DNA from: Pelosinus sp.
GTDB lineage: Bacteria; Bacillota; Negativicutes; DSM-13327
Assembly: GCA_029239675.1 (NCBI GenBank)
Contig: JARBUM010000013.1
Span: 1-56,317 of the forward strand
Length of the DNA stretch: 56,317 bases
Direction: 5' to 3'
Positions within the stretch are counted from its first letter, which is position 1. Every line of letters begins with the position of its first letter. The position numbers and the translations under genes are program-made. The notes beneath the pieces are model-generated. The model did no database searches, was not told the origin of the DNA, and saw nothing but the letters and a program-made list of their open reading frames with translations. Shown here piece after piece: positions 1 through 56,317 of this stretch.

Positions 1-239
1 ATTGTTTGTAAATAGCAATTGCTATTTTATATTTGCTTTCAATAGTTACTACTTCGGCAAAAACTCAATAACTCCCTCTCGATTCCTCAGTTTTGTATAC
101 CTTTTTCCCTGCCATTAAATCACAGGTACTGCATTTCATTAAAAAGAGAATAAAAAGATTAAAATATAGATGCCATTACTTAACCATAGTCATATCATAT
201 ATCGAAATACGGCAAAGCCGTTAGATAGGAGGTAGGACT

Positions 240-1337
240 ATGGAAAAGGCTAAAATACGACACCTTTTTCCAGGTGGGAATACACCACAGGGCTTCTTTT
301 CTTACTATAACTACATAATCTCAAACGATGCAAACCGTATATTTATACTAAAGGGGGGACCTGGTACTGGCAAGTCAACATTTATGCGTAAGATCGGTGA
401 GGAGTTGGTAGCGCAAGGATATGATGCCGAGTTTCATCATTGCTCCAGTGATAATAACTCTTTGGACGGTGTGGTCATACCTAAACTGAAAGTCGCACTC
501 ATCGATGGCACCGCTCCCCATGTTGTCGACCCCAAACTTCCCGGTTGTATCGATGAAATCTTGCCTCTTGGAGAATATTGGGATGAACAAGGCATCTTAG
601 CGCATAAAGCTAACATCATGGCTTGCACTGCTGAAATAAGCAAAAATTATCAGCGAGCTTATCGATTGCTGAGGGCTGCCAAGTATATTTATGAAGATTT
701 TGCTGCCATAAATACCGAGGCGTTAGATATTCTGAAAACAAACCAGGTTGCACATGACTTGATTGAGAAAATATTTAATGACTCCAAAAAGTCAGGGTCA
801 GGGAAAATACGCAAGCTATTCGCCTCAGCCATAACACCTGATGGCCCTGTGAACTATCTTGAATCTTCCGTTTGGAGTGTAGGAACATGTCACGTAATAA
901 GCGGCGATCCAGGTACAGGTAAAAGCACAATTATCCAAAAAGTTATTAATACTGCTGTAACTATGGGTTTTGCTATTGAGGTCTATTATTGCCCTCTAGA
1001 TCCTGAGAAGCCTGAACATGTGGTTATTCCTGAATTAAATACAGGGGTGACTACTTCGAATATTCCTCATATATACAGCCCCCCAAAAGGCAACCTTTTT
1101 ACTTCTGTAAACATGAATGATTATTTGAACTCCTCTATCACCGGAAAATACCAAGAAAATATCAGCTACGATCAACAGATGTTCTGGGAACTTTTTGGAA
1201 AAACCATAGGGTGTCTCAAACAATCAAAACAACTCCATGATCAGCTTGAGAATTACTACGTCCCTTATATGAATTTCCAAGGCATTAATGACTTAAGAGA
1301 AAAAACCATGAAACGCATTTTATCATATCAGAATTAG
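240..1337 (+). CDS. Tandem P-loop ATPase (PRK06851-like), role unknown
   Basis: A cytoplasmic protein of 365 residues built from two copies of an NTP-binding module. Walker A GGPGTGKST is at residues 39-47 and GDPGTGKST at 222-230. Further matching pieces follow each copy (HHCSSDN versus YYCPLDP, VVIPKL versus VVIPEL, PHVVDP versus PHIYSP), so an internal duplication is visible. The arrangement matches an uncharacterised ATPase family of Firmicutes; the substrate and partner are unknown. ATG 240 is chosen because AGGAGG at 227-232 lies 7 bases upstream. The gene stands alone on the plus strand and ends at a strong hairpin shared with the convergent peroxiredoxin gene. Confidence 0.85.
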   Translation: MEKAKIRHLFPGGNTPQGFFSYYNYIISNDANRIFILKGGPGTGKSTFMRKIGEELVAQGYDAEFHHCSSDNNSLDGVVIPKLKVALIDGTAPHVVDPKLPGCIDEILPLGEYWDEQGILAHKANIMACTAEISKNYQRAYRLLRAAKYIYEDFAAINTEALDILKTNQVAHDLIEKIFNDSKKSGSGKIRKLFASAITPDGPVNYLESSVWSVGTCHVISGDPGTGKSTIIQKVINTAVTMGFAIEVYYCPLDPEKPEHVVIPELNTGVTTSNIPHIYSPPKGNLFTSVNMNDYLNSSITGKYQENISYDQQMFWELFGKTIGCLKQSKQLHDQLENYYVPYMNFQGINDLREKTMKRILSYQN

Positions 1338-1346
1338 CTATTCCTA

Positions 1347-1393
1347 GATCCCCCTCCTGCTTATCTAGTTGATACTCTTGCAGGAGGGGGATC
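1347..1393. terminator. Bidirectional terminator between convergent genes
   Basis: Perfect 14-bp arms GATCCCCCTCCTGC (1347-1360) and GCAGGAGGGGGATC (1380-1393) with a 19-base loop. It lies between the ATPase stop at 1337 and the peroxiredoxin stop at 1437, so it can serve both. Confidence 0.85.
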
Positions 1394-1436
1394 TTCTTGA
1401 ATTTTTAGAGGTTCCTTTCATAACTATAGCCGCAAT

Positions 1437-2168
1437 CTAATCGTACATCTTTCTATGGGCAGGATTACGATTTAACTGATGTTTATATTGATTATTTGAA
1501 TACAAATTATAATGACAGAACCACCAATCAAAACAATTAATTTCGCCATACTGTTCTTCATGTAACCTTTCCTTAGCCATTTTTTCTGTATTTGCTGGAG
1601 GTATAATCACATCACTGCCAATTAAGTTATTCTGAGGCCAATTTGCCGGAGTGGCTACTTTATATTGATCTGTTACTTGAAGCGCATGTATCAATCTTAA
1701 GATTTCACTAATATTTCGCCCAACTTCCTGAGGATAATATAGTATTGCTCTAACTATTCCTTTATTGTCAATAATGAACACAGCTCTAACAGTATTTGTA
1801 CCTTTATTGGGATGAATCATACCAAGTCGCTTTGCAACATTCCCCTGCTCATCGGCGATGATTGGAAATTGAATTTCAACCCCTAAATTGTCATTTATCC
1901 ACTGAATCCATTTTAAATGAGCAAAGACTTGGTCTATGGATAATCCAATTAACTCCGTATTTAATTTACAGAAATCTTCACGTCTGGTTTCAAATGCTAC
2001 AAATTCCGTGGTACAAACAGGCGTAAAATCACCAGGGTGACTAAAGAGCATTAGCCATTTTCCCGAATAATCCGTTGGTAATTTTATGTCTCCTTGGGTA
2101 GTCTTTACTAGCATTTCAGGAAATCTATCTCCTATTAAAGGCATTCTTTCCTTAGCCATAGCATCCAC
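1437..2168 (-). CDS. Peroxiredoxin, Prx6/archaeal type
   Basis: Thiol peroxidase reducing H2O2 and organic peroxides in the cytoplasm. The peroxidatic motif [12 protein letters not shown] puts the catalytic cysteine at residue 52. The C-terminal CFDWWFC (residues 212-218) is the cysteine pair typical of the long, archaeal-type members of the Prx6 group, in contrast to strict 1-Cys enzymes. The full 243-residue length fits that group. Start: GTG 2168 has AAGGAGG (2178-2184) 9 bases upstream. ATG 2159, three codons in, has a weaker AAGGTGG 5 bases upstream and is a real alternative. Single gene; its reductant partner is not encoded next to it. Confidence 0.9.
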
Positions 2169-2270
2169 CTTCTTTATCCTCCTTAACCTTCATAATTTTT
2201 ATGTATAATATGAATTCTTCAAGCTAAAAGTTCAACTAAAGAGGTATGGCAAAGTATTTTGCATTAAAAA

Positions 2271-2297
2271 AGAAGCTGGTCGCAAAGACCAACTTCT
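2271..2297 (-). terminator. Terminator of the response regulator gene
   Basis: Arms AGAAGCTGGTC and GACCAACTTCT with one mismatch and a 5-base loop. On the minus strand the stem is followed by a run of T. A second short hairpin (GATGTCTTTT/AAAAGACATC, 2329-2353) sits between it and the stop codon. Confidence 0.8.
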
Positions 2298-2355
2298 CTC
2301 ATAAACCTAGCTAACATCTTACATCTTGATGTCTTTTCATCCAAAAGACATCACT

Positions 2356-3144
2356 TCACTCATGACTATATACACATGTGCTTAGAAATTTGCTGGGAGA
2401 GCAGCCAACGTATTTTTTAAAAACCTGAATAAAATACTTATAATCCTGAAAACCTACTGCTTTAGCAATTTCATAAACTTTCATCTTCTCTTGTTTCAAC
2501 AGTTCAACAGCCTGCAGTACACGGTAACGGTTCAAAAAATCGTTAAAAGTATAGTTAGTTTCCTTCTTGAACTTTGCGTTTAGATAAGTGCTAGATAGCC
2601 CGTATTTTCGGCTGAGATCATTGAGGGAGATCTTTTGACTATAGGAAACTTTAATATACTCTAGCATCTTGCTGACATATTTGGTCTTGGAGCTTTGCAT
2701 CCCTTGTGCATCTAGTATTGGGTCTATGTGTATTTGATCCTGGGACTTTATGAATTCTCGCATTTTTTGATTGGCTTTGATCTTACCCGTCAATTTCTCA
2801 ATGGTTTGATAGAGATGTTCAAAGTCGATGGGCTTGAGTAGGTATTCGGTAACATTGAGTGTAATCGCCTTTTTTGCATATTCAAATTCACTGTAACCTG
2901 AGATAATGATTGCTTCATATCCATATATATTTATACTTTCTTCAAGCATTTGTATACCGTTCTTAAAGGGCATTTTCACATCGGTAATCACAATATCCGG
3001 GCATATTTCCTTAATCTTCTCAAGCCCTTCCTCTCCATCAGCGGCCTCACCTGCAACAACGCAATTTACTTTCAGCCAATCCACCATAAAAATCAGCCCT
3101 TTACGGATTGTGTCCTCGTCTTCTACAATCAAGATCTTATACAT
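2356..3144 (-). CDS. AraC-type response regulator (YesN-like)
   Basis: Two-domain regulator of 262 residues. An N-terminal receiver domain (about 1-120) has acidic residues E8-E10, phospho-acceptor D55 in DIVITDVKMP and the conserved lysine in LLKP. A C-terminal AraC helix-turn-helix pair lies at about 160-260 (LSRKYGLSSTYLNAKFK and VGFQDYKYFIQVFKKYVG). Its start overlaps the end of the sensor kinase gene by 8 bases (ATGTATAA), so translation is coupled. The usual job of such pairs is induction of a neighbouring solute importer, here the ABC transporter just upstream. The inducer is not evident. Confidence 0.92.
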   Translation of the reverse strand: MYKILIVEDEDTIRKGLIFMVDWLKVNCVVAGEAADGEEGLEKIKEICPDIVITDVKMPFKNGIQMLEESINIYGYEAIIISGYSEFEYAKKAITLNVTEYLLKPIDFEHLYQTIEKLTGKIKANQKMREFIKSQDQIHIDPILDAQGMQSSKTKYVSKMLEYIKVSYSQKISLNDLSRKYGLSSTYLNAKFKKETNYTFNDFLNRYRVLQAVELLKQEKMKVYEIAKAVGFQDYKYFIQVFKKYVGCSPSKFLSTCVYSHE

Positions 3145-4846
3145 GATCTTCCTCCATCATAATCGGTATCTTAAGTTCCACTCTTATCCCTTTACCATAG
3201 ATACTTTCAATGCTCAGGCCATATTCCTTGCCATACAGTAATTGTGCTGACCGATGGACATTATACAATCCAATACGTTTGGGTACTGCATTCTCATCCT
3301 TAAGTAATTCTCGCAGGGAGACAATCTGTTCTTCCCTCATGCCTGGTCCATCGTCTTCAACGCAAAGAACAAAGTGATTATCAAAGGCCCGTCCAGTGAT
3401 CTGTATCCTTAGTTTTTTAGCGTTTTCCAAACCATGCACCACACTATTTTCTACAATAGGCTGGATGAACAACTTTGGTACTTTGCACTGCATAAGGGAT
3501 TCTTCAATCTCGATGTTATACGATAAACGCTGGTTATATCGCATTTTTTGCAGTAGGAGATAATCTTGCACATAGCCGATATCAGTTTCTAGTGAAACAT
3601 GTGTGCTGCCATAGTTAATGCTATAGCGCATAAGATTTGCAAAGGAAACTACCATCTTTGAGGCCTGGGCTGGATCGATTAAGATTACATAGCGCAAGGT
3701 TTCCATTACATTGAACACAAAATGGGGGTTGAACTGCCCTTTCAGATGTTTGACTTCCATCCAACGCTTTCGTTCGGCGAGTTCATTATTGTTCTTTATT
3801 AACTGTTGAATTTTGACCATCATGTTATTAAATTCATCATACAATGTTTGAAACTCATCAAAGGTTTGTGACTTGATTCTGTAATGAATATTGCCATTCC
3901 GACACTCACTTACTGCATAAAGTAGTTCATCAATGGAACGTAGATTTCTGGTAGTTACCTTATCTGCCAGCACTTGCACAAGCAGGATTAGAAAACAGCT
4001 CATGCCAAACAAACAAATCCCGCCAAATTCAGCAAGTTGTTTCTGTTTGGCAACGGAAGTCATGGTGATGATCTTGAAACCACTCTCTGCCAAAGTACTG
4101 TTGGTGACATAGTAAGGCTTTTGATCAATCATCGCCGAGGCTTCATCCTCCTGATCAGACTTATATTTTCCCATTGAATCGATAATTAAATTATTGGTAG
4201 AGAAAATAACATTATTAAAACGATCAGTTATGATGATGATATCCGCATCCCGATTGCGCATAAATTCACTAAGACTGTCCTCCTGTAAGCAAAAGATCAT
4301 ATAGCCTAAAATCTGCCCACTGTCCGATAAGATAGCTCTTGCAAACATCAGGTCTGACCTTTGTCCATTATCATAGGGAATTCGAATAGCCCCGCTGTAG
4401 GTTACAGTGGGATCACTGTTTAAACGGGTAAAGGCATCTTTCACTGTACCGTTCGCCAAAAACAACATTTGGTTTGTTTTATACAGGTTAGTAGAGACAA
4501 TACTACCATCATTTTTTAGCAAAACAAAGTTTGATTTAATTTGCTGCATAAGACAGAATTTATATAGCAGACGGTTAACTTCATTAAGATCTCCCTCATT
4601 TAACATTACTTTCTTGATTTCATCATTGTCTGCGAATTCTTCAATGTTCTTTTCATAGATTGTGTACTGCTCGCCAACAAAATTGCTCACCAACTGATTG
4701 CAGTCTTCGTTGGCTTTTGTGACAAAAAGCCAGAAGTTTAGCATTATAAAGACGATGAATAAAATAAACATCAACACAATCATCGCTACTGTATACCTGA
4801 TAAACAGGCGCTTCATATAGTCTTTAAATTTTGCGACCTTACGCAT
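3137..4846 (-). CDS. Membrane sensor histidine kinase, LytS/YesM-like
   Basis: A 569-residue inner-membrane kinase. TM1 is near residues 15-40, followed by an extracytoplasmic sensor region of about 230 residues, TM2 near 275-297, HAMP, then the His_kinase motif QFNPHFVFN (phospho-acceptor H near 367) and the ATP-binding N-box QPIVENSVVHG (about 465). The YesM-type H-box and AraC partner suggest sensing of an external nutrient. The frame is open up to 5053, but that extension would run through the permease terminator and into the permease 3' end. ATG 4846 has GGCGGAG just upstream and gives a normal cytoplasmic head plus TM1, so I start there. Same strand as, and downstream of, the ABC genes. 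Confidence 0.9.
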   Translation of the reverse strand: MRKVAKFKDYMKRLFIRYTVAMIVLMFILFIVFIMLNFWLFVTKANEDCNQLVSNFVGEQYTIYEKNIEEFADNDEIKKVMLNEGDLNEVNRLLYKFCLMQQIKSNFVLLKNDGSIVSTNLYKTNQMLFLANGTVKDAFTRLNSDPTVTYSGAIRIPYDNGQRSDLMFARAILSDSGQILGYMIFCLQEDSLSEFMRNRDADIIIITDRFNNVIFSTNNLIIDSMGKYKSDQEDEASAMIDQKPYYVTNSTLAESGFKIITMTSVAKQKQLAEFGGICLFGMSCFLILLVQVLADKVTTRNLRSIDELLYAVSECRNGNIHYRIKSQTFDEFQTLYDEFNNMMVKIQQLIKNNNELAERKRWMEVKHLKGQFNPHFVFNVMETLRYVILIDPAQASKMVVSFANLMRYSINYGSTHVSLETDIGYVQDYLLLQKMRYNQRLSYNIEIEESLMQCKVPKLFIQPIVENSVVHGLENAKKLRIQITGRAFDNHFVLCVEDDGPGMREEQIVSLRELLKDENAVPKRIGLYNVHRSAQLLYGKEYGLSIESIYGKGIRVELKIPIMMEEDHV

Positions 4847-4912
4847 ACTTTCTCCGCCTCTTTCTCGCTTTATGATCATTTTGATAAAATCAAGGCTATT
4901 ACTCGTACCATT

Positions 4913-4950
4913 ATAAAACAGGGTCCCAATGAATTGGAACCCTGTTTTAT
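4913..4950 (-). terminator. Terminator after the ABC permease gene
   Basis: 18-bp arms (4913-4930 and 4933-4950) with a single mismatch and a 2-base loop, the outer part being ATAAAACAGGGT/ACCCTGTTTTAT. It lies 9 bases beyond the permease stop and separates the transporter operon from the kinase-regulator pair. Confidence 0.85.
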
Positions 4951-4958
4951 AAAATCTA

Positions 4959-6623
4959 TTAAATACTGATGTCGCGCTTGCCTGTAAGTTTAAAGAATAA
5001 CAGTAGCGAAACAATGGAGGTGATGGTAAGTATGGTGGAATAGGCCGACGCATTTCCGTAATTGCCGCGTATGACCTCTGTATATATGGAAACGGTAAGT
5101 GTCTGAGTGCTGTTTGTATAAAGAATAATCGAGGAGCTCAATTCACTAATTACAGTCACCCAGCTCATAATTGCGCCAGCTAGAACACCTGGCATCATCA
5201 TTGGCACTGTAACTTTGGTAAATGACTTCATTTCCGAAGCTCCCAGGGAGATGGCTGCTTCTTCCATACTAGGGCTGATCTGCCCAATAATCGCTGTACT
5301 TGACCGAATGGTATAAGGCATCCTTCGAATAGCAAAGGATATGATTAGAATCAATGCAGTGCCACTGAGGAGAAGGGGCGGATTGTTAAACGCAAATAAG
5401 AAAGAAATCCCAAGCACTGAACCAGGAATGATATAAGGGAACATGGTGATAATATCCAGTGCGCTGTTTAGCGAGCTCTTCTTGCGTACTGTGAGATAGG
5501 AAATTAGAATACCCAGTACCACGATTATGGAAATGGATACAAGGCCAAGCATATACGTGTTCCAAATAACATCATTATCCTTGGAGAACAGCGTTGCTTG
5601 GTAGCTTTGTAATGCAAAGCCTTCAGTAAATACCTGTCCGCCGTTACTCTTCAAAAATGAGGTATAAATGACCACTACCTGAGGCAAGATCGCCAATCCT
5701 ACCACCAAATAGATAAATGCATGAGACAGCATATTTTTCACACCTGTGACCTTCTGAGCTACCATGGGCTTAAGGGCCGTCATTGCATAGGTATTACGGT
5801 TAGCAAAGAAACGCTGTGCCAAGAATATCATTATGGTCATCATGATGACGATGACGCATAGTGCAGCTGCAAAGCCATCATCTCCACCAACTTCGCTCAT
5901 GAACTGGGTATAGATCAGCACCGGAATAGTCTTAAACCCTTCGCCGATCAACATCGGTGTCCCGAAGTCTGCAAACACGCGCATGAAGATTAAAAGTGAA
6001 CTAGCCAGCAATGTAGGCATTACCAGAGGCACAATAATTTTTGTTATGCGCTCAAAGCCGCTACAACCCAAGCTTTCCGCAGCCTCATTAAGAGAATTAT
6101 CCAGATTTTTCAGCGCACCTGATACGTACATATACACCAACGGGAAGGATTGTAGGGTAAATACCAATACAATACCTGCAAAGCCGTAGATACCATCAAA
6201 ATTAATACCAAAAATAGTATTTATCCAATTCGTTACTACGCCGTTACGTCCCAGCATTTGAATCCATGCATAAGCGCCAATAAATGGTGGTGATAAGTAA
6301 GAAATGACAATTAGGATATCTAAGAGTCCACTTCCCTTAATTTTTACACTTCGCATTACGTATGCCATAGGGAGTCCGAGGGCAGCCGCAAGCAAGGTCG
6401 CACAAATAGTAACTTGAAAGCTATTTACCAACGTACTCCAATAAAACTTTCTAGTGAAAAATTTAGTCAAATAGTTCATTGTGAAATCTCCGGACTGGGG
6501 GTCAATCACACTTTTACACAAGACCAACACCAGGGGATAAATAATAAATATGGTAAATATTGCTAGAATAACTAGACTAAAGGAAGTCCAAATGGTAAAA
6601 CGCTTTTCACCGGCGTAGTTCAT
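4959..6623 (-). CDS. ABC importer permease, fused two-domain (FbpB/AfuB type)
   Basis: A 554-residue inner-membrane permease made of two homologous halves of about six helices each. Each half carries an EAA loop that docks on the ATPase (EAAESLG in the first, EEAAISLG in the second). This fused layout is typical of the Fe(III)/phosphonate/hexose-phosphate importer family. The 3' end of the ATPase gene overlaps its start (6620-6623, ATGA), so the two are translationally coupled. The substrate cannot be read from the permease. The family is often labelled iron transport, but the kinase/AraC pair beside it is more usual for organic nutrients. Confidence 0.88.
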   Translation of the reverse strand: MNYAGEKRFTIWTSFSLVILAIFTIFIIYPLVLVLCKSVIDPQSGDFTMNYLTKFFTRKFYWSTLVNSFQVTICATLLAAALGLPMAYVMRSVKIKGSGLLDILIVISYLSPPFIGAYAWIQMLGRNGVVTNWINTIFGINFDGIYGFAGIVLVFTLQSFPLVYMYVSGALKNLDNSLNEAAESLGCSGFERITKIIVPLVMPTLLASSLLIFMRVFADFGTPMLIGEGFKTIPVLIYTQFMSEVGGDDGFAAALCVIVIMMTIMIFLAQRFFANRNTYAMTALKPMVAQKVTGVKNMLSHAFIYLVVGLAILPQVVVIYTSFLKSNGGQVFTEGFALQSYQATLFSKDNDVIWNTYMLGLVSISIIVVLGILISYLTVRKKSSLNSALDIITMFPYIIPGSVLGISFLFAFNNPPLLLSGTALILIISFAIRRMPYTIRSSTAIIGQISPSMEEAAISLGASEMKSFTKVTVPMMMPGVLAGAIMSWVTVISELSSSIILYTNSTQTLTVSIYTEVIRGNYGNASAYSTILTITSIVSLLLFFKLTGKRDISI

Positions 6624-7720
6624 TTTATTCCACCTCTAATTAGCGTGGTTTTATTTTCATGGTTGAATACATTGATCTTCTGTGGCTGCACGGTGAGAAT
6701 AATTGGGGTATTATCAGGAATGATATCCTGCTCATCTCGATCCTGAATAACCTGAATATCCTGACCATCCTCAAGTTGGACGAAATAATGGGTAGTCAAG
6801 CCGAGGAACACACTGCTTTTAATGATTGCCTTCAACCCCTCGCCACTAGTATTGATCAGAAACTCTTCTGGACGTACTGAAACCAATACCTTCTGCCCAC
6901 TTTCTGCTTCATGGCTAATGTTTTTCATATCAACGCGATATCCATTTTTAAATGAAATAACTGTCTTGCAGTCTTCATTTTTGACAATCTGAGCATCTAT
7001 GATATTCGAAAGACCAATAAAGGTAGATACAAAGGTATTCGCTGGCCGTTGATAAATATTTTTTGGGCTGTCGATTTGCTGGATAACGCCATTGTGCATA
7101 ATCGCAATTCTATCTGAAATCGCAAGGGCCTCTTCCTGATCGTGGGTGACATACACTGTAGTAATGTTGATCTGACGTTGAATACTCTTAATTGCGTTAC
7201 GCATTTCTACCCGCAGCTTTGCATCGAGATTGGAAAGTGGCTCATCCATCAATAACACTTCAGGATGGATGACAATTGCCCTTGCTAACGCAACGCGCTG
7301 TTGCTGTCCACCTGAAAGCTTCACTGGCATTCTGTCTTTAAGATGATCTATCTTGACGATTTTCAGAATCTCATCAACCTGCTTATCGATCTCGCTTTGT
7401 GGAATTTTCCGCATTTTCAGGCCAAAAGCAACATTATCTTTCACCGACATATGAGGAAAGATTGCATAGTTCTGAAATACCATGCCCATGTTACGATTAT
7501 TGGTAGGAATATCATTGATTACACGTCCATCAACTTTAATGATCCCCCCCTCAATGGAATTAAAACCGATAATCATACGTAACAAAGTGGTTTTCCCACA
7601 GCCCGAAGGCCCTAGTAAAGTGAAAAATTCCCCAGGCTCTACGCGGAGCGAAAGCCCATTAATTATAATATCATTGCCATATTTTTTGACAACTTCTTCG
7701 ATGTCTATTGAAACACTCAT
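6620..7720 (-). CDS. ABC importer ATPase, CUT1/FbpC-like with TOBE domain
   Basis: A 366-residue ATPase that powers the importer. Walker A GPSGCGKT is at 37-44, the Q-loop at FQNYAIFP, signature LSGGQQQR at 134-141, Walker B LLMDEP at 155-160 and the H-loop in YVTHDQEEA. Beyond about residue 235 the sequence is a TOBE/OB-like tail, as in PotA/FbpC. GGAGG lies just before ATG 7720. The gap to the binding-protein gene contains a hairpin that probably lowers expression of this gene and the permease relative to the binding protein. Confidence 0.93.
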   Translation of the reverse strand: MSVSIDIEEVVKKYGNDIIINGLSLRVEPGEFFTLLGPSGCGKTTLLRMIIGFNSIEGGIIKVDGRVINDIPTNNRNMGMVFQNYAIFPHMSVKDNVAFGLKMRKIPQSEIDKQVDEILKIVKIDHLKDRMPVKLSGGQQQRVALARAIVIHPEVLLMDEPLSNLDAKLRVEMRNAIKSIQRQINITTVYVTHDQEEALAISDRIAIMHNGVIQQIDSPKNIYQRPANTFVSTFIGLSNIIDAQIVKNEDCKTVISFKNGYRVDMKNISHEAESGQKVLVSVRPEEFLINTSGEGLKAIIKSSVFLGLTTHYFVQLEDGQDIQVIQDRDEQDIIPDNTPIILTVQPQKINVFNHENKTTLIRGGIK

Positions 7721-7787
7721 CCCAATCCCTCCTAACCTGTTATTGTCTATAGTACATTATTTGTTATGTCTGCAGGTCTCCCATAGA

Positions 7788-7834
7788 AAAAGGGCCACTG
7801 CGCTGTATGACTGTTAAATCGCAAAGGCCCTTTT
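7788..7834 (-). terminator. Intra-operon hairpin (partial terminator) after the binding-protein gene
   Basis: Arms AAAAGGGCC (7788-7796) and GGCCCTTTT (7826-7834) with a long loop; on the minus strand it runs into TTTTTC. It lies inside the transporter operon, between the binding-protein stop (7874) and the ATPase start (7720), the usual place for an attenuator that gives excess binding protein. Confidence 0.6.
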
Positions 7835-7873
7835 ATATGAGGGAAAATCCTCTATCTTTACTACTATGTGTTA

Positions 7874-8935
7874 CTATTTCATGGACTTTTCAAGGTGTTC
7901 AGTGAATCTTGCAGTGATTACATTCTTGTTCTGGGATACCCAAGCTTCATCGTAATTCTTGAACAACTTAATGGAAGCTGTCGGTGTCATATAATCGGCT
8001 AATTTCACATCTTTTCTGAGAGGGCGTACAGTAAGTTCTTGCCCAACCTGCTCTTGGATTTTTTGTGAAAGCATAAAGTCTACAAATTTTTTGGCGTTCT
8101 CAGGGTGTTTGCTTCCCTTGATGATTTGTACAGATTCTCCAGGGAAAATTGCCCCTTCTGCTGGGAATACAACCTTCACCGGTGCGCCATTTTTAACATA
8201 ACTCGCCGCAGGGTCTTCCCATGTTAAACCTACAGTATATTCACCATCAGCGACACCTTTATGTACTGCACCAGAACTGTTAAGCATCTTTCCATTGAGA
8301 TTTGCAATAAATTTATCCACGAAAATCCACGCCTCATCTGACATCGGATCTCCATTTTTTCCATTAGCATAAAGCATAGCCATTAACGATTGAAAAGAGG
8401 AACTTGAACTCACTGGATCACCAAATGCAATCTTGCCTTTAAGGGCTGGATTGAGCAGGTCAGCGAAGCTATCCATCTTCATATTGCCAGCTAAATTCTT
8501 ATTAACAATAATAACGGTAGGATCAGCAAATGCAGCTGAAAAATAACCGGATTTGTTTTTAAATGCATCACCCATATTTTTATCTTCTGGGGAAACATAC
8601 TGCATAAATAAATCTTTAGAAGACTCTAGCATAGTCTGATCAGCTGCCCACAAGATATCACCTAAGGGATTATTTTTCTCTGAGGCAACGCGTTTTTGCA
8701 GTGCACCTGTACCTGCTACAATCATCTCTACTTTGATGCCAGTTTCCTTCTCGAATTTCGGAATGACAAGATTGTTTAGACTTTCACTGCGTGCAGTGTA
8801 AACGGTAAGTACTTTTTCTTCTTGTGCTGCAGATGATTTTGGTTTTTCCGAGGATCCAGAGCCGCAACCTGCCAATAGAACAGATACGGATGTCACAGCA
8901 AGTACCATTGCCATTGCCTTTTTAAAACGCTTCAT
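7874..8935 (-). CDS. Lipoprotein substrate-binding protein of the FbpA/AfuA/PgtC type
   Basis: A 353-residue extracytoplasmic lipoprotein: basic start, hydrophobic segment and lipobox LLAGC with acylated C24, then an AQEEKVLTVYTARSE opening typical of the Fe(III)-type binding-protein family. The paired tyrosines that chelate iron in true FbpA proteins are not obvious near the C-terminus. The region SSSSSFQSLMAM and the motif TWEDPAAS resemble the AfuA/PgtC branch that binds phosphorylated sugars or glycerates. Together with the adjacent kinase/regulator I infer an organic phosphate or similar ligand, not proven. ATG 8935 follows AGGAGG; an in-frame extension to 9034 lacks a ribosome site and would bury the signal peptide. 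Confidence 0.85.
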   Translation of the reverse strand: MKRFKKAMAMVLAVTSVSVLLAGCGSGSSEKPKSSAAQEEKVLTVYTARSESLNNLVIPKFEKETGIKVEMIVAGTGALQKRVASEKNNPLGDILWAADQTMLESSKDLFMQYVSPEDKNMGDAFKNKSGYFSAAFADPTVIIVNKNLAGNMKMDSFADLLNPALKGKIAFGDPVSSSSSFQSLMAMLYANGKNGDPMSDEAWIFVDKFIANLNGKMLNSSGAVHKGVADGEYTVGLTWEDPAASYVKNGAPVKVVFPAEGAIFPGESVQIIKGSKHPENAKKFVDFMLSQKIQEQVGQELTVRPLRKDVKLADYMTPTASIKLFKNYDEAWVSQNKNVITARFTEHLEKSMK

Positions 8936-9112
8936 ATCTTTCCCTCCTAAAATAAAAATAATTACGAATATTCTTTCACCTTTTATTCTATCACTCTGCC
9001 CATCATTGTCTATCCGAGAAAACGAAACAAACATCTAAAATACACAACTAAAATACAAATGGAAGTCTTATTCTATTTCCCCAAAATAGATGAATTTTAG
9101 GCAAAAAAAATA

Positions 9113-9143
9113 CTACTTGTTATCTACATAGGAAAACAAGTAG
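9113..9143 (-). terminator. Terminator of the dipeptide epimerase gene
   Basis: Arms CTACTTGTT (9113-9121) and AACAAGTAG (9135-9143), followed on the minus strand by TATTTTTTTT. It lies 10 bases past the epimerase stop. Confidence 0.88.
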
Positions 9144-9152
9144 CGTGTTACG

Positions 9153-10244
9153 TTAACGAATTTCTTGCCAGCCCTGAATATCTGTAATACCTAGACCTGG
9201 TGCATCAGAAATAATAATTTGATTTCTATTAAAGCTAACTCCACCGATTACTGGATCTGTGGCTAATAATACGGCTGCATCCAAATCTGTTTTTGTAATG
9301 ATTTTCTTTCCGCCAGCGATGCTAGCAGCTGCCGTTATCCCCACTTTACTTTCCAGCATACAGCCCATCATGCATTGTACCCCCATGGTTTCTGCAAGAT
9401 TGGCAATCTTAATGGCATTATGCAATCCGCCCGCCTTCATCAATTTTATGTTGATAAGATCACAAGCCCGCATACTCAAAAGAGTAAATACTTCATAGGG
9501 GCCAAAAGAGGATTCGTCTGCCATAATATTTGTCTCAACATTATCTGTCACATATTTCAGTCCGGCAAAATCATGGGCTTTTACTGGTTGCTCAATAAGT
9601 TCAATATCGAGACCCATGTCCTCAAATTTCCGAATAATGCGCACAGCCTCTTTTGGTAACCACCCTTGATTGGCATCAAGGCGAATTTTAATTGTAGAAT
9701 CAACAGACTGGCGAATAGCCTTGACCCTTTTAATATCCATGTCCACGTCTGTTCCTACTTTGAGTTTCAATTCAGTATAACCTTCAGCTATGGCTTCCAA
9801 TGAATCCCGTACCATCTCCTCTGGTGCATTTACACTGATCGTCAGATCGGTGGTCAATGTATTACTATAACCGCCAAAAAATTTATAAAGAGGAATTCCA
9901 TATAACTTACCAAATAAATCATGTACGGCAATATCAAGAGCTGCCTTTGCCGAATGATTATTCCGCATAGCCCCCTCAATAGTTGTTAGGATTGTTTCAA
10001 GGTTATCAACTTCCATTCCAACAATCTTAGGACCAAGAGTATCTCGAATAGCTGCGATAACCGAGTCCTGGCTATCACCAGTTATCACTGCCGTCGGTGG
10101 TGCATTCCCATAACCAACTTCACCGGTATCCGCTATTACTTTAACAATAATGTCTTCTGCTGAATACACTTCACGTAATGCTGTCTTGAACGGTTTCTTT
10201 AATGGGATACTCACTTTACCAATCTTGATTTCTTTGATTTTCAT
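9153..10244 (-). CDS. L-Ala-D/L-Glu (dipeptide) epimerase, enolase superfamily
   Basis: A 363-residue cytoplasmic enolase-superfamily enzyme of the muconate lactonising subgroup. Catalytic KxK is K160/K162 in LKLKVG. Mg2+ ligands are D190 in RLDANQGW, E218 in ELIEQP and D243 in MADES. The second-face catalytic lysine is K267 in INIKLMKAGG. These residues match dipeptide epimerases that interconvert L-Ala-D-Glu and L-Ala-L-Glu during murein peptide recycling; other epimerised dipeptides are possible. AGAGGAG precedes ATG 10244. Monocistronic, with its own terminator; no peptidase is beside it. Confidence 0.85.
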   Translation of the reverse strand: MKIKEIKIGKVSIPLKKPFKTALREVYSAEDIIVKVIADTGEVGYGNAPPTAVITGDSQDSVIAAIRDTLGPKIVGMEVDNLETILTTIEGAMRNNHSAKAALDIAVHDLFGKLYGIPLYKFFGGYSNTLTTDLTISVNAPEEMVRDSLEAIAEGYTELKLKVGTDVDMDIKRVKAIRQSVDSTIKIRLDANQGWLPKEAVRIIRKFEDMGLDIELIEQPVKAHDFAGLKYVTDNVETNIMADESSFGPYEVFTLLSMRACDLINIKLMKAGGLHNAIKIANLAETMGVQCMMGCMLESKVGITAAASIAGGKKIITKTDLDAAVLLATDPVIGGVSFNRNQIIISDAPGLGITDIQGWQEIR

Positions 10245-10476
10245 ATGATTTCTCCTCTTTTTCAGTTGTTCTTATGACTCTCCCCGTAACTGGAATATAT
10301 TGATAAACAACTTATAGTGTAATATGGACACATTTTGACAAATATTATTCTAACTATATCTTTCTAGCATTTATATTGATTTTCCTTTAGAATAGGCAAG
10401 TTGTCAAGGCATGGAAATACAAACCACCTTGAATATTTCTTATAATTCAGATATTTATGTGGATACCCCATAGTAA

Positions 10477-10522
10477 ATAAATCCTAGACTTCACCCCCAT
10501 TTGAGTAAAATCTAGGATTTAT
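10477..10522 (-). terminator. Terminator retained after the chemoreceptor remnant
   Basis: Arms ATAAATCCTAGA (10477-10488) and TCTAGGATTTAT (10511-10522), then TTTAC on the minus strand. It lies 29 bases beyond the stop codon of the chemoreceptor fragment at 10551, so it is most simply the old terminator of that lost gene. The stretch 10245-10476 upstream of the epimerase holds only its presumed promoter. Confidence 0.7.
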
Positions 10523-10550
10523 TATTTTTATTCTTTTTTACAAAAAAATT

Positions 10551-10674
10551 CTATATTTTAACTATCCTGATAGTGCCTTGCAATTCTTCCGCCATTCGTG
10601 CTAATGCCTGACTAGATGATGCTATTTCTTCCATAGAGACTGATTGTTCTTCTGTGCTTATACTTTCTAGATTA
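10551..10674 (-). pseudogene. 3' remnant of a second methyl-accepting chemotaxis gene
   Basis: On the minus strand this stretch encodes about 33 residues, including [19 protein letters not shown] followed by QGTIRIVKI and a stop (TAG at 10551-10553). It is nearly identical to the last residues of the intact chemoreceptor gene at 11504-13219. At the DNA level it resembles 11504-11620 but carries many silent changes, so it is a diverged paralogue tail and not a recent copy. The reading frame dissolves upstream, at the terminator hairpin at 10680. Only the C-terminal tip of the signalling domain is left. Confidence 0.8.
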
Positions 10675-10679
10675 TTAAA

Positions 10680-10707
10680 GAAAAGTTGGCCGTAAGGCCA
10701 ACTTTTC
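10680..10707 (-). terminator. Terminator of the His/Asp-rich protein gene
   Basis: Perfect arms GAAAAGTTGGCC (10680-10691) and GGCCAACTTTTC (10696-10707) with loop GTAA. The stop codon of the next gene lies 5 bases away at 10713. Confidence 0.85.
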
Positions 10708-10712
10708 TCATC

Positions 10713-11348
10713 TTACTTTTTATTCCCGTGACCTTTGCTATTTTCATGCTTATCGTCACGTTTATCATCTTTCTTATTGCCTTTTCCATGGTCTTTCTTA
10801 TCATCCCGGTCGTTGTCCCGATCTCTATAATCATTATCATGGTGATTTTTATATCTATCATCATGATGATCATAATATCTGTTATCATCATCAATTTCGA
10901 CGTATATGACATCAACACCGCGTCCGTGGGCAGCATTAATCGTATCATAATTACCTTTTTTAAGATCCTTCACCTTAACTCCGTAAAACTTAGCTATCTC
11001 ACCCCATCCCATGTTCTTATGGCGAAGTTCACTGATTTCATCTACAGACCTACCAGAGTAAATGGCTGTAGCATAGATTAGTGAAATATCGCCAAGACCA
11101 AAATCAAAATCAGCTCGTAGCCGTATGATCTCCGATGCAGCAACTGGGCGATGATAGGTGGATGATAAGGCTTGTGCAAATCTGATGTTATCACCAGATA
11201 ATCTGGTGTTGGAAGATGAAATATCAACATCACCAACCGAAAGGTTAATCGTTGAGTTAGTTACTGAGGCAGCGTCAACGACTGCGGGGGTAATAAATGC
11301 TAGTGTCGTTGATAGGGCCACTGCAGCAGCATAGCGTCGTAATGTCAT
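10713..11348 (-). CDS. Secreted protein with His/Asp/Lys-rich low-complexity tail
   Basis: A 211-residue protein I do not recognise. An N-terminal signal peptide is clear: basic MTLRRY, a hydrophobic core and a likely cleavage after VVDA. Residues about 30-150 form a soluble domain (SEIIRLRADFDFGLGDISL, ISELRHKNMGWGEIAKFYGV, VKVKDLKKGNYD). The tail from about 155 is almost only D, H, R, K, N, Y and G, with repeated HHD and RDD-type units. The tail could bind divalent metal ions at the cell surface; that is inference from composition. AGGAGG precedes ATG 11348. It sits between an intact chemoreceptor gene and the remnant of another. Confidence 0.75.
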   Translation of the reverse strand: MTLRRYAAAVALSTTLAFITPAVVDAASVTNSTINLSVGDVDISSSNTRLSGDNIRFAQALSSTYHRPVAASEIIRLRADFDFGLGDISLIYATAIYSGRSVDEISELRHKNMGWGEIAKFYGVKVKDLKKGNYDTINAAHGRGVDVIYVEIDDDNRYYDHHDDRYKNHHDNDYRDRDNDRDDKKDHGKGNKKDDKRDDKHENSKGHGNKK

Positions 11349-11503
11349 ACAAATCCCTCCTAGGTTTAATTACCTTCATTCTATCATTAAGACTGACTGG
11401 TCAGCCAGTGTCGAAAGTCCTATCTTTTTCCAAAGGAAAAATGTAACACGGTCTTGAGAAAGTGCATCTATCAACTAACTATGATTTAGGTTAAGTTCAA
11501 TAC

Positions 11504-13219
11504 CTAGATCTTAAACAATCTGATAGCCCCTTGCAGCTCTTCTGCCATTCGCGCTAACGCCTGACTAGATGATGCTATTTCCTCCATGGAGGCTGATTGT
11601 TCCTCAGTAGCTGCCGAAACAGTCTGGGTTTGCCCTGCAGTGTCTTTGCTAACTCTGTCAATATCCTGTACCGACGACACAATTTGTTGGCTTCCAGCAA
11701 CCATTTCCTGGATTGCAGCCGTGATTTCCCTGATTTGAAATGAAACATCACCTATAAGAGTTACGATCTCTTTGAATGCTTGTCCAGCATTATTTACCAC
11801 TTCAGCCCCTACTTTGACCTCATGGGTACCACCATTCATTGCATCCACGGCCCGATCTGTCTCAGCCTGAATTTCACCTATAAGGTTCGCGATCTCTTTG
11901 GCAGCCTCTTGAGATTGTTCCGCCAGCTTGCGAACCTCTTCAGCGACTACTGCGAAACCTCTCCCCTGCTCGCCTGCCCGCGCAGCTTCAATAGCTGCAT
12001 TTAACGCTAACAAATTAGTTTGCCCGGCAATCCCCGATATAGTATCCACAATTTGCCCAATCTCTTTGGAGCGTTCACCTAGGTCCATCACTACCTGTGC
12101 CGAACTTGATACAGAAGTCTCGATACTTCCCATTTGTCTCATGGCAGCATCCACTGCTTTTTCACCTTGCTTTGCAGCACTGGCAGTCTTATCCGCCACA
12201 CTTGTTACTGCATTAGCGTTGGCTGCTACCTGCTGAATACTGACGGACATCTGTTGCACCACAGTTGTAGTCTCATTGGCCGTAGTCAAAGATACTTCGG
12301 CTCCCCTAGCCACATCGGTGATTGCTATCGCCACCTGATTGGCAGCCTGAGCTGACTGCTCAGCACTAGCTGTAAGTTCTTCACTAGAGGCCGCAACCTG
12401 CTCTGCAGATTCAGCGATCTTTTTCATAAGGGTATTCATACTACCTCGCACATTTTTCAGAGCATCAGATAATTGGCCAATTTCATCTGCCCTGGACAAC
12501 CGATGCTGTCCTTCTCTAAAATCTCCCGCAGCCAATTCTTTACATTCTTGTACCATTAACTGTAGAGGCTTTGTTATGGATCTGGTAATTTGCCACCCAC
12601 TCAATCCCAATACAAGAAATGCGCCTATAATACTTCCAATTGACATCTTCATAGCTCGCTCAAACATTGCATCATTTTCCAGATTCGCCTGTTCCGACAA
12701 CTTGTCAAAATAGTTAGCCAAATCCCGCAAATTGTTAGCAAATTCTTCTGCAACCGGTGCAACCTGGGAATCATACAAAGCGTAAGCTTCCGCATTTTTA
12801 TTTTGTGTTGCTAATTCAATAACTTGCCCCCTGACTTCGCGATACTTTTGCCTAGAAACATTCACTTTATCCAGTAATTCTTTAGCCTTAGCATCCAGGT
12901 TAAGCTTGCCGACTTCTGCAAGATTATCACCAACTGTTTTTGTCCGATCACTAACATATTTCTGTAACTCCTGATTCTTCTTAGCATCTGTCGTAAGCAT
13001 CAATTCCAGTACTGCACCATTCATTCCTCTGACATGAGATCGGTTTTCATTCAGCAGTTTCACTGGTATCAGTCTGTCATCATACAAAGTATCCATTGCT
13101 TTATTTGACTGCTGTAAATAATAATACCCTGTATACCCTATCCCACATAAAGCTACGAACGCAATTAGGATGAGTATACCTAATTTATAGACCATTCTAA
13201 TATTCATAAACCAATTCAT
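11504..13219 (-). CDS. Methyl-accepting chemotaxis protein with 4-helix-bundle sensor
   Basis: A 571-residue inner-membrane chemoreceptor. TM1 is at about 8-30, followed by an extracytoplasmic all-helical sensor (4HB_MCP type, about 35-185), TM2 near 190-210, HAMP, then a long cytoplasmic coiled coil with the kinase-controlling hairpin tip ([20 protein letters not shown], then [20 protein letters not shown]). It would feed CheW/CheA in the flagellar chemotaxis pathway; no che gene is nearby. I start at ATG 13219 (MNWFMNIRM), preceded by AAGGGG. The in-frame ATG at 13252 has no ribosome site. No terminator lies directly after its stop, unlike the remnant at 10551. Confidence 0.9.
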
Positions 13220-13444
13220 TGCATTTTTCCCCTTCTTCCATTTTTTAACCATTTAACAACATCCACGTCATGCCTGCTTACCAGACCAAAGTGCACTTAG
13301 TTGGTAACCACCATAAGCTTTCCTGCCATACTACTTATTTTTATCTTATTCTCCACTATCTACCATTTCCCTGCTTGTAATTGCAGTATTTTGTCGATTT
13401 TCGTCATTAATTGTTTTTTTGCAACAAAGTGTATATAACACAAA

Positions 13445-13481
13445 CACTCCTGCATTTTTTCTACAAAATTCTGCAGGAGTG
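13445..13481 (-). terminator. Terminator of the cation diffusion facilitator gene
   Basis: Perfect arms CACTCCTGCA (13445-13454) and TGCAGGAGTG (13472-13481), 23 bases beyond the stop at 13505. The stem core CTCCTGC/GCAGGAG recurs in several hairpins of this window. Confidence 0.75.
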
Positions 13482-13504
13482 CTTTAGGGTAGTTTTTTTG
13501 TTTT

Positions 13505-14383
13505 CTACTCAGCTGGCTTTTTATGGGGTTCCGTATGAATCATAACCTGAATATGGGGATTGATTGCAGCTTTTAGTTTTGCTTCAATTCCATGCACTAG
13601 CTTATGGGATTCTTCGAAGCTCATCTCAGAATCAATTACTATATGCATATCGATAAATAACTCGTTTTCGCTGCCTCTACTTCTAATTTCATGCACATCT
13701 ATCACTTGTGTAAAACCCATCGTAACACTTTTAATCAACTCAATGTCAACTGCTATCTTATCTACGAGTATCTCACTATTCGGCTTAATGATCTCTATCG
13801 CGGCATGAACAATAAATCCACAGACAACAATCGACATTATGGGATCAATGATTGGCGGTGCTCCCAATTTAATACCGATCAAGGTCAGCAATACTCCCAA
13901 CGAGACATAAATGTCACTTTTAGTATGCAATGAATCTGAAATTAAAATATAGCTATTCAACCGCTTTCCTTGCTTATTCTCATATACGCATATAACAATA
14001 TTAGTCACAAGGGTCGCGATCAGAACTGCTATTGTTTCTACGCCAAATTGCGGGGTGACAGGTTCGATGATTCGTTGTATGGCTTCCAGCCCAATCTGAA
14101 CTGCAATCACCAGTAGCATCCCCCCAATGAATAGCCCTGTCAGAAATTCATATTTTTTATGACCGTAGGGATGGTCTGAATCAACGGGCTTAGTGGCTAA
14201 ACCAATACCAATCAGCCCAACAACGTTCGATACCCCGTCACTTAGAGAATGAAAGCCGTCTGCTGCCACACTGGCGCTTTGGATAATGCTACCGATTATT
14301 ATTTTGGTTACTGCAACGAACAGATTAGCAAAAAGAATTTGCCAGAGGACTCGTTTTACTTGTTTCATGGAATCTTGAACCAT
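13505..14383 (-). CDS. Cation diffusion facilitator family metal exporter
   Basis: A 292-residue inner-membrane divalent-cation/H+ antiporter with six predicted helices and a C-terminal cytoplasmic ferredoxin-like domain (about 205-290). The transport site residues are H45 and D49 in ADGFHSLSD, and H153 and D157 in DSLHTKSD, at the positions equivalent to E. coli YiiP 45/49/153/157. The histidine at position 45 (aspartate in YiiP) is the HD-HD arrangement common in zinc-selective members, so Zn2+ is the best guess. GGGAG precedes ATG 14383. It has its own terminator; no metal regulator is adjacent. Confidence 0.9.
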   Translation of the reverse strand: MVQDSMKQVKRVLWQILFANLFVAVTKIIIGSIIQSASVAADGFHSLSDGVSNVVGLIGIGLATKPVDSDHPYGHKKYEFLTGLFIGGMLLVIAVQIGLEAIQRIIEPVTPQFGVETIAVLIATLVTNIVICVYENKQGKRLNSYILISDSLHTKSDIYVSLGVLLTLIGIKLGAPPIIDPIMSIVVCGFIVHAAIEIIKPNSEILVDKIAVDIELIKSVTMGFTQVIDVHEIRSRGSENELFIDMHIVIDSEMSFEESHKLVHGIEAKLKAAINPHIQVMIHTEPHKKPAE

Positions 14384-14554
14384 CTCGTTGATCTCCCTTC
14401 CTTGAATTCAAGTTTCAGCATCAGCAAGAGTACAAAAAAACACTGCTAAGCGATAAGACAAGGGACGGTGATTGTGTCTTACCTAATTGCTTCAATCTTT
14501 TATGGAATATCAATACACTTACTACCTTTTTATAATATTTACGATAAGAACACC

Positions 14555-14590
14555 AGACTCCTGCTAATTTCTCATAATTAACAGGAGTCT
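14555..14590 (+). repeat. Hairpin of the repeated micro-ORF unit, copy A
   Basis: Arms AGACTCCTG (14555-14563) and CAGGAGTCT (14582-14590). The sequence CTCCTGCTAATTT in the stem and TCTTCATT after it recur at 16067-16106, in front of the second micro-ORF. No plus-strand gene lies upstream that would need a terminator here. Confidence 0.6.
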
Positions 14591-14749
14591 CTTCATTATT
14601 AAAATGCAGATGTAGCCATGAAACCGGCCTCATTGCCCTATACTTTCATTTCCTTCGTAGCACGCGCTGTAATTACCTGCTAGATAGTAATTCTTTGCAA
14701 ACATATTCAAGGCTCACATCAAGAACAAGCACATTTCTTGAATAGTTTT

Positions 14750-14824
14750 ATACCAAACTCTCACCCTGCCTCAAAGCCACTTCCTAACACGGAAGCCAGC
14801 AAAGAATACGTGCAGGATACATGA
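14750..14824 (+). pseudogene. Micro-ORF copy A, start codon mutated to ATA
   Basis: Twenty-four codons ending in TGA at 14822-14824 and encoding a peptide with the core SKPLPNTEASKEY. It aligns over its full length with the 24-residue product at 16137-16211 (core TKPLPNKENAKEG), sharing P-N, P-A and KPLPN at the same positions. The codon at the place of ATG is ATA, and no ribosome site is visible, so I call it a dead copy. It is followed by a good hairpin. Function unknown. Confidence 0.5.
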
Positions 14825-14863
14825 CTTCTTTAGGCAAGTTGCCCTCATATCCATACAAAAGAA

Positions 14864-14897
14864 TCTAGGCTTCACCATTAGATGGGCGAAGCCTAGA
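14864..14897 (+). terminator. Terminator-like hairpin after micro-ORF copy A
   Basis: Perfect arms TCTAGGCTTC (14864-14873) and GAAGCCTAGA (14888-14897), followed on the plus strand by CCCTTTT. It lies 40 bases beyond the micro-ORF stop. It may also end the minus-strand membrane protein gene at 15003. Confidence 0.6.
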
Positions 14898-15002
14898 CCC
14901 TTTTACAGCATTTACACTTGTATAACGCTAGCTAACCATTTTTAGGTCTTCAATTTCCTTTTAGCCAAACGACTTGTCAACATCCGATAGGATTCTAAAT
15001 TC

Positions 15003-15386
15003 TTAACCTTTTCTTTTTACCATAAAGAACAATGGGCTTAATAACATTCTCACAACTTCGAGAAAGCTTACTGCTGCACCAAGTATTGCAAACAGCAAGT
15101 AATATACACCCCGCCCCATATCATATTTAAACCATTCTTTTACGCCTTCGATGATTAAATGGTCAATATTCACAAAAGTGAAAAGGTATGCAACAAGCAG
15201 ACCTGAAACAAAGCCGCCAATCATAGTTCGAGAAACTCCACCCACTACCCCGAACATAAGATAGTATCCGCTCTGACCAATATCAACCTTAATCATATCC
15301 CTTACTCCTGATATTATGGTTTTATCAATATTAAGAAATACAAAGAGATGAGCAACGATTATTCCAATAACAAATCCAAAAATCAT
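15003..15386 (-). CDS. Small membrane protein with internal duplication
   Basis: A 127-residue hydrophobic protein, not recognised. Residues about 4-52 and 58-106 are copies of one unit: GFVIGIIVAHLFVFLNID against GFVSGLLVAYLFTFVNID, then I-GV-, then GQSGYYLMFGVVGG against GRGVYYLLFAILGA. Each unit has two hydrophobic segments joined by an amphipathic NID...GV..W/M stretch, giving about four membrane segments, and a basic tail (MVKRKG) that would sit in the cytoplasm. ATG 15386 has AAAGGA about 7 bases upstream. Monocistronic; nothing nearby suggests a partner. Confidence 0.65.
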   Translation of the reverse strand: MIFGFVIGIIVAHLFVFLNIDKTIISGVRDMIKVDIGQSGYYLMFGVVGGVSRTMIGGFVSGLLVAYLFTFVNIDHLIIEGVKEWFKYDMGRGVYYLLFAILGAAVSFLEVVRMLLSPLFFMVKRKG

Positions 15387-15671
15387 GATAAATCAATCCT
15401 TTCTTATCAGATTCTTTTTTCCTTTAAGATATTTACCGTTCTGATGTAAGCTTCTATTCCACAAGACATCATAACTCACTACAGTCACAGTTATTTCTTC
15501 AGTATACATTGGAACACTTTTACTTTCAAGGTTAGTTCCCAATACTTATGGAACCAATGGGGAATATTTATATAGCTTTTGCAATGAAACACTGATACAC
15601 TATGGGTATAAAAATTACTTTAAGTCTGAAAAGATATTATAAATACTATTGCAGTGAGGGGAATGTTATAA

Positions 15672-15854
15672 ATGGGCCGATTATCACAACATCAAATCGA
15701 AGAAATTGATGCACTTTGTAGAAAAATTAATAGCCCAGACGTCTCAACTGTCGAAAAAGAAAAAGCTTATAGAAAATTGGAAGAAATTTATTCTCAATAT
15801 TTTGTCGAGTTACCAACTACGTCTAAAATACAAGGATCATCTTCTGTATCATAA
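15672..15854 (+). CDS. Small soluble protein, 60 residues, unknown
   Basis: A charged, helical protein of 60 residues beginning MGRLSQHQIEEID, with EKEKAYRKLEEIYSQYF near the middle and a Ser-rich end. I know no family for it. Support for it being real: GAGGGG lies 8-10 bases before ATG 15672, the composition is protein-like, and a second small gene follows 21 bases after its stop on the same strand. The 285 bases upstream (15387-15671) hold no other gene. Possibly a small regulator or spore-associated protein; that is a guess. Confidence 0.55.
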   Translation: MGRLSQHQIEEIDALCRKINSPDVSTVEKEKAYRKLEEIYSQYFVELPTTSKIQGSSSVS

Positions 15855-15875
15855 TTTCTGGAGTTGAGGATTAGC

Positions 15876-16043
15876 ATGGATGACTTTAAGAACACATTGC
15901 CCAACAGAATCGAAATGAATTACTATGATAAAATGGATCGACTCACAGAGCAAGAAAATGCCGTAAAAGTAGTGATAACCGAATATGATGAGAACAATCA
16001 AGTGATTCGTTCGTTTATGTCTGCATTATCTCACAAAGAATAG
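15876..16043 (+). CDS. Small acidic protein, 55 residues, unknown
   Basis: Fifty-five codons, ATG 15876 to TAG 16043, with GGAG and TTGAGG a short distance upstream (15860-15869). The product begins MDDFKNTLPNRIEMNYYDKM and continues with a beta-like stretch (AVKVVITEYDENNQVIRSFM). It appears to be cotranscribed with the 60-residue gene before it and is followed by a hairpin at 16067. No family recognised. The spacing, ribosome site and codon use support a real gene. Confidence 0.55.
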   Translation: MDDFKNTLPNRIEMNYYDKMDRLTEQENAVKVVITEYDENNQVIRSFMSALSHKE

Positions 16044-16066
16044 GCATCATGAAACATAGAAACATC

Positions 16067-16099
16067 AAACTCCTGCTAATTTTAGATTGGCAGGAGTTT
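16067..16099 (+). terminator. Hairpin of the repeated micro-ORF unit, copy B
   Basis: Arms AAACTCCTGC (16067-16076) and GCAGGAGTTT (16090-16099) followed by CTTCATT. It is 23 bases beyond the 55-residue gene, so it may simply terminate it. The same stem and flanks occur before micro-ORF copy A at 14555. Confidence 0.6.
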
Positions 16100-16136
16100 C
16101 TTCATTCCAAGACAAAGGAATTTTTCACAAAACTTT

Positions 16137-16211
16137 ATGCCAAATTATCAGCCTGCAACAAAACCACTGCCTAACAAGGAAAACGCCAAAGAGGGAGGAT
16201 CAGATAAATGA
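16137..16211 (+). CDS. Micro-ORF copy B, 24-residue peptide
   Basis: ATG 16137 to TGA 16211 encodes 24 residues: a proline/asparagine/glutamine-rich start, the core ATKPLPNKENAKE, and a hydrophilic glycine-rich end. It has no signal peptide or membrane segment. The only argument that it is translated is that its reading frame, and not just its DNA, resembles copy A at 14750-14824, with the differences compatible with a protein-coding frame. The ribosome site is poor (AAAGGA about 20 bases upstream). An 18-bp perfect hairpin follows at 16224. Function unknown. Confidence 0.4.
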   Translation: MPNYQPATKPLPNKENAKEGGSDK

Positions 16212-16223
16212 CTCACTCCAGTA

Positions 16224-16268
16224 AACACCAAACTCCTGCCAAATAAAATCTGGCAGGAGTTTGGTGTT
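16224..16268. terminator. Strong bidirectional hairpin
   Basis: Perfect 18-bp arms, AACACCAAACTCCTGCCA (16224-16241) and its complement (16251-16268), with a 9-base loop. It separates the plus-strand small genes from the convergent carrier gene ending at 16305. Confidence 0.8.
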
Positions 16269-16304
16269 ATGATACATAGTGACCTACATTGGGCCAAATA
16301 GCAA

Positions 16305-17564
16305 TTATTTGAATGAGAAAACAATCAAGACTGCCACAAGAGCAAGGAACATTCCTGGGGCAGTACGTTTAGCGATCTCCATCGGATTTACACCAGCTAT
16401 TGTTGCACAAACAATGGCACCACCCGCAACTGGAGACATTGTACGTCCGAGTCCACCAGATAGTGTAGCAAGGGAACCCATATCTGTAACTTTAAAACCG
16501 AATTGCGCAGCATGTGGAGTAACCGCACCATTGAAGGCGAGGGCAGCAGCATCACCTGAGCCACTCAAAACCGCAAGAAAAAACGGACCAACTGATGCGG
16601 CATATCTAGCTATATCCTGTGATTCTTTCATTTTTTCAATAAGTGCACCAGTGAGTCCAATGGTATCCATTCCTTGAGTGAAAACGGCTGCTGCAATAAT
16701 AATACCCATTATTTCGCCATAAGAGTCACCCATGCCTTTAAAAAAGCTTTTGGATATTTCTTGTGCCTTACCTAAGGTTACGATAAATCCTAGTACGACA
16801 CCGATAATCATAGCTTGAGGGACTGTAACGGCAGGAATCAGACCAACCATTTTACTACCTAACACTAATAGCACAAGAGGAATTATAGGAACTAGTGCTT
16901 TTATAAAGTTAACCTTAAATTTTTCCTCAGCACCGCCAATTTCAATCGAGCGCTCAGCACTAGCACCTTCTTTTCGTAAATAGGAAACAATTGTTAGCAT
17001 CGTTGCCGCAATGGCAAGTGAAATAAGTGCAGCCTTGGTATGACCAGCAATCACGGTCATCACATCAACGTTGGCTAATTTAGCGACAAATGGATTATGG
17101 GCAAGACCAGGGCTCATAACACTCCCAATGGTGCCAGACATGACACAAGCAGCAGCCATCGCAGGGTGTACACCGGATCCAATCAATGTAGGTATTAATA
17201 CAGCACCAACAGCAGCAGCGCATCCTGCCGTACTCGGCAAAGCAATATTAATCACCCATGTTATGATGACCGCTCCTGGTATCAAGACAAATTTGGCCTT
17301 TTTAAGCAAGCCAGTTAATAAATTTACTAGGTGACTATCGCAGCCAGTCAGTTTCATTACATAAGAAAAACCCATTACTGTACAAATCGTCGTTACAAGC
17401 CCTTCATTAACCATTGCTTTGGCAAAAGCATCTATGGCTACGAAAGGTTTACCAACGACTAAGGCCATTGCCACACCTGCTACAAATAGAACCAATCTAG
17501 TTTCATAACGTTTTATTATAGCGAGGAATGTTAAAACTACAATTAAAATACCAATCCAAATCAT
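16305..17564 (-). CDS. DcuC-family anion carrier (C4-dicarboxylate or lactate)
   Basis: A 419-residue inner-membrane carrier with about 12 hydrophobic segments. Small-residue loops are typical of the DcuC/ion-transporter superfamily: PSTAGCAAAVGAVLIP near 110 and the second-half GSGDAAALAFNGAVTPHAAQ near 330. It lies directly downstream of the glcD-glcF dehydrogenase genes on the same strand, 49 bases after glcF, so its likely substrate is the acid they oxidise (D-lactate or glycolate). A C4-dicarboxylate is the family default. AGGGAGG precedes ATG 17564. Confidence 0.72.
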   Translation of the reverse strand: MIWIGILIVVLTFLAIIKRYETRLVLFVAGVAMALVVGKPFVAIDAFAKAMVNEGLVTTICTVMGFSYVMKLTGCDSHLVNLLTGLLKKAKFVLIPGAVIITWVINIALPSTAGCAAAVGAVLIPTLIGSGVHPAMAAACVMSGTIGSVMSPGLAHNPFVAKLANVDVMTVIAGHTKAALISLAIAATMLTIVSYLRKEGASAERSIEIGGAEEKFKVNFIKALVPIIPLVLLVLGSKMVGLIPAVTVPQAMIIGVVLGFIVTLGKAQEISKSFFKGMGDSYGEIMGIIIAAAVFTQGMDTIGLTGALIEKMKESQDIARYAASVGPFFLAVLSGSGDAAALAFNGAVTPHAAQFGFKVTDMGSLATLSGGLGRTMSPVAGGAIVCATIAGVNPMEIAKRTAPGMFLALVAVLIVFSFK

Positions 17565-17613
17565 TAATTAACCTCCCTAAATTTTTCTCTCATCACCCTA
17601 AACCTTAGTCAAT

Positions 17614-18840
17614 TCAGATGACTTGGCTAATGTGCATTACCTTAAATTTATTACCACTCTGTACTGCAGCTTTATTTAGTTGGACAAGACAAGTAGGACA
17701 TTCTGAGACAACAATATGCGCCCCTGAATTTTCAATATTAATTCGTTTCTTATCCAAGATGGATTGTGCGATAGCAGGATAGTCAATATGGAATGATCCA
17801 GCACCGCCACAACAATTGTCCGCTCCTGCCATTTCAATGAATTTGCCTGCTGCTGTTAAAAGTTGGCGAGGTTGTTTTCTTACGCCTTGCCCCCGTCCCA
17901 AGTGGCACGGTTCATGGAATGTCATTTTTACATCAACACGATGCTGAGGCTTATAGCCAACTTGGAAGAGATATTCACTTATTCCCATAATCTTTCGACT
18001 GAAAGCAGCTGCCCTCTCTTGCCAAGCTGGGTCGTCAGTAAAATGGGCTGCAATGTGCTTCAATGTACCGCTACAGCTAGCGCAATCACTAACAATCACA
18101 TCAGCTTTTTCAAATAGGGAAATGTTCTCTTTTGCCATATCTAAGAAGTCAGAACGAAGTCCGTGGGCAAGATGAGGTAAGCCGCAGCACATGTTATCTA
18201 TAATTTGTGGTTCTGTTAATGTGCGAAGGATAGCAAGTGTTCCTTCTACTGCATCAGGGAACATCATGCCCATGCCACATCCTTTAAAATAGGCAACCTT
18301 ACTTTTATTAGACAGATCAATGGGCGACGTTGCTGCCAAGCTGCCTAGAGCGGCAGGCCCTGCAAAGGATGACAGATATTGCTTACGAGTAAATTCGCTG
18401 GGAGCCATACCATGAGGGATAAGAGTGTTCATACCAATTTTACGCAATATTTTGAGTGTTCCCGCCGAGAATTTTACAAGAGTTCGATTTTTCATTAGTC
18501 CGCCTAGTGCTTTATATTTAATACCAGGACTACCATTTTTTTCAGCAAAATACTGTCGAATAACAATCATCGCATTATCGGTTTTCACTTTGCTTGGACA
18601 GTTATCTACACAGGTTCGGCACAAGAGGCAGAAATTAACAATATCTAGTACCTCTGCACTCGGTTTAACAACTCCCTGTATCATGCCTCGAGCTATATTG
18701 TTTTTGCCTCGGGCACTTGATGATTCTATATCTTTTACCCCAAATAGGGGGCATACCGTTAAGCAAGTACCACATCGGTCGCACTGGCTAACAATATCGT
18801 CTACTTCTTTGAAGTATTTTTGTATATCTGTATTTTTCAT
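17614..18840 (-). CDS. GlcF-like Fe-S subunit of D-lactate/glycolate dehydrogenase
   Basis: A 408-residue electron-transfer subunit. Two [4Fe-4S] ferredoxin motifs stand at the N-terminus (CDRCGTCLTVCP and CLLCRTCVDNCP), followed by two CCG domains (DNMCCGLPH and DNCCGGAGSFH with their partner cysteines) that bind further iron-sulfur. It takes electrons from the FAD subunit encoded upstream and passes them to a membrane or flavoprotein acceptor. ATG 18840 has GGGGAG 7 bases upstream and is 13 bases after glcD. An in-frame extension to 18894 would overlap glcD and is not needed. Confidence 0.87.
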   Translation of the reverse strand: MKNTDIQKYFKEVDDIVSQCDRCGTCLTVCPLFGVKDIESSSARGKNNIARGMIQGVVKPSAEVLDIVNFCLLCRTCVDNCPSKVKTDNAMIVIRQYFAEKNGSPGIKYKALGGLMKNRTLVKFSAGTLKILRKIGMNTLIPHGMAPSEFTRKQYLSSFAGPAALGSLAATSPIDLSNKSKVAYFKGCGMGMMFPDAVEGTLAILRTLTEPQIIDNMCCGLPHLAHGLRSDFLDMAKENISLFEKADVIVSDCASCSGTLKHIAAHFTDDPAWQERAAAFSRKIMGISEYLFQVGYKPQHRVDVKMTFHEPCHLGRGQGVRKQPRQLLTAAGKFIEMAGADNCCGGAGSFHIDYPAIAQSILDKKRINIENSGAHIVVSECPTCLVQLNKAAVQSGNKFKVMHISQVI

Positions 18841-18853
18841 TTCAAGCTCCCCA

Positions 18854-20242
18854 CTACCAGATTTTCCCTGGATTGAGTATGCCATTCGGATCAAAAACTT
18901 GCTTGACCATTTTCAGTGTATTGACCCCCGCCTCGCCTAGAGCCTTAGCAATGTGAGGCCTTTTGGTTATACCAATACCATGCTCACCAGATAAAGTGCC
19001 GCCAACTGAAAGAGCTGCCGCGAAAATTTCATCTATGGCATCATGAACCTGCTGTTCTTCTCCTGGCTTGGATAAATCACAAAGTACGGAAGGATGGATG
19101 TTTCCATCGCCTGCATGTCCATAAACGGCAATTGTCAGCTTGTTTTTTTCTGCTATCCTGCGAATTAGGCGAACGGTCTCGGGAAATGCATCTCGTGGTA
19201 CAGAAATATCTTCGCCAAATCTGTTTGGCGCCATAGCGCCTATCGCTGAACTCAACCCCCGGCGTATCGCCCAAATGTCGTCTACTTCCTGCTGAGAAGC
19301 AGCAATCCGAACTTCTATTACGTCAAATTCGTTAGCGGTAATTTGAATTTTCTTGGCCTGTTCTTGCAGATCCTCATTGGTTTCGCCGTCAATTTCTAGG
19401 ACAATACAGGCTTCTATTGATGGATTAATATCAAGTTTGCGGTGTTTGGCTACTGCCTGGAGGCTAATTTTATCCATTAGTTCCGCCGCAGCTGGTACCA
19501 CTCCTGATATGAGCATTTTATGAATGGTATTACAGGCATTGTCTAATGAAGGAAACATTAATTGCATGGTATTCCGTACTTTTGGCATAGGAATCAAACG
19601 CAGTATTGCCTTGGTGATAACACCTAAGGTACCTTCCGAACCAGTAAACAATTGAGTAAGATTATAACCAGTTACGTTTTTTATTGCCTTACCACCCGTA
19701 TTAATAATGCTGCCATCAGCTAATACTACTTCAAGCCCCATGACATAATTACTGGTCACCCCATACTTAACAGCCCTCATTCCCCCAGCATTTTCTCCCA
19801 CATTTCCACCAATGGTTGAGTACTTCCAACTAGCTGGGTCTGGAGGAAAGAATAAACCCTTTTCGGCACAAAAATTATAAACGTCAATGGTACGTACACC
19901 AGCTTCCACTGTAATCATCATATTTCGTTCATCTAATTCAATGATTTGTGTCATGCGGTGAAGCGCTAAGGAAATACCTCCACGAATGGGGATGCAACCG
20001 CCAGTGCGACCACTAGCCGTACCCCGTGGCGTTACTGGAATGCCATATTGATTGGCGATGGCCATTACTGCAGATACCTCTTTAGTCGTGCTAGGGATTA
20101 CTACAAGATCGGGAATATTTTCTGCTGACATTGGAACGAAGGATGAGTCATAAGAATAACCAAAGCAGTCAACATTTGAATCAAGGACATTTTCCGAACC
20201 AACAATATCGCGAATTTTCAGTTTAATTTCGTCTGCTATCAT
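18854..20242 (-). CDS. glcD: FAD-binding D-lactate/glycolate dehydrogenase subunit GlcD
   Basis: A 462-residue flavoprotein of the VAO/PCMH fold. The FAD-binding domain contains PRGTASGRTGGCIPIRGGI and the IGGNVGENAGG stretch. The C-terminal FAD-oxidase domain ends with GHAGDGNIHPSVLCD, GEHGIG and DPNGILNPGK. It oxidises a D-2-hydroxyacid (glycolate or D-lactate) to the keto acid. GGAGG precedes ATG 20242. First gene of the glcD-glcF-carrier operon. Sequence alone cannot separate glycolate from D-lactate, but the neighbouring lutABC genes favour lactate. Confidence 0.88.
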   Translation of the reverse strand: MIADEIKLKIRDIVGSENVLDSNVDCFGYSYDSSFVPMSAENIPDLVVIPSTTKEVSAVMAIANQYGIPVTPRGTASGRTGGCIPIRGGISLALHRMTQIIELDERNMMITVEAGVRTIDVYNFCAEKGLFFPPDPASWKYSTIGGNVGENAGGMRAVKYGVTSNYVMGLEVVLADGSIINTGGKAIKNVTGYNLTQLFTGSEGTLGVITKAILRLIPMPKVRNTMQLMFPSLDNACNTIHKMLISGVVPAAAELMDKISLQAVAKHRKLDINPSIEACIVLEIDGETNEDLQEQAKKIQITANEFDVIEVRIAASQQEVDDIWAIRRGLSSAIGAMAPNRFGEDISVPRDAFPETVRLIRRIAEKNKLTIAVYGHAGDGNIHPSVLCDLSKPGEEQQVHDAIDEIFAAALSVGGTLSGEHGIGITKRPHIAKALGEAGVNTLKMVKQVFDPNGILNPGKIW

Positions 20243-20348
20243 TCACTCTACCTCCAAAATTTTAAGTTACTACCACTGTCATTCATATCCATACATAAAC
20301 ACTATCATGTGCTACCATAAAAGTGAAATACGTTATAGCAATGAGATA

Positions 20349-20363
20349 ATAGTTACTACCTAT
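20349..20363 (-). promoter_or_regulatory. Possible LysR-type operator upstream of glcD
   Basis: The interrupted dyad ATAG-N7-CTAT, about 110 bases before the glcD start, has the T-N11-A form of LysR-type sites. Weak evidence; such short dyads also occur by chance. Confidence 0.25.
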
Positions 20364-20441
20364 AATAGGAGGCATCGCTAAGTAAAATTCATAGCAGTTC
20401 AAGATCCTTCACTTTATCCATAAAAGCAAAAAACGCAAAAT

Positions 20442-20494
20442 CTGAAGTGCCCCCAAAGGTTAGTTTTTATGTCTAACATTTGGGTGCACTTCAG
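20442..20494 (-). terminator. Terminator of the LysR gene
   Basis: 22-bp arms with two mismatches and an 9-base loop; the outer part is CTGAAGTGC/GCACTTCAG. It lies 14 bases beyond the LysR stop at 20509 and separates that gene from glcD. Confidence 0.8.
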
Positions 20495-20508
20495 GGTGCA
20501 AGTTTTCC

Positions 20509-21414
20509 TTATTCAGTAACAGAATCATTATACTTTGTAAGCTTGTATTGCCCTTCAATAAAGTTTATAAAAGCCATGGACGCATTTGACAAACATTTAT
20601 TCTTTTTCCAGGCTAAACCAATATCAAATGTAATAGGTTCATCCAATGGAACTACAGCAATCTGAGGATCATCCCGAACGACCATCTTCATAAGAAGGGA
20701 GATTCCCGAACCATTGGAGATCAATCCCTTTATCGTCCTAATTTGATTGGAACAAAGTATCGTGTTTGGCATAAAATGCTGTTGCAAACATCTACTAATA
20801 ACAACTTGATGCTGATACGATCTTTCTTTTAACAGGATAAACTTTTCGTTTTTCAATTGATCAAAGCTTACAGATTGCTGCTGCCGCAGCGGATAATCCG
20901 GATGCATACACAGAACAAGTTGTTCCTGAGTGATAACCAAAGTATTGAGTGTTTCAGAATTCTTGGGCAAAATGATGATTGCCAGATCAAGCTCGTCTTT
21001 TTCCAATTTAGAAACGGTCTCTAAAGACGAGGTCTCTTCAAACGCTATAAGCTGTAAACCGGGGTACATATTTTTAAAACAAGAGAATATGTCAGGAAAT
21101 AAGTATGATCCGATCATAGGAGGAACGCCCAATTTAACCGTTCCTTTTCGCCATGTTTTAAAGTCTTTTGCTTCCTGAACTGCTAGATGACAGTCTTCAA
21201 GAACTTTTTCCATCCGTGCGTGAAAAGCCTGTCCCTCAAGAGTAAGAACCGCTTTCTTTTTACTCCTGTCAAAAAGCTGAACACCGATCTCTTCCTCCAA
21301 CTTACGAATAGCCTGGGTTATGGAAGGTTGAGAAATATGCAATTGTTCTGCCGCCCTGGTAAAACTATGTAGCTTGCCTACCATGCAAAAGTATTCAATT
21401 TGTCTTAATTCCAT
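20509..21414 (-). CDS. LysR-family regulator, probable lactate-utilisation control
   Basis: A 301-residue LysR-type regulator. The N-terminal winged helix-turn-helix (about 1-60) contains FTRAAEQLHISQPSITQAIR. A periplasmic-binding-protein-like effector domain follows (GTVKLGVPPMIGSYLFPD, NGSGISLL). It sits on the same strand between the lutABC and glcD-glcF-carrier operons, which makes both likely targets; this is inference from position. GGAGG lies 11 bases before ATG 21414. Upstream in-frame ATGs would place that ribosome site inside the coding sequence. Confidence 0.88.
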   Translation of the reverse strand: MELRQIEYFCMVGKLHSFTRAAEQLHISQPSITQAIRKLEEEIGVQLFDRSKKKAVLTLEGQAFHARMEKVLEDCHLAVQEAKDFKTWRKGTVKLGVPPMIGSYLFPDIFSCFKNMYPGLQLIAFEETSSLETVSKLEKDELDLAIIILPKNSETLNTLVITQEQLVLCMHPDYPLRQQQSVSFDQLKNEKFILLKERSYQHQVVISRCLQQHFMPNTILCSNQIRTIKGLISNGSGISLLMKMVVRDDPQIAVVPLDEPITFDIGLAWKKNKCLSNASMAFINFIEGQYKLTKYNDSVTE

Positions 21415-21658
21415 TATGTAAAGAGCCTCCAATAGTAGCATCTTCATCAATATTTCTAGTGAGATGGCTTTTCATTAATATAAAAAGATACCCATAGCCC
21501 ACATCTCTTGTAAGGTATGAGTATCTTCTCTTTATCAAACACTAATTCCTGCTTTAATTGCCCTTAGACATGATACGGTGATTTCCTTTTACCTAGTAGC
21601 ATATCTACGACAAGAAACCTGCCCCGTTGTCCTGAAGATGTATACACTGCAAAGCAAA

Positions 21659-21682
21659 AGACTTCCCACTAGCAGGAAGTCT
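21659..21682 (-). terminator. Terminator of the lutABC operon
   Basis: Arms AGACTTCC (21659-21666) and GGAAGTCT (21675-21682), followed on the minus strand by TTTTGC. Located 43 bases beyond the lutC stop. Confidence 0.7.
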
Positions 21683-21724
21683 CATAAACACTATAAATTT
21701 GAGTCAATACTCTTTCTATGTTGT

Positions 21725-22444
21725 TTACGCTTCATCTAGAATTAAAGCGTAGACGTACCTTGAACCATGAACTCCAATGGTTAAAACCATTTCTATATCG
21801 GTAGTGCGGCTAGGGCCAGAAATAAAGGTTGTCGTGGTAGGCAGATTTGTTCCATACCGCTCTTTAAAGAACTTGACCACTCCAGCAAATCCATCCACTA
21901 ATTGGGCTGTTGTAAAGATGGCAATGAGGGTAATCGGTAATACACATACCGTTGAAGGCTGCCCAGGAGATGACGCAGGCAATACAAGCGTACCTGTTTC
22001 GGCCATTACAATGTCTCCCCAAACAATGCCAGCTTCCATGGCAGCTGCTTTGCCAATCCAGTCATTATATTTTTTTTCTAATGGCCACCGTGATACTGAG
22101 GCCTGTGTATCTGAGAATATTTCTTCTAGCTTTAGATTTTCAAGTTCAGGATGATCCCAGTACATTGCCTTTTGAAGCTGTCTCTCTTGAATAATTTGTT
22201 TAATTACTTGGGCTAGTTCAACTCGATTCTTTATGCTAAAGGCTTTCCCGCCCAAAGTCGTCCATTCTTTAATAAACCTTTCCCGCAGATCTTGCCGTTC
22301 TTCAACAGTTGTTTCGCGCTGGGTAAATAAACCATTCATTGGGTTTTCTACCCGGGGGGCTTTCCCGCCAGGCGGGGTTTTTATATTCTGGCGTATCGTG
22401 GAAAAGAACGCTTCTCGATCACCTGCTAATAGTCCTTCTGCCAT
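21725..22444 (-). CDS. lutC: LutC-like LUD-domain protein of lactate oxidation
   Basis: A 239-residue cytoplasmic LUD-domain protein, third component of the LutABC L-lactate oxidation complex. Typical stretches are GIVWGDIVMAETGTLVLPAS, PITLIAIFTTAQLV and the end FISGPSRTTDIEMVLTIGVHG followed by ALILDE. The first 60 residues are a variable helical region. ATG 22444 follows AAAGGAG at 7-base spacing and lies 4 bases after the lutB stop. The open frame reaches back into lutB, but without a ribosome site. Confidence 0.88.
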   Translation of the reverse strand: MAEGLLAGDREAFFSTIRQNIKTPPGGKAPRVENPMNGLFTQRETTVEERQDLRERFIKEWTTLGGKAFSIKNRVELAQVIKQIIQERQLQKAMYWDHPELENLKLEEIFSDTQASVSRWPLEKKYNDWIGKAAAMEAGIVWGDIVMAETGTLVLPASSPGQPSTVCVLPITLIAIFTTAQLVDGFAGVVKFFKERYGTNLPTTTTFISGPSRTTDIEMVLTIGVHGSRYVYALILDEA

Positions 22445-22448
22445 TTTT

Positions 22449-23870
22449 CTACTCCTTTCTGTCATTGTCCATCTCCGGCCATATTTCGTGGAAGAATTTA
22501 TCAGGAAGAGCTGGCATATCGCGATGCCTTAGCCAATCAGAGATTGGCGGTGGACCATAAGCGATTTTCTCCGCCTTGACTAGAGGGAATTGAAAGCGCC
22601 TAGCCATTCGTACGGAGAAACGATAGCGACTCATAGTAGCAAAGGTAGCACTCCAGCCTTTGTAGGTTATATCTTCAACAACCCCCCCTGTCTTTTCAAG
22701 CTCCACCTTATCGTTACGTAATGCATAGAGCATATCATGTAATGGAATCTTGACCGGGCAGGCAAAGGTACATGCACCGCAAAGTGTTGTAGCATACGCC
22801 AGTTCACCATACTTATCCATACCTTGATACAAAGGAGATAAAACAGCTCCAATTGGCCCTGGATATACCCAGCCATAGGCATGACCGCCAATATTGCGAT
22901 ACACCGGACAGGCGTTTAGACAGGATCCACAGCGAATACAATTAAGAATCTTTTCGTATTTTGTTCCTAACTGTTTAGAGCGACCATTATCGACAATAAC
23001 GAGATGGAACTCCTGAGGCCCATCGAGCTCTTCCTCATTCCGTACACCCGTAGAAAGTGTATTATAAACTGTTAGTTTCTGCCCAGTAGCGCTACGCGCT
23101 AGTAAGGAAAGCATTACGGTAAGTTCTTCCAATCCAGGCAGAATCCGCTCCATTCCCATGATAGTAACCAGAGTTGGAGACAACGCCGATATAATGCGGG
23201 CATTGCCTTCGTTAGTACACAGTGTTATAGCGCCCGAATCAGCTAAAGCGAAATTACAACCAGTAATCCCAATATCAATTCCCAAGAACTTTTCTCGCAA
23301 ATACTTCCTCGCAAACCCACATAAATCGGCAATTTCGGTAGGAATTTTTTCTTCACTAACTGCGTTGAAGAGATCGGCCACCTGAAATCTATTTTTATGC
23401 ATAGCTGGTGCTATTATATGTGACGGTGTTTCACCCGCCAGCTGAATAATCCATTCTCCTAAATCGGATTCGATTACATTACAACCCTGCTTTTCTAGGG
23501 CCGGATTGAGGTGAATTTCTTCTGATACCATTGACTTAGATTTTAAAATGGTTTTAGCATTCTTCTTTTTAGCTAGATCGGATATATACTTGACGGCTTC
23601 CTCACCAGTTTTGGCAAGGCACACATGGCCACCATTTTTAAGTACATTATTGATTAGCTGATCCAAATATTGATCCAAGTGCTGGATTACATGCAGACGA
23701 ATGGCCTCTGCTCGATCGCGGAATGCCATCCAGCGCTCCGTCCCTACTGCTTCAATTGCCGTAGCCCGCTGTCCTCTTAGACGTCCTGTGCCATTCTTCA
23801 CTGCCTTTAGCATTGCCGTATCACTCAGTGCTTTATGGTAACGCTTGCGAAAACTCGGTTCAATATGCAT
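22449..23870 (-). CDS. lutB: LutB-like Fe-S/LUD protein of lactate oxidation
   Basis: A 473-residue core subunit. The N-terminal LUD domain (about 60-290) contains KSMVSEEIHLNPALEKQG and GITGCNFALADSGAITLCTNEGN (both truncated here). Two [4Fe-4S] motifs follow, CIRCGSCLNACPVYR and CGACTFACPVKIP, then a helical tail. With LutA and LutC it oxidises L-lactate to pyruvate. ATG 23870 has GGGAGG at 8-base spacing; the GTG three codons earlier lies within that ribosome site. Its start overlaps the lutA end by 11 bases, showing translational coupling. Confidence 0.92.
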   Translation of the reverse strand: MHIEPSFRKRYHKALSDTAMLKAVKNGTGRLRGQRATAIEAVGTERWMAFRDRAEAIRLHVIQHLDQYLDQLINNVLKNGGHVCLAKTGEEAVKYISDLAKKKNAKTILKSKSMVSEEIHLNPALEKQGCNVIESDLGEWIIQLAGETPSHIIAPAMHKNRFQVADLFNAVSEEKIPTEIADLCGFARKYLREKFLGIDIGITGCNFALADSGAITLCTNEGNARIISALSPTLVTIMGMERILPGLEELTVMLSLLARSATGQKLTVYNTLSTGVRNEEELDGPQEFHLVIVDNGRSKQLGTKYEKILNCIRCGSCLNACPVYRNIGGHAYGWVYPGPIGAVLSPLYQGMDKYGELAYATTLCGACTFACPVKIPLHDMLYALRNDKVELEKTGGVVEDITYKGWSATFATMSRYRFSVRMARRFQFPLVKAEKIAYGPPPISDWLRHRDMPALPDKFFHEIWPEMDNDRKE

Positions 23871-24597
23871 TTTTGCCACCTCCCTGATCGAGGACTTGTG
23901 CTAGATGCATGACTTGCATTGGGACACCCCGGCGACTTAGACGGCCACCTATATTCATTAGACAGGTCAAATCAGAGCCAACCAATACATCAGCACCAGT
24001 CGCAATAATGTTATCGACTTTCTCATCTACAATTGCACTCGATATGTCAGCCATTTTCATGGAAAATGTTCCTCCGAATCCACAGCAATCAAAGGCATAT
24101 GGTAGTTCGATGAAATCAATTCCTTTCACGTTTTTAAGCAGTATCTTAGGTTGTTCTTCTACTCCCAGAATACGGGTCATATGACAGCTAGAATGATAGG
24201 TTACCTTCTTTTTAAAAGTGGCTCCTACGTCGGTGATACCAAGTATATCGACGATGAACTGAGAAAATTCATAGGATTTTGCTACAAACTCCTCCGCCCG
24301 TTTTTTCCATTTTGGGTCATTTTCAAATAGAATTGGATAGCCATGATGTATCATTGCCGCGCAAGAACCAGAAGGAATAACCACCTTTTCGCTATTCTCA
24401 AAAACCTCAATCATTTTCTTCGCTACAATAGCAGTTTCTTTATAGTATCCACTCGAGAAGGCGGGCTGCCCGCAACAAGTTTGTCCTTCCGGAAAATCAA
24501 GTTCTACCCCGTTACGTCTCAATACCTGAACTACGCTTTTGCCAACGTCTGCATACATCAGATCAGCAATGCAAGTTACGAATAACGATGCTTTCAA
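23860..24597 (-). CDS. lutA: LutA-like CCG-domain Fe-S protein of lactate oxidation
   Basis: A 245-residue cytoplasmic protein with two CCG domains (TCCGQPAFSSGY and its partner CAAMIHHGYP, then SSCHMTRILG and DCCGFGGTFS), the LutA/GlcF heterodisulfide-reductase-like iron-sulfur fold. First gene of lutABC. I choose TTG 24597 (KASLFVTCIADLMYAD) because a run of G (GGGGGGG) lies about 7 bases upstream and family members begin with just this strand. The in-frame ATG 24615 would put the G run inside the gene. The start codon is the least certain part. Confidence 0.88.
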   Translation of the reverse strand: MKASLFVTCIADLMYADVGKSVVQVLRRNGVELDFPEGQTCCGQPAFSSGYYKETAIVAKKMIEVFENSEKVVIPSGSCAAMIHHGYPILFENDPKWKKRAEEFVAKSYEFSQFIVDILGITDVGATFKKKVTYHSSCHMTRILGVEEQPKILLKNVKGIDFIELPYAFDCCGFGGTFSMKMADISSAIVDEKVDNIIATGADVLVGSDLTCLMNIGGRLSRRGVPMQVMHLAQVLDQGGGKNAY

Positions 24598-24721
24598 ATT
24601 AACCCCCCCATACATACTACTTTCTATTGTCTGTCTCAATATTATGCCAGAGAAAGGGTTCTTTTTATTCTTAGTTACTTATAAATTATTAATCAAATTT
24701 TTCATATTGCTATCATCGGAA

Positions 24722-24746
24722 GTTGATAATATCGATTTTCATCAAC
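24722..24746 (-). promoter_or_regulatory. Candidate LysR operator upstream of lutA
   Basis: Inverted repeat GTTGAT-N13-ATCAAC, containing the T-N11-A pattern of LysR boxes, 125-150 bases before the lutA start. The LysR gene at 20509 is the natural candidate to bind it. Not seen in the same form before glcD. Confidence 0.4.
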
Positions 24747-24767
24747 AGACAGGGCAATCAAATAAAA

Positions 24768-24793
24768 AAGGACCTACAATTAAGTAAGTCCTT
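24768..24793 (-). terminator. Terminator of the radical SAM gene
   Basis: Arms AAGGAC (24768-24773) and GTCCTT (24788-24793), extended by CTAC/GTAA with mismatch, followed on the minus strand by TTTTTTATT. Confidence 0.75.
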
Positions 24794-24805
24794 AGCAACA
24801 TAACA

Positions 24806-25684
24806 CTATTTATTAAATCTTTTTCTATATCCACATTTTCTGCAAAGTTCTTCTACTACATTCGTATTGCAAAAACCCAGTCTTATCTTTTCTGCTCTTT
24901 TTCCATTTATAATATCAGAAAATTTGTTTTCATGAATATTTCCTAAATTAATGATCCCTTCCCCATCGAGGCAACAAGGCACTACTGTACCGTCAACTAA
25001 AATAGCAATTTGATTTTTTAAACCAAAGCAAAATCCTTTATTAAAGTCTTCATCTTCCTTTAAATCAGGCCATTTAAATTCATAATCTTGATTTAAATAT
25101 ACTCGATTCCCTATTTTCAATGCTTTCGATTCAGATAAATTCCCCTGGATTTTATAAGGCAACTTGAAGTTCTCTTCTATTTTGTGAATAATATCTAAAT
25201 TCCTTTTTCTTTGATCCTTTGTTAATAATGCCTCATCTAAATTCCATAGCCGTAAGGATATAATTATGCTTGACTCTATTACTGCTCTATTAGCAAACTT
25301 AAGAATGCTGTCAATATACTCTTCTTTAGCTATTTCCTTCTGATTTCCATCAAAGCTATGAAGCGAAAAATTCATTTGCCTCACTGCAGGCTTTTCAATT
25401 AAAGTATCCGCTACTTTATCTATTAAAGTACCATTTGTTGTAATGTTTACTTTAAACCCCTTTTCATAACTTATATCTAGAAAACTCCCTAAATCAGGAT
25501 GTAATAAAGGCTCTCCTTTTACATGCAAATATATATAATCCGTAAATGGTTTGATCTGATCTAGAATTTGTTTAAATGTAGCTTCTGACATAAATTTAGC
25601 TTTTCGCTTAGTTTCAGGACAAAAATTACATTTTAGATTGCATACATTTGTTATTTCTAAATAGACTTTTTTATATTTTTTCAT
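24806..25684 (-). CDS. Radical SAM/SPASM-domain protein, unknown substrate
   Basis: A 292-residue iron-sulfur enzyme. The SAM-binding [4Fe-4S] motif CNLKCNFC is at residues 15-22, with GEPLLHPD and ITTNGTL typical of the radical SAM barrel. A short SPASM-type C-terminus carries cysteines in GFCFGL, VVPCCLDGEG and CRKCGYR for auxiliary clusters. Such enzymes modify peptides or proteins or serve as maturases. No precursor peptide gene is recognisable beside it. The gene is clearly more A+T rich than the lut genes and stands alone next to a CorA pseudogene, compatible with acquisition. GGAG lies about 11 bases before ATG 25684. Confidence 0.85.
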   Translation of the reverse strand: MKKYKKVYLEITNVCNLKCNFCPETKRKAKFMSEATFKQILDQIKPFTDYIYLHVKGEPLLHPDLGSFLDISYEKGFKVNITTNGTLIDKVADTLIEKPAVRQMNFSLHSFDGNQKEIAKEEYIDSILKFANRAVIESSIIISLRLWNLDEALLTKDQRKRNLDIIHKIEENFKLPYKIQGNLSESKALKIGNRVYLNQDYEFKWPDLKEDEDFNKGFCFGLKNQIAILVDGTVVPCCLDGEGIINLGNIHENKFSDIINGKRAEKIRLGFCNTNVVEELCRKCGYRKRFNK

Positions 25685-25718
25685 AAGTAGTAAGCTCCAA
25701 TTCTCTATAGGCTATTTA

Positions 25719-25930
25719 TTAAAACCAGCCCTTTTTTTTAAACCAAATAAACATTATAATTCCTAATATCACCATTAGAAATACCACCATATAATACCGC
25801 ATTGCCAGATTCGCTCTGACATGTATAAAAATTCATACCGCAAACACCTACAATAAAAGTTATTGGAATAAAGGCGATGCAGGATCGGTAGCTATGTCTT
25901 GTTATTTTTTGCCCTAGTAACCCCACTACG
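25719..25930 (-). pseudogene. Frameshifted 3' end of a CorA magnesium transporter gene
   Basis: On the minus strand one frame gives AFIPITFIVGVCGMNF, the last-but-one helix and the GMNF selectivity motif of CorA channels. A shifted frame immediately after gives RYYMVVFLMVILGIIMFIWF then KKKGWF and a stop (TAA, 25719-25721), the classic CorA last helix and tail. Both halves are needed for a CorA end, so a frameshift separates them. Upstream the frame is broken again and the N-terminal domain is absent. The gap 25931-26019 holds nothing else I can name. Confidence 0.8.
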
Positions 25931-26019
25931 ATGCTACTGCCTCATGAGAATCATATCACTTCTAACACCCATTTCCAAGACGAAAGCACCGCAGACTCCT
26001 CATCATACTTTGCATAAAA

Positions 26020-26075
26020 AAAATTCGCTATTACCCGTGATACAGTAAACTATATCACGGGTAATAGCGAATTTT
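26020..26075. terminator. Long perfect hairpin terminator
   Basis: Arms of 23 bases without mismatch (26020-26042 and 26053-26075; inner part ATTACCCGTGATA/TATCACGGGTAAT) and a 10-base loop, with A-rich and T-rich ends. Lies 51 bases beyond the stop of the metallo-beta-lactamase-fold gene at 26127. Confidence 0.85.
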
Positions 26076-26126
26076 CTTAGTACCCTTCGAATTATTAGAA
26101 CCATCCCCTTAACTCTATAACCTGCC

Positions 26127-26963
26127 TTATTTATATTTCACTACTAGCCCTACACCAACATCTTGGACATTCGTGTACTGTGCTAAATTTACTTTCGAAC
26201 GCAAATCAGTACAATGGCATGCATAAATGGCATGAGGCTGGCATTTTCCAAGATATTCAGCGGTATTACTTAGCGTATGTTGAGAGGGATTTAGCAGGTG
26301 AAATCCGCCGATAACATCATATACTCTTTCCTCATTACACACAATTTTAGCATATTCAATAATATTGCAAATCCCCGAATGGGAACATCCCGTAATTATT
26401 ACCAACCCATTATCGGACATATACACCAGAGCAGAATCATCAAGTATAAAGTCATCTTCCCAAATACCATCCCGCAGCGTTTTGCCCATTGGAGTTCTTA
26501 CCTCAAATGAATTTTTTCTTTCTATTTCCCCCAAAAATATAAGTTTTTCAGTGAGCCATATAGGTTCTTGGCTAAGCCTTAGTGGAAATGATTTATTTAG
26601 TTGATTGATAGAAAACATTGACCCCACATCAAACCCGTCCACCTTCTTATCTAAGAACGCATCCGGATGAGCTATTACCGTAGGTTTTTTGCAATCATGT
26701 CCTTCATATGCGGCCTCTGAATATAGCTTAACTAACTCGCTCATCCCCCATGTATGGTCATTGTGACCGTGTGAAATAACTACTGCATCTAGTGCTAATA
26801 AGTTAATGCCCATTTTAGTAGCATTTCTTAGGAATATGTCTGAGTAGCCAGTATCAAACAAATATTTTCTGTCATCACACTCAATGAAATATGATACTCC
26901 TGGTTCTCCATGAAAGTATCTATCAATTATAGTATTATTATCGACTAAAACTGTTAATTTCAT
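26127..26963 (-). CDS. Metallo-beta-lactamase-fold hydrolase
   Basis: A 278-residue cytoplasmic metal-dependent hydrolase. The dinuclear metal motif is SHGHNDHTWG (HxHxDH) near residue 64, with TGCSHSG near 194 and a final GFHLL/ACHCTD. The sequence resembles the MBL group often labelled 7,8-dihydropterin-6-methyl-4-(beta-D-ribofuranosyl)-aminobenzene-5'-phosphate synthase-like, a label seldom verified outside methanogens. Real substrate unknown. GGAGGGG precedes ATG 26963. Monocistronic. Confidence 0.8.
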   Translation of the reverse strand: MKLTVLVDNNTIIDRYFHGEPGVSYFIECDDRKYLFDTGYSDIFLRNATKMGINLLALDAVVISHGHNDHTWGMSELVKLYSEAAYEGHDCKKPTVIAHPDAFLDKKVDGFDVGSMFSINQLNKSFPLRLSQEPIWLTEKLIFLGEIERKNSFEVRTPMGKTLRDGIWEDDFILDDSALVYMSDNGLVIITGCSHSGICNIIEYAKIVCNEERVYDVIGGFHLLNPSQHTLSNTAEYLGKCQPHAIYACHCTDLRSKVNLAQYTNVQDVGVGLVVKYK

Positions 26964-27183
26964 TTCCCCTCCATGTTCACTCGTTCTTTCATTCTAAGAC
27001 AATTACCCTAAATAGAAGTAATTCCTGCAAAGTCTCCAAGATTTTTTGACCATTGCTCGACTGCCACAGATCCTTTCGAACCGGTCGTAATCTCTCGCCA
27101 ACGTGGACTCCTGTACTTCCAGCAGCTATGACAGTCTTAGCTCGCAATGAACAATTCGATTCCTGCTTGATTATTGTTTGTGA

Positions 27184-28362
27184 TTATCTCGCCATGGCAT
27201 AGATTTTTTTCATATCCTCCATATTGAGATTTTGGAAATTGCCGATGGTTCTGGTATTCTTAAAGCTACACTTGTAAGCCAATTCATGAATCTGCTCGTC
27301 CGTAAGTTCAATACCCAGTTCTCGGATAGAGGTAGGCATACCGATAGATCGATAGAAATCTTCCATGGCTTTGATACCTTCCAGAGCGGTCTTTTCGGGA
27401 TCATTGAAATTATTGGACACCTCCAGTACACTTACCGCAAACTGTACAAAACGCATTACATCAGTCTTATATACATAACGTGCCCAACTTCCCCACACCG
27501 CCGACAGACCCGCGCCGTGGGCTACATCGAACATGCCGCCCAACTCATGCTCTAACTGGTGGCATGCCCAGTCACCAACGGAGCCGCACCCTGTCAAGCC
27601 ATTGTGTGAAAGGCTTCCAGCCCACATGATTTCTGCACATGCATCATAACTTTGAGGTTCCTTCATCAGTATCTTCGCGTTGCGGATCACAGTCCTCATC
27701 AAGCCTTCGCTGATACTATCCGTCACTTCCATACTTCTTTCCGTGGTGAAATAACGCTCCATAGTATGCATCAGGATATCGGTACAGCCACTTTCCGTCT
27801 GATATTGTGGTAAAGTATAGGTCAACTCCGGATTCATAATAGCAAATTTGCATCGTGAATAGTCACTATTACAGCCTCTCTTTAGCCACCCTTCTTCCTT
27901 GGTGATCACAGAAGAATTGCTCATCTCACTACCTGCAGCCGAAATGGTCAGGATGGCACCCACTGGCAGGCAACCAGTCGCCTGTGCTTTGCCATTGTAC
28001 AAATCCCACACATCGCAATCATTTGCCATACCGTAGCCGATGGCTTTAGCGGAATCAATAACGCTACCACCACCCACAGCTAATATGAAGTCAACATTCT
28101 CTTTTTTGCAAAGTTCAATGCCTTCATAAACTTTAGAAAGCCTGGGGTTGGGTACCACACCACCCAGAGTCACATAGTCGATCCCTGCAACTGTGAGAGA
28201 ATCAGAAACTCTATCCAGCAGGCCAGATTTCTTCGCGCTGCTGCCTCCAAAGTGAACCAACACCTTTTTACAATTCTGGGCTTGAATAAGGCTTCCAGTC
28301 TGCGCTTCCGCATCCTTACCAAAAACCACTTTAGTAGGGGTATAATATTCGAAATTTTTCAT
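27184..28362 (-). CDS. Iron-containing alcohol dehydrogenase (YqhD/BDH-like)
   Basis: A 392-residue NAD(P)H-dependent dehydrogenase. The nucleotide-binding motif is GGGSVIDSAKAI. Metal ligands lie in GCTDILMHTMERYF (D and H), LEHELGG and DVAHGAGL (H residues). The closest recognisable group is butanol/aldehyde dehydrogenase YqhD, which reduces aldehydes with NADPH. ATG 28362 has AGGAG at 10-base spacing; the GTG three codons earlier is too close to that site. Single gene. The region 26964-27183 after it contains no gene I can recognise. Confidence 0.9.
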   Translation of the reverse strand: MKNFEYYTPTKVVFGKDAEAQTGSLIQAQNCKKVLVHFGGSSAKKSGLLDRVSDSLTVAGIDYVTLGGVVPNPRLSKVYEGIELCKKENVDFILAVGGGSVIDSAKAIGYGMANDCDVWDLYNGKAQATGCLPVGAILTISAAGSEMSNSSVITKEEGWLKRGCNSDYSRCKFAIMNPELTYTLPQYQTESGCTDILMHTMERYFTTERSMEVTDSISEGLMRTVIRNAKILMKEPQSYDACAEIMWAGSLSHNGLTGCGSVGDWACHQLEHELGGMFDVAHGAGLSAVWGSWARYVYKTDVMRFVQFAVSVLEVSNNFNDPEKTALEGIKAMEDFYRSIGMPTSIRELGIELTDEQIHELAYKCSFKNTRTIGNFQNLNMEDMKKIYAMAR

Positions 28363-28782
28363 AACTAACACACTCCTGCATTTTTTTAGCGGAAAACAGC
28401 CTATGCTATAATACTATTTTAGTCCTTAGTGCAACCTTTAAGTCAATAATAAAAATATTTTCTGTCTTGTCATTATAATAACTAACTTTTCAAATGCTTT
28501 CTCACTTTAAAAAAGTTCTGATAACTATCTCTCCTACAAATATAAATTGTAGAGATGACTCGACGAATCAACCTGGCTAACCTGGATCTCTACTTTTCTC
28601 AACTTGTTCTTTGTAATATTTCCCATGAACCTAAAAAACTCCTACAAGGATTCGCGCTAGAATCCTTGTAGGGTTTTTTTGTTATTACAAGTTACGGTTC
28701 TACCTATCGAGTTAAACAGCAATTTTGTTTTTTTGTAAATGTCAAATTACCTTTGTTAACGTTCAATTTGTTATTAAAGCAA
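28363..28782. other. Intergenic stretch with hairpins
   Basis: A 420-base gap. It holds the promoter region of the dehydrogenase (minus strand), an inverted repeat GTAGAGAT/ATCTCTAC at 28549-28592 whose loop contains two copies of AACCTGG, and the strong hairpin at 28641-28672. No coding sequence seen. Confidence 0.5.
28641..28672. terminator. Terminator downstream of the superoxide dismutase gene
   Basis: Perfect arms CCTACAAGGATTC (28641-28653) and GAATCCTTGTAGG (28660-28672), with T runs on both strands (TTTTTTT after it on plus, TTTTTTAG on minus). Confidence 0.85.
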
Positions 28783-29403
28783 CTATGTAATGGACCTTTC
28801 ATACCGCCTAGCTACCTCTTCCCAGTCAATTACTTGAAAGAAACCTTCGATATAATCGGGACGCAGGTTTTTGTATTTTAGATAATAAGCATGCTCCCAT
28901 ACATCAATTGCGAGAATGGGTATCCATTGGCTTCCTCGTTCCATAAGTGGATTGTCTTGATTCGGAGTGGAGCTTATTGCAAGATTTCCTTCAGAATCGG
29001 TGGAAAGCCACGCCCATCCTGAGCCAAATCGGGCAATAGCTGCAGACTTTATTTTTTCCTTAAAACCTGTGAAACTTCCGAAATCTTTCTCGATTTGTTT
29101 TGCTAGAACTCCTGACGGCTCTCCGCCACCTTCAGGTGAAATAACTGTAAAATAGAGATTGTGGTTATAGTATCCGCCTCCATTATTTTGGATGGCAGTT
29201 CGAAGTGCTGTATCGGAAATAGCAGGCAGGTCTGACAAGATTTCTTCCACCGTTTTTCCGGAGAGCTCTGGCACCTTTTCCAACGCCACATTAAAATTAT
29301 TGGTATAAGTCGCATGATGCTTTGTATAGTGCGTTCTCATGGTAAGTTCATCAATATGAGGCTCCAAGGCCTCAAACCCATATTTTAATTCTATCTGTTT
29401 CAT
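28783..29403 (-). CDS. sodA: Superoxide dismutase, Fe/Mn family
   Basis: A 206-residue cytoplasmic enzyme converting superoxide to O2 and H2O2. The four metal ligands are H25 (MRTHYTKHH), H81 (GGGYYNHN), D167 and H171 (DVWEHAYY). GSGWAWL is the usual second-shell stretch. Fe versus Mn cannot be decided from this reading, so the symbol is provisional. AAAGGAGG precedes ATG 29403. For an anaerobe it belongs with the peroxiredoxin at the left of the window as oxygen defence, though they are not linked. Confidence 0.93.
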   Translation of the reverse strand: MKQIELKYGFEALEPHIDELTMRTHYTKHHATYTNNFNVALEKVPELSGKTVEEILSDLPAISDTALRTAIQNNGGGYYNHNLYFTVISPEGGGEPSGVLAKQIEKDFGSFTGFKEKIKSAAIARFGSGWAWLSTDSEGNLAISSTPNQDNPLMERGSQWIPILAIDVWEHAYYLKYKNLRPDYIEGFFQVIDWEEVARRYERSIT

Positions 29404-29593
29404 AGTTGAAACCTCCTTTGATTATTTGTTGTATTTATATCATACTCTTTCAGCAAAGAATATTCAACCCAGTTTAGTATAATTAATTATTTAATAATTA
29501 TTATCCTATAATATTTTATAAAACATTCCATATCTTTATTTTTATCCTATTCCTTACGCAACGAGTATAAAAGAAAAACTTCTCTAGTCCTTT

Positions 29594-30508
29594 TTATATA
29601 CGCATTGCCATGCGCCGAAAAGTATGGCGTCTGCCACGAATAGCAATAGAATAGGCTAAAATATTCTCCGGAACAGCAAGGCCGGCATATCCTGCATCAC
29701 CAATATGGTGAATATCGGCTCCAGCCATTTTGCAGTTCAGCGCAATGGTCTTGATTGTCTCGGTGTCCGCCCCTTCTTGAGAAGTACCAATCGTAGTCAT
29801 CACCAAAGCCCCATGCTGATGTACACAGTCACAAATTCGTTTTACAAACTCAACTGTAACTCCTGGTACAGTCCCTGGCGCAGGCACCAGAATAATATCA
29901 GCTCCAGCAGTTAAAAAATTTTCTACAGTCTGCTCAGTAATAATATTTTCTCCAGTTTCGTTCTTGATCCCGGCCGCATGCATTTTTCCTGCGACAATAA
30001 CAATATCATCACCTATTTCATTGCGAATCTCGACAATGGCCTGTTGAATGGTTTTATTATCAACACCTACTTTGGGATTGCCTGTAAGAGTAATGATTTG
30101 AGCACCTTGTTCATAAGCCAAACGGGCATTTTCTCGTGTAGCCTTACGCCCTATTGGCAACTTCTCTTTATCACCCATAAACATGGCATCACTTGTAGCT
30201 GGCTCAAGATTCACACCGACAACCCGGCCACTCAACCGTTTTACCGCTTCAATTACACTTTCACCCTGCAGTGGGACAACACCGAAAACATCTGGTTTGT
30301 ATACATCATATAGATTTAAAAGCACAATATCAGCACCAAGGCCAGCTGCTAATTCAGGATTGCTAACATCATAGAGCATAGACATCATAGGACAAACCAT
30401 TTCACTCAAGATGGTACGACCTTCAGCTGCCCGAATACTCTCTACCAGTGATGCGCCTTGTATCCGCACCAGTTTTTCCGGGCGTAAATCTAGTATACGT
30501 TCACTCAT
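29594..30508 (-). CDS. Putative TIM-barrel protein (DUF7916-like), unknown function
   Basis: A 304-residue soluble protein with alternating strands and helices ending in short glycine/aspartate loops (GLGADIVLLNLYD, VVGVNLEPAT, IITLTGNPKVGVD, IVIVAGKMHAAG, ADIILVPAPGTVPG, DIHHIGDAGYAG). This periodicity fits an (alpha/beta)8 barrel. I recall related proteins annotated only as domains of unknown function or, without basis, as hydrolases. The final GDAGYAG loop could bind phosphate. GAGGAGG precedes ATG 30508. Monocistronic. The catalytic role is not known. Confidence 0.6.
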   Translation of the reverse strand: MSERILDLRPEKLVRIQGASLVESIRAAEGRTILSEMVCPMMSMLYDVSNPELAAGLGADIVLLNLYDVYKPDVFGVVPLQGESVIEAVKRLSGRVVGVNLEPATSDAMFMGDKEKLPIGRKATRENARLAYEQGAQIITLTGNPKVGVDNKTIQQAIVEIRNEIGDDIVIVAGKMHAAGIKNETGENIITEQTVENFLTAGADIILVPAPGTVPGVTVEFVKRICDCVHQHGALVMTTIGTSQEGADTETIKTIALNCKMAGADIHHIGDAGYAGLAVPENILAYSIAIRGRRHTFRRMAMRI

Positions 30509-30936
30509 TCATCTTCCTCCTCAACAAATTGAATTCACCTGCTTCTTACTTATCTACGGATAGTCAATAAAAACTACTTTCTCCTTGCAGGTTACTGATT
30601 CCTCCTAAAATTTTACATTCAATTACTGATCTTCATGACAGACGTACTACGATGAGCATGCTTTTTTTTCCAAAACAAAAAAACCATATTTTGAAAAAAT
30701 CTGTAAAAACACGAAAATGTTAGCACGAAAAGACACAGCTTTACTCCAAGCTGTGTCTTTCTTATTAAGCAATGAGTGCTTGTATGTGAACGAATCGGAT
30801 AATCGCCACATGGCTCATTCATATATTCTATTTCCATTAAGACTTGCCCACTACGTTGCATGTTGCAATTAGTATGTACAAATAAGTATCAGCATTACGC
30901 TAATACTTTTACTTAATTGCCTAACAAGCAAACTAT
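30509..30936. other. Intergenic stretch, no gene
   Basis: A 428-base gap containing the upstream region of the barrel protein gene and one terminator hairpin. An 80-codon minus-strand frame covering 30619-30861 runs through the hairpin and has no ribosome site. Confidence 0.5.
30729..30760 (-). terminator. Terminator hairpin
   Basis: Perfect arms AAAGACACAGCTT (30729-30741) and AAGCTGTGTCTTT (30748-30760). It is downstream of the minus-strand Fe-S gene ending at 30937, although 177 bases separate them. Confidence 0.7.
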
Positions 30937-31629
30937 TTATATTGTGCGTTTACTTCCATGAGGACAAACAGCAACACAAATCCCACAAACATGTCCATGA
31001 AATTGTGGATACTTGTTTATTTTCCATCTGTCGCATCTTTGAACATCAATCAAGGATTCTCTTGGCAACCCATCACTCCAAAGATTGCCGACAATTGCAC
31101 CCGCTGGGCATTCATCAACACATTTTTTACATTTACCACAATAATTCTTTGCAAGTAAATCATTTGTTTGAACTGGACTATTAGTAAACAAGGTTGATAA
31201 TCTAACTCTTGGACCATATTTTCTTGTAATTAAAAGAGAACTTTTTCCTATCCATCCTAACCCGCCCCTTACGGCAGCCGCTTTATGAGGAAATTCACCG
31301 CTGATATTGACAAAATCAGTCCTTTTTGAAGAGGCTATGGCATAAGCGAGATATCCCCTCTCCTCTATTTCAGTTTTTAGCTGCTCAGTTATCAAATCAA
31401 GCCTATCATTTACGCTAAGATATTCATCATAATAAGCCTGGTTAGGTCCAGCAACAATATTGTCAACAATAGGTGGTGAAAGAGGTAGCCCAATTGTTAT
31501 TGCATATGGAAGATGTCTAATTTTGTTAGGAACAATATCACCTACATAAGCAAATCCATATAACACGTCACCAAATCTTCTCAATATTTTTATTATATCA
31601 TTTTGTATTTCCAAATCAATTGCTTGCAA
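30937..31629 (-). CDS. QueG-like double [4Fe-4S] protein, short form
   Basis: A 230-residue protein. The central part (GEFPHKAAAVRGGLGWIGKSSLLITRKYG) is characteristic of epoxyqueuosine reductase relatives. Two [4Fe-4S] clusters are encoded by CGKCKKCVDECP and the pair C.. RCDRW / HVCGICVAVCP. QueG itself is about 380 residues with extra C-terminal repeats, missing here, so this is one of the short uncharacterised relatives and tRNA modification should not be assumed. Start TTG 31629 is supported by GGAGGGGG about 7 bases upstream. It follows a LysR gene by 93 bases on the same strand. Confidence 0.75.
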   Translation of the reverse strand: MQAIDLEIQNDIIKILRRFGDVLYGFAYVGDIVPNKIRHLPYAITIGLPLSPPIVDNIVAGPNQAYYDEYLSVNDRLDLITEQLKTEIEERGYLAYAIASSKRTDFVNISGEFPHKAAAVRGGLGWIGKSSLLITRKYGPRVRLSTLFTNSPVQTNDLLAKNYCGKCKKCVDECPAGAIVGNLWSDGLPRESLIDVQRCDRWKINKYPQFHGHVCGICVAVCPHGSKRTI

Positions 31630-31722
31630 ATTCTTACCCCCTCCAGCTAGCTATGCTCATAGTATACTGGAGAATGACTCTTTTTTGAAATTGAAAAGCA
31701 TTATGAGTAAAATAAAAACTCC

Positions 31723-32595
31723 CTATATAGTAACCTTATTCTCTTGAAGTAATCTCAGTAAAGTGTGTGCTGTGTTTGATAGATATTTATCCTTACGAGT
31801 AATAGTATAAAGGGGAATTTGTAAATTGCTCAATTCTTTAAATATATAAAACTTATCCTTTTCTTTAATGAGGTTCTCTACAACGATTCGCGGAAGCAAT
31901 GCAATGCCCAATCCTTCAGTCATTACATTTTTGACAGCATCAAAATCGCTATATTCAAAAGTTGAATTTAGTCCACGCTTTTGCAATAATTTATCACACA
32001 AGATACGAAAAGTGCATCCTTTTCGAAAATTAATGACTGGATAATCATCAATTCGTGGACACTCCTCATCTTTAATAAGATTTTCATGTCCAACCCAAAC
32101 AAGTTCTTCAGAATTAATAATAACTGTATTTAGGCATTTCTCAGAAATAAAGTCATGTACAATACCGATATCATATTTATTATTATTAACGCCATCAAGC
32201 ACACAGCTTGAATTCAAGCAAATTTCTACATTGATTTTCCCTGTGGTATCGTTTGTTTGCATTTGTAATAATGCAGGAGAGAGCAAATAATTGATATAGC
32301 TACTTGATATGCCAATTCTAGTGTACTGAACTTCTGAGAAATATTTAATTTTGGTAACAGTTTCACTATAAATTTTAAGAATTTTTTCCGAAGGGTCAAT
32401 TAAAGACTTACCAGCATCGGTAATGTAGAGTTTTTTACCAATGCGTTCAAATAATTGCACCCCAAAATGTTCTTCTAAAGTACGAATTTGGGCTGAAACA
32501 GTTGGTTGCGTAAAGTTAAGTAGTTCTGCAGCTTGAGTAATGTTCTCAAGTTTTGCAACTACACAAAATGTTTTCAATAAGCGAATATCCACCAT
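31723..32595 (-). CDS. LysR-family regulator
   Basis: A 290-residue LysR-type regulator. The helix-turn-helix lies at about 18-40 (ITQAAELLNFTQPTVSAQIR), followed by the effector domain with TRIGISSSYINYLLSP and EGLGIALLPRIVV. ATG 32595 is preceded by GAGGTG at very short spacing; GTG 32592, the next codon, would have better spacing and is equally possible. The target is not clear: it lies just upstream of the QueG-like gene on the same strand, so autoregulation with that gene is one option. The DNA is A+T rich compared with the lut region. Confidence 0.85.
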   Translation of the reverse strand: MVDIRLLKTFCVVAKLENITQAAELLNFTQPTVSAQIRTLEEHFGVQLFERIGKKLYITDAGKSLIDPSEKILKIYSETVTKIKYFSEVQYTRIGISSSYINYLLSPALLQMQTNDTTGKINVEICLNSSCVLDGVNNNKYDIGIVHDFISEKCLNTVIINSEELVWVGHENLIKDEECPRIDDYPVINFRKGCTFRILCDKLLQKRGLNSTFEYSDFDAVKNVMTEGLGIALLPRIVVENLIKEKDKFYIFKELSNLQIPLYTITRKDKYLSNTAHTLLRLLQENKVTI

Positions 32596-32988
32596 GCACC
32601 TCAAATAATCATTCTATCAAAATAAAATAGTCTACTCTTCTTAATTTTAATGTAATTTCAAATTATATAATTATGTATGAAAGTCCTTCTTTTGTAAAGC
32701 GAAGAACTCTTTATTCCATACGACCACATGACACCACTGTTATAAAAAAACTATCTACAAATCCTAAAAATCAAACAAACCCAGCCACTGCGAAGCTTTA
32801 TAGTCTGTTCTATGACATTTCATGTATTCTATTACATGACACGATAAATAATCAAATCTTAAAATAGACATTGGTCAATTATTGCCCAATGTCTATTTCC
32901 ATTATCATGATAAGGAAACATGTCTACGGCTACGTCTACTTACTTGTTTTGGCGATAGCCCTGTTGTTTTGGCCAAAGTGACAGCAAA
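32596..32988. other. Intergenic stretch with one hairpin
   Basis: A 393-base gap. It contains the LysR promoter side and the hairpin at 32862-32898. A 64-codon plus-strand frame (32673-32867) has no ribosome site, and its stop is inside the hairpin, so I do not call it. Confidence 0.5.
32862..32898. terminator. Terminator downstream of the riboswitch-controlled gene
   Basis: Perfect arms AAATAGACATTGG (32862-32874) and CCAATGTCTATTT (32886-32898). It lies 90 bases past the minus-strand gene ending at 32989. Confidence 0.75.
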
Positions 32989-33303
32989 TTATCTTGAGAA
33001 TTTCTGTTGTGCCCAGGCGTCCAACTTTTGAACGTGTTTTTTGCCGATAGTAAATCCGTAAACAATCAGCAAAACAATAACGAACGTAAATACATCAAAT
33101 TCTTTTGTTACAACAAAATTTACCACACCCAAAAGAACTTGAGGAACAACACCCGTAAGTACTAATATCGCCGAGGCTACGTTGAACCAAAACTGCGATT
33201 GCATTTTGTATCTTGCATAAAACATGAACGTTGTTGCAGACCAAGCAAAAATTTCGAGAATTAGCAAAATAGTCCATTTGTTTTCCATTATGGAGTTGTA
33301 CAT
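32989..33303 (-). CDS. Small four-helix membrane protein under a guanidine-I riboswitch
   Basis: A 104-residue inner-membrane protein with about four hydrophobic segments (roughly 10-30, 38-52, 53-66 and 70-88) and a basic C-terminus. I do not recognise the family. Like SMR exporters it is short and has one glutamate buried in the first helix (E17 in LLILEIFAWS), but it lacks the recognisable SMR pattern beyond that. Its leader carries a guanidine-I riboswitch, so export or handling of guanidinium is the natural hypothesis. Start: ATG 33303 has GGGAG at 9-base spacing; ATG 33312 abuts that site and ATG 33288 has none. Confidence 0.7.
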   Translation of the reverse strand: MYNSIMENKWTILLILEIFAWSATTFMFYARYKMQSQFWFNVASAILVLTGVVPQVLLGVVNFVVTKEFDVFTFVIVLLIVYGFTIGKKHVQKLDAWAQQKFSR

Positions 33304-33403
33304 ACAAATCATCTCCCTTACTGCCTAGCTTTAACTCTTCCTCAAAGGAACATTCATAGAATCCCCAAAAGTCTTCGGATTCCCCCTATGAGCACAAAAA
33401 AAG

Positions 33404-33444
33404 TAAAAGCCTTGAGAAGTACAAAATATACTCCCAGGCTTTTA
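33404..33444 (-). terminator. Riboswitch expression-platform terminator
   Basis: The 3' part of the aptamer (TAAAAGCCTGGGAGTATA on the minus strand) can pair with TACTTCTCAAGGCTTTTA downstream, followed by a run of seven T. Pairing would consume the conserved AAAAGCC segment of the aptamer, so ligand binding should prevent termination: a transcriptional ON switch. Confidence 0.85.
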
Positions 33445-33522
33445 TCCTTCCGTGTACACAGCTTGCTGTGCGCTTTCTCTCGGACCAGACAGGCATTGAT
33501 GCTTCGGAACCCTAGAAAGCTT
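33429..33522 (-). promoter_or_regulatory. Guanidine-I (ykkC) riboswitch aptamer
   Basis: Read on the minus strand, the order of conserved ykkC elements is intact: P1 GCTTTCT, then AGGGTTCCG, a variable hairpin, CTGGTCCGAGAG, AGAAAGC closing P1, a GCACAGCAAGCTGTG hairpin, ACACGGA, and GGATAAAAGCCTGGGAG. These are the hallmark segments of the guanidine-I class that senses free guanidinium. It lies about 125 bases before the ATG of the small membrane protein gene, with its terminator between. A further stem (CATAG/CTATG with GAATCC/GGATTC) lies in the leader at about 33350-33391. Confidence 0.92.
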
Positions 33523-33558
33523 TTCCCATATTCACTTTGCAATAGAAACTATAGTTAT

Positions 33559-33586
33559 ATTATATATCATTTTGCGACCCTTTAAT
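33559..33586 (-). promoter_or_regulatory. Promoter of the riboswitch transcript
   Basis: On the minus strand TATAAT (33559-33564) lies 16 bases downstream of ATTAAA (33581-33586), about 37 bases before the aptamer. The -35 is weak, the -10 perfect. Confidence 0.5.
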
Positions 33587-33653
33587 ACACTTTCATGACT
33601 TGCCATGTTGCCTAATCGTGACGACGGTAACTTTTATACTGCAACACTACTTT

Positions 33654-34265
33654 TCACAACTTACTACTATAAGCCATATATATAGCCGATAACCACATAA
33701 AAATTGCTGAAATTTTATTTATGAATCCAAATATTTGCGTAAATGCCTTTTGCCTCCCTACCCTCCATCCCATAACAGCTAAAAGTAAGAACCAACACCA
33801 AGATATAAGAATGCAAGCCATTGTAAACAACACTTTCTCATTTCCAATATAATTGATAGAACTTGTCCCAATCACACCAATGGTGTCCAATACAGCATGA
33901 GGATTAAATAGGGAAACAGTAACTGCAAAAAGAATTTGCTGTTTAGTGTCAAAACTTTTCTCCTCGTTATCACAACTATTTACTAACGTATTATTCCATG
34001 TAAGCCACCCCATATAGGATAAAAAAACAACTCCTATTCCAAGGAAAATTACCTTAATCCAAGCAAAACTTGCTATAAATAAAGACACTCCCTGAACCGC
34101 CAATAAAATTAAAATGGTGTCACATATAGATGCCGTAACAACAGCTGGCAACGCCCTCAAAAAGGTTGGCTGAGTTACCCCTTGGGTAAAAACAAATAAA
34201 TTTTGTATTCCTAGCGGCAGTATCAACCCTATCGCTAGAACCATTCCATGAACAAATGCTTGCAT
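33654..34265 (-). CDS. LysE/ArgO-family amino acid exporter
   Basis: A 203-residue inner-membrane exporter with about six helices. The start GMVLAIGLILPLGIQNLFVFTQG carries the conserved P-G-Q-N of LysE/RhtB-type exporters, and VSLFNPHAVLDTIG is the second signature. ArgO-like members export arginine or lysine analogues. GGGAGC precedes ATG 34265. It is divergent from a MocR regulator 130 bases away, a common pairing in which the regulator senses an amine or amino acid and controls the exporter. Confidence 0.87.
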   Translation of the reverse strand: MQAFVHGMVLAIGLILPLGIQNLFVFTQGVTQPTFLRALPAVVTASICDTILILLAVQGVSLFIASFAWIKVIFLGIGVVFLSYMGWLTWNNTLVNSCDNEEKSFDTKQQILFAVTVSLFNPHAVLDTIGVIGTSSINYIGNEKVLFTMACILISWCWFLLLAVMGWRVGRQKAFTQIFGFINKISAIFMWLSAIYMAYSSKL

Positions 34266-34395
34266 CAGATTCGCTCCCTATCAGTGTTTTCTACAGTATA
34301 ATAAAACATCCCGAAAATGTCTTCAGCCAATTGGATTGTTATCACACCATCCAATTTGTTATAATGAGAAAAACATCGAAATAAAGGAGAATCAA

Positions 34396-35853
34396 GTGTT
34401 ATCAATTGATTGGATGCCTAACCCTAAAGACTCAATACCTCTGCATCAACAGATCTCAGCGTATATGAAAAACAAAATCGCCAATGGTGAGTGGCCTATC
34501 AATAGTAAATTACCTCCTCAACGTACTCTTGCCCGTATTTTTCAAGTAAATAGAAGTACATTAGCAATCGCCCTAGATGAATTAATAGCAGACGGGTTAC
34601 TTGAAAGCAAGATAGGAAGCGGTACCTGGGTGGCAAATAATACTTGGTCATTACTGGCATCAACCCCACCCATCAATTGGACTTCCTATCTTGACAGAGG
34701 AATGCATCTCCCAAACCTTCATACCATTCAAGAAATCAACCATTTAGAATTCGATCCAAAGGTCATCCGCTTAGGAACAGGAGAACTTTCTCCAGAAATT
34801 TTCCCAAAAACTATGATGGATTCTATACTAAGGAAGTTGCCTAATCGTATTCACTCCCTAGGTTACGAAGAACCAAGGGGATTACCATTTCTCCGCGAAC
34901 AAATCAGTATTTATTTATCCTCCTTTGGTATCAATGCCTCTCCCTCATCGATTATGATTGTCTCTGGTGCACTACAAGCGCTACAGCTGATCTGTTCTAG
35001 TCTATTACCAAAAGACTCTACAATCTTACTTGAAAGACCCTCCTACCTTTTTTCTCTCAGATTATTTCAATCCATGAATATGGATCTTTGCGGCATTCCT
35101 CTTGATAACGAGGGTATGGAAATTGCACCAATCTCTTTTCACAAAAAACATAAAAATGTAAATTTACTATATACTATCCCCTGTTTTCACAATCCAACAG
35201 GAATCACAATGACGGAAAGACGTCGTAAAAGCATTATTGATGTATGCCAAAAGGAACAATTACCTATTATTGAAGATGATGTCTATCGAGAACTTTGGCT
35301 CGATACACCACCTCCGACACCATTAAAAGCACTTGAAAAAGAAGGTCTTGTACTCTACCTGGGCAGTCTATCAAAATCATTAAGTCCTGGATTACGTATT
35401 GGTTGGATCGTAGGACCAGAACCAGTCATAGAGCGACTAGCGGATACTAAAATGCAAAATGACTACGGTTCCAGTTCTTTATCCCAATGGGCTGCCGCAG
35501 AATGGTTGGCCAGCGGTCTCTACCAAACACATTTAGAAGAGGTGAGAGCACAACTACGAATTCGCCGCGAAGTGGCTTGTAAGACCTTAGAAGCCCATTT
35601 TTCAGATATTGCCACTTGGCAACTTCCTAAAGGCGGCTTTTATGTTTGGCTCATATTAAATCAGGCCGTCTCTATGCAAAAACTTTTCAAAGAAGCTTTA
35701 GATCATGGTCTTTTGATTCATCCTGGTACTATATACGATATTCTATCAAACCGCCATCTCCGCCTATCTTATTCTTATGCCTCATTGTCTGAAATGGATA
35801 ACGGACTATTTCACCTTTCTATGATCATCAGAAACTTAATAAGACACTCTTAG
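34396..35853 (+). CDS. MocR-type GntR/aminotransferase regulator
   Basis: A 485-residue regulator. An N-terminal GntR winged helix (about 10-80: PLHQQISAYMKNKIANGEWP, TLARIFQVNRSTLAIALDEL) is followed by a fold-type I aminotransferase-like domain with the PLP lysine in YLGSLSKSLSPGLRIGW and TIPCFHNPTGI. Such proteins bind PLP or an amino acid and regulate a neighbouring gene, here most likely the divergent LysE exporter. GTG 34396 is chosen: AAAGGAG sits 6-7 bases before it and the product starts like family members. The upstream ATG 34336 has no ribosome site. Confidence 0.88.
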   Translation: MLSIDWMPNPKDSIPLHQQISAYMKNKIANGEWPINSKLPPQRTLARIFQVNRSTLAIALDELIADGLLESKIGSGTWVANNTWSLLASTPPINWTSYLDRGMHLPNLHTIQEINHLEFDPKVIRLGTGELSPEIFPKTMMDSILRKLPNRIHSLGYEEPRGLPFLREQISIYLSSFGINASPSSIMIVSGALQALQLICSSLLPKDSTILLERPSYLFSLRLFQSMNMDLCGIPLDNEGMEIAPISFHKKHKNVNLLYTIPCFHNPTGITMTERRRKSIIDVCQKEQLPIIEDDVYRELWLDTPPPTPLKALEKEGLVLYLGSLSKSLSPGLRIGWIVGPEPVIERLADTKMQNDYGSSSLSQWAAAEWLASGLYQTHLEEVRAQLRIRREVACKTLEAHFSDIATWQLPKGGFYVWLILNQAVSMQKLFKEALDHGLLIHPGTIYDILSNRHLRLSYSYASLSEMDNGLFHLSMIIRNLIRHS

Positions 35854-35879
35854 GTGTATATCATTCTTCTTTTCTATGA

Positions 35880-37538
35880 CTATTTGCGTCGAGCGGCTCC
35901 TGTTGAAGCCGATGTTGCATGGCTTCGATACAAATTCAAGAAAGAACTTTCAGTCTTTTGTCCTACATTGACCTGAAACCTTTCTCGGCGAGCAGATAAT
36001 TCTTCCTCTGTTACATGCAAGTGAATGTTTCTTCCTGTTATATCTATTGAGATACTATCACCATTCTCAACCAATCCTATAGGACCGCCTTCCGCAGCTT
36101 CCGGCGAAAGATAACCGATGGATAGACCTGCTGATGCGCCAGAAAAACGGCCATCCGTCACCACAGCAATCCTACTGAACTTCATTGCAAGTTGTTCACT
36201 AATTCGATGCATTTCCCTCATTCCCGGTCCACCGATTGGGCCTTCATAACGAATGACGATGACGTCCCCTTCTTGTATCTGATCATCTGTCTCCATAGCT
36301 GCCATACATTCATCTTGTCCATTAAATACCCTGGCCAGCCCTCTATATATTTTCAGTTCTTCCGGCACAGCAGAAGTTTTTACTACAGCGCCTTCTGGTG
36401 CTAAATTTCCTTCCAATACGGCTAGGCCACTTTCTGATGAAAATGGCTGTGCAAAGGGACGAATGATCTTTCCATCGGCATTTTTTGCTCCTACCAAGCG
36501 TTCAAACAACGTTTCACCTGTCACCGTAGCTAGATCATTGTGTAAAATGGGTTGCAATTCATTCATCACCGTCGATAATCCACCAACATAATACAAATCA
36601 GCCATTGTATACTCCGAACTGCTTGGCGCGATACGGACAATAAGAGGCGTTACTCTACTAATACGATCAAAATCACGAAAAGTGACCGCTGCTCCACACT
36701 CATGGGCAATCGCTGGTAAATGCAACACACTATTGAGGGATCCCCCCATTGCCAATACGACAGCAATCGCATTTTCAAAGGCCTCTGGCACTAGAATATC
36801 TTTAGGACAACCCCCTCTTTCTACTATTTCAATGATAGTTCTGCCTGTTCTCTCCGCCAGTTCCTTACGTTCTTCACTCATAGCTGGAATACTTGCCGAG
36901 CCAGGAAGCGTCATCCCCAATGCTTCGGCCACCACACACATGGTATTAGCTGTTCCAAGCAAGGGACAAATACCAGGCGTCGGATAATACTCCATCACCG
37001 TATTAAATAATTCTTCCTCAGCAACCTCGTCACGCAGGAAACTCTGACGAATTTTTTTAGATTCCCCTGGTGTGATTTTATTAATCATCGGCCCGCCAGT
37101 AACCATGATCCCAGGAATATTAAGTCGTGCTGCTGCCATTAACATACCAGGCACAATTTTATCACAAGAAGCAATCATGACCATTCCATCAAAAATCCCA
37201 TGACCGCGAATCATCGCTTCTACTGAGTCGGCGATCAAATCTCGACTCGGAAGGACATACTTCATTCCTTCATGGGCATGGGCGATTCCGTCACAAATAG
37301 CAATTGTATTAAATTCTAATGGCAATCCACCAGCTGCCAAAATTCCTTTTTTCACATATTCAGCTAATTCTCGCAGATGACAGTGACCAGGGACAATCTC
37401 ATTCCATGAGTTAACAACTGCAATAATGGGACGCTTCAAATCCTTATAGGACGTTCCGCATGATCCTAAATGTACCTTTGCCATAGCTCGTTGATATTTA
37501 GGCAACTTATCTAAAGATTTTTCTGAAACCTTTTCCAT
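35880..37538 (-). CDS. IlvD/Edd-family sugar-acid dehydratase 1
   Basis: A 552-residue Fe-S dehydratase. Cluster cysteines are C53 (VPGHCHL), C125 (IASCDKIVPG) and C191 (GICPLLGTANTM). Mg and substrate residues lie in CDGI, GGPMI and RFSGASAGLSIGYLSPEA. IlvD proper makes branched-chain keto acids. Here the neighbours are KDPG aldolase, gluconate kinase and permease genes, so dehydration of a hexonate such as gluconate to 2-keto-3-deoxygluconate is more likely. ATG 37538 follows GGGGG at 5 bases. It is last in the island and separated from the aldolase gene by two hairpins. Confidence 0.85.
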   Translation of the reverse strand: MEKVSEKSLDKLPKYQRAMAKVHLGSCGTSYKDLKRPIIAVVNSWNEIVPGHCHLRELAEYVKKGILAAGGLPLEFNTIAICDGIAHAHEGMKYVLPSRDLIADSVEAMIRGHGIFDGMVMIASCDKIVPGMLMAAARLNIPGIMVTGGPMINKITPGESKKIRQSFLRDEVAEEELFNTVMEYYPTPGICPLLGTANTMCVVAEALGMTLPGSASIPAMSEERKELAERTGRTIIEIVERGGCPKDILVPEAFENAIAVVLAMGGSLNSVLHLPAIAHECGAAVTFRDFDRISRVTPLIVRIAPSSSEYTMADLYYVGGLSTVMNELQPILHNDLATVTGETLFERLVGAKNADGKIIRPFAQPFSSESGLAVLEGNLAPEGAVVKTSAVPEELKIYRGLARVFNGQDECMAAMETDDQIQEGDVIVIRYEGPIGGPGMREMHRISEQLAMKFSRIAVVTDGRFSGASAGLSIGYLSPEAAEGGPIGLVENGDSISIDITGRNIHLHVTEEELSARRERFQVNVGQKTESSFLNLYRSHATSASTGAARRK

Positions 37539-37586
37539 ATTAGCCCCCATTTACTGAAATGTTTTTATGAATCCATTCTAAAAAAA

Positions 37587-37688
37587 ATCAAAGAGTCCCC
37601 CCAACAATATGTTAAGTCGGTGCTCTTTGATCCTGCTTCAAGGAACGTTATTCCTAAGTCTAGGGACAGGCCCATTGAGCCTGTCCTT
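37587..37688 (-). terminator. Double hairpin after the KDPG aldolase gene
   Basis: First stem: AGGGACAGGC (37662-37671) with GCCTGTCCTT (37679-37688). Second stem: ATCAAAGAG (37587-37595) with CTCTTTGAT (37623-37631), followed on the minus strand by TTTTTTTAG, a standard terminator. They separate eda from the first dehydratase gene. Confidence 0.8.
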
Positions 37689-37703
37689 TAAGTCCGTGTC
37701 ATT

Positions 37704-38354
37704 CTATTTCATCTCGCTCCGAGCTTTAGCAATCTCTGCCAAAAATCTTTTTGCCGTTTCTGTAATGGACCCATAGTCTCCTGTTTTAGCACCGGCAGTC
37801 AAACTACCGCCTGCGCCAACTGCTACAACGCCCGCTTTTATCCATTGACCTACATTCTCAACACTTACTCCGCCTGTAGGCATAATAGGAGCTTGCGGCA
37901 GAGGACCTTTAATCGCTTTAACCATATTGGGTCCAAAGGCATCACCTGGGAATAACTTAACAATATCTGAACCAGCTTCCATACACTCAATCACTTCTTT
38001 AATAGACATAGCACCAGCCATGATAGGTACCTGGTATCGATTGCATAACCGTACTGTATCTAGATTTAAACTAGGGGATACTACATACTGTGCACCACTT
38101 AAGATGGCGATACGGGCTGTTTCGGAATCAAGCACGGTACCAGCACCAATAATGAGTTCAGAAGGAGAATAAGCCTTCGCCAAATCTTCCATAACATGAT
38201 GAGCCCCAGGTACAGTAAAGGTCATTTCAATGGCCTGCATACCGCCAGCTAAGCAAGCTTCAGCAATACGCTTAGCTTGATCACCTGTTTCAGCTCGCAC
38301 TACAGCAACCAAGCCAGATTTACATATTCGATCTAAAATTTGAATCTTTTTCAT
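37704..38354 (-). CDS. eda: 2-keto-3-deoxy-6-phosphogluconate (KDPG/KHG) aldolase
   Basis: A 216-residue class I aldolase cleaving KDPG to pyruvate and glyceraldehyde 3-phosphate, the last Entner-Doudoroff step. The Schiff-base lysine is K133 in DIVKLFPG, the general base E43 in AIEMTFT, and the phosphate loop is MPTGGVSVEN. Length and residue numbering match E. coli Eda closely. AAGGGG precedes ATG 38354. It is 32 bases after the hydroxyacid dehydrogenase gene on the same strand. Confidence 0.93.
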   Translation of the reverse strand: MKKIQILDRICKSGLVAVVRAETGDQAKRIAEACLAGGMQAIEMTFTVPGAHHVMEDLAKAYSPSELIIGAGTVLDSETARIAILSGAQYVVSPSLNLDTVRLCNRYQVPIMAGAMSIKEVIECMEAGSDIVKLFPGDAFGPNMVKAIKGPLPQAPIMPTGGVSVENVGQWIKAGVVAVGAGGSLTAGAKTGDYGSITETAKRFLAEIAKARSEMK

Positions 38355-38386
38355 ATAAATACCCCTTTTCCTTATTTTAAATTATA

Positions 38387-39337
38387 CTATTTAATAGAAT
38401 AAAGTGGTTTTTGGTTAGATAATACCCGCAGAACTTCTTCCGCAGCCATCATAAGTGTCCGCTCTACGGATTCTTCCGTGAACCCTCCGCTGTGAGGAGT
38501 CATAACTACATTGGAAAGTTTCCAAAAACGTTGGTCAGTAAAAGGTTCAGAGGAGAATGCATCTAAACCAGCTCCGCCAAGTTGTCCACTCTGTAATGCA
38601 TCAAAAAGAGCATTTTCATCAATTAAATCGCCTCTAGCTGTATTAATGATGAAAGCACTTTTTTTCATCCGTGAAATAGATTCAGCATTAATCATACCTC
38701 GAGTTTCCGCAGTAGAAGGCAAATGGAGGGAAATATAGTCTGCTTCCTTATAGATTTGATCGACATCTACATATTTTACTCCATATTTTTCTACTAACTC
38801 TTCTTTTGGATACAAATCATAAGCTAAGACATTCATACCGAAAACGGCACATCTTTGAATTAAGTGGCTACCGATAGCACCAGTTCCCATAACCCCAATG
38901 GTTTTCCCAAATAGTTCAGAGCCAGGAACACGTGTCCACTTTCCAGCCCGAATGTTATCATCCATTAAATGAACTTTACGAGACAAAGCCATTATAAAGG
39001 CAAAGGCCAACTCACAAACGGAAATACTGTTCGCTCCTGGCGTAACAGTAACTGTCACCCCATGTTTTTTAGTTGCTTCTATATCAATATTATTATACCC
39101 AGCACCATTACGGGCAATAACTTTTAGGGTAGGAGCACCAGCTTCAATGACAGCGCTGTTTATTTCATCCAAACCAGCAATTAAAGCATCTACGCCTTGC
39201 ATCAATGAGCATAACTCTTTAGCCGTATATGGTTTCTCTGGTTTTTGTACCCTAAGCTCGTGTCCAGCCTGTTCCAGCAAGTCCTGAGCTTTCTTGCACC
39301 CGCTAAAAGAACGAGGTGTTGTTAGAATCACTGCCAT
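38387..39337 (-). CDS. D-2-hydroxyacid dehydrogenase 1 (PGDH-like)
   Basis: A 316-residue NAD-dependent dehydrogenase of the SerA/2-ketoaldonate reductase family. The nucleotide motif is GVMGTGAIGSHL. Catalytic residues are R in NTARGDLID, E in the LDAFSSEPF region and H in TPHSGG. It lacks the C-terminal ACT regulatory domain of biosynthetic SerA, which fits a catabolic role, for example interconversion of a 2-keto-aldonate and its hydroxy form. GTAAGGAGG precedes ATG 39337. It is 14 bases after the gluconokinase gene. Confidence 0.85.
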   Translation of the reverse strand: MAVILTTPRSFSGCKKAQDLLEQAGHELRVQKPEKPYTAKELCSLMQGVDALIAGLDEINSAVIEAGAPTLKVIARNGAGYNNIDIEATKKHGVTVTVTPGANSISVCELAFAFIMALSRKVHLMDDNIRAGKWTRVPGSELFGKTIGVMGTGAIGSHLIQRCAVFGMNVLAYDLYPKEELVEKYGVKYVDVDQIYKEADYISLHLPSTAETRGMINAESISRMKKSAFIINTARGDLIDENALFDALQSGQLGGAGLDAFSSEPFTDQRFWKLSNVVMTPHSGGFTEESVERTLMMAAEEVLRVLSNQKPLYSIK

Positions 39338-39351
39338 ATCTCTTTTCCTCC

Positions 39352-40887
39352 TTACATTTCATTGCGTTGAAAATCAGCAATCATCTTAAACTGTTCCTGC
39401 AAATTCCAATAAATCTGTTCATATATAATATAAAGTTTTTCATATGAGGCATGATTGCCCTGATTAGGACGGAATACTTTTTTGATGCCTACCATTTCAG
39501 CGGCTACATCAATGCTAGATACCATCCCTAATGTATAAAATCCTAAAATAGCGGCTCCAAAAGCTGCTCCCTCTTCCACATTGGGTACGCATATTTCCCG
39601 CCCCAATACATCGGATAAAATTTGCAGCCAAACTTCAGAACGAGTGAAACTTCCACTGACACGAATTTCTTCAGCTTTCCCAGTAATATCCTCCAAAGAC
39701 ATTAAGACACTTTTCATACGATAGCAAATACCTTCTAGTATCGCCCGGATCATATGACGTTTATCATGATTGAGAGTTAATCCAAAGAATACGCCTCTAG
39801 CATCCGCATTCCAATAGGGGGCACGCTCGCCAGTAAAAAACGGTAAGATAATCAGACCATTGGAGCCCGCTGGCACTTTTTCTGCATAGTTAGCTAATAA
39901 AGCATAAGAATCAAGACCTAACTTTTCTGCCACTCTTTGTTCTGTTTCGGCAAATTTATCCTTAATCCAGCGGAAAGAAATTCCGCCATTATTGATAGCG
40001 CCCCCTAACATCCAGCGCCCCTCTGCTAAGTTATAGCACCAAGTTCTTCTCTTTTCATCAGTTTTAGGCTCATCCGCCGCCATCCTAATCGCACCGCTAG
40101 TTCCAATAGTTATATTGATTTGCCCTTTTTTTACCGCACCTACCCCAACATTAGCCAGCATTCCATCGCCGGCACCGATAATAACAGGCAAACCAGCGGG
40201 TAGCCCCAACCGTTCAGCCATTGTTTTCTCCAGAGGGTATTGGGTAGTAGTAGGCACTACCGTAGGCATTTGTTCCTTCGAAATTTCCAGTAAATCTAAA
40301 ATTTCCTCATCCCATTCCAGGCTCTGTAGATTGTAGCACCCAGTGCCACTGGCAACCGACTTATCTACAACCCGTGTACCCGTAAAACGATGGAAAACGA
40401 AATCTTTAATTGTACCAAAATAAGCAGTTTTGGCAAACATTTCTGGTCGTTGTTGTTTAAACCAATAAATCTTAAGCAGTGAGTACATCGGATGCATAGG
40501 GCAACCTGTACGATGATAGGAAGCAACTGTATCCAATTTTTCTTTTAATTCTTCAAGATAAATTTGTCCGCGGGTATCTGCCCACGTCATTAAACGGCTT
40601 AAAGGCCTTCCATCTGCACCAATTGCCAGAAAACTATGCAGTACTGAACTGAAAGCCACCCCTTTAACTTGAGAAGCCTCTTCTTTTAATGACTTTACTG
40701 TTCTGGTCACAACAGCTTCTAGTGCCATCACAATCGTACCTGCATCCTGTTCGGCAACCCCTGACTGATCAGTAAACAATGGATATTCTTCCGTCTGGAT
40801 GGCAGTAGCACTACCATCCAAACGGTAAGCCACAGAACGAACACCAGTCGTACCAATATCAACACCGATCATAATTGATTGAGTCAT
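39352..40887 (-). CDS. gntK: FGGY-family gluconokinase
   Basis: A 511-residue carbohydrate kinase with the ASKHA phosphate loop DIGTTGVRSVAY at the N-terminus, a second phosphate loop GTSGAIRM and the adenosine stretch SGSFTRSEVWLQ. The overall sequence (TWADTRG, GCPMHPMYSL) fits Bacillus-type GntK, which makes 6-phosphogluconate. ATG 40887 has GGTGG at 7-base spacing; the GTG two codons earlier is too close to it. First of a short run gntK-dehydrogenase-eda. Confidence 0.88.
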   Translation of the reverse strand: MTQSIMIGVDIGTTGVRSVAYRLDGSATAIQTEEYPLFTDQSGVAEQDAGTIVMALEAVVTRTVKSLKEEASQVKGVAFSSVLHSFLAIGADGRPLSRLMTWADTRGQIYLEELKEKLDTVASYHRTGCPMHPMYSLLKIYWFKQQRPEMFAKTAYFGTIKDFVFHRFTGTRVVDKSVASGTGCYNLQSLEWDEEILDLLEISKEQMPTVVPTTTQYPLEKTMAERLGLPAGLPVIIGAGDGMLANVGVGAVKKGQINITIGTSGAIRMAADEPKTDEKRRTWCYNLAEGRWMLGGAINNGGISFRWIKDKFAETEQRVAEKLGLDSYALLANYAEKVPAGSNGLIILPFFTGERAPYWNADARGVFFGLTLNHDKRHMIRAILEGICYRMKSVLMSLEDITGKAEEIRVSGSFTRSEVWLQILSDVLGREICVPNVEEGAAFGAAILGFYTLGMVSSIDVAAEMVGIKKVFRPNQGNHASYEKLYIIYEQIYWNLQEQFKMIADFQRNEM

Positions 40888-40977
40888 TTTCACACCACCA
40901 TTGTTATTGTATTTAAGCCAAGTTTTATACTGCTACCACTTGGCGTAATGTGCGCTTTTTAGCAACACTCTCACACT

Positions 40978-41787
40978 TTATTTATTTAATATATATTGCT
41001 GTATTGCGAACCCTACACCGCATTGGGTATTTTCTTTAGTTACATAGACGGCATGTTCCTTTAACTCTTCACAAGCATTTCCCATTGCGATACCCAATCC
41101 TGCTGATTGTATCATAGCTAAATCACTACCTTCATTGCCAATAGCCATGACCTGTTCCAATGGAATATTAAAGTTCTGACAGAGACTCTTAAGAGCTGTC
41201 CCTTTGCTGACAGTACGCTCTACAATCTCCAGTCCTCGATCAGTATCACGGATAACTTTAAAATAGTTAGACCAGTTCCCTAAAGTTTCCCGCGCTTCTT
41301 CAATCCGTGACGGTTCATCAAATATTGCCAACCTAAAAAGCGAAATGTTTAAATCTCTTAACTGTTTTTTCCCCACAGCCGTATAAGGTACTTTGAAAAC
41401 TTTGGAATAACGTTGTGTTACCTCATCATCTTCCTGCACGAACAACCGATTTTTACTATAGGCTTTAATATAATAATCCTTCTCTTCAAACGCCATTGCC
41501 ATCTCCTTGAAAACGGCTAAATTGATCGGTCTCTCCACTAAAATTTCTGTCTCTTGCATATCGGATACATAGGAACCACTTAAGGAAATGAGCGGGATTT
41601 CTATCCCTAATTGCTGGGCATAAGGCAACATTGAGCACAAAGGCCGCGCGGACGCTAATGTAACCATCACACCTCTGGACATTATTTCTTTGATTATCTT
41701 TACATCATGTTCATGAATCTGTTTATCTTTATTTAATAAAGTCCCATCTAAATCGAGTGCTACTAAACGGATATCTGAATATCCCAT
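40978..41787 (-). CDS. Cof-type HAD-superfamily phosphatase
   Basis: A 269-residue haloacid-dehalogenase hydrolase. Motif I is LDLDGTLL (D12 nucleophile, D14 acid/base), motif II LASARP, motif III the lysine in SKGTALK, and motif IV GNEGSDLAMIQ. The large C2B cap is typical of Cof proteins acting on sugar phosphates or flavin-type phosphates. It sits inside the hexonate island, so a phosphorylated sugar acid is a reasonable guess. GAGGTGA precedes ATG 41787. It is separated from the next upstream gene by a 100-bp inverted-repeat element. Confidence 0.85.
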   Translation of the reverse strand: MGYSDIRLVALDLDGTLLNKDKQIHEHDVKIIKEIMSRGVMVTLASARPLCSMLPYAQQLGIEIPLISLSGSYVSDMQETEILVERPINLAVFKEMAMAFEEKDYYIKAYSKNRLFVQEDDEVTQRYSKVFKVPYTAVGKKQLRDLNISLFRLAIFDEPSRIEEARETLGNWSNYFKVIRDTDRGLEIVERTVSKGTALKSLCQNFNIPLEQVMAIGNEGSDLAMIQSAGLGIAMGNACEELKEHAVYVTKENTQCGVGFAIQQYILNK

Positions 41788-41812
41788 TTATCAAATCACC
41801 TCAACTAAAAAA

Positions 41813-41912
41813 CTGTTCAACAATCTCAAGATGCACGTTTTTCCTACGTAATCTACACCACACTAACTTCGATACAGATAGTACAAAACGTGCACCTCAG
41901 TCTTTTGAACAG
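41813..41912. mobile_element. MITE-like 100-bp inverted-repeat element, also usable as terminator
   Basis: Ends CTGTTCAA and TTGAACAG. Over about 28 bases the two arms are imperfect complements and both contain TGCACGTTTT or its complement (41832-41841, 41885-41894). The middle 43 bases are not palindromic. No transposase gene is inside. On the minus strand the element is followed by TTTTTTAG, so it can end the transcript of the dehydrogenase at 41939. No clear target duplication is visible. Confidence 0.5.
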
Positions 41913-41938
41913 CCTCTGACTTATTAATAATAGCTAAT

Positions 41939-42970
41939 TTAGTTTACAATCCAGCTCGAAGCTACTTTTTCATCAATAACACGTTTTAATTCACGTAGTA
42001 ATAAGTATGGCGTCATACGGAAAGTATCGTTAGTGGCACCAGCCAGATGCGGCGTAAGAGTTACATTTTCCATGCTAAGCAACGGATGATTTTCGGCAAT
42101 TGGTTCTGTCCAGAATACATCTAGAGCCGCTCCACCAATACGACGTTCCCGAAGAGCTTCAACCAGAGCGTTTTCATCAATTAAGCCTGCACGAGCAGTG
42201 TTGATAATATAAGCGGTGGGTTTCATCCACGAAAAAGCTTCTTTGCCGATCAAACCAGTAGTCTCTGCACTAAGCCGTGCATGGATACTAACAAAATCTG
42301 CTTCTTTGCATAACTCTTCCAGAGAAACTTTTTTTGCACCAAATTCCTGCAGCACTTCTTCGCTCACAAAGGGATCATAAACTACCATATTTACATTAAA
42401 TGTTGATAATTTTTTCGCCACTAAGCGAGCAATATAACCAAATCCTACCAATCCTATCGTTTTATCCTTCATATCGCCCATAAATCCAGAGTTAGGGTAT
42501 TTCTTTTTCCATTCACCTTGTACGAGAGCAGCATGCCCGCGAGCTAAATTACGCAGTTCACATAGCATCAAAGCTACTGTAAAGTCAGAAACAGCCTCAG
42601 CATTACGTCCCATGGTTTTCATAACTTTAGTACCATTCTCTGTAGCTGCTTTTACGTCAGCATTCTCTGTTCCTGCCCGGCAGACACCAATATAAGAAGC
42701 CTTACTGGAAGCAATCAGTTCTGCATTAATCGGCGTATGATGGGTAATCACCACATCAGCATCTTTAATTGCTTCATTTAATTCCACTGGCGGTTTACCA
42801 GCACTAGGTCCAAATTTTTCTACTTGACTACGCAAGAACCAGAATTCTTCTTCACTAGCCGGTTTCCAGTCTACCCCATTAACATCTACGCTATCACCGA
42901 ATACATCGCGCACTGCTTTTCCTAGAGTTTCCGCTGATATCATTGGATCGCCTACAACCAAGAATTTCAT
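41939..42970 (-). CDS. D-2-hydroxyacid dehydrogenase 2 (PGDH-like)
   Basis: A 343-residue NAD-dependent dehydrogenase. Nucleotide motif GLVGFGYIARLVAKK; catalytic R in NTARAGLID, E in LDVFWTEPI and H in TPHLAGAT. It differs from the dehydrogenase at 38387 by a longer, divergent N-terminal substrate domain, so the two probably act on different acids. Start ATG 42970 has GGGAGGAG upstream and lies 3 bases after the kinase gene, implying tight coupling. No ACT domain. Confidence 0.85.
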   Translation of the reverse strand: MKFLVVGDPMISAETLGKAVRDVFGDSVDVNGVDWKPASEEEFWFLRSQVEKFGPSAGKPPVELNEAIKDADVVITHHTPINAELIASSKASYIGVCRAGTENADVKAATENGTKVMKTMGRNAEAVSDFTVALMLCELRNLARGHAALVQGEWKKKYPNSGFMGDMKDKTIGLVGFGYIARLVAKKLSTFNVNMVVYDPFVSEEVLQEFGAKKVSLEELCKEADFVSIHARLSAETTGLIGKEAFSWMKPTAYIINTARAGLIDENALVEALRERRIGGAALDVFWTEPIAENHPLLSMENVTLTPHLAGATNDTFRMTPYLLLRELKRVIDEKVASSWIVN

Positions 42971-42973
42971 AGA

Positions 42974-44488
42974 TTAGCTCCTCCCAATTTGAGTTTCTTC
43001 AATTTTATAGTTTATATCTTTCACTGATGTATACAAATGTTTATATACATTCTCATAAATTTTCCGGTATTCCAGATGTCTGGCCTTATCGGGTTCATAA
43101 ATGAGTTCCTTACGTTCAATTTGCTCAACAGCATCAGTTGCATTTTTATAAATCCCCGCCCCAATTCCAGCGAGCATAGCTGCGCCTAGAGTAACAACTT
43201 CAGGAATATCCAGGCAAATAATTCTTTTACCCAATATATCCGCCTTCATTTGCATCCAAAAGGCTGATTTCGTTGCTCCGCCAGCGACGTGAATAGACTG
43301 CACTTCCTGTCCAGTAACTTGCTCCATCTCTTCGATAATTAATGTGGCCTCAAAGCAAAGCCCTTCTATAATGGCTCTAGCCATGCAATCCCTAGTATGG
43401 AAGGTAGTTAGGCCGAAAAAGGCCCCCTTCGCCACAGGGTCAGCGCCAGGAGTATATTTACCCCGAAAGTGGGGCAACATGAAGAGCCCTTTCGATCCTA
43501 ATGGAGCCTGCTCAGCTTCATTCAACACCTTATCATAACTTTCTTTGGCTATTTCTTTACAAAACCATTCTAGAATGCATCCTGAGGAAATAACCTGTCC
43601 AGCTACATAATATTTATCATCAGCCACATAATTCACACACGTAAAATTAGTATCAATCGTACTTATATTGATCGCTGGCTGGTCAACAACCATAAGAATT
43701 TGCTCACTGGTACCGATAGCACATAAAACATGTCCCTTGTCTACCGTTCCACAGGCAAAAGCTCCACAAACATAATCCATACCGCCAGTAAATACGGGTA
43801 TCCCTTCTGCCAACCCTGTAACTTGGGAGGCCTTAGGAGTAACATGTCCTACCAGTTCTCCCGACGGCTTAATCTCTGAACAAATATCAATAGGAATGCC
43901 CGCATGCTCTAGAATATCCTTCTCCCAACACCGTTTTCTAAGATCAAGTGCCATAGTCCGACAGCCAACAGAAAGATCCACCGCCGCCTTGCCAGTTAAA
44001 CGATAAGCAATATAATCCTGCATGGAAAGCCAATGTTTTACTCGTTTGAAGTCCTCTGGCATTTTATCGCGAATCCATTGCACTTTAGTAATTCCCGCCA
44101 CAGGATTAGGGACAAAGCCAGTTAATTCATAAACCCGTTCAGCTCCGAAAGATTCACGCCACCACTTGGCAATATCAGCAGTACGGGTATCAAACCAGGT
44201 AATCGATCGATGAATCCACTGATCATTTTCATCGAGTAGTACACCAGCCGCGCCCATGCTAGCCACAGCAATACCCGCTATTTTCCCGTCACCTAGCTCA
44301 TTGATCACTTCTTTCAAGGCTTCCTGAGCTGCCTGCCAAATTTGGTCAGGATCAAATTCAGCCCAGTTATTTTCAACATAGTAGGTAACAGTAGGACGGG
44401 AAGCGATCATATGCAAAGCACCATTTTTAGTATAAGCTGCCGCTTTGCAATTTGTTGTTCCAATATCAATACCGATTAAATATTCCAC
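42974..44488 (-). CDS. FGGY-family carbohydrate kinase 2
   Basis: A 504-residue kinase with phosphate loops DIGTTNCKAAAY and GTSEQILM, adenosine stretch AGGATKSAFWMQMKADILG and the substrate-side GGMDYVCGAF. It belongs to the xylulokinase/gluconokinase side of the FGGY family but differs clearly from the kinase at 39352, so it likely phosphorylates a second sugar or sugar acid. Start is GTG 44488 with GAGAGGAAAG about 12 bases upstream. It lies 36 bases after the zinc dehydrogenase gene. Confidence 0.83.
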   Translation of the reverse strand: MEYLIGIDIGTTNCKAAAYTKNGALHMIASRPTVTYYVENNWAEFDPDQIWQAAQEALKEVINELGDGKIAGIAVASMGAAGVLLDENDQWIHRSITWFDTRTADIAKWWRESFGAERVYELTGFVPNPVAGITKVQWIRDKMPEDFKRVKHWLSMQDYIAYRLTGKAAVDLSVGCRTMALDLRKRCWEKDILEHAGIPIDICSEIKPSGELVGHVTPKASQVTGLAEGIPVFTGGMDYVCGAFACGTVDKGHVLCAIGTSEQILMVVDQPAINISTIDTNFTCVNYVADDKYYVAGQVISSGCILEWFCKEIAKESYDKVLNEAEQAPLGSKGLFMLPHFRGKYTPGADPVAKGAFFGLTTFHTRDCMARAIIEGLCFEATLIIEEMEQVTGQEVQSIHVAGGATKSAFWMQMKADILGKRIICLDIPEVVTLGAAMLAGIGAGIYKNATDAVEQIERKELIYEPDKARHLEYRKIYENVYKHLYTSVKDINYKIEETQIGRS

Positions 44489-44524
44489 TTATGTTCTTTC
44501 CTCTCCAAAGTTTGTTTTAGTTAT

Positions 44525-45619
44525 TTATTTAATGATTACTAACTCCGGATGTTGCTTTATTTCTTCCTGCAATTCGTCAATACATGGACTGACTGTAACA
44601 CGAAAACCGCCGCGGGCATCAACGACATCCATTCCCTGACGAATCTCTTTTAAGGATACTAAATGAGTCAGAAGTTTTTTAGCTGATACTTTACCACTGC
44701 GAATCATTTCTAAGGCTAGTGCATTATGACGTGGCGCGGAGGAAAAAGCACCATAAACGGCAATCTGCCGATAATGTACATGATTGGCATCAAATTCAAT
44801 CGTAGGTTGATTTTTAGGAAGACCGGCAAACAAGCACACCTTACCCATTTTACTGGCCATAGCTATCCCTAATGTTTGTGCTTCTATGGTTCCTGCTGTA
44901 ATGATGACTACATTAGCGCCTAAACCGTTTGTTAGATCCATCACTGCTTGAACACCATCTGTTGAACTTAAATCAATATAGGCGTCATAACCAAATTTTT
45001 CAGCATCTTGCAGGCGTCTTGCACTACGATTAATCAAAAATATTTTTCCTGCACCGCGAGCCCGAGCGACTTCAGCATGCATACAACCAATAGGTCCAGC
45101 GCCAATTACTGCTACCGAATCACCTAATTTGATGTCCATAACTTCCTGAGCATTTAACACGCAAGCCAAAGGTTCAGCTAAAGATGCTTCCAAATAGGTG
45201 ACTTCATCAGGAATACAGTTGATATTTCCTGCACGGATTGCACCAGCTGGTACTAACACGTATTCGGCAAAACCGCCATTATAATGATGAGCGATGGTTT
45301 TGCGGGTATAGCACATATTCTGCCAGCCAGACAGACAATAAGAACAAGCGCCACAACCGATAGCTGGGGCCACAATTACCCGTTCACCAACTTTATAGTT
45401 TTTAACATCTGGCGCTGCTTCTACAATTTCCCCAGCAATTTCATGTCCTAACACAATCGGTGGTTTAATTGCCGCATGCCCATGTCTAAATGTTCTTAAA
45501 TCTCCACCGCAGATGGCGCAAGCCTTAACCTTAATGAGTACAGTACCTGGCTCAACCTGTGGTTTTTCAATATCCTCAATTGTCATTTCACCAATTCCTT
45601 GATACATTGCTGCTTTCAT
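44525..45619 (-). CDS. Zinc-dependent medium-chain alcohol/polyol dehydrogenase
   Basis: A 364-residue MDR enzyme. Catalytic zinc site: C in CAICGGD and GHE in LGHEIAGEI. Structural zinc site: GCGACSYCLSGWQNMC. Cofactor motif: GAGPIGCMHAEVARARGAG. Family members oxidise sorbitol, threonine or sugar acids with NAD(P). Its place at the head of the dehydrogenase-kinase-dehydrogenase run suggests it feeds a hexonate or keto-hexonate into the pathway. ATG 45619 has AAAGGAG upstream. A 14-bp palindrome TTGAATTTATTCAA lies at 45642-45655 in its leader. Confidence 0.87.
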   Translation of the reverse strand: MKAAMYQGIGEMTIEDIEKPQVEPGTVLIKVKACAICGGDLRTFRHGHAAIKPPIVLGHEIAGEIVEAAPDVKNYKVGERVIVAPAIGCGACSYCLSGWQNMCYTRKTIAHHYNGGFAEYVLVPAGAIRAGNINCIPDEVTYLEASLAEPLACVLNAQEVMDIKLGDSVAVIGAGPIGCMHAEVARARGAGKIFLINRSARRLQDAEKFGYDAYIDLSSTDGVQAVMDLTNGLGANVVIITAGTIEAQTLGIAMASKMGKVCLFAGLPKNQPTIEFDANHVHYRQIAVYGAFSSAPRHNALALEMIRSGKVSAKKLLTHLVSLKEIRQGMDVVDARGGFRVTVSPCIDELQEEIKQHPELVIIK

Positions 45620-45719
45620 ATTTTTCGCTCCTTTTATTTTATTGAATTTATTCAAACCTGTCTTTTTGCCGCGATCGTCAAAAAAATCCAAGTTTTATTG
45701 TCATCATCATTATATTAGA

Positions 45720-45748
45720 CGTCCAGCTACTTTCTTAACAGCTGGACG
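45720..45748 (-). terminator. Terminator of gntP
   Basis: Arms CGTCCAGCT (45720-45728) and AGCTGGACG (45740-45748), 22 bases beyond the permease stop. The T run on the minus strand is modest. Confidence 0.7.
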
Positions 45749-45770
45749 CCTGCTATAAATAAGTACTATG

Positions 45771-47102
45771 CTATACGACTTGCGACAACAGAAGAATGAA
45801 CACTAAAGCACTTACAGAGAGAATAGTTTCCAAAACAGTCCAGGTTTTTAGTGTTTGTGGTACAGTCATACCAAAATATTCTTTAACGATCCAGAAACCT
45901 GCATCATTAACATGAGACGCTACAAGAGATCCCGACCCAACAGCCAAAACTAAAAGTTCCTTAGAAACACCTGGTAGATTTACCACGATTGGAGCTACGA
46001 TACCGGCTGCCGCCATCATTGAGACGGTCGCCGAGCCTGTCGCTACACGAATCATCGCCGCAATGGTCCACCCCATAACAATAGGGTTCAAATTCATTGA
46101 TGAAGCCATTTTAGCAATTTCCGTACCAACACCACTCTCTAACAGTACTTTGTTAAAAGCACCGCCAGCACCGATAACCATTAGAATACCAGCCATTGCT
46201 GGCAGAGATTGATCACAGAACTTTGAGATTTGCTCCATCTTGAAACTACGAGCAAAACCAAAGGTAACAAAAGCAAACAAGAGCGCTATCAAGAGGGACA
46301 TAAACGGACTACCAAGGAATTTCAAGAGTGTATACATATAGGTTGTTTTACTCATGGTCAAGTCAGCAACAGTTCCCAACATCATTAAAATGACTGGCAT
46401 CATGATTGTAAGAACGGTAATACCAAAGCCTGGCATGTCTTCATCTCTACGACCAGCTTTAACCTGATCAATAAAAACTTCTGGTACAGGTAAGTTCGGC
46501 ATTCTTTTTGAGATAAAGGTTGCAAACATAGGTCCAGAAATACACGCTGTCGGCAAACCAACAATTATACTATAGAAAATTGTCTTACCGATATCTGCAT
46601 GAAAAATATCTACGGCAGCCATTGCTGCTGGATGAGGAGGTACCAAGCCATGTACTGTTGATAAACCAGCCACTAGCGGCAAACCAACTTTAAGTAAAGA
46701 AATTCCCGTTTCTTTAGCAATCGTGAATACGAGTGGAATCAAAAGCACCAAACCAACTTGAAAGAAAACTGGGATACCAACTATAAAGGCCACAATCATC
46801 ATTGCCCAGTGCACCTTTTTTTCTCCAAAAGCATTAATCAGTGTCTTCGCTACTCGCTCTGCGCCTCCTGATTCTTCCAACATTTTGCCGAGCATAGTCC
46901 CTAAACCTAATACCAGGGCAATAAAACCAAGAGTATTACCCATACCAGCCTGAATAGCATCAACGATTTTGTTAAATGGCATTCCCGCCGCAACACCCAT
47001 AAATACGGATACAATCATAAGAGTCACAAAAGGATTCATTTTAAATCTGGTAATCATGATTAAAAGTAAAAATACCGAAACTACAGCAATTCCTAATAAC
47101 AT
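45771..47102 (-). CDS. gntP: GntP-family gluconate permease
   Basis: A 443-residue inner-membrane H+ symporter with about 12-14 hydrophobic segments. Family landmarks are GLGTMLGKMLEESGGAERVA, VGIPVFFQVGLVLLIPLVF, VHGLVPPHPAAMAAV and the C-terminal ASHVNDAGFWIVKEYFG. It imports gluconate or a related hexonate for the island's catabolic enzymes. AAGGAGG precedes ATG 47102. It is divergent from the rpiR-type regulator, with two identical 15-bp candidate operators in between. Confidence 0.93.
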   Translation of the reverse strand: MLLGIAVVSVFLLLIMITRFKMNPFVTLMIVSVFMGVAAGMPFNKIVDAIQAGMGNTLGFIALVLGLGTMLGKMLEESGGAERVAKTLINAFGEKKVHWAMMIVAFIVGIPVFFQVGLVLLIPLVFTIAKETGISLLKVGLPLVAGLSTVHGLVPPHPAAMAAVDIFHADIGKTIFYSIIVGLPTACISGPMFATFISKRMPNLPVPEVFIDQVKAGRRDEDMPGFGITVLTIMMPVILMMLGTVADLTMSKTTYMYTLLKFLGSPFMSLLIALLFAFVTFGFARSFKMEQISKFCDQSLPAMAGILMVIGAGGAFNKVLLESGVGTEIAKMASSMNLNPIVMGWTIAAMIRVATGSATVSMMAAAGIVAPIVVNLPGVSKELLVLAVGSGSLVASHVNDAGFWIVKEYFGMTVPQTLKTWTVLETILSVSALVFILLLSQVV

Positions 47103-47327
47103 AAATAGATATACCTCCTTTTTTTACTGGCCTATTACAAACTCCTCATCACTTTGGCAATCACTTATTTTTTTCCCACCCCCTTTTAGTACCACATTTT
47201 TTTACTTTCCTGATTAATTTTCACTATAACTCGAAAGAGTAAAATATATCCTGGTATTTTACTCTATGCTAACGTCACAAACTATTTTTTATATAACCAC
47301 ATCAAAAACCAGTTGTTTTTAACTTTT

Positions 47328-47371
47328 TGCAATTTATTTTCATTTTATTTTTATTTTGCAATTTATTTTCA
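47328..47371. promoter_or_regulatory. Paired candidate RpiR operators
   Basis: TGCAATTTATTTTCA occurs twice exactly (47328-47342 and 47357-47371), 29 bp apart. Twelve of the 15 positions match TGAAAATTTTTTTCA at the promoter of the second dehydratase gene (50311-50325). The length and TG-N11-CA form resemble HexR sites of the RpiR family. Confidence 0.55.
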
Positions 47372-47552
47372 TTTTTATTATATATTCTGTCTATTCAAAA
47401 ATCAATAGCTAGTTTAGCAATGTTTTTAAATATTATTATAATTTGAGATTTTCCTTAGTTATGGGTCAGATCCTAAATTCATGTATAAGACATGAACTTT
47501 AAAAATAGATTCTTTCAATGTAAATTTTTCTTGAAGAGAAAATTGTTTAATC

Positions 47553-47582
47553 TTGTTTATATACACGATGCTTTGTTATACT
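47553..47582 (+). promoter_or_regulatory. Promoter of the RpiR-family gene
   Basis: TTGTTT (47553-47558), an 18-base spacer and TATACT (47577-47582), 41 bases before the ATG at 47623. Confidence 0.55.
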
Positions 47583-47622
47583 GATACTAGCATTAATAAT
47601 ATCTAGGTTTAAGGAGGTTCGC

Positions 47623-48486
47623 ATGACTACACGAGAAAACAAGCAAAATGCTTGTTTAGCCTTAATACATAATATGCTTCACGCCTTAACTAAAACGGAA
47701 CTCAAAGTGGCTGAGTATATAATATCTAATCCTGCTGAGGTCATGCATATGACCATTACCGAATTAGCTGAAACGACCGGAAGTGCTGAAGCTACTATTT
47801 CCCGTCTCTGCAAGAAGCTAAGCTTTGCAGGCTTCCAGAGCCTTAAAATCGCCCTGGCTAGCGACTTATACGAGCCGATGGAATCTGTATATAACGAAGT
47901 CAATCCTGACGATACCATCAATATCGCTGCCGGTAAAATATTTCATAATATAAATGAAGCTCTGCAGGATACATTAAAAATATTGAATCCTGAATCTTTA
48001 GACCGCGCCGTTACCGCAATTCTCTCAGCGCGTCGTATTGAAGTATACGCGACAGGTGGTTCAGCCCCTATAGCACTAGATGTGGAACATCGTTTTTCCC
48101 GTTTCGGCACCCCTATCAGATCTCATGCTGACCAGGACATGCAGGTAATTTCGGCATCACTATTGCATCCTGGCGATGTGGTACTAGCGATTTCTCATTC
48201 TGGCTCCAATTACAGTATTTTAGAATCCGTTAAAATTGCCAAAGACAATGGCGCCACCGTTATTGCGATTACAAGCTACTTAAGATCGCCTCTTAGTCAA
48301 ATAGCACATATTATATTAAATGGGATGGCCAAAGAAGTTAACCACCGGTCTGAAGCCATGTCCTCACGTTTAATTCATTTAGCTCTTATCGACGTTCTTT
48401 ATGTAGGTGCCATGTTAAGGCAACCTGACCGCATCATATCCAATATGCAAAAAATCCGTGAGAATATTGCTAAAAAACGTTTCTAA
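47623..48486 (+). CDS. RpiR-family transcriptional regulator of the hexonate island
   Basis: A 287-residue regulator. An N-terminal HTH (about 20-80: LTKTELKVAEYIISNP, TITELAETTGSAEATISRLC) is followed by a SIS sugar-phosphate-binding domain (about 130-260: VYATGGSAPIALDVEHRF, LAISHSGSNYSILESVKIAK). Members such as HexR and GntR-like RpiR proteins repress sugar-acid genes until a phosphorylated intermediate (often KDPG) binds. It is the only plus-strand gene in the island and divergent from gntP. AAGGAGG precedes ATG 47623. Confidence 0.9.
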   Translation: MTTRENKQNACLALIHNMLHALTKTELKVAEYIISNPAEVMHMTITELAETTGSAEATISRLCKKLSFAGFQSLKIALASDLYEPMESVYNEVNPDDTINIAAGKIFHNINEALQDTLKILNPESLDRAVTAILSARRIEVYATGGSAPIALDVEHRFSRFGTPIRSHADQDMQVISASLLHPGDVVLAISHSGSNYSILESVKIAKDNGATVIAITSYLRSPLSQIAHIILNGMAKEVNHRSEAMSSRLIHLALIDVLYVGAMLRQPDRIISNMQKIRENIAKKRF

Positions 48487-48491
48487 ACAAA

Positions 48492-48540
48492 AACCCCTTA
48501 GAATAGTGATGGTTTTATACCTTAACTATCCTAAGGGGTT
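48492..48540. terminator. Bidirectional terminator between convergent genes
   Basis: Arms AACCCCTTAG (48492-48501) and CTAAGGGGTT (48531-48540), with an inner ATAGT/ACTAT pairing. Lies between the rpiR-type gene and the convergent second dehydratase gene. Confidence 0.82.
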
Positions 48541-48573
48541 AACTTTTATTTAAATAGCTTTAACGACACGAGG

Positions 48574-50220
48574 TCATTCATCAACATCCCGACGAACAGC
48601 CCCATTGGCCGCAGAGGTGGTACTCTTACTATAATTTCTGAGAAAGCGGCTCTTATCTTTAGTTTTAACTGGTTTTATAATTTTTACCCGTTTTGCAAAT
48701 TCTTCTTCACTAATATGCCAATGCATGGAGCGTTCATAAATGTCAATATTAATTTGATCCCCATCTTTAACCCAAGCAATGGGCCCGTTATCCGCTGCTT
48801 CCGGTGACAAATAGCCTATTGATAATCCGGCAGATGCTCCGGAGAAACGTCCATCAGTAATAACGGCAACATTTTTCAATTTGACGACAATTTCTGTAGT
48901 CCGATGCATTTCCCGCATTCCTGGACCGCCACTAGGCCCCTCATTACGAATAATAATTACATCTCCACTACAAACCAAGCCTTCCTCAACAGCTTTAATA
49001 CAGTCTTCTTCGGAATCAAAGACTTTGGCAGGTCCAGAAAACTTCCAAAGTTCCTGTGGCACAGCGGAACTCTTAACAATAGCACCTAGAGGCGCAAGAT
49101 TTCCTGTTAAAACCGCAATACCGCCTTCAGGTGCAAAAGGATTGTTTAGAGGTCTGATGATTTCACCGTCAGCACTAGCTACATTCTTTAACAATCCTTC
49201 TAAATTTTGTCCATCAACTGTTATTACTTCTAGATCCAAAACGGAGGAAAGTTCTTTTAATATAGTAGGAACTCCACCTACAGGATAAAGATCAGCTACC
49301 GTATACTCTTTACTATTAGGAGTAATGCGCACCACCAAGGGTGCAATTCTGCTTATTCGATCAAAGTCATCATAGGTAACTTCAAGCTCACATTCATGAG
49401 CAATAGCTGGTAAATGTAAAACGGTATTTAATGACCCACCCATACCTGACACTAAGGAAATAGCGTTATAAAAAGCCGACAATGTCATGATATCCCGCGG
49501 TCTGATATTTTTCTCCAATAAATTCATGACTGCTACACCGCTATTATAAGCAACCTGCCCTCTCAATGGACTCAAGGCCGGAACGGCGGCAGAACCAGAC
49601 AAGGACATACCTAATGCTTCAGCAACTAGGCACATGGTATTGGCTGTTCCTAAAAACGGGCACACTCCAGCACTAGGATAATAGGCAACAGTGGCATCAA
49701 ACAATTGCTCTTCCGAAATTTCACCCCGGAGAAACTCTTGTCGGGCCTCTTTAGATTCCCAAGGCTTAATAGTATTAATCATCGGCCCGCCAGTAACTAC
49801 TACTGACGGTATATTGATTCTAGCCGCTGCCATTAGCAGCCCAGGCACAATTTTATCACATGAACCCAAAAGCACCATACCGTCAAAAATTCCATGTCCA
49901 TATATCATAGCTTCAACGGAATCAGCAATAAGTTCACGGCTAGGAAGCACATAATGCATACCTCTGTGCCCTTGAGCTACGCCATCACAAATCGCAATCG
50001 TATTGAACTCCAAAGGATAACCACCAGCAGCGATAATACCTTTTTTCGCCTCTTCTGCTAGTTCCCGCAAATGGCAATGACCTGGCACAATTTCATTCCA
50101 AGTATTAACCACTGCAATGATAGGTTTATTCAAATCCTGGTATTTAACACCACATGAGCCAAGATGTCCTTTAGCAATAGCTCTTTGGTACGGCGGCATA
50201 CCGTCCATCACATTTTTCAT
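48574..50220 (-). CDS. IlvD/Edd-family sugar-acid dehydratase 2
   Basis: A 548-residue paralogue of the dehydratase at 35880. Cluster cysteines are C49 (VPGHCHL), C121 (LGSCDKIVPG) and C187 (GVCPFLGTANTM). The RFSGASAGLSIGYLSPEA stretch and the terminal TSAANGAVRR are shared with the paralogue, but the middle differs enough for another substrate. It is transcribed alone from a strong promoter covered by a 35-bp palindrome. TAGGAGG precedes ATG 50220. Likely dehydrates a hexonate to the 2-keto-3-deoxy acid; a role in valine/isoleucine synthesis is not excluded but no other ilv gene is near. Confidence 0.86.
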   Translation of the reverse strand: MKNVMDGMPPYQRAIAKGHLGSCGVKYQDLNKPIIAVVNTWNEIVPGHCHLRELAEEAKKGIIAAGGYPLEFNTIAICDGVAQGHRGMHYVLPSRELIADSVEAMIYGHGIFDGMVLLGSCDKIVPGLLMAAARINIPSVVVTGGPMINTIKPWESKEARQEFLRGEISEEQLFDATVAYYPSAGVCPFLGTANTMCLVAEALGMSLSGSAAVPALSPLRGQVAYNSGVAVMNLLEKNIRPRDIMTLSAFYNAISLVSGMGGSLNTVLHLPAIAHECELEVTYDDFDRISRIAPLVVRITPNSKEYTVADLYPVGGVPTILKELSSVLDLEVITVDGQNLEGLLKNVASADGEIIRPLNNPFAPEGGIAVLTGNLAPLGAIVKSSAVPQELWKFSGPAKVFDSEEDCIKAVEEGLVCSGDVIIIRNEGPSGGPGMREMHRTTEIVVKLKNVAVITDGRFSGASAGLSIGYLSPEAADNGPIAWVKDGDQINIDIYERSMHWHISEEEFAKRVKIIKPVKTKDKSRFLRNYSKSTTSAANGAVRRDVDE

Positions 50221-50300
50221 AATTAAAACCTCCTATTTTTTATGGTTGTATATGATTATTCGCTCAATTTATGACGAATTTGCAATTTTTCTTCTTTTTG

Positions 50301-50335
50301 ATAATGACTATGAAAATTTTTTTCATAGTCATTAT
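50301..50335. promoter_or_regulatory. 35-bp palindromic operator of dehydratase gene 2
   Basis: Perfect 16-base arms (50301-50316 and 50320-50335) around a 3-base centre; core TGAAAATTTTTTTCA at 50311-50325. It overlaps the -10 hexamer and the expected start site, so a bound protein would block transcription. A weaker match, TGCAATTTTTCTTCT, lies 30 bp away at 50281-50295. No T run follows on the transcribed strand, arguing against a terminator. Confidence 0.7.
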
Positions 50336-50359
50336 ACTATGTTGCACTATTGCCTGCAA
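50331..50359 (-). promoter_or_regulatory. Sigma-A-type promoter of dehydratase gene 2
   Basis: On the minus strand TTGCAG (50354-50359), a 17-base spacer and a perfect TATAAT (50331-50336), 111 bases before the start codon. Confidence 0.75.
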
Positions 50360-50484
50360 GTATCTTTTATATCCCTTTCTTTTTGAATATTAATTCCAAG
50401 CAAGACACTTTAACATCAAAAGCGATAAACCTTAGTCGTTCTTACTTGGAATCAAGAAAGTGTTATATTTTCTGATCCAAAAAA

Positions 50485-50529
50485 ATAATCCTAAATCAAT
50501 GCTAAAATATAGCATTGATTTAGGATTAT
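50485..50529 (-). terminator. Long perfect hairpin terminator of the GldA-like gene
   Basis: Arms ATAATCCTAAATCAATGCTA (50485-50504) and its complement (50510-50529), all 20 bases paired, followed by TTTTTTGG on the minus strand. Confidence 0.85.
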
Positions 50530-50551
50530 ATAGGTCAGTTTGTAATTCTCA

Positions 50552-51649
50552 TTAGATTTTTATTTTTTGAAAGATAGAATTCGCTTTAACAATAGCCTTT
50601 TCTATATTTATAATCATTTTTTCTTCGTTTGTCCTATCTAAGCCGACTCGTTTTAAATCGACACCTCTTGCGATTGCTGTAATTTTCTCAGGCAAATTTC
50701 TACTGATTCCAAGCTGATTAAGACTTACAGGAAGGCCCAATCTATCAATTTGCGCCACGAGTTTTTCTACCTCTTCATCTGGTTTATTTTCCAAAATCAA
50801 CTGGACAATCAGCCCAAATATCACCCTTTCGCCATGAAGGCTATCACTTGCCTCCTGGATTTTTGTGATGCTATGATCAATGGAGTGGGCATGTACAAAA
50901 TTTAAGACAAGTTTCCCATCCTTTGCACTACCCACCAAGCCAGCCAAGAAAATGACCACATCGATAATTTTTTTAACAGCTTTAGTAGTATTTTTACTAG
51001 CAGCGTCTTCTATTGCTACCAGTGCATACTCATCAATTATCTCTAAAATAAGTTTTGCCGTTTGTAAAGAGGATCGTAACGCAATGTCTTCTGGTGTTTC
51101 TGCGAGCTTTGGCGCATATTCATACCACTTTGCAATCGAGTCACCAATACCAGCTTTTAAATATTTGACAGGTGCGTTGGCGATAATATCAGTATCTGCC
51201 AGTACAAGCACCGGAGCATATTTCTGATGAACAGCTCCCTTAGCCCCCCCATCTTCGTTGTAGACGGTAGATAATGCTGACCATGCAGAACAAGTACTAG
51301 CAATGGTCGGTATTGTCACGACTTTAAGTTCCAGGCTATCACCTACTGCTTTTGAAAGGTCAATCGCTTTTCCGCCACCGACCCCGATAACAATATCAGC
51401 CTTAGCCTCTCGTGCATAACCTGCATATTCTTGGATTTCTTCCATTGTGACAAATCCCGAGAATTCTTTTACCAGAAAATTAACATGATAACGTTCTAAG
51501 CTTTTAAAGAGTTGGTCACCAACTACTGATAAAGCAGTTTTCCCACCTACGATCAGGGCATTACTGCCATATGGGGCAATATATAAACCTGCTGTTTTTA
51601 AGATTCCCACTTCATTGAAGTAAGTCTCAGGTGTTTTGATTGAAATCAT
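50552..51649 (-). CDS. Glycerol-dehydrogenase-like (GldA family) oxidoreductase
   Basis: A 365-residue metal-dependent NAD(H) dehydrogenase. Cofactor motif GVGGGKAIDLSKAVGD; metal site D and H residues in GIGDSIAKWYEY, FVHAHSIDH and LHGERV. This is the GldA/hydroxycarboxylate-dehydrogenase branch and is distinct from the alcohol dehydrogenase at 27184. Placed at the edge of the hexonate island and possibly unrelated to it; a 2-oxoacid or polyol is the likely substrate. ATG 51649 has GGTGAG at 8 bases; the GTG three codons earlier is too close. Confidence 0.82.
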   Translation of the reverse strand: MISIKTPETYFNEVGILKTAGLYIAPYGSNALIVGGKTALSVVGDQLFKSLERYHVNFLVKEFSGFVTMEEIQEYAGYAREAKADIVIGVGGGKAIDLSKAVGDSLELKVVTIPTIASTCSAWSALSTVYNEDGGAKGAVHQKYAPVLVLADTDIIANAPVKYLKAGIGDSIAKWYEYAPKLAETPEDIALRSSLQTAKLILEIIDEYALVAIEDAASKNTTKAVKKIIDVVIFLAGLVGSAKDGKLVLNFVHAHSIDHSITKIQEASDSLHGERVIFGLIVQLILENKPDEEVEKLVAQIDRLGLPVSLNQLGISRNLPEKITAIARGVDLKRVGLDRTNEEKMIINIEKAIVKANSIFQKIKI

Positions 51650-51873
51650 TTTACACACTCACCTTTAAAATATTTTAATTGTTTGGTACAGACTAGTAAA
51701 CTCTGTATTTAACAATATATAACTCTGTTGGAAAATAGTCTGATTCACTGAACAGCGATTTAGAATTGTTCCACAATATTTGTTCTGCAATATCTATAGG
51801 ATGCTTTCTCATCCTTTTACTAGTCCCCACAAATACGTTACATACGTCTCCTTGTATCTCCAATTTCTATTTA

Positions 51874-52779
51874 CTATTTTCTCCACCAAGTGGATGTAGG
51901 GTACGTAGTAGAACCAGCAATTACGGCTTCCCCTATTTGGGGTGTAGTAATGTTGACTTGTCGCTTTATTGCCGCTTTTATTACTCGTTCAATGGGTTCT
52001 GTCCAATCATGAAAAGCTAAGCTAAAAGCGCCCCAATGTATAGGAATCATAATATTACCCTTAATATCGATATTGGCTTGTATTGTTTCTTCCGGCATCA
52101 TATGCATAGTAGACCATCGTTCATCGTATTGACCGCACTCCATTAGAGTCAAATCAAATGGTCCATACTTTTTGCCAATTTGTTTAAAGTGAGAACCATA
52201 GCCACCATCACCACTAAAGAAGACTCTTGTTTGTTGACCTGCAATCACCCATGAGCACCACAAAGACTTATTGCGATCAAACAGACTTCTGCCTGAAAAA
52301 TGACTTGCAGGAGTGCATGCCAGCTTTATTCCCAGAAAATCCCATTGATTCCACCATTCAAATTCTCTTATCTTCTTCGATTCCACTCCCCATCTTTCCA
52401 GACGACTCCCCACACCTAAGGGAACGCAGAACAGACTGGTCTTATGTTGCATAATTGAATGATAATCTAAATGGTCATAATGGTCGTGGGACAGAATAAC
52501 AATATTGATTGGCGGCAATTTTTTCGGTTCAATGGGTAATACTTCACTAAAACGTTTACCACCAAACAGCGGAAACGGTGAAGGGTAATTGGAAAAGTGA
52601 GGATCTAGCAATATTCTTTTGCCTTCCATTTCCAAGAATAGAGTAGAATGGCCAAACCAGCTAACTTTTGTTTGCTCAATATCTTGCATAGGTAATAAGG
52701 TTATATGCTCTATAGTAATTGGCTTGTTCGGCCGTCTTTTAGGATTATTTTTTATAAAGTCTTTCAATATGGTAAACAT
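51874..52779 (-). CDS. Metallo-beta-lactamase-fold protein (UlaG/NAPE-PLD-like)
   Basis: A 301-residue hydrolase. Metal motif SHDHYDHLD (HxHxDH), with IHWGAFSLAFHDW and SHFSGRSLFDR typical of the NAPE-PLD/UlaG branch, whose members cleave phosphodiesters or lactones. No signal peptide. It follows the response regulator gene by 17 bases, so it is the third gene of the kinase-regulator operon. ATG 52779 has GAGGGG 4 bases upstream; ATG 52800 would overlap the regulator stop and lacks a site. I see no terminator in 51650-51873. Confidence 0.82.
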   Translation of the reverse strand: MFTILKDFIKNNPKRRPNKPITIEHITLLPMQDIEQTKVSWFGHSTLFLEMEGKRILLDPHFSNYPSPFPLFGGKRFSEVLPIEPKKLPPINIVILSHDHYDHLDYHSIMQHKTSLFCVPLGVGSRLERWGVESKKIREFEWWNQWDFLGIKLACTPASHFSGRSLFDRNKSLWCSWVIAGQQTRVFFSGDGGYGSHFKQIGKKYGPFDLTLMECGQYDERWSTMHMMPEETIQANIDIKGNIMIPIHWGAFSLAFHDWTEPIERVIKAAIKRQVNITTPQIGEAVIAGSTTYPTSTWWRK

Positions 52780-52796
52780 TTTTCCCCTCATATCCA

Positions 52797-53480
52797 TCAA
52801 GGATTAAAACGATAACCCGTTCCCCAGAGTGTTTCAATATATTCTGGATTGGTCGGGTCTTTCTCAATTTTTTTGCGGATTTTCTGAATATGAACAGCAA
52901 CAGTTGCGTTGTCGCCATAGCACTCATCGCCCCATATCTTATCAAAAATATGTGCTTTGCTAAAAACTATATTCGGATTAGTCGCCAAAAATAATAATAA
53001 TTCATATTCTTTGGTTGTCAATTGGACTGGTATGCTATTCACTATGACTTTATGAGATGCTATGTTAATTTCCAACCCTCTATGCGCAATAATCTCAGAA
53101 ATAGTATGCCCTTTTAGACGTTCATAACGCCTGAGATGAGATTTAATCCTAGCAATTAGCTCTGCAGGGCTAAAGGGTTTTGTCAAATAATCATCTGCCC
53201 CAAAGTCCAGTCCCCTGATTTTATCAATGTCTTCATTGCGAGCTGAGACGACGATGATAGGTATCTCTAGCTTTTTTCGAATCTCTCTAATAATCTCGAA
53301 ACCATCTTTTTGTGGCAGCATCAAATCAACGACAATAACATCATACATAGCCGTCATTGCCTTTTTTAAACCTAACTCTCCATCTTGAACGATTTCGGCA
53401 GTATAACCATTTAGTTGCAGATAGTCCCGCTCCAGTCCAGCAATGTCCATGTCGTCTTCAATAATTAATATACGTTTCAT
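52797..53480 (-). CDS. OmpR/PhoB-family response regulator
   Basis: A 227-residue regulator. The receiver domain (1-120) has D9/D10, phospho-acceptor D52 in VVDLMLP and the switch lysine in YLTKPFS. The C-terminal winged helix (about 128-225) includes PVQLTTKEYELLLFLATNP and NATVAVHIQKIRKKIE. Its start overlaps the kinase stop as ATGA, so both are made together. A likely target is the Cys-rich protein gene upstream, whose promoter has tandem 11-bp repeats. Confidence 0.93.
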   Translation of the reverse strand: MKRILIIEDDMDIAGLERDYLQLNGYTAEIVQDGELGLKKAMTAMYDVIVVDLMLPQKDGFEIIREIRKKLEIPIIVVSARNEDIDKIRGLDFGADDYLTKPFSPAELIARIKSHLRRYERLKGHTISEIIAHRGLEINIASHKVIVNSIPVQLTTKEYELLLFLATNPNIVFSKAHIFDKIWGDECYGDNATVAVHIQKIRKKIEKDPTNPEYIETLWGTGYRFNP

Positions 53481-54640
53481 TTTGTAATCTCATCCTCATA
53501 CTCGTGTAGAATTGGAAGCATTATCGTAAAACAAGTACCTTCCTGTTCTCTGCTAGAAACAGTAATTTCCCCACAGTGGGCTTCGATAAGTTCCTTCGCG
53601 ATTGCTAGCCCAAGTCCAGTACACATATATTGTTTCTTGCGTTCCATATCAATTCGATAAAACCGGTCAAAAATATAGGGCAATTTATCTGCAGCAATTC
53701 CGTGCCCATTATCTTGAATCGCAAGACAGATATAATCCTGCTCTAGATACATCCTAATCTTGATAGATAAATCATTTTCTGGCCCATGTTGGACGGCATT
53801 ACTAATAATATTGTTAAAAGCCTGGTGAAATCTTTTTCCATCGAGATTTACGCGATACTTTTCCTTTAGCTCCGAGATGTATTGAAATCCGATATTTTTT
53901 TCTTCTAGATCAAACTTATATTCTTCCATAAAATCATCCATGAAAGCACAAATCTCTACACTCTCATAAACGAAATCTAATTTTTCCATATCTAATTTTG
54001 AAAATAGGAACAGGTCATCAATCAGTTTATTGATATAAAGTGTATTATGATGGATAGTTTTTAGATACTTATATTTGTCGCCCTCAAATTTAATATTCTC
54101 ATCCAACAAAACTTCAATATAACCTTGGATGGCCGTTATTGGTGTTTTTAAATCATGGGAAATATTAGCAATGAGTGTTTTTCGATTTTCTTCATATTCA
54201 TTTTGTACTTTTCCGCTCTCATATAATCGTTGGGCCATTTCGTTAAATGAAAAAATCAACAAACCTAGATCATTAGGAACATCACATTCTACTTTTACAT
54301 CATAATTTCCCTTGGCAATTTCATCGATGCCTTGCTTGAGTTTTTCAATTGGCGTAAATATTCGTTTCTCTAAACGCAGAATAAAAATAAAATGAACGAT
54401 TTCTCTAAGAATAATGATAACTGCAAAAAAAATACCAATCCCCTTAAAACCTACCCAACTAAATAACAGGTATAAAATAAAGATATTGAACAATACCATC
54501 GCAGGTCGGCAATAGCGAAAATATTGATGATATTTATGAAATTCTCGATGATGATGTCGATGTATGCTTTGGAAGGTTGAGAAAAATTTATCCTCACATT
54601 GATTTTCGTGATGAGAATGACGCTTGTTACACCTAAACAC
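53477..54640 (-). CDS. Sensor histidine kinase with His/Cys-rich N-terminal head
   Basis: A 387-residue inner-membrane kinase. The first 45 residues contain eleven or so His (HSHH at 8-11, HRHHH at 27-31, H35, H38) and three Cys (C4, C15, C44), before two hydrophobic segments (about 47-61 and 66-88) with almost no external loop. Then HAMP, HisKA with H162 in NISHDLKTPITAIQ, and the HATPase with NIISNAVQHG, DNGHGI and GLGLAIAKE. The missing external sensor and metal-ligand-like head suggest sensing of a cytoplasmic metal or membrane state; this is inference. Start is GTG 54640 with AGGTGA 5 bases upstream. Confidence 0.88.
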   Translation of the reverse strand: MFRCNKRHSHHENQCEDKFFSTFQSIHRHHHREFHKYHQYFRYCRPAMVLFNIFILYLLFSWVGFKGIGIFFAVIIILREIVHFIFILRLEKRIFTPIEKLKQGIDEIAKGNYDVKVECDVPNDLGLLIFSFNEMAQRLYESGKVQNEYEENRKTLIANISHDLKTPITAIQGYIEVLLDENIKFEGDKYKYLKTIHHNTLYINKLIDDLFLFSKLDMEKLDFVYESVEICAFMDDFMEEYKFDLEEKNIGFQYISELKEKYRVNLDGKRFHQAFNNIISNAVQHGPENDLSIKIRMYLEQDYICLAIQDNGHGIAADKLPYIFDRFYRIDMERKKQYMCTGLGLAIAKELIEAHCGEITVSSREQEGTCFTIMLPILHEYEDEITK

Positions 54641-54690
54641 CTAAATCACCTGCACTTTTTCTATAATAGACTTATTATATTGTATATAGT

Positions 54691-54712
54691 AAAAAGGGGG
54701 CAAACCCTTTTT
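54691..54712 (-). terminator. Terminator of the Cys-rich protein gene
   Basis: Arms AAAAAGGG (54691-54698) and CCCTTTTT (54705-54712), ending in TTTTTAC on the minus strand. It lies between the Cys-rich protein gene and the kinase gene, 29 bases past the stop. Confidence 0.65.
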
Positions 54713-54740
54713 TTCAGCTTGCACCCAGTAATATGATAGA

Positions 54741-55394
54741 TTATATAGTAAGTTGCAACTCGGCGACGATGTCCAGAGCATGCTGTTCATTATCTGCATT
54801 TTGTTGTAGGCCGTCAAAGGCTATTACTATTTTCTCAATCTCATAATTTTTATTGACGGACATGGCAAATGAGAATTTTCCTTTCTCTATGCAGCAAAGT
54901 TCTCTCATAAAGCAACACTGATCCTGAGTATGACAAGACTCGGCATGACTCATTTTTTCCTGGATTACTGTTTTGATATCTTCAGGTAGTTCTGTCATCT
55001 CTAGTGTAACCAAAATAGTTTTATCTTCCTGTTCTTCTGCTTTAATGTTATTTAAGAGCCCTAATACAAAGGCGAGTTTTGTAAGTCTTGCCTTTAAGCC
55101 TCCGCATTTGCCAGCATGATGCATATGTTTAAATAGTTTATGGCGCGTGCCATTACCTGGACACAGATTGGTAAATTCGGTAGTACTTTGATGTTTCACT
55201 TTCTTGCCTTCATAATCGATTTCGGAAGTTATCGTTGCTGTATTTTTCATTGTCACCAGATTTTTTTGGAATTGATTTTTCACATAAAAGATTCTTCCTT
55301 GATCTTTTTGAACTTCCACTGTTGCCACACCATTGATAACCTCTTTATCCCGTAGAGTTTTAACCACATCATACAAAAGTTTAAGTTTGTTCAT
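54741..55394 (-). CDS. Cys/His-rich soluble protein, unknown
   Basis: A 217-residue protein without signal peptide or membrane segment, not recognised. An N-terminal beta-rich region is followed by LCPGNGTRHKLFKHMHHAGK (C78, several His, C97) and a second cluster SCHTQDQCCFMRELCCIEKG with C154, C160, C161, C167 and C168. Seven cysteines with adjacent histidines suggest a bound metal ion or iron-sulfur cluster. The gene precedes the His/Cys-rich kinase gene on the same strand, and its promoter carries regulator-type repeats, so it may belong to that two-component regulon. GGGGG lies about 12 bases before ATG 55394. Confidence 0.65.
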   Translation of the reverse strand: MNKLKLLYDVVKTLRDKEVINGVATVEVQKDQGRIFYVKNQFQKNLVTMKNTATITSEIDYEGKKVKHQSTTEFTNLCPGNGTRHKLFKHMHHAGKCGGLKARLTKLAFVLGLLNNIKAEEQEDKTILVTLEMTELPEDIKTVIQEKMSHAESCHTQDQCCFMRELCCIEKGKFSFAMSVNKNYEIEKIVIAFDGLQQNADNEQHALDIVAELQLTI

Positions 55395-55429
55395 CTTATC
55401 AATAAGCCCCCTTCATTTGTTATGAGCTT

Positions 55430-55498
55430 ATTATAAGAAATGATTTTAAACTGGTTTTAAAGCATTTATAAAATATTTATAAACTTTTATAAAATATT
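55430..55498 (-). promoter_or_regulatory. Promoter with tandem response-regulator boxes
   Basis: On the minus strand a perfect TATAAT (55430-55435) lies 8 bases below two TTTAAAA repeats spaced 11 bp (55444-55461), which occupy the -35 position: the layout of OmpR/PhoB-type activated promoters. Further up, TTTATAAAATATT occurs twice, 21 bp apart (55465-55477 and 55486-55498). Confidence 0.6.
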
Positions 55499-55539
55499 CG
55501 TAAAATATTGCACAACTTATAAGTATTCTCCTCTATAGC

Positions 55540-55578
55540 AACAGCCTGACCCCTTATTTAGAAAGGGATCAGGCTGTT
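55540..55578. terminator. Hairpin terminator
   Basis: Arms of 16 bases with one mismatch, outer part AACAGCCTGA/TCAGGCTGTT (55540-55555, 55563-55578), followed by TT on the plus strand. It lies between the decayed DUF255 gene and the Cys-rich gene. Confidence 0.65.
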
Positions 55579-55799
55579 TTCATTACAAATAATATGGTTC
55601 TGCGAATCGGGTATAACAGCTACATTTATATCAATTCATCATAGTAGTTAACAAAGATTCAGCAGTCCAGCGATGTTGCCGAATTAATGCCTCAGCTTCT
55701 CTAAAATATGGCACGATTTCTCTAAGACTAAGTAAACAGAAATGTTACTTTTATAGACGTACCACCAATGCATCTGCATAATCGGCACCAAAAAGTCAG

Positions 55800-55945
55800 C
55801 TATACCCAATAGATAAAAGGACAAGATTGTCTTCTTAGCCTTCTGGAAAGCCGCATCACTCCATGGAAACCAATCCAAGGGGTTGTAAGCATACTGCATA
55901 AGATATGACGTCTTTTCTTCGGCTAATCAAATGGGTATGCTCCGA
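55800..55945 (-). pseudogene. N-terminal remnant of a DUF255/YyaL thioredoxin-domain gene
   Basis: One minus-strand frame reads [20 protein letters not shown] then [10 protein letters not shown], the unmistakable start of YyaL-type (DUF255) proteins. Just upstream, HLIS continues the family sequence in another frame, one base out of register. Downstream the expected LSIGYS appears in a shifted frame and is followed by a stop; the catalytic CHWC region and the remaining 600 residues are absent. So at least two frameshifts and a large deletion. The stretch 55620-55800 below it has short open frames that I cannot assign. Confidence 0.75.
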
Positions 55946-55958
55946 GCCTTGACAGCCA

Positions 55959-56317
55959 TCATTCCTTCCTGCTTTCATCCTTATCTATAAGTTCTGTTAA
56001 GCTTTGCTGGATCTCCATTAACTGTTTGGCTGGAACTCCGCCATCTAAGGCTGAGAGCAAACTTAAATAAAAGTCATCAGCCTGTTCCGCCATGTGGGAG
56101 ATTAATTGTTCAAACTCATCTTCCATGACATTTCCATATAGAGCCTGTATCCGCTTTTGCTCATTCTGTAGATACTCATCTGCTGCAGAGCTTAGCACAC
56201 GATACATCTCATCACTCATTAATTTACTTTCATTTTTTTCAAAAAATGATTTTGGATTTTTAAAATAAGCCATTGCTTTCGAAAACAACCCATACTGAAT
56301 ATCTTTGAAAGCGACTT
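55959..56317 (-). CDS. Hypothetical protein, 5' end beyond the window
   Basis: The frame is open from the stop near 55959 to the right edge, reading VAFKDIQYGLFSKAMAYFKN at the edge, then a charged, helical region (EQLISHMAEQADDFYLSLLSAL, quoted in part) to a hydrophilic end KDESRKE. A TTG at 56288 and ATG at 56273 are possible internal starts, but neither has a convincing ribosome site and the coding look continues beyond them, so I treat it as the C-terminal part of a longer protein. Family not recognised. Confidence 0.5.
   Translation of the reverse strand, partial: VAFKDIQYGLFSKAMAYFKNPKSFFEKNESKLMSDEMYRVLSSAADEYLQNEQKRIQALYGNVMEDEFEQLISHMAEQADDFYLSLLSALDGGVPAKQLMEIQQSLTELIDKDESRKE

Follow-up and report, generated by a model that had tools for sequence, protein, structure and literature searches.

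A family of small non-SMR membrane proteins behind guanidine-I riboswitches: candidate guanidinium exporters

Background

The exporter behind a guanidine-I riboswitch is usually assumed to belong to the SMR family. Guanidine-I RNAs share the ykkC fold, for which several ligand subtypes are described (PMC5912903, PMC7266159), and they are reported to act as ON switches by antitermination (PMC12186494). The targets of guanidine riboswitches that are named in papers cited here include carboxylases, guanidinase, a tRNA editing enzyme and transporters of the SMR, MATE, PnuC, ABC and APC types (PMC12186494, PMC5912903, PMC7736828, PMC11477304). SMR proteins are described as having dual topology or as forming oppositely oriented pairs, and in the exporter Gdx, residue Glu13 binds guanidinium and protons by turns, while Trp16 helps to hold guanidinium (PMC9574504).

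The locus reported here has much in common with those of Gdx, a SugE-type SMR protein. Its gene is controlled by the same guanidine-I class, the encoded protein is of similar size and has a glutamate in transmembrane (TM) helix 1 (positional homology is not implied), and members of its family take the same regulatory slot as Gdx in related genomes. However, no sequence similarity between the two is detectable. Gdx has four TM helices, whereas the 104-aa family is predicted to have three in a fixed orientation, with the N terminus outside and the C terminus inside. Moreover, each member is encoded by a single gene and lacks, as judged by eye, the G-T-x-Y-A motif of Gdx. The MATE and PnuC-type transporters found under guanidine-IV riboswitches (PMC7736828) are likewise non-SMR membrane proteins that have been proposed as guanidine exporters on the basis of their riboswitch, but they belong to known transporter families, whereas the 104-aa family matches no entry in Pfam or NCBIfam. 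We recognized no description of this family in our literature searches, and its members may stand as hypothetical proteins in the guanidine-I gene tables of 2017.

Results and discussion

The riboswitch and its gene

The window is the whole stretch of Pelosinus sp. DNA that was analyzed (56,317 nucleotides; contig JARBUM010000013.1). The features of the locus are as follows.

33429..33526, minus strand: guanidine-I riboswitch aptamer (ykkC subtype 1); RF00442, 88.3 bits, E = 1.5e-14
33404..33444, minus strand: intrinsic terminator stem, overlapping the aptamer as an alternative fold; -18.2 kcal/mol, z = -4.0
33396..33402, minus strand: T run of the terminator, seven T, read from the sequence
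33313..33319, minus strand: Shine-Dalgarno sequence AAGGGAG, read from the sequence
32989..33303, minus strand: open reading frame for the 104-aa, three-TM membrane protein, a proposed guanidinium exporter; ATG at 33303, stop codon included
33253..33255, minus strand: codon of Glu17, halfway along TM helix 1 and invariant in 27 of 27 aligned proteins
32860..32898, minus strand: hairpin 3' of the gene, ending in TTTT, with a 14-bp outer stem in the fold

The original prediction, made from the letters of the window, placed the conserved ykkC segments in order on the minus strand and proposed that the 3' aptamer segment can alternatively form a terminator with a T run. Both proposals are borne out. 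In a covariance-model search, the aptamer matches the full RF00442 model (positions 1 to 107 of 107) with a score above the gathering threshold of 63 bits, and it is the sole above-gathering Rfam match within the whole window. The stability of the terminator is equaled by none of 200 shuffled sequences; a simple pattern scan for terminators did not list the hairpin at 33404-33444. The 5' arm of the terminator is the aptamer 3' strand, AAAAGCCTGGGAG, and this sharing of a strand is the architecture expected of an ON switch that works by antitermination. Of 27 homologous leaders, 25 fold into a hairpin that incorporates the aptamer 3' strand and is followed by a T run; in the leader of locus L044, the competing hairpin lacks the AAAAGCC part. 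The folding pattern missed two leaders with the same arrangement, which is seen by eye in the sequence of L051 and lies 437 nucleotides upstream of the gene in L024, with an insert between. The hairpin 3' of the gene suggests that the transcript probably ends there and is monocistronic.

Just upstream of the 104-aa gene and on the same strand is a LysE/ArgO-type exporter gene (PF01810; 33654-34265, minus strand), and a gene for a MocR-type GntR-aminotransferase regulator (34336-35853, plus strand) is divergent from it. No LysE match occurs in 41 homologous loci, some of which are short or redundant, so linkage with the LysE-type neighbor is taken as local.

Ligand subtype of the RNA

The core letters of the window aptamer (CTAGGGTTCC, GGTCCGAGAG and CACGG) are those of all 15 Gdx-linked aptamers that were analyzed by script. 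The GAGAG and CACGG core is present in 15 of 15 aptamers that are linked to Gdx and in all of those linked to the 104-aa family that the script parsed (22 of 26). One locus with an xpt-like gene and one with a purE-like gene, named by eye, have GAGCG and CACC instead. Core letters could be parsed for 4 of 19 other-type loci and for 1 of 6 loci with a radical-SAM gene. The scores are mostly split as well. In 40 relatives, switches preceding Gdx, the 104-aa family gene or a radical-SAM gene score 78.7 to 91.6 bits, and all remaining RF00442 matches score at most 63.2 bits. Three other sites in other genomes score 63.4 to 66.6 bits, and the two that were parsed carry the other core. The matches at 63 to 67 bits in genomes G780 (66.6 bits, before an xpt-like gene), G035 (63.2 bits) and G680 (63.4 bits) have the core GAGCG or AAGCG and were left out of the counts of guanidine switches before Gdx or the 104-aa family gene, as was a second site in G680 (L220, 66.1 bits) whose core letters were unparsed. 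Because its core letters and the split in scores match the Gdx-linked aptamers, the window RNA is taken to be of the guanidine-binding subtype.

That the riboswitch and the gene are adjacent by chance, or that the RNA is another ykkC subtype, is hardly credible. Most letters are common to the ykkC subtypes, a few other-type sites elsewhere reach 63 to 67 bits, and the window's genome, G000, has two lower-scoring ykkC-like elements (C27:19117-19213, 53.6 bits; C146:41567-41686, 48.2 bits), which probably represent other ligand subtypes. However, the pairing of switch and gene recurs in 29 of 53 genomes, and a score of 88 bits together with the core letters fits the Gdx-linked aptamers and not those of xpt-like or purE-like loci.

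The 104-aa membrane protein

The window protein has no match in Pfam or NCBIfam at E-values up to 10. When 27 homologues were scanned singly, only weak matches appeared, to families that differ between members; the best Pfam E-value is 0.012, and the strongest NCBIfam match is to the VC0807 family (E = 0.0005, three members), with spoVE matched by eight members (best E = 0.0016). Matches in PHROGs, at E = 0.15 or worse, were weak and were not used. A profile of the 27 sequences has no match among PDB sequences at E-values up to 10. AlphaFold models of the window protein (pLDDT 85.1, pTM 0.67) and of a Neobacillus homologue (pLDDT 83.1, pTM 0.67) match no PDB fold below E = 5; the second model matches three-helix complex-I-type subunits at E = 6 to 8, which were not used.

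Helices of at least four residues in the window model span residues 2-7, 9-33, 37-66, 71-84 and 87-103, the last of which is polar, with a mean hydropathy of about -0.9. The original prediction of a four-helix protein thus gives way to a predicted arrangement, based on both AlphaFold models, hydropathy and charge bias, of three TM helices and a polar C-terminal helix. On this three-TM model, the loop after TM1 and the C-terminal tail together have 7 to 13 Lys or Arg residues, compared with 1 to 3 on the other side, in 27 of 27 homologues. This bias predicts a single fixed orientation, with the N terminus out and the C terminus in.

A buried glutamate, E17, was part of the original prediction, and it is indeed located at the middle of TM1 and is invariant in 27 of 27 aligned homologues. 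Other residues invariant in all 27 include Trp10, Trp21, Thr24, Tyr29, Arg31, Tyr32, Thr50, Gly51, Pro54, Gln55, Gly59, Asn62, Asp70, Thr73, Tyr82, Asp95 and Trp97. A TM1 glutamate followed one turn later by a tryptophan resembles the Gdx site by analogy, not homology.

The protein was also said to carry no clear SMR signature, and the searches agree. A profile search with PF00893, the test for a standard SMR member, finds no match to the window protein, and the 27 members, which together match 11 families, do not match PF00893 either. When the family profile was compared by hhalign with that of nine Gdx subunits, the probability was 1.4%, over 17 columns. A second suggestion, that the protein might be a very divergent SMR relative, gains no support from these searches or from the PDB sequence profile and was rejected; we regard a highly diverged Gdx as very improbable. 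Its comparable length and the glutamate in TM1 would fit such an origin, but the PF00893 and hhalign results, the prediction of three TM helices instead of four, the charge bias fixed in 27 of 27 homologues and the occurrence of the gene singly all argue otherwise.

PQ-loop/SemiSWEET repeats resemble the 104-aa family in their three-TM architecture and in an invariant Pro-Gln located within a helix. This candidate was tried and rejected, as there is no match to Pfam PQ-loop or SWEET families, PDB sequences or PDB folds. Longer relatives, of approximately 206 to 218 aa, occur in the Neobacillus family (L185-L194; 7 of the 10 were trimmed to a start). Their N-terminal halves match the 104-aa family profile (E = 7e-14 to 6e-9) and keep the TM1 glutamate in 10 of 10, but they have double the length and lack the T-G-x-x-P-Q motif of the 104-aa family. 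The seven of these ten that were scanned have no Pfam match over the cut-off and no NCBIfam match.

Distribution of the family

In a profile search, 16 of the 380 genomes that represent the window's class have a clear homologue (E at most 2e-33). The profile search is far more sensitive than a single-sequence search of 398 genomes of the phylum, which yielded, besides the window, only one match, a weak one (E = 5.7e-4) within a frame of 418 residues. A collection of named genomes contains 27 loci with clear homologues, in hosts that include Neobacillus, Aneurinibacillus, Tuberibacillus, Tumebacillus, Paenibacillus, Scopulibacillus, Clostridium sp. CX1 and Pectinatus. Within the Neobacillus drentensis family, 30 of 193 genomes have clear homologues, one of which (G868) is a divergent copy, and 10 more have weak or partial matches (40 of 193 at E-values up to 1e-3). 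Aligned relatives are 48 to 83% identical to the window protein, and a Priestia plasmid copy is 30% identical. In the plasmid search this was the one distant match (Priestia megaterium pFDU301A, 40% identity over 73%), and it has no guanidine riboswitch. Viral contigs contain no relative of the protein.

Guanidine-I riboswitches at or above gathering are upstream of the gene in 7 of the first 10 loci and in 2 of another 6 from the class. Of the 27 named loci, 14 have such a riboswitch; some of these are the same loci as the earlier ones. The switched copies are found in Negativicutes, Bacilli (Neobacillus, Aneurinibacillus, Paenibacillus) and Clostridium sp. CX1. Among the 27 loci, no guanidine-II, -III or -IV riboswitch above gathering precedes an unswitched homologue.

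The family gene and Gdx under guanidine-I riboswitches

Fifty-three different family-bearing genomes were scanned for guanidine-I riboswitches; G539 and G781, apparently the same genome, were counted once, and this sample includes neither the Priestia record nor the 10 longer relatives. The survey of homologues that had been proposed as a check shows a recurrent association: a guanidine-I riboswitch directly precedes the family gene at full score in 26 of 53 genomes, and in 29 when remnants are included. Degenerate copies are found in G770 and G848 (44.5 and 33.2 bits, respectively). In G017 (L064, L005), the aptamer and the gene are at two contig ends: the aptamer runs into transposase-like sequence, and a remnant of the terminator and the gene begin another contig. 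The region between riboswitch and terminator thus appears to have been split by an insertion element.

A guanidine-I riboswitch precedes a Gdx SMR gene in 11 of the 53 genomes, and both Gdx and the family gene are switched in only 2. The switched target is the family gene alone in 27 genomes, Gdx alone in 9 and neither in 15. With relatedness ignored, the one-sided Fisher p-value for this split is 0.0077 in all 53 genomes and 0.0011 when only the Neobacillus family (30 genomes) is considered; with remnants uncounted and the divergent G868 left out, and relatedness again ignored, it is 0.038 and 0.0095. Switch labels are clustered on the tree, which requires about eight label changes and gives just three pairs for an independent-pairs test (the final tree excludes L029 and L057, whose frames are broken, as well as the divergent L178). 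One of the two genomes that switch both genes, G916, has a shortened first Gdx subunit, and the other, G007, is a Negativicute.

The family gene has no switch in 24 of the 53 genomes, nine of which have a switched Gdx, and its role may therefore differ or be broader. In Neobacillus, the gene is found between an amino-acid-permease-like gene and a VTT/DedA-type gene whether the switch is present (L038, L040) or absent (L032, L039), and the genomes of L032 and L039 have switched Gdx pairs elsewhere. In four Negativicutes (G000, G017, G034 and G039), the family gene is the sole guanidine-I target at or above gathering, in G017 by way of the split locus. A PF00893 search finds no SMR protein in G017, G034 or G039. 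In G000, whose assembly is 89% complete, it finds one partial match (27.4 bits against a cut-off of 23.7; positions 25-92) that is ArnE-like by eye, and the assembled part of this genome appears to have no recognizable Gdx.

In five related genomes, high-scoring guanidine-I riboswitches are immediately followed by another gene, which encodes a radical-SAM protein of approximately 228 aa with the sequence CNFDCIFCPIG (L063, L084, L085, L086, L066 and L087 in G003, G006, G005, G003, G020 and G013, respectively). It occurs twice in G003, is apparently frame-broken in G020, and has PF04055 in the one copy that was scanned. We recognized no description of this guanidine-I-linked protein in a literature search; it could be a guanidine-related enzyme. 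In L069 and L070, the switched Gdx pairs are followed by a pyridoxamine-phosphate-oxidase-like gene (as judged by eye), and so is the switched radical-SAM gene in L087. A gene of this type also precedes the family gene in Pectinatus (L053; PF12900) and Selenomonas (L057).

Proposed function

The results support the earlier reading, in which a guanidine-I switch controls a membrane protein outside the SMR family, possibly a new guanidinium exporter. Judging from the sequences, we consider it somewhat probable that the 104-aa proteins are an unnamed, non-SMR family of guanidinium exporters, probably proton-coupled, that stands in for Gdx. A more specific version falls slightly on the doubtful side: the approximately 104-aa, three-TM, fixed-orientation family, unrelated to described transporters, might be a minimal non-SMR guanidinium/proton antiporter that has been repeatedly exchanged with Gdx under guanidine-I riboswitches across Bacillota.

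The window RNA would respond to guanidinium as follows. Accumulating guanidinium would bind the nascent leader and hold the aptamer 3' strand, thereby blocking the terminator and allowing the gene to be read. The product would be a three-TM protein, with its N terminus outside and C terminus inside, that exports guanidinium from the cell as a parallel homo-oligomer. Its cation site, in or near the membrane, might comprise Glu17 of TM1 with Trp10, Trp21, Thr24, Thr50, Gln55, Asn62 and Tyr82, and might alternate between guanidinium and protons. The 104-aa protein would thus fill the job done elsewhere by Gdx exporters.

Two gene contexts touch on the direction of transport. DUF1989, which we take to be a marker of the guanidine carboxylase (assimilation) route, is absent from 22 of the 28 genomes with a switched family gene that were searched (of 29; G848 was outside the search), including 10 of 10 Negativicutes. 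The gene therefore acts mostly where guanidine is not consumed by the carboxylase route, which points to removal. In addition, the family gene directly follows a TetR-type gene (PF00440) in 3 of the 27 named homologues, from Paenibacillus, Tuberibacillus and Scopulibacillus (L049, L050, L055), which have no guanidine-I riboswitch above gathering. A position after a TetR regulator is a common layout for efflux genes. Against export, 104 aa and three TM helices are very small for a coupled pump, and no transporter fold is matched. MATE and PnuC-type transporters are larger than the 104-aa protein.

The small size and the missing fold match would also suit an accessory or stress protein that responds to rising guanidine by protecting the membrane or by modulating a different exporter or permease, and many genomes retain the gene without a switch. 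We consider this unlikely. Once the local synteny of Neobacillus and of two Pelosinus is set aside, a single neighbor cluster recurs beside switched copies (cluster 15, on opposite sides in L034 and L051), the family gene is the sole full-score guanidine-I target in four genomes without a recognizable Gdx, and few genomes switch both genes. Somewhat less likely still, guanidine might be only a signal, with the protein exporting another guanidino or small cationic compound, such as a canavanine product, methyl- or aminoguanidine, or a quaternary amine. A precedent is that guanidine-I riboswitches are described as also controlling a canavanyl-tRNA editing gene, with guanidine as a sign of canavanine (PMC11477304), and homologues that follow TetR genes or lack a switch suggest other inducers. 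However, the family gene takes the slot of Gdx, which is reported to be selective for guanidinium (PMC12186494).

An importer or channel that feeds guanidinium into assimilation seems quite improbable. It would fit five genomes of the Neobacillus family in which a DUF1989 pair and a permease, APC-like by eye, are under guanidine-I control as well. But the carboxylase-route marker is absent from most genomes with a switched family gene, as noted above (GdmH-type guanidinase was outside that search), five of the six DUF1989-bearing genomes have DUF1989 behind its own guanidine-I riboswitch and beside a permease that is already switched, and a passive channel would pull the cation inward and raise its toxicity. 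Export of guanidinium remains our preferred reading, and the family gene may have another or broader role or substrate.

Conclusions

If guanidinium export is the correct reading, a second, unrelated protein takes the Gdx slot and would offer a minimal three-helix system for cation/proton exchange. It would also assign a role to proteins whose family was not found in Pfam or NCBIfam, and would explain how guanidine is handled in bacteria that have no recognizable Gdx, including, as far as it is assembled, the genome of the window.
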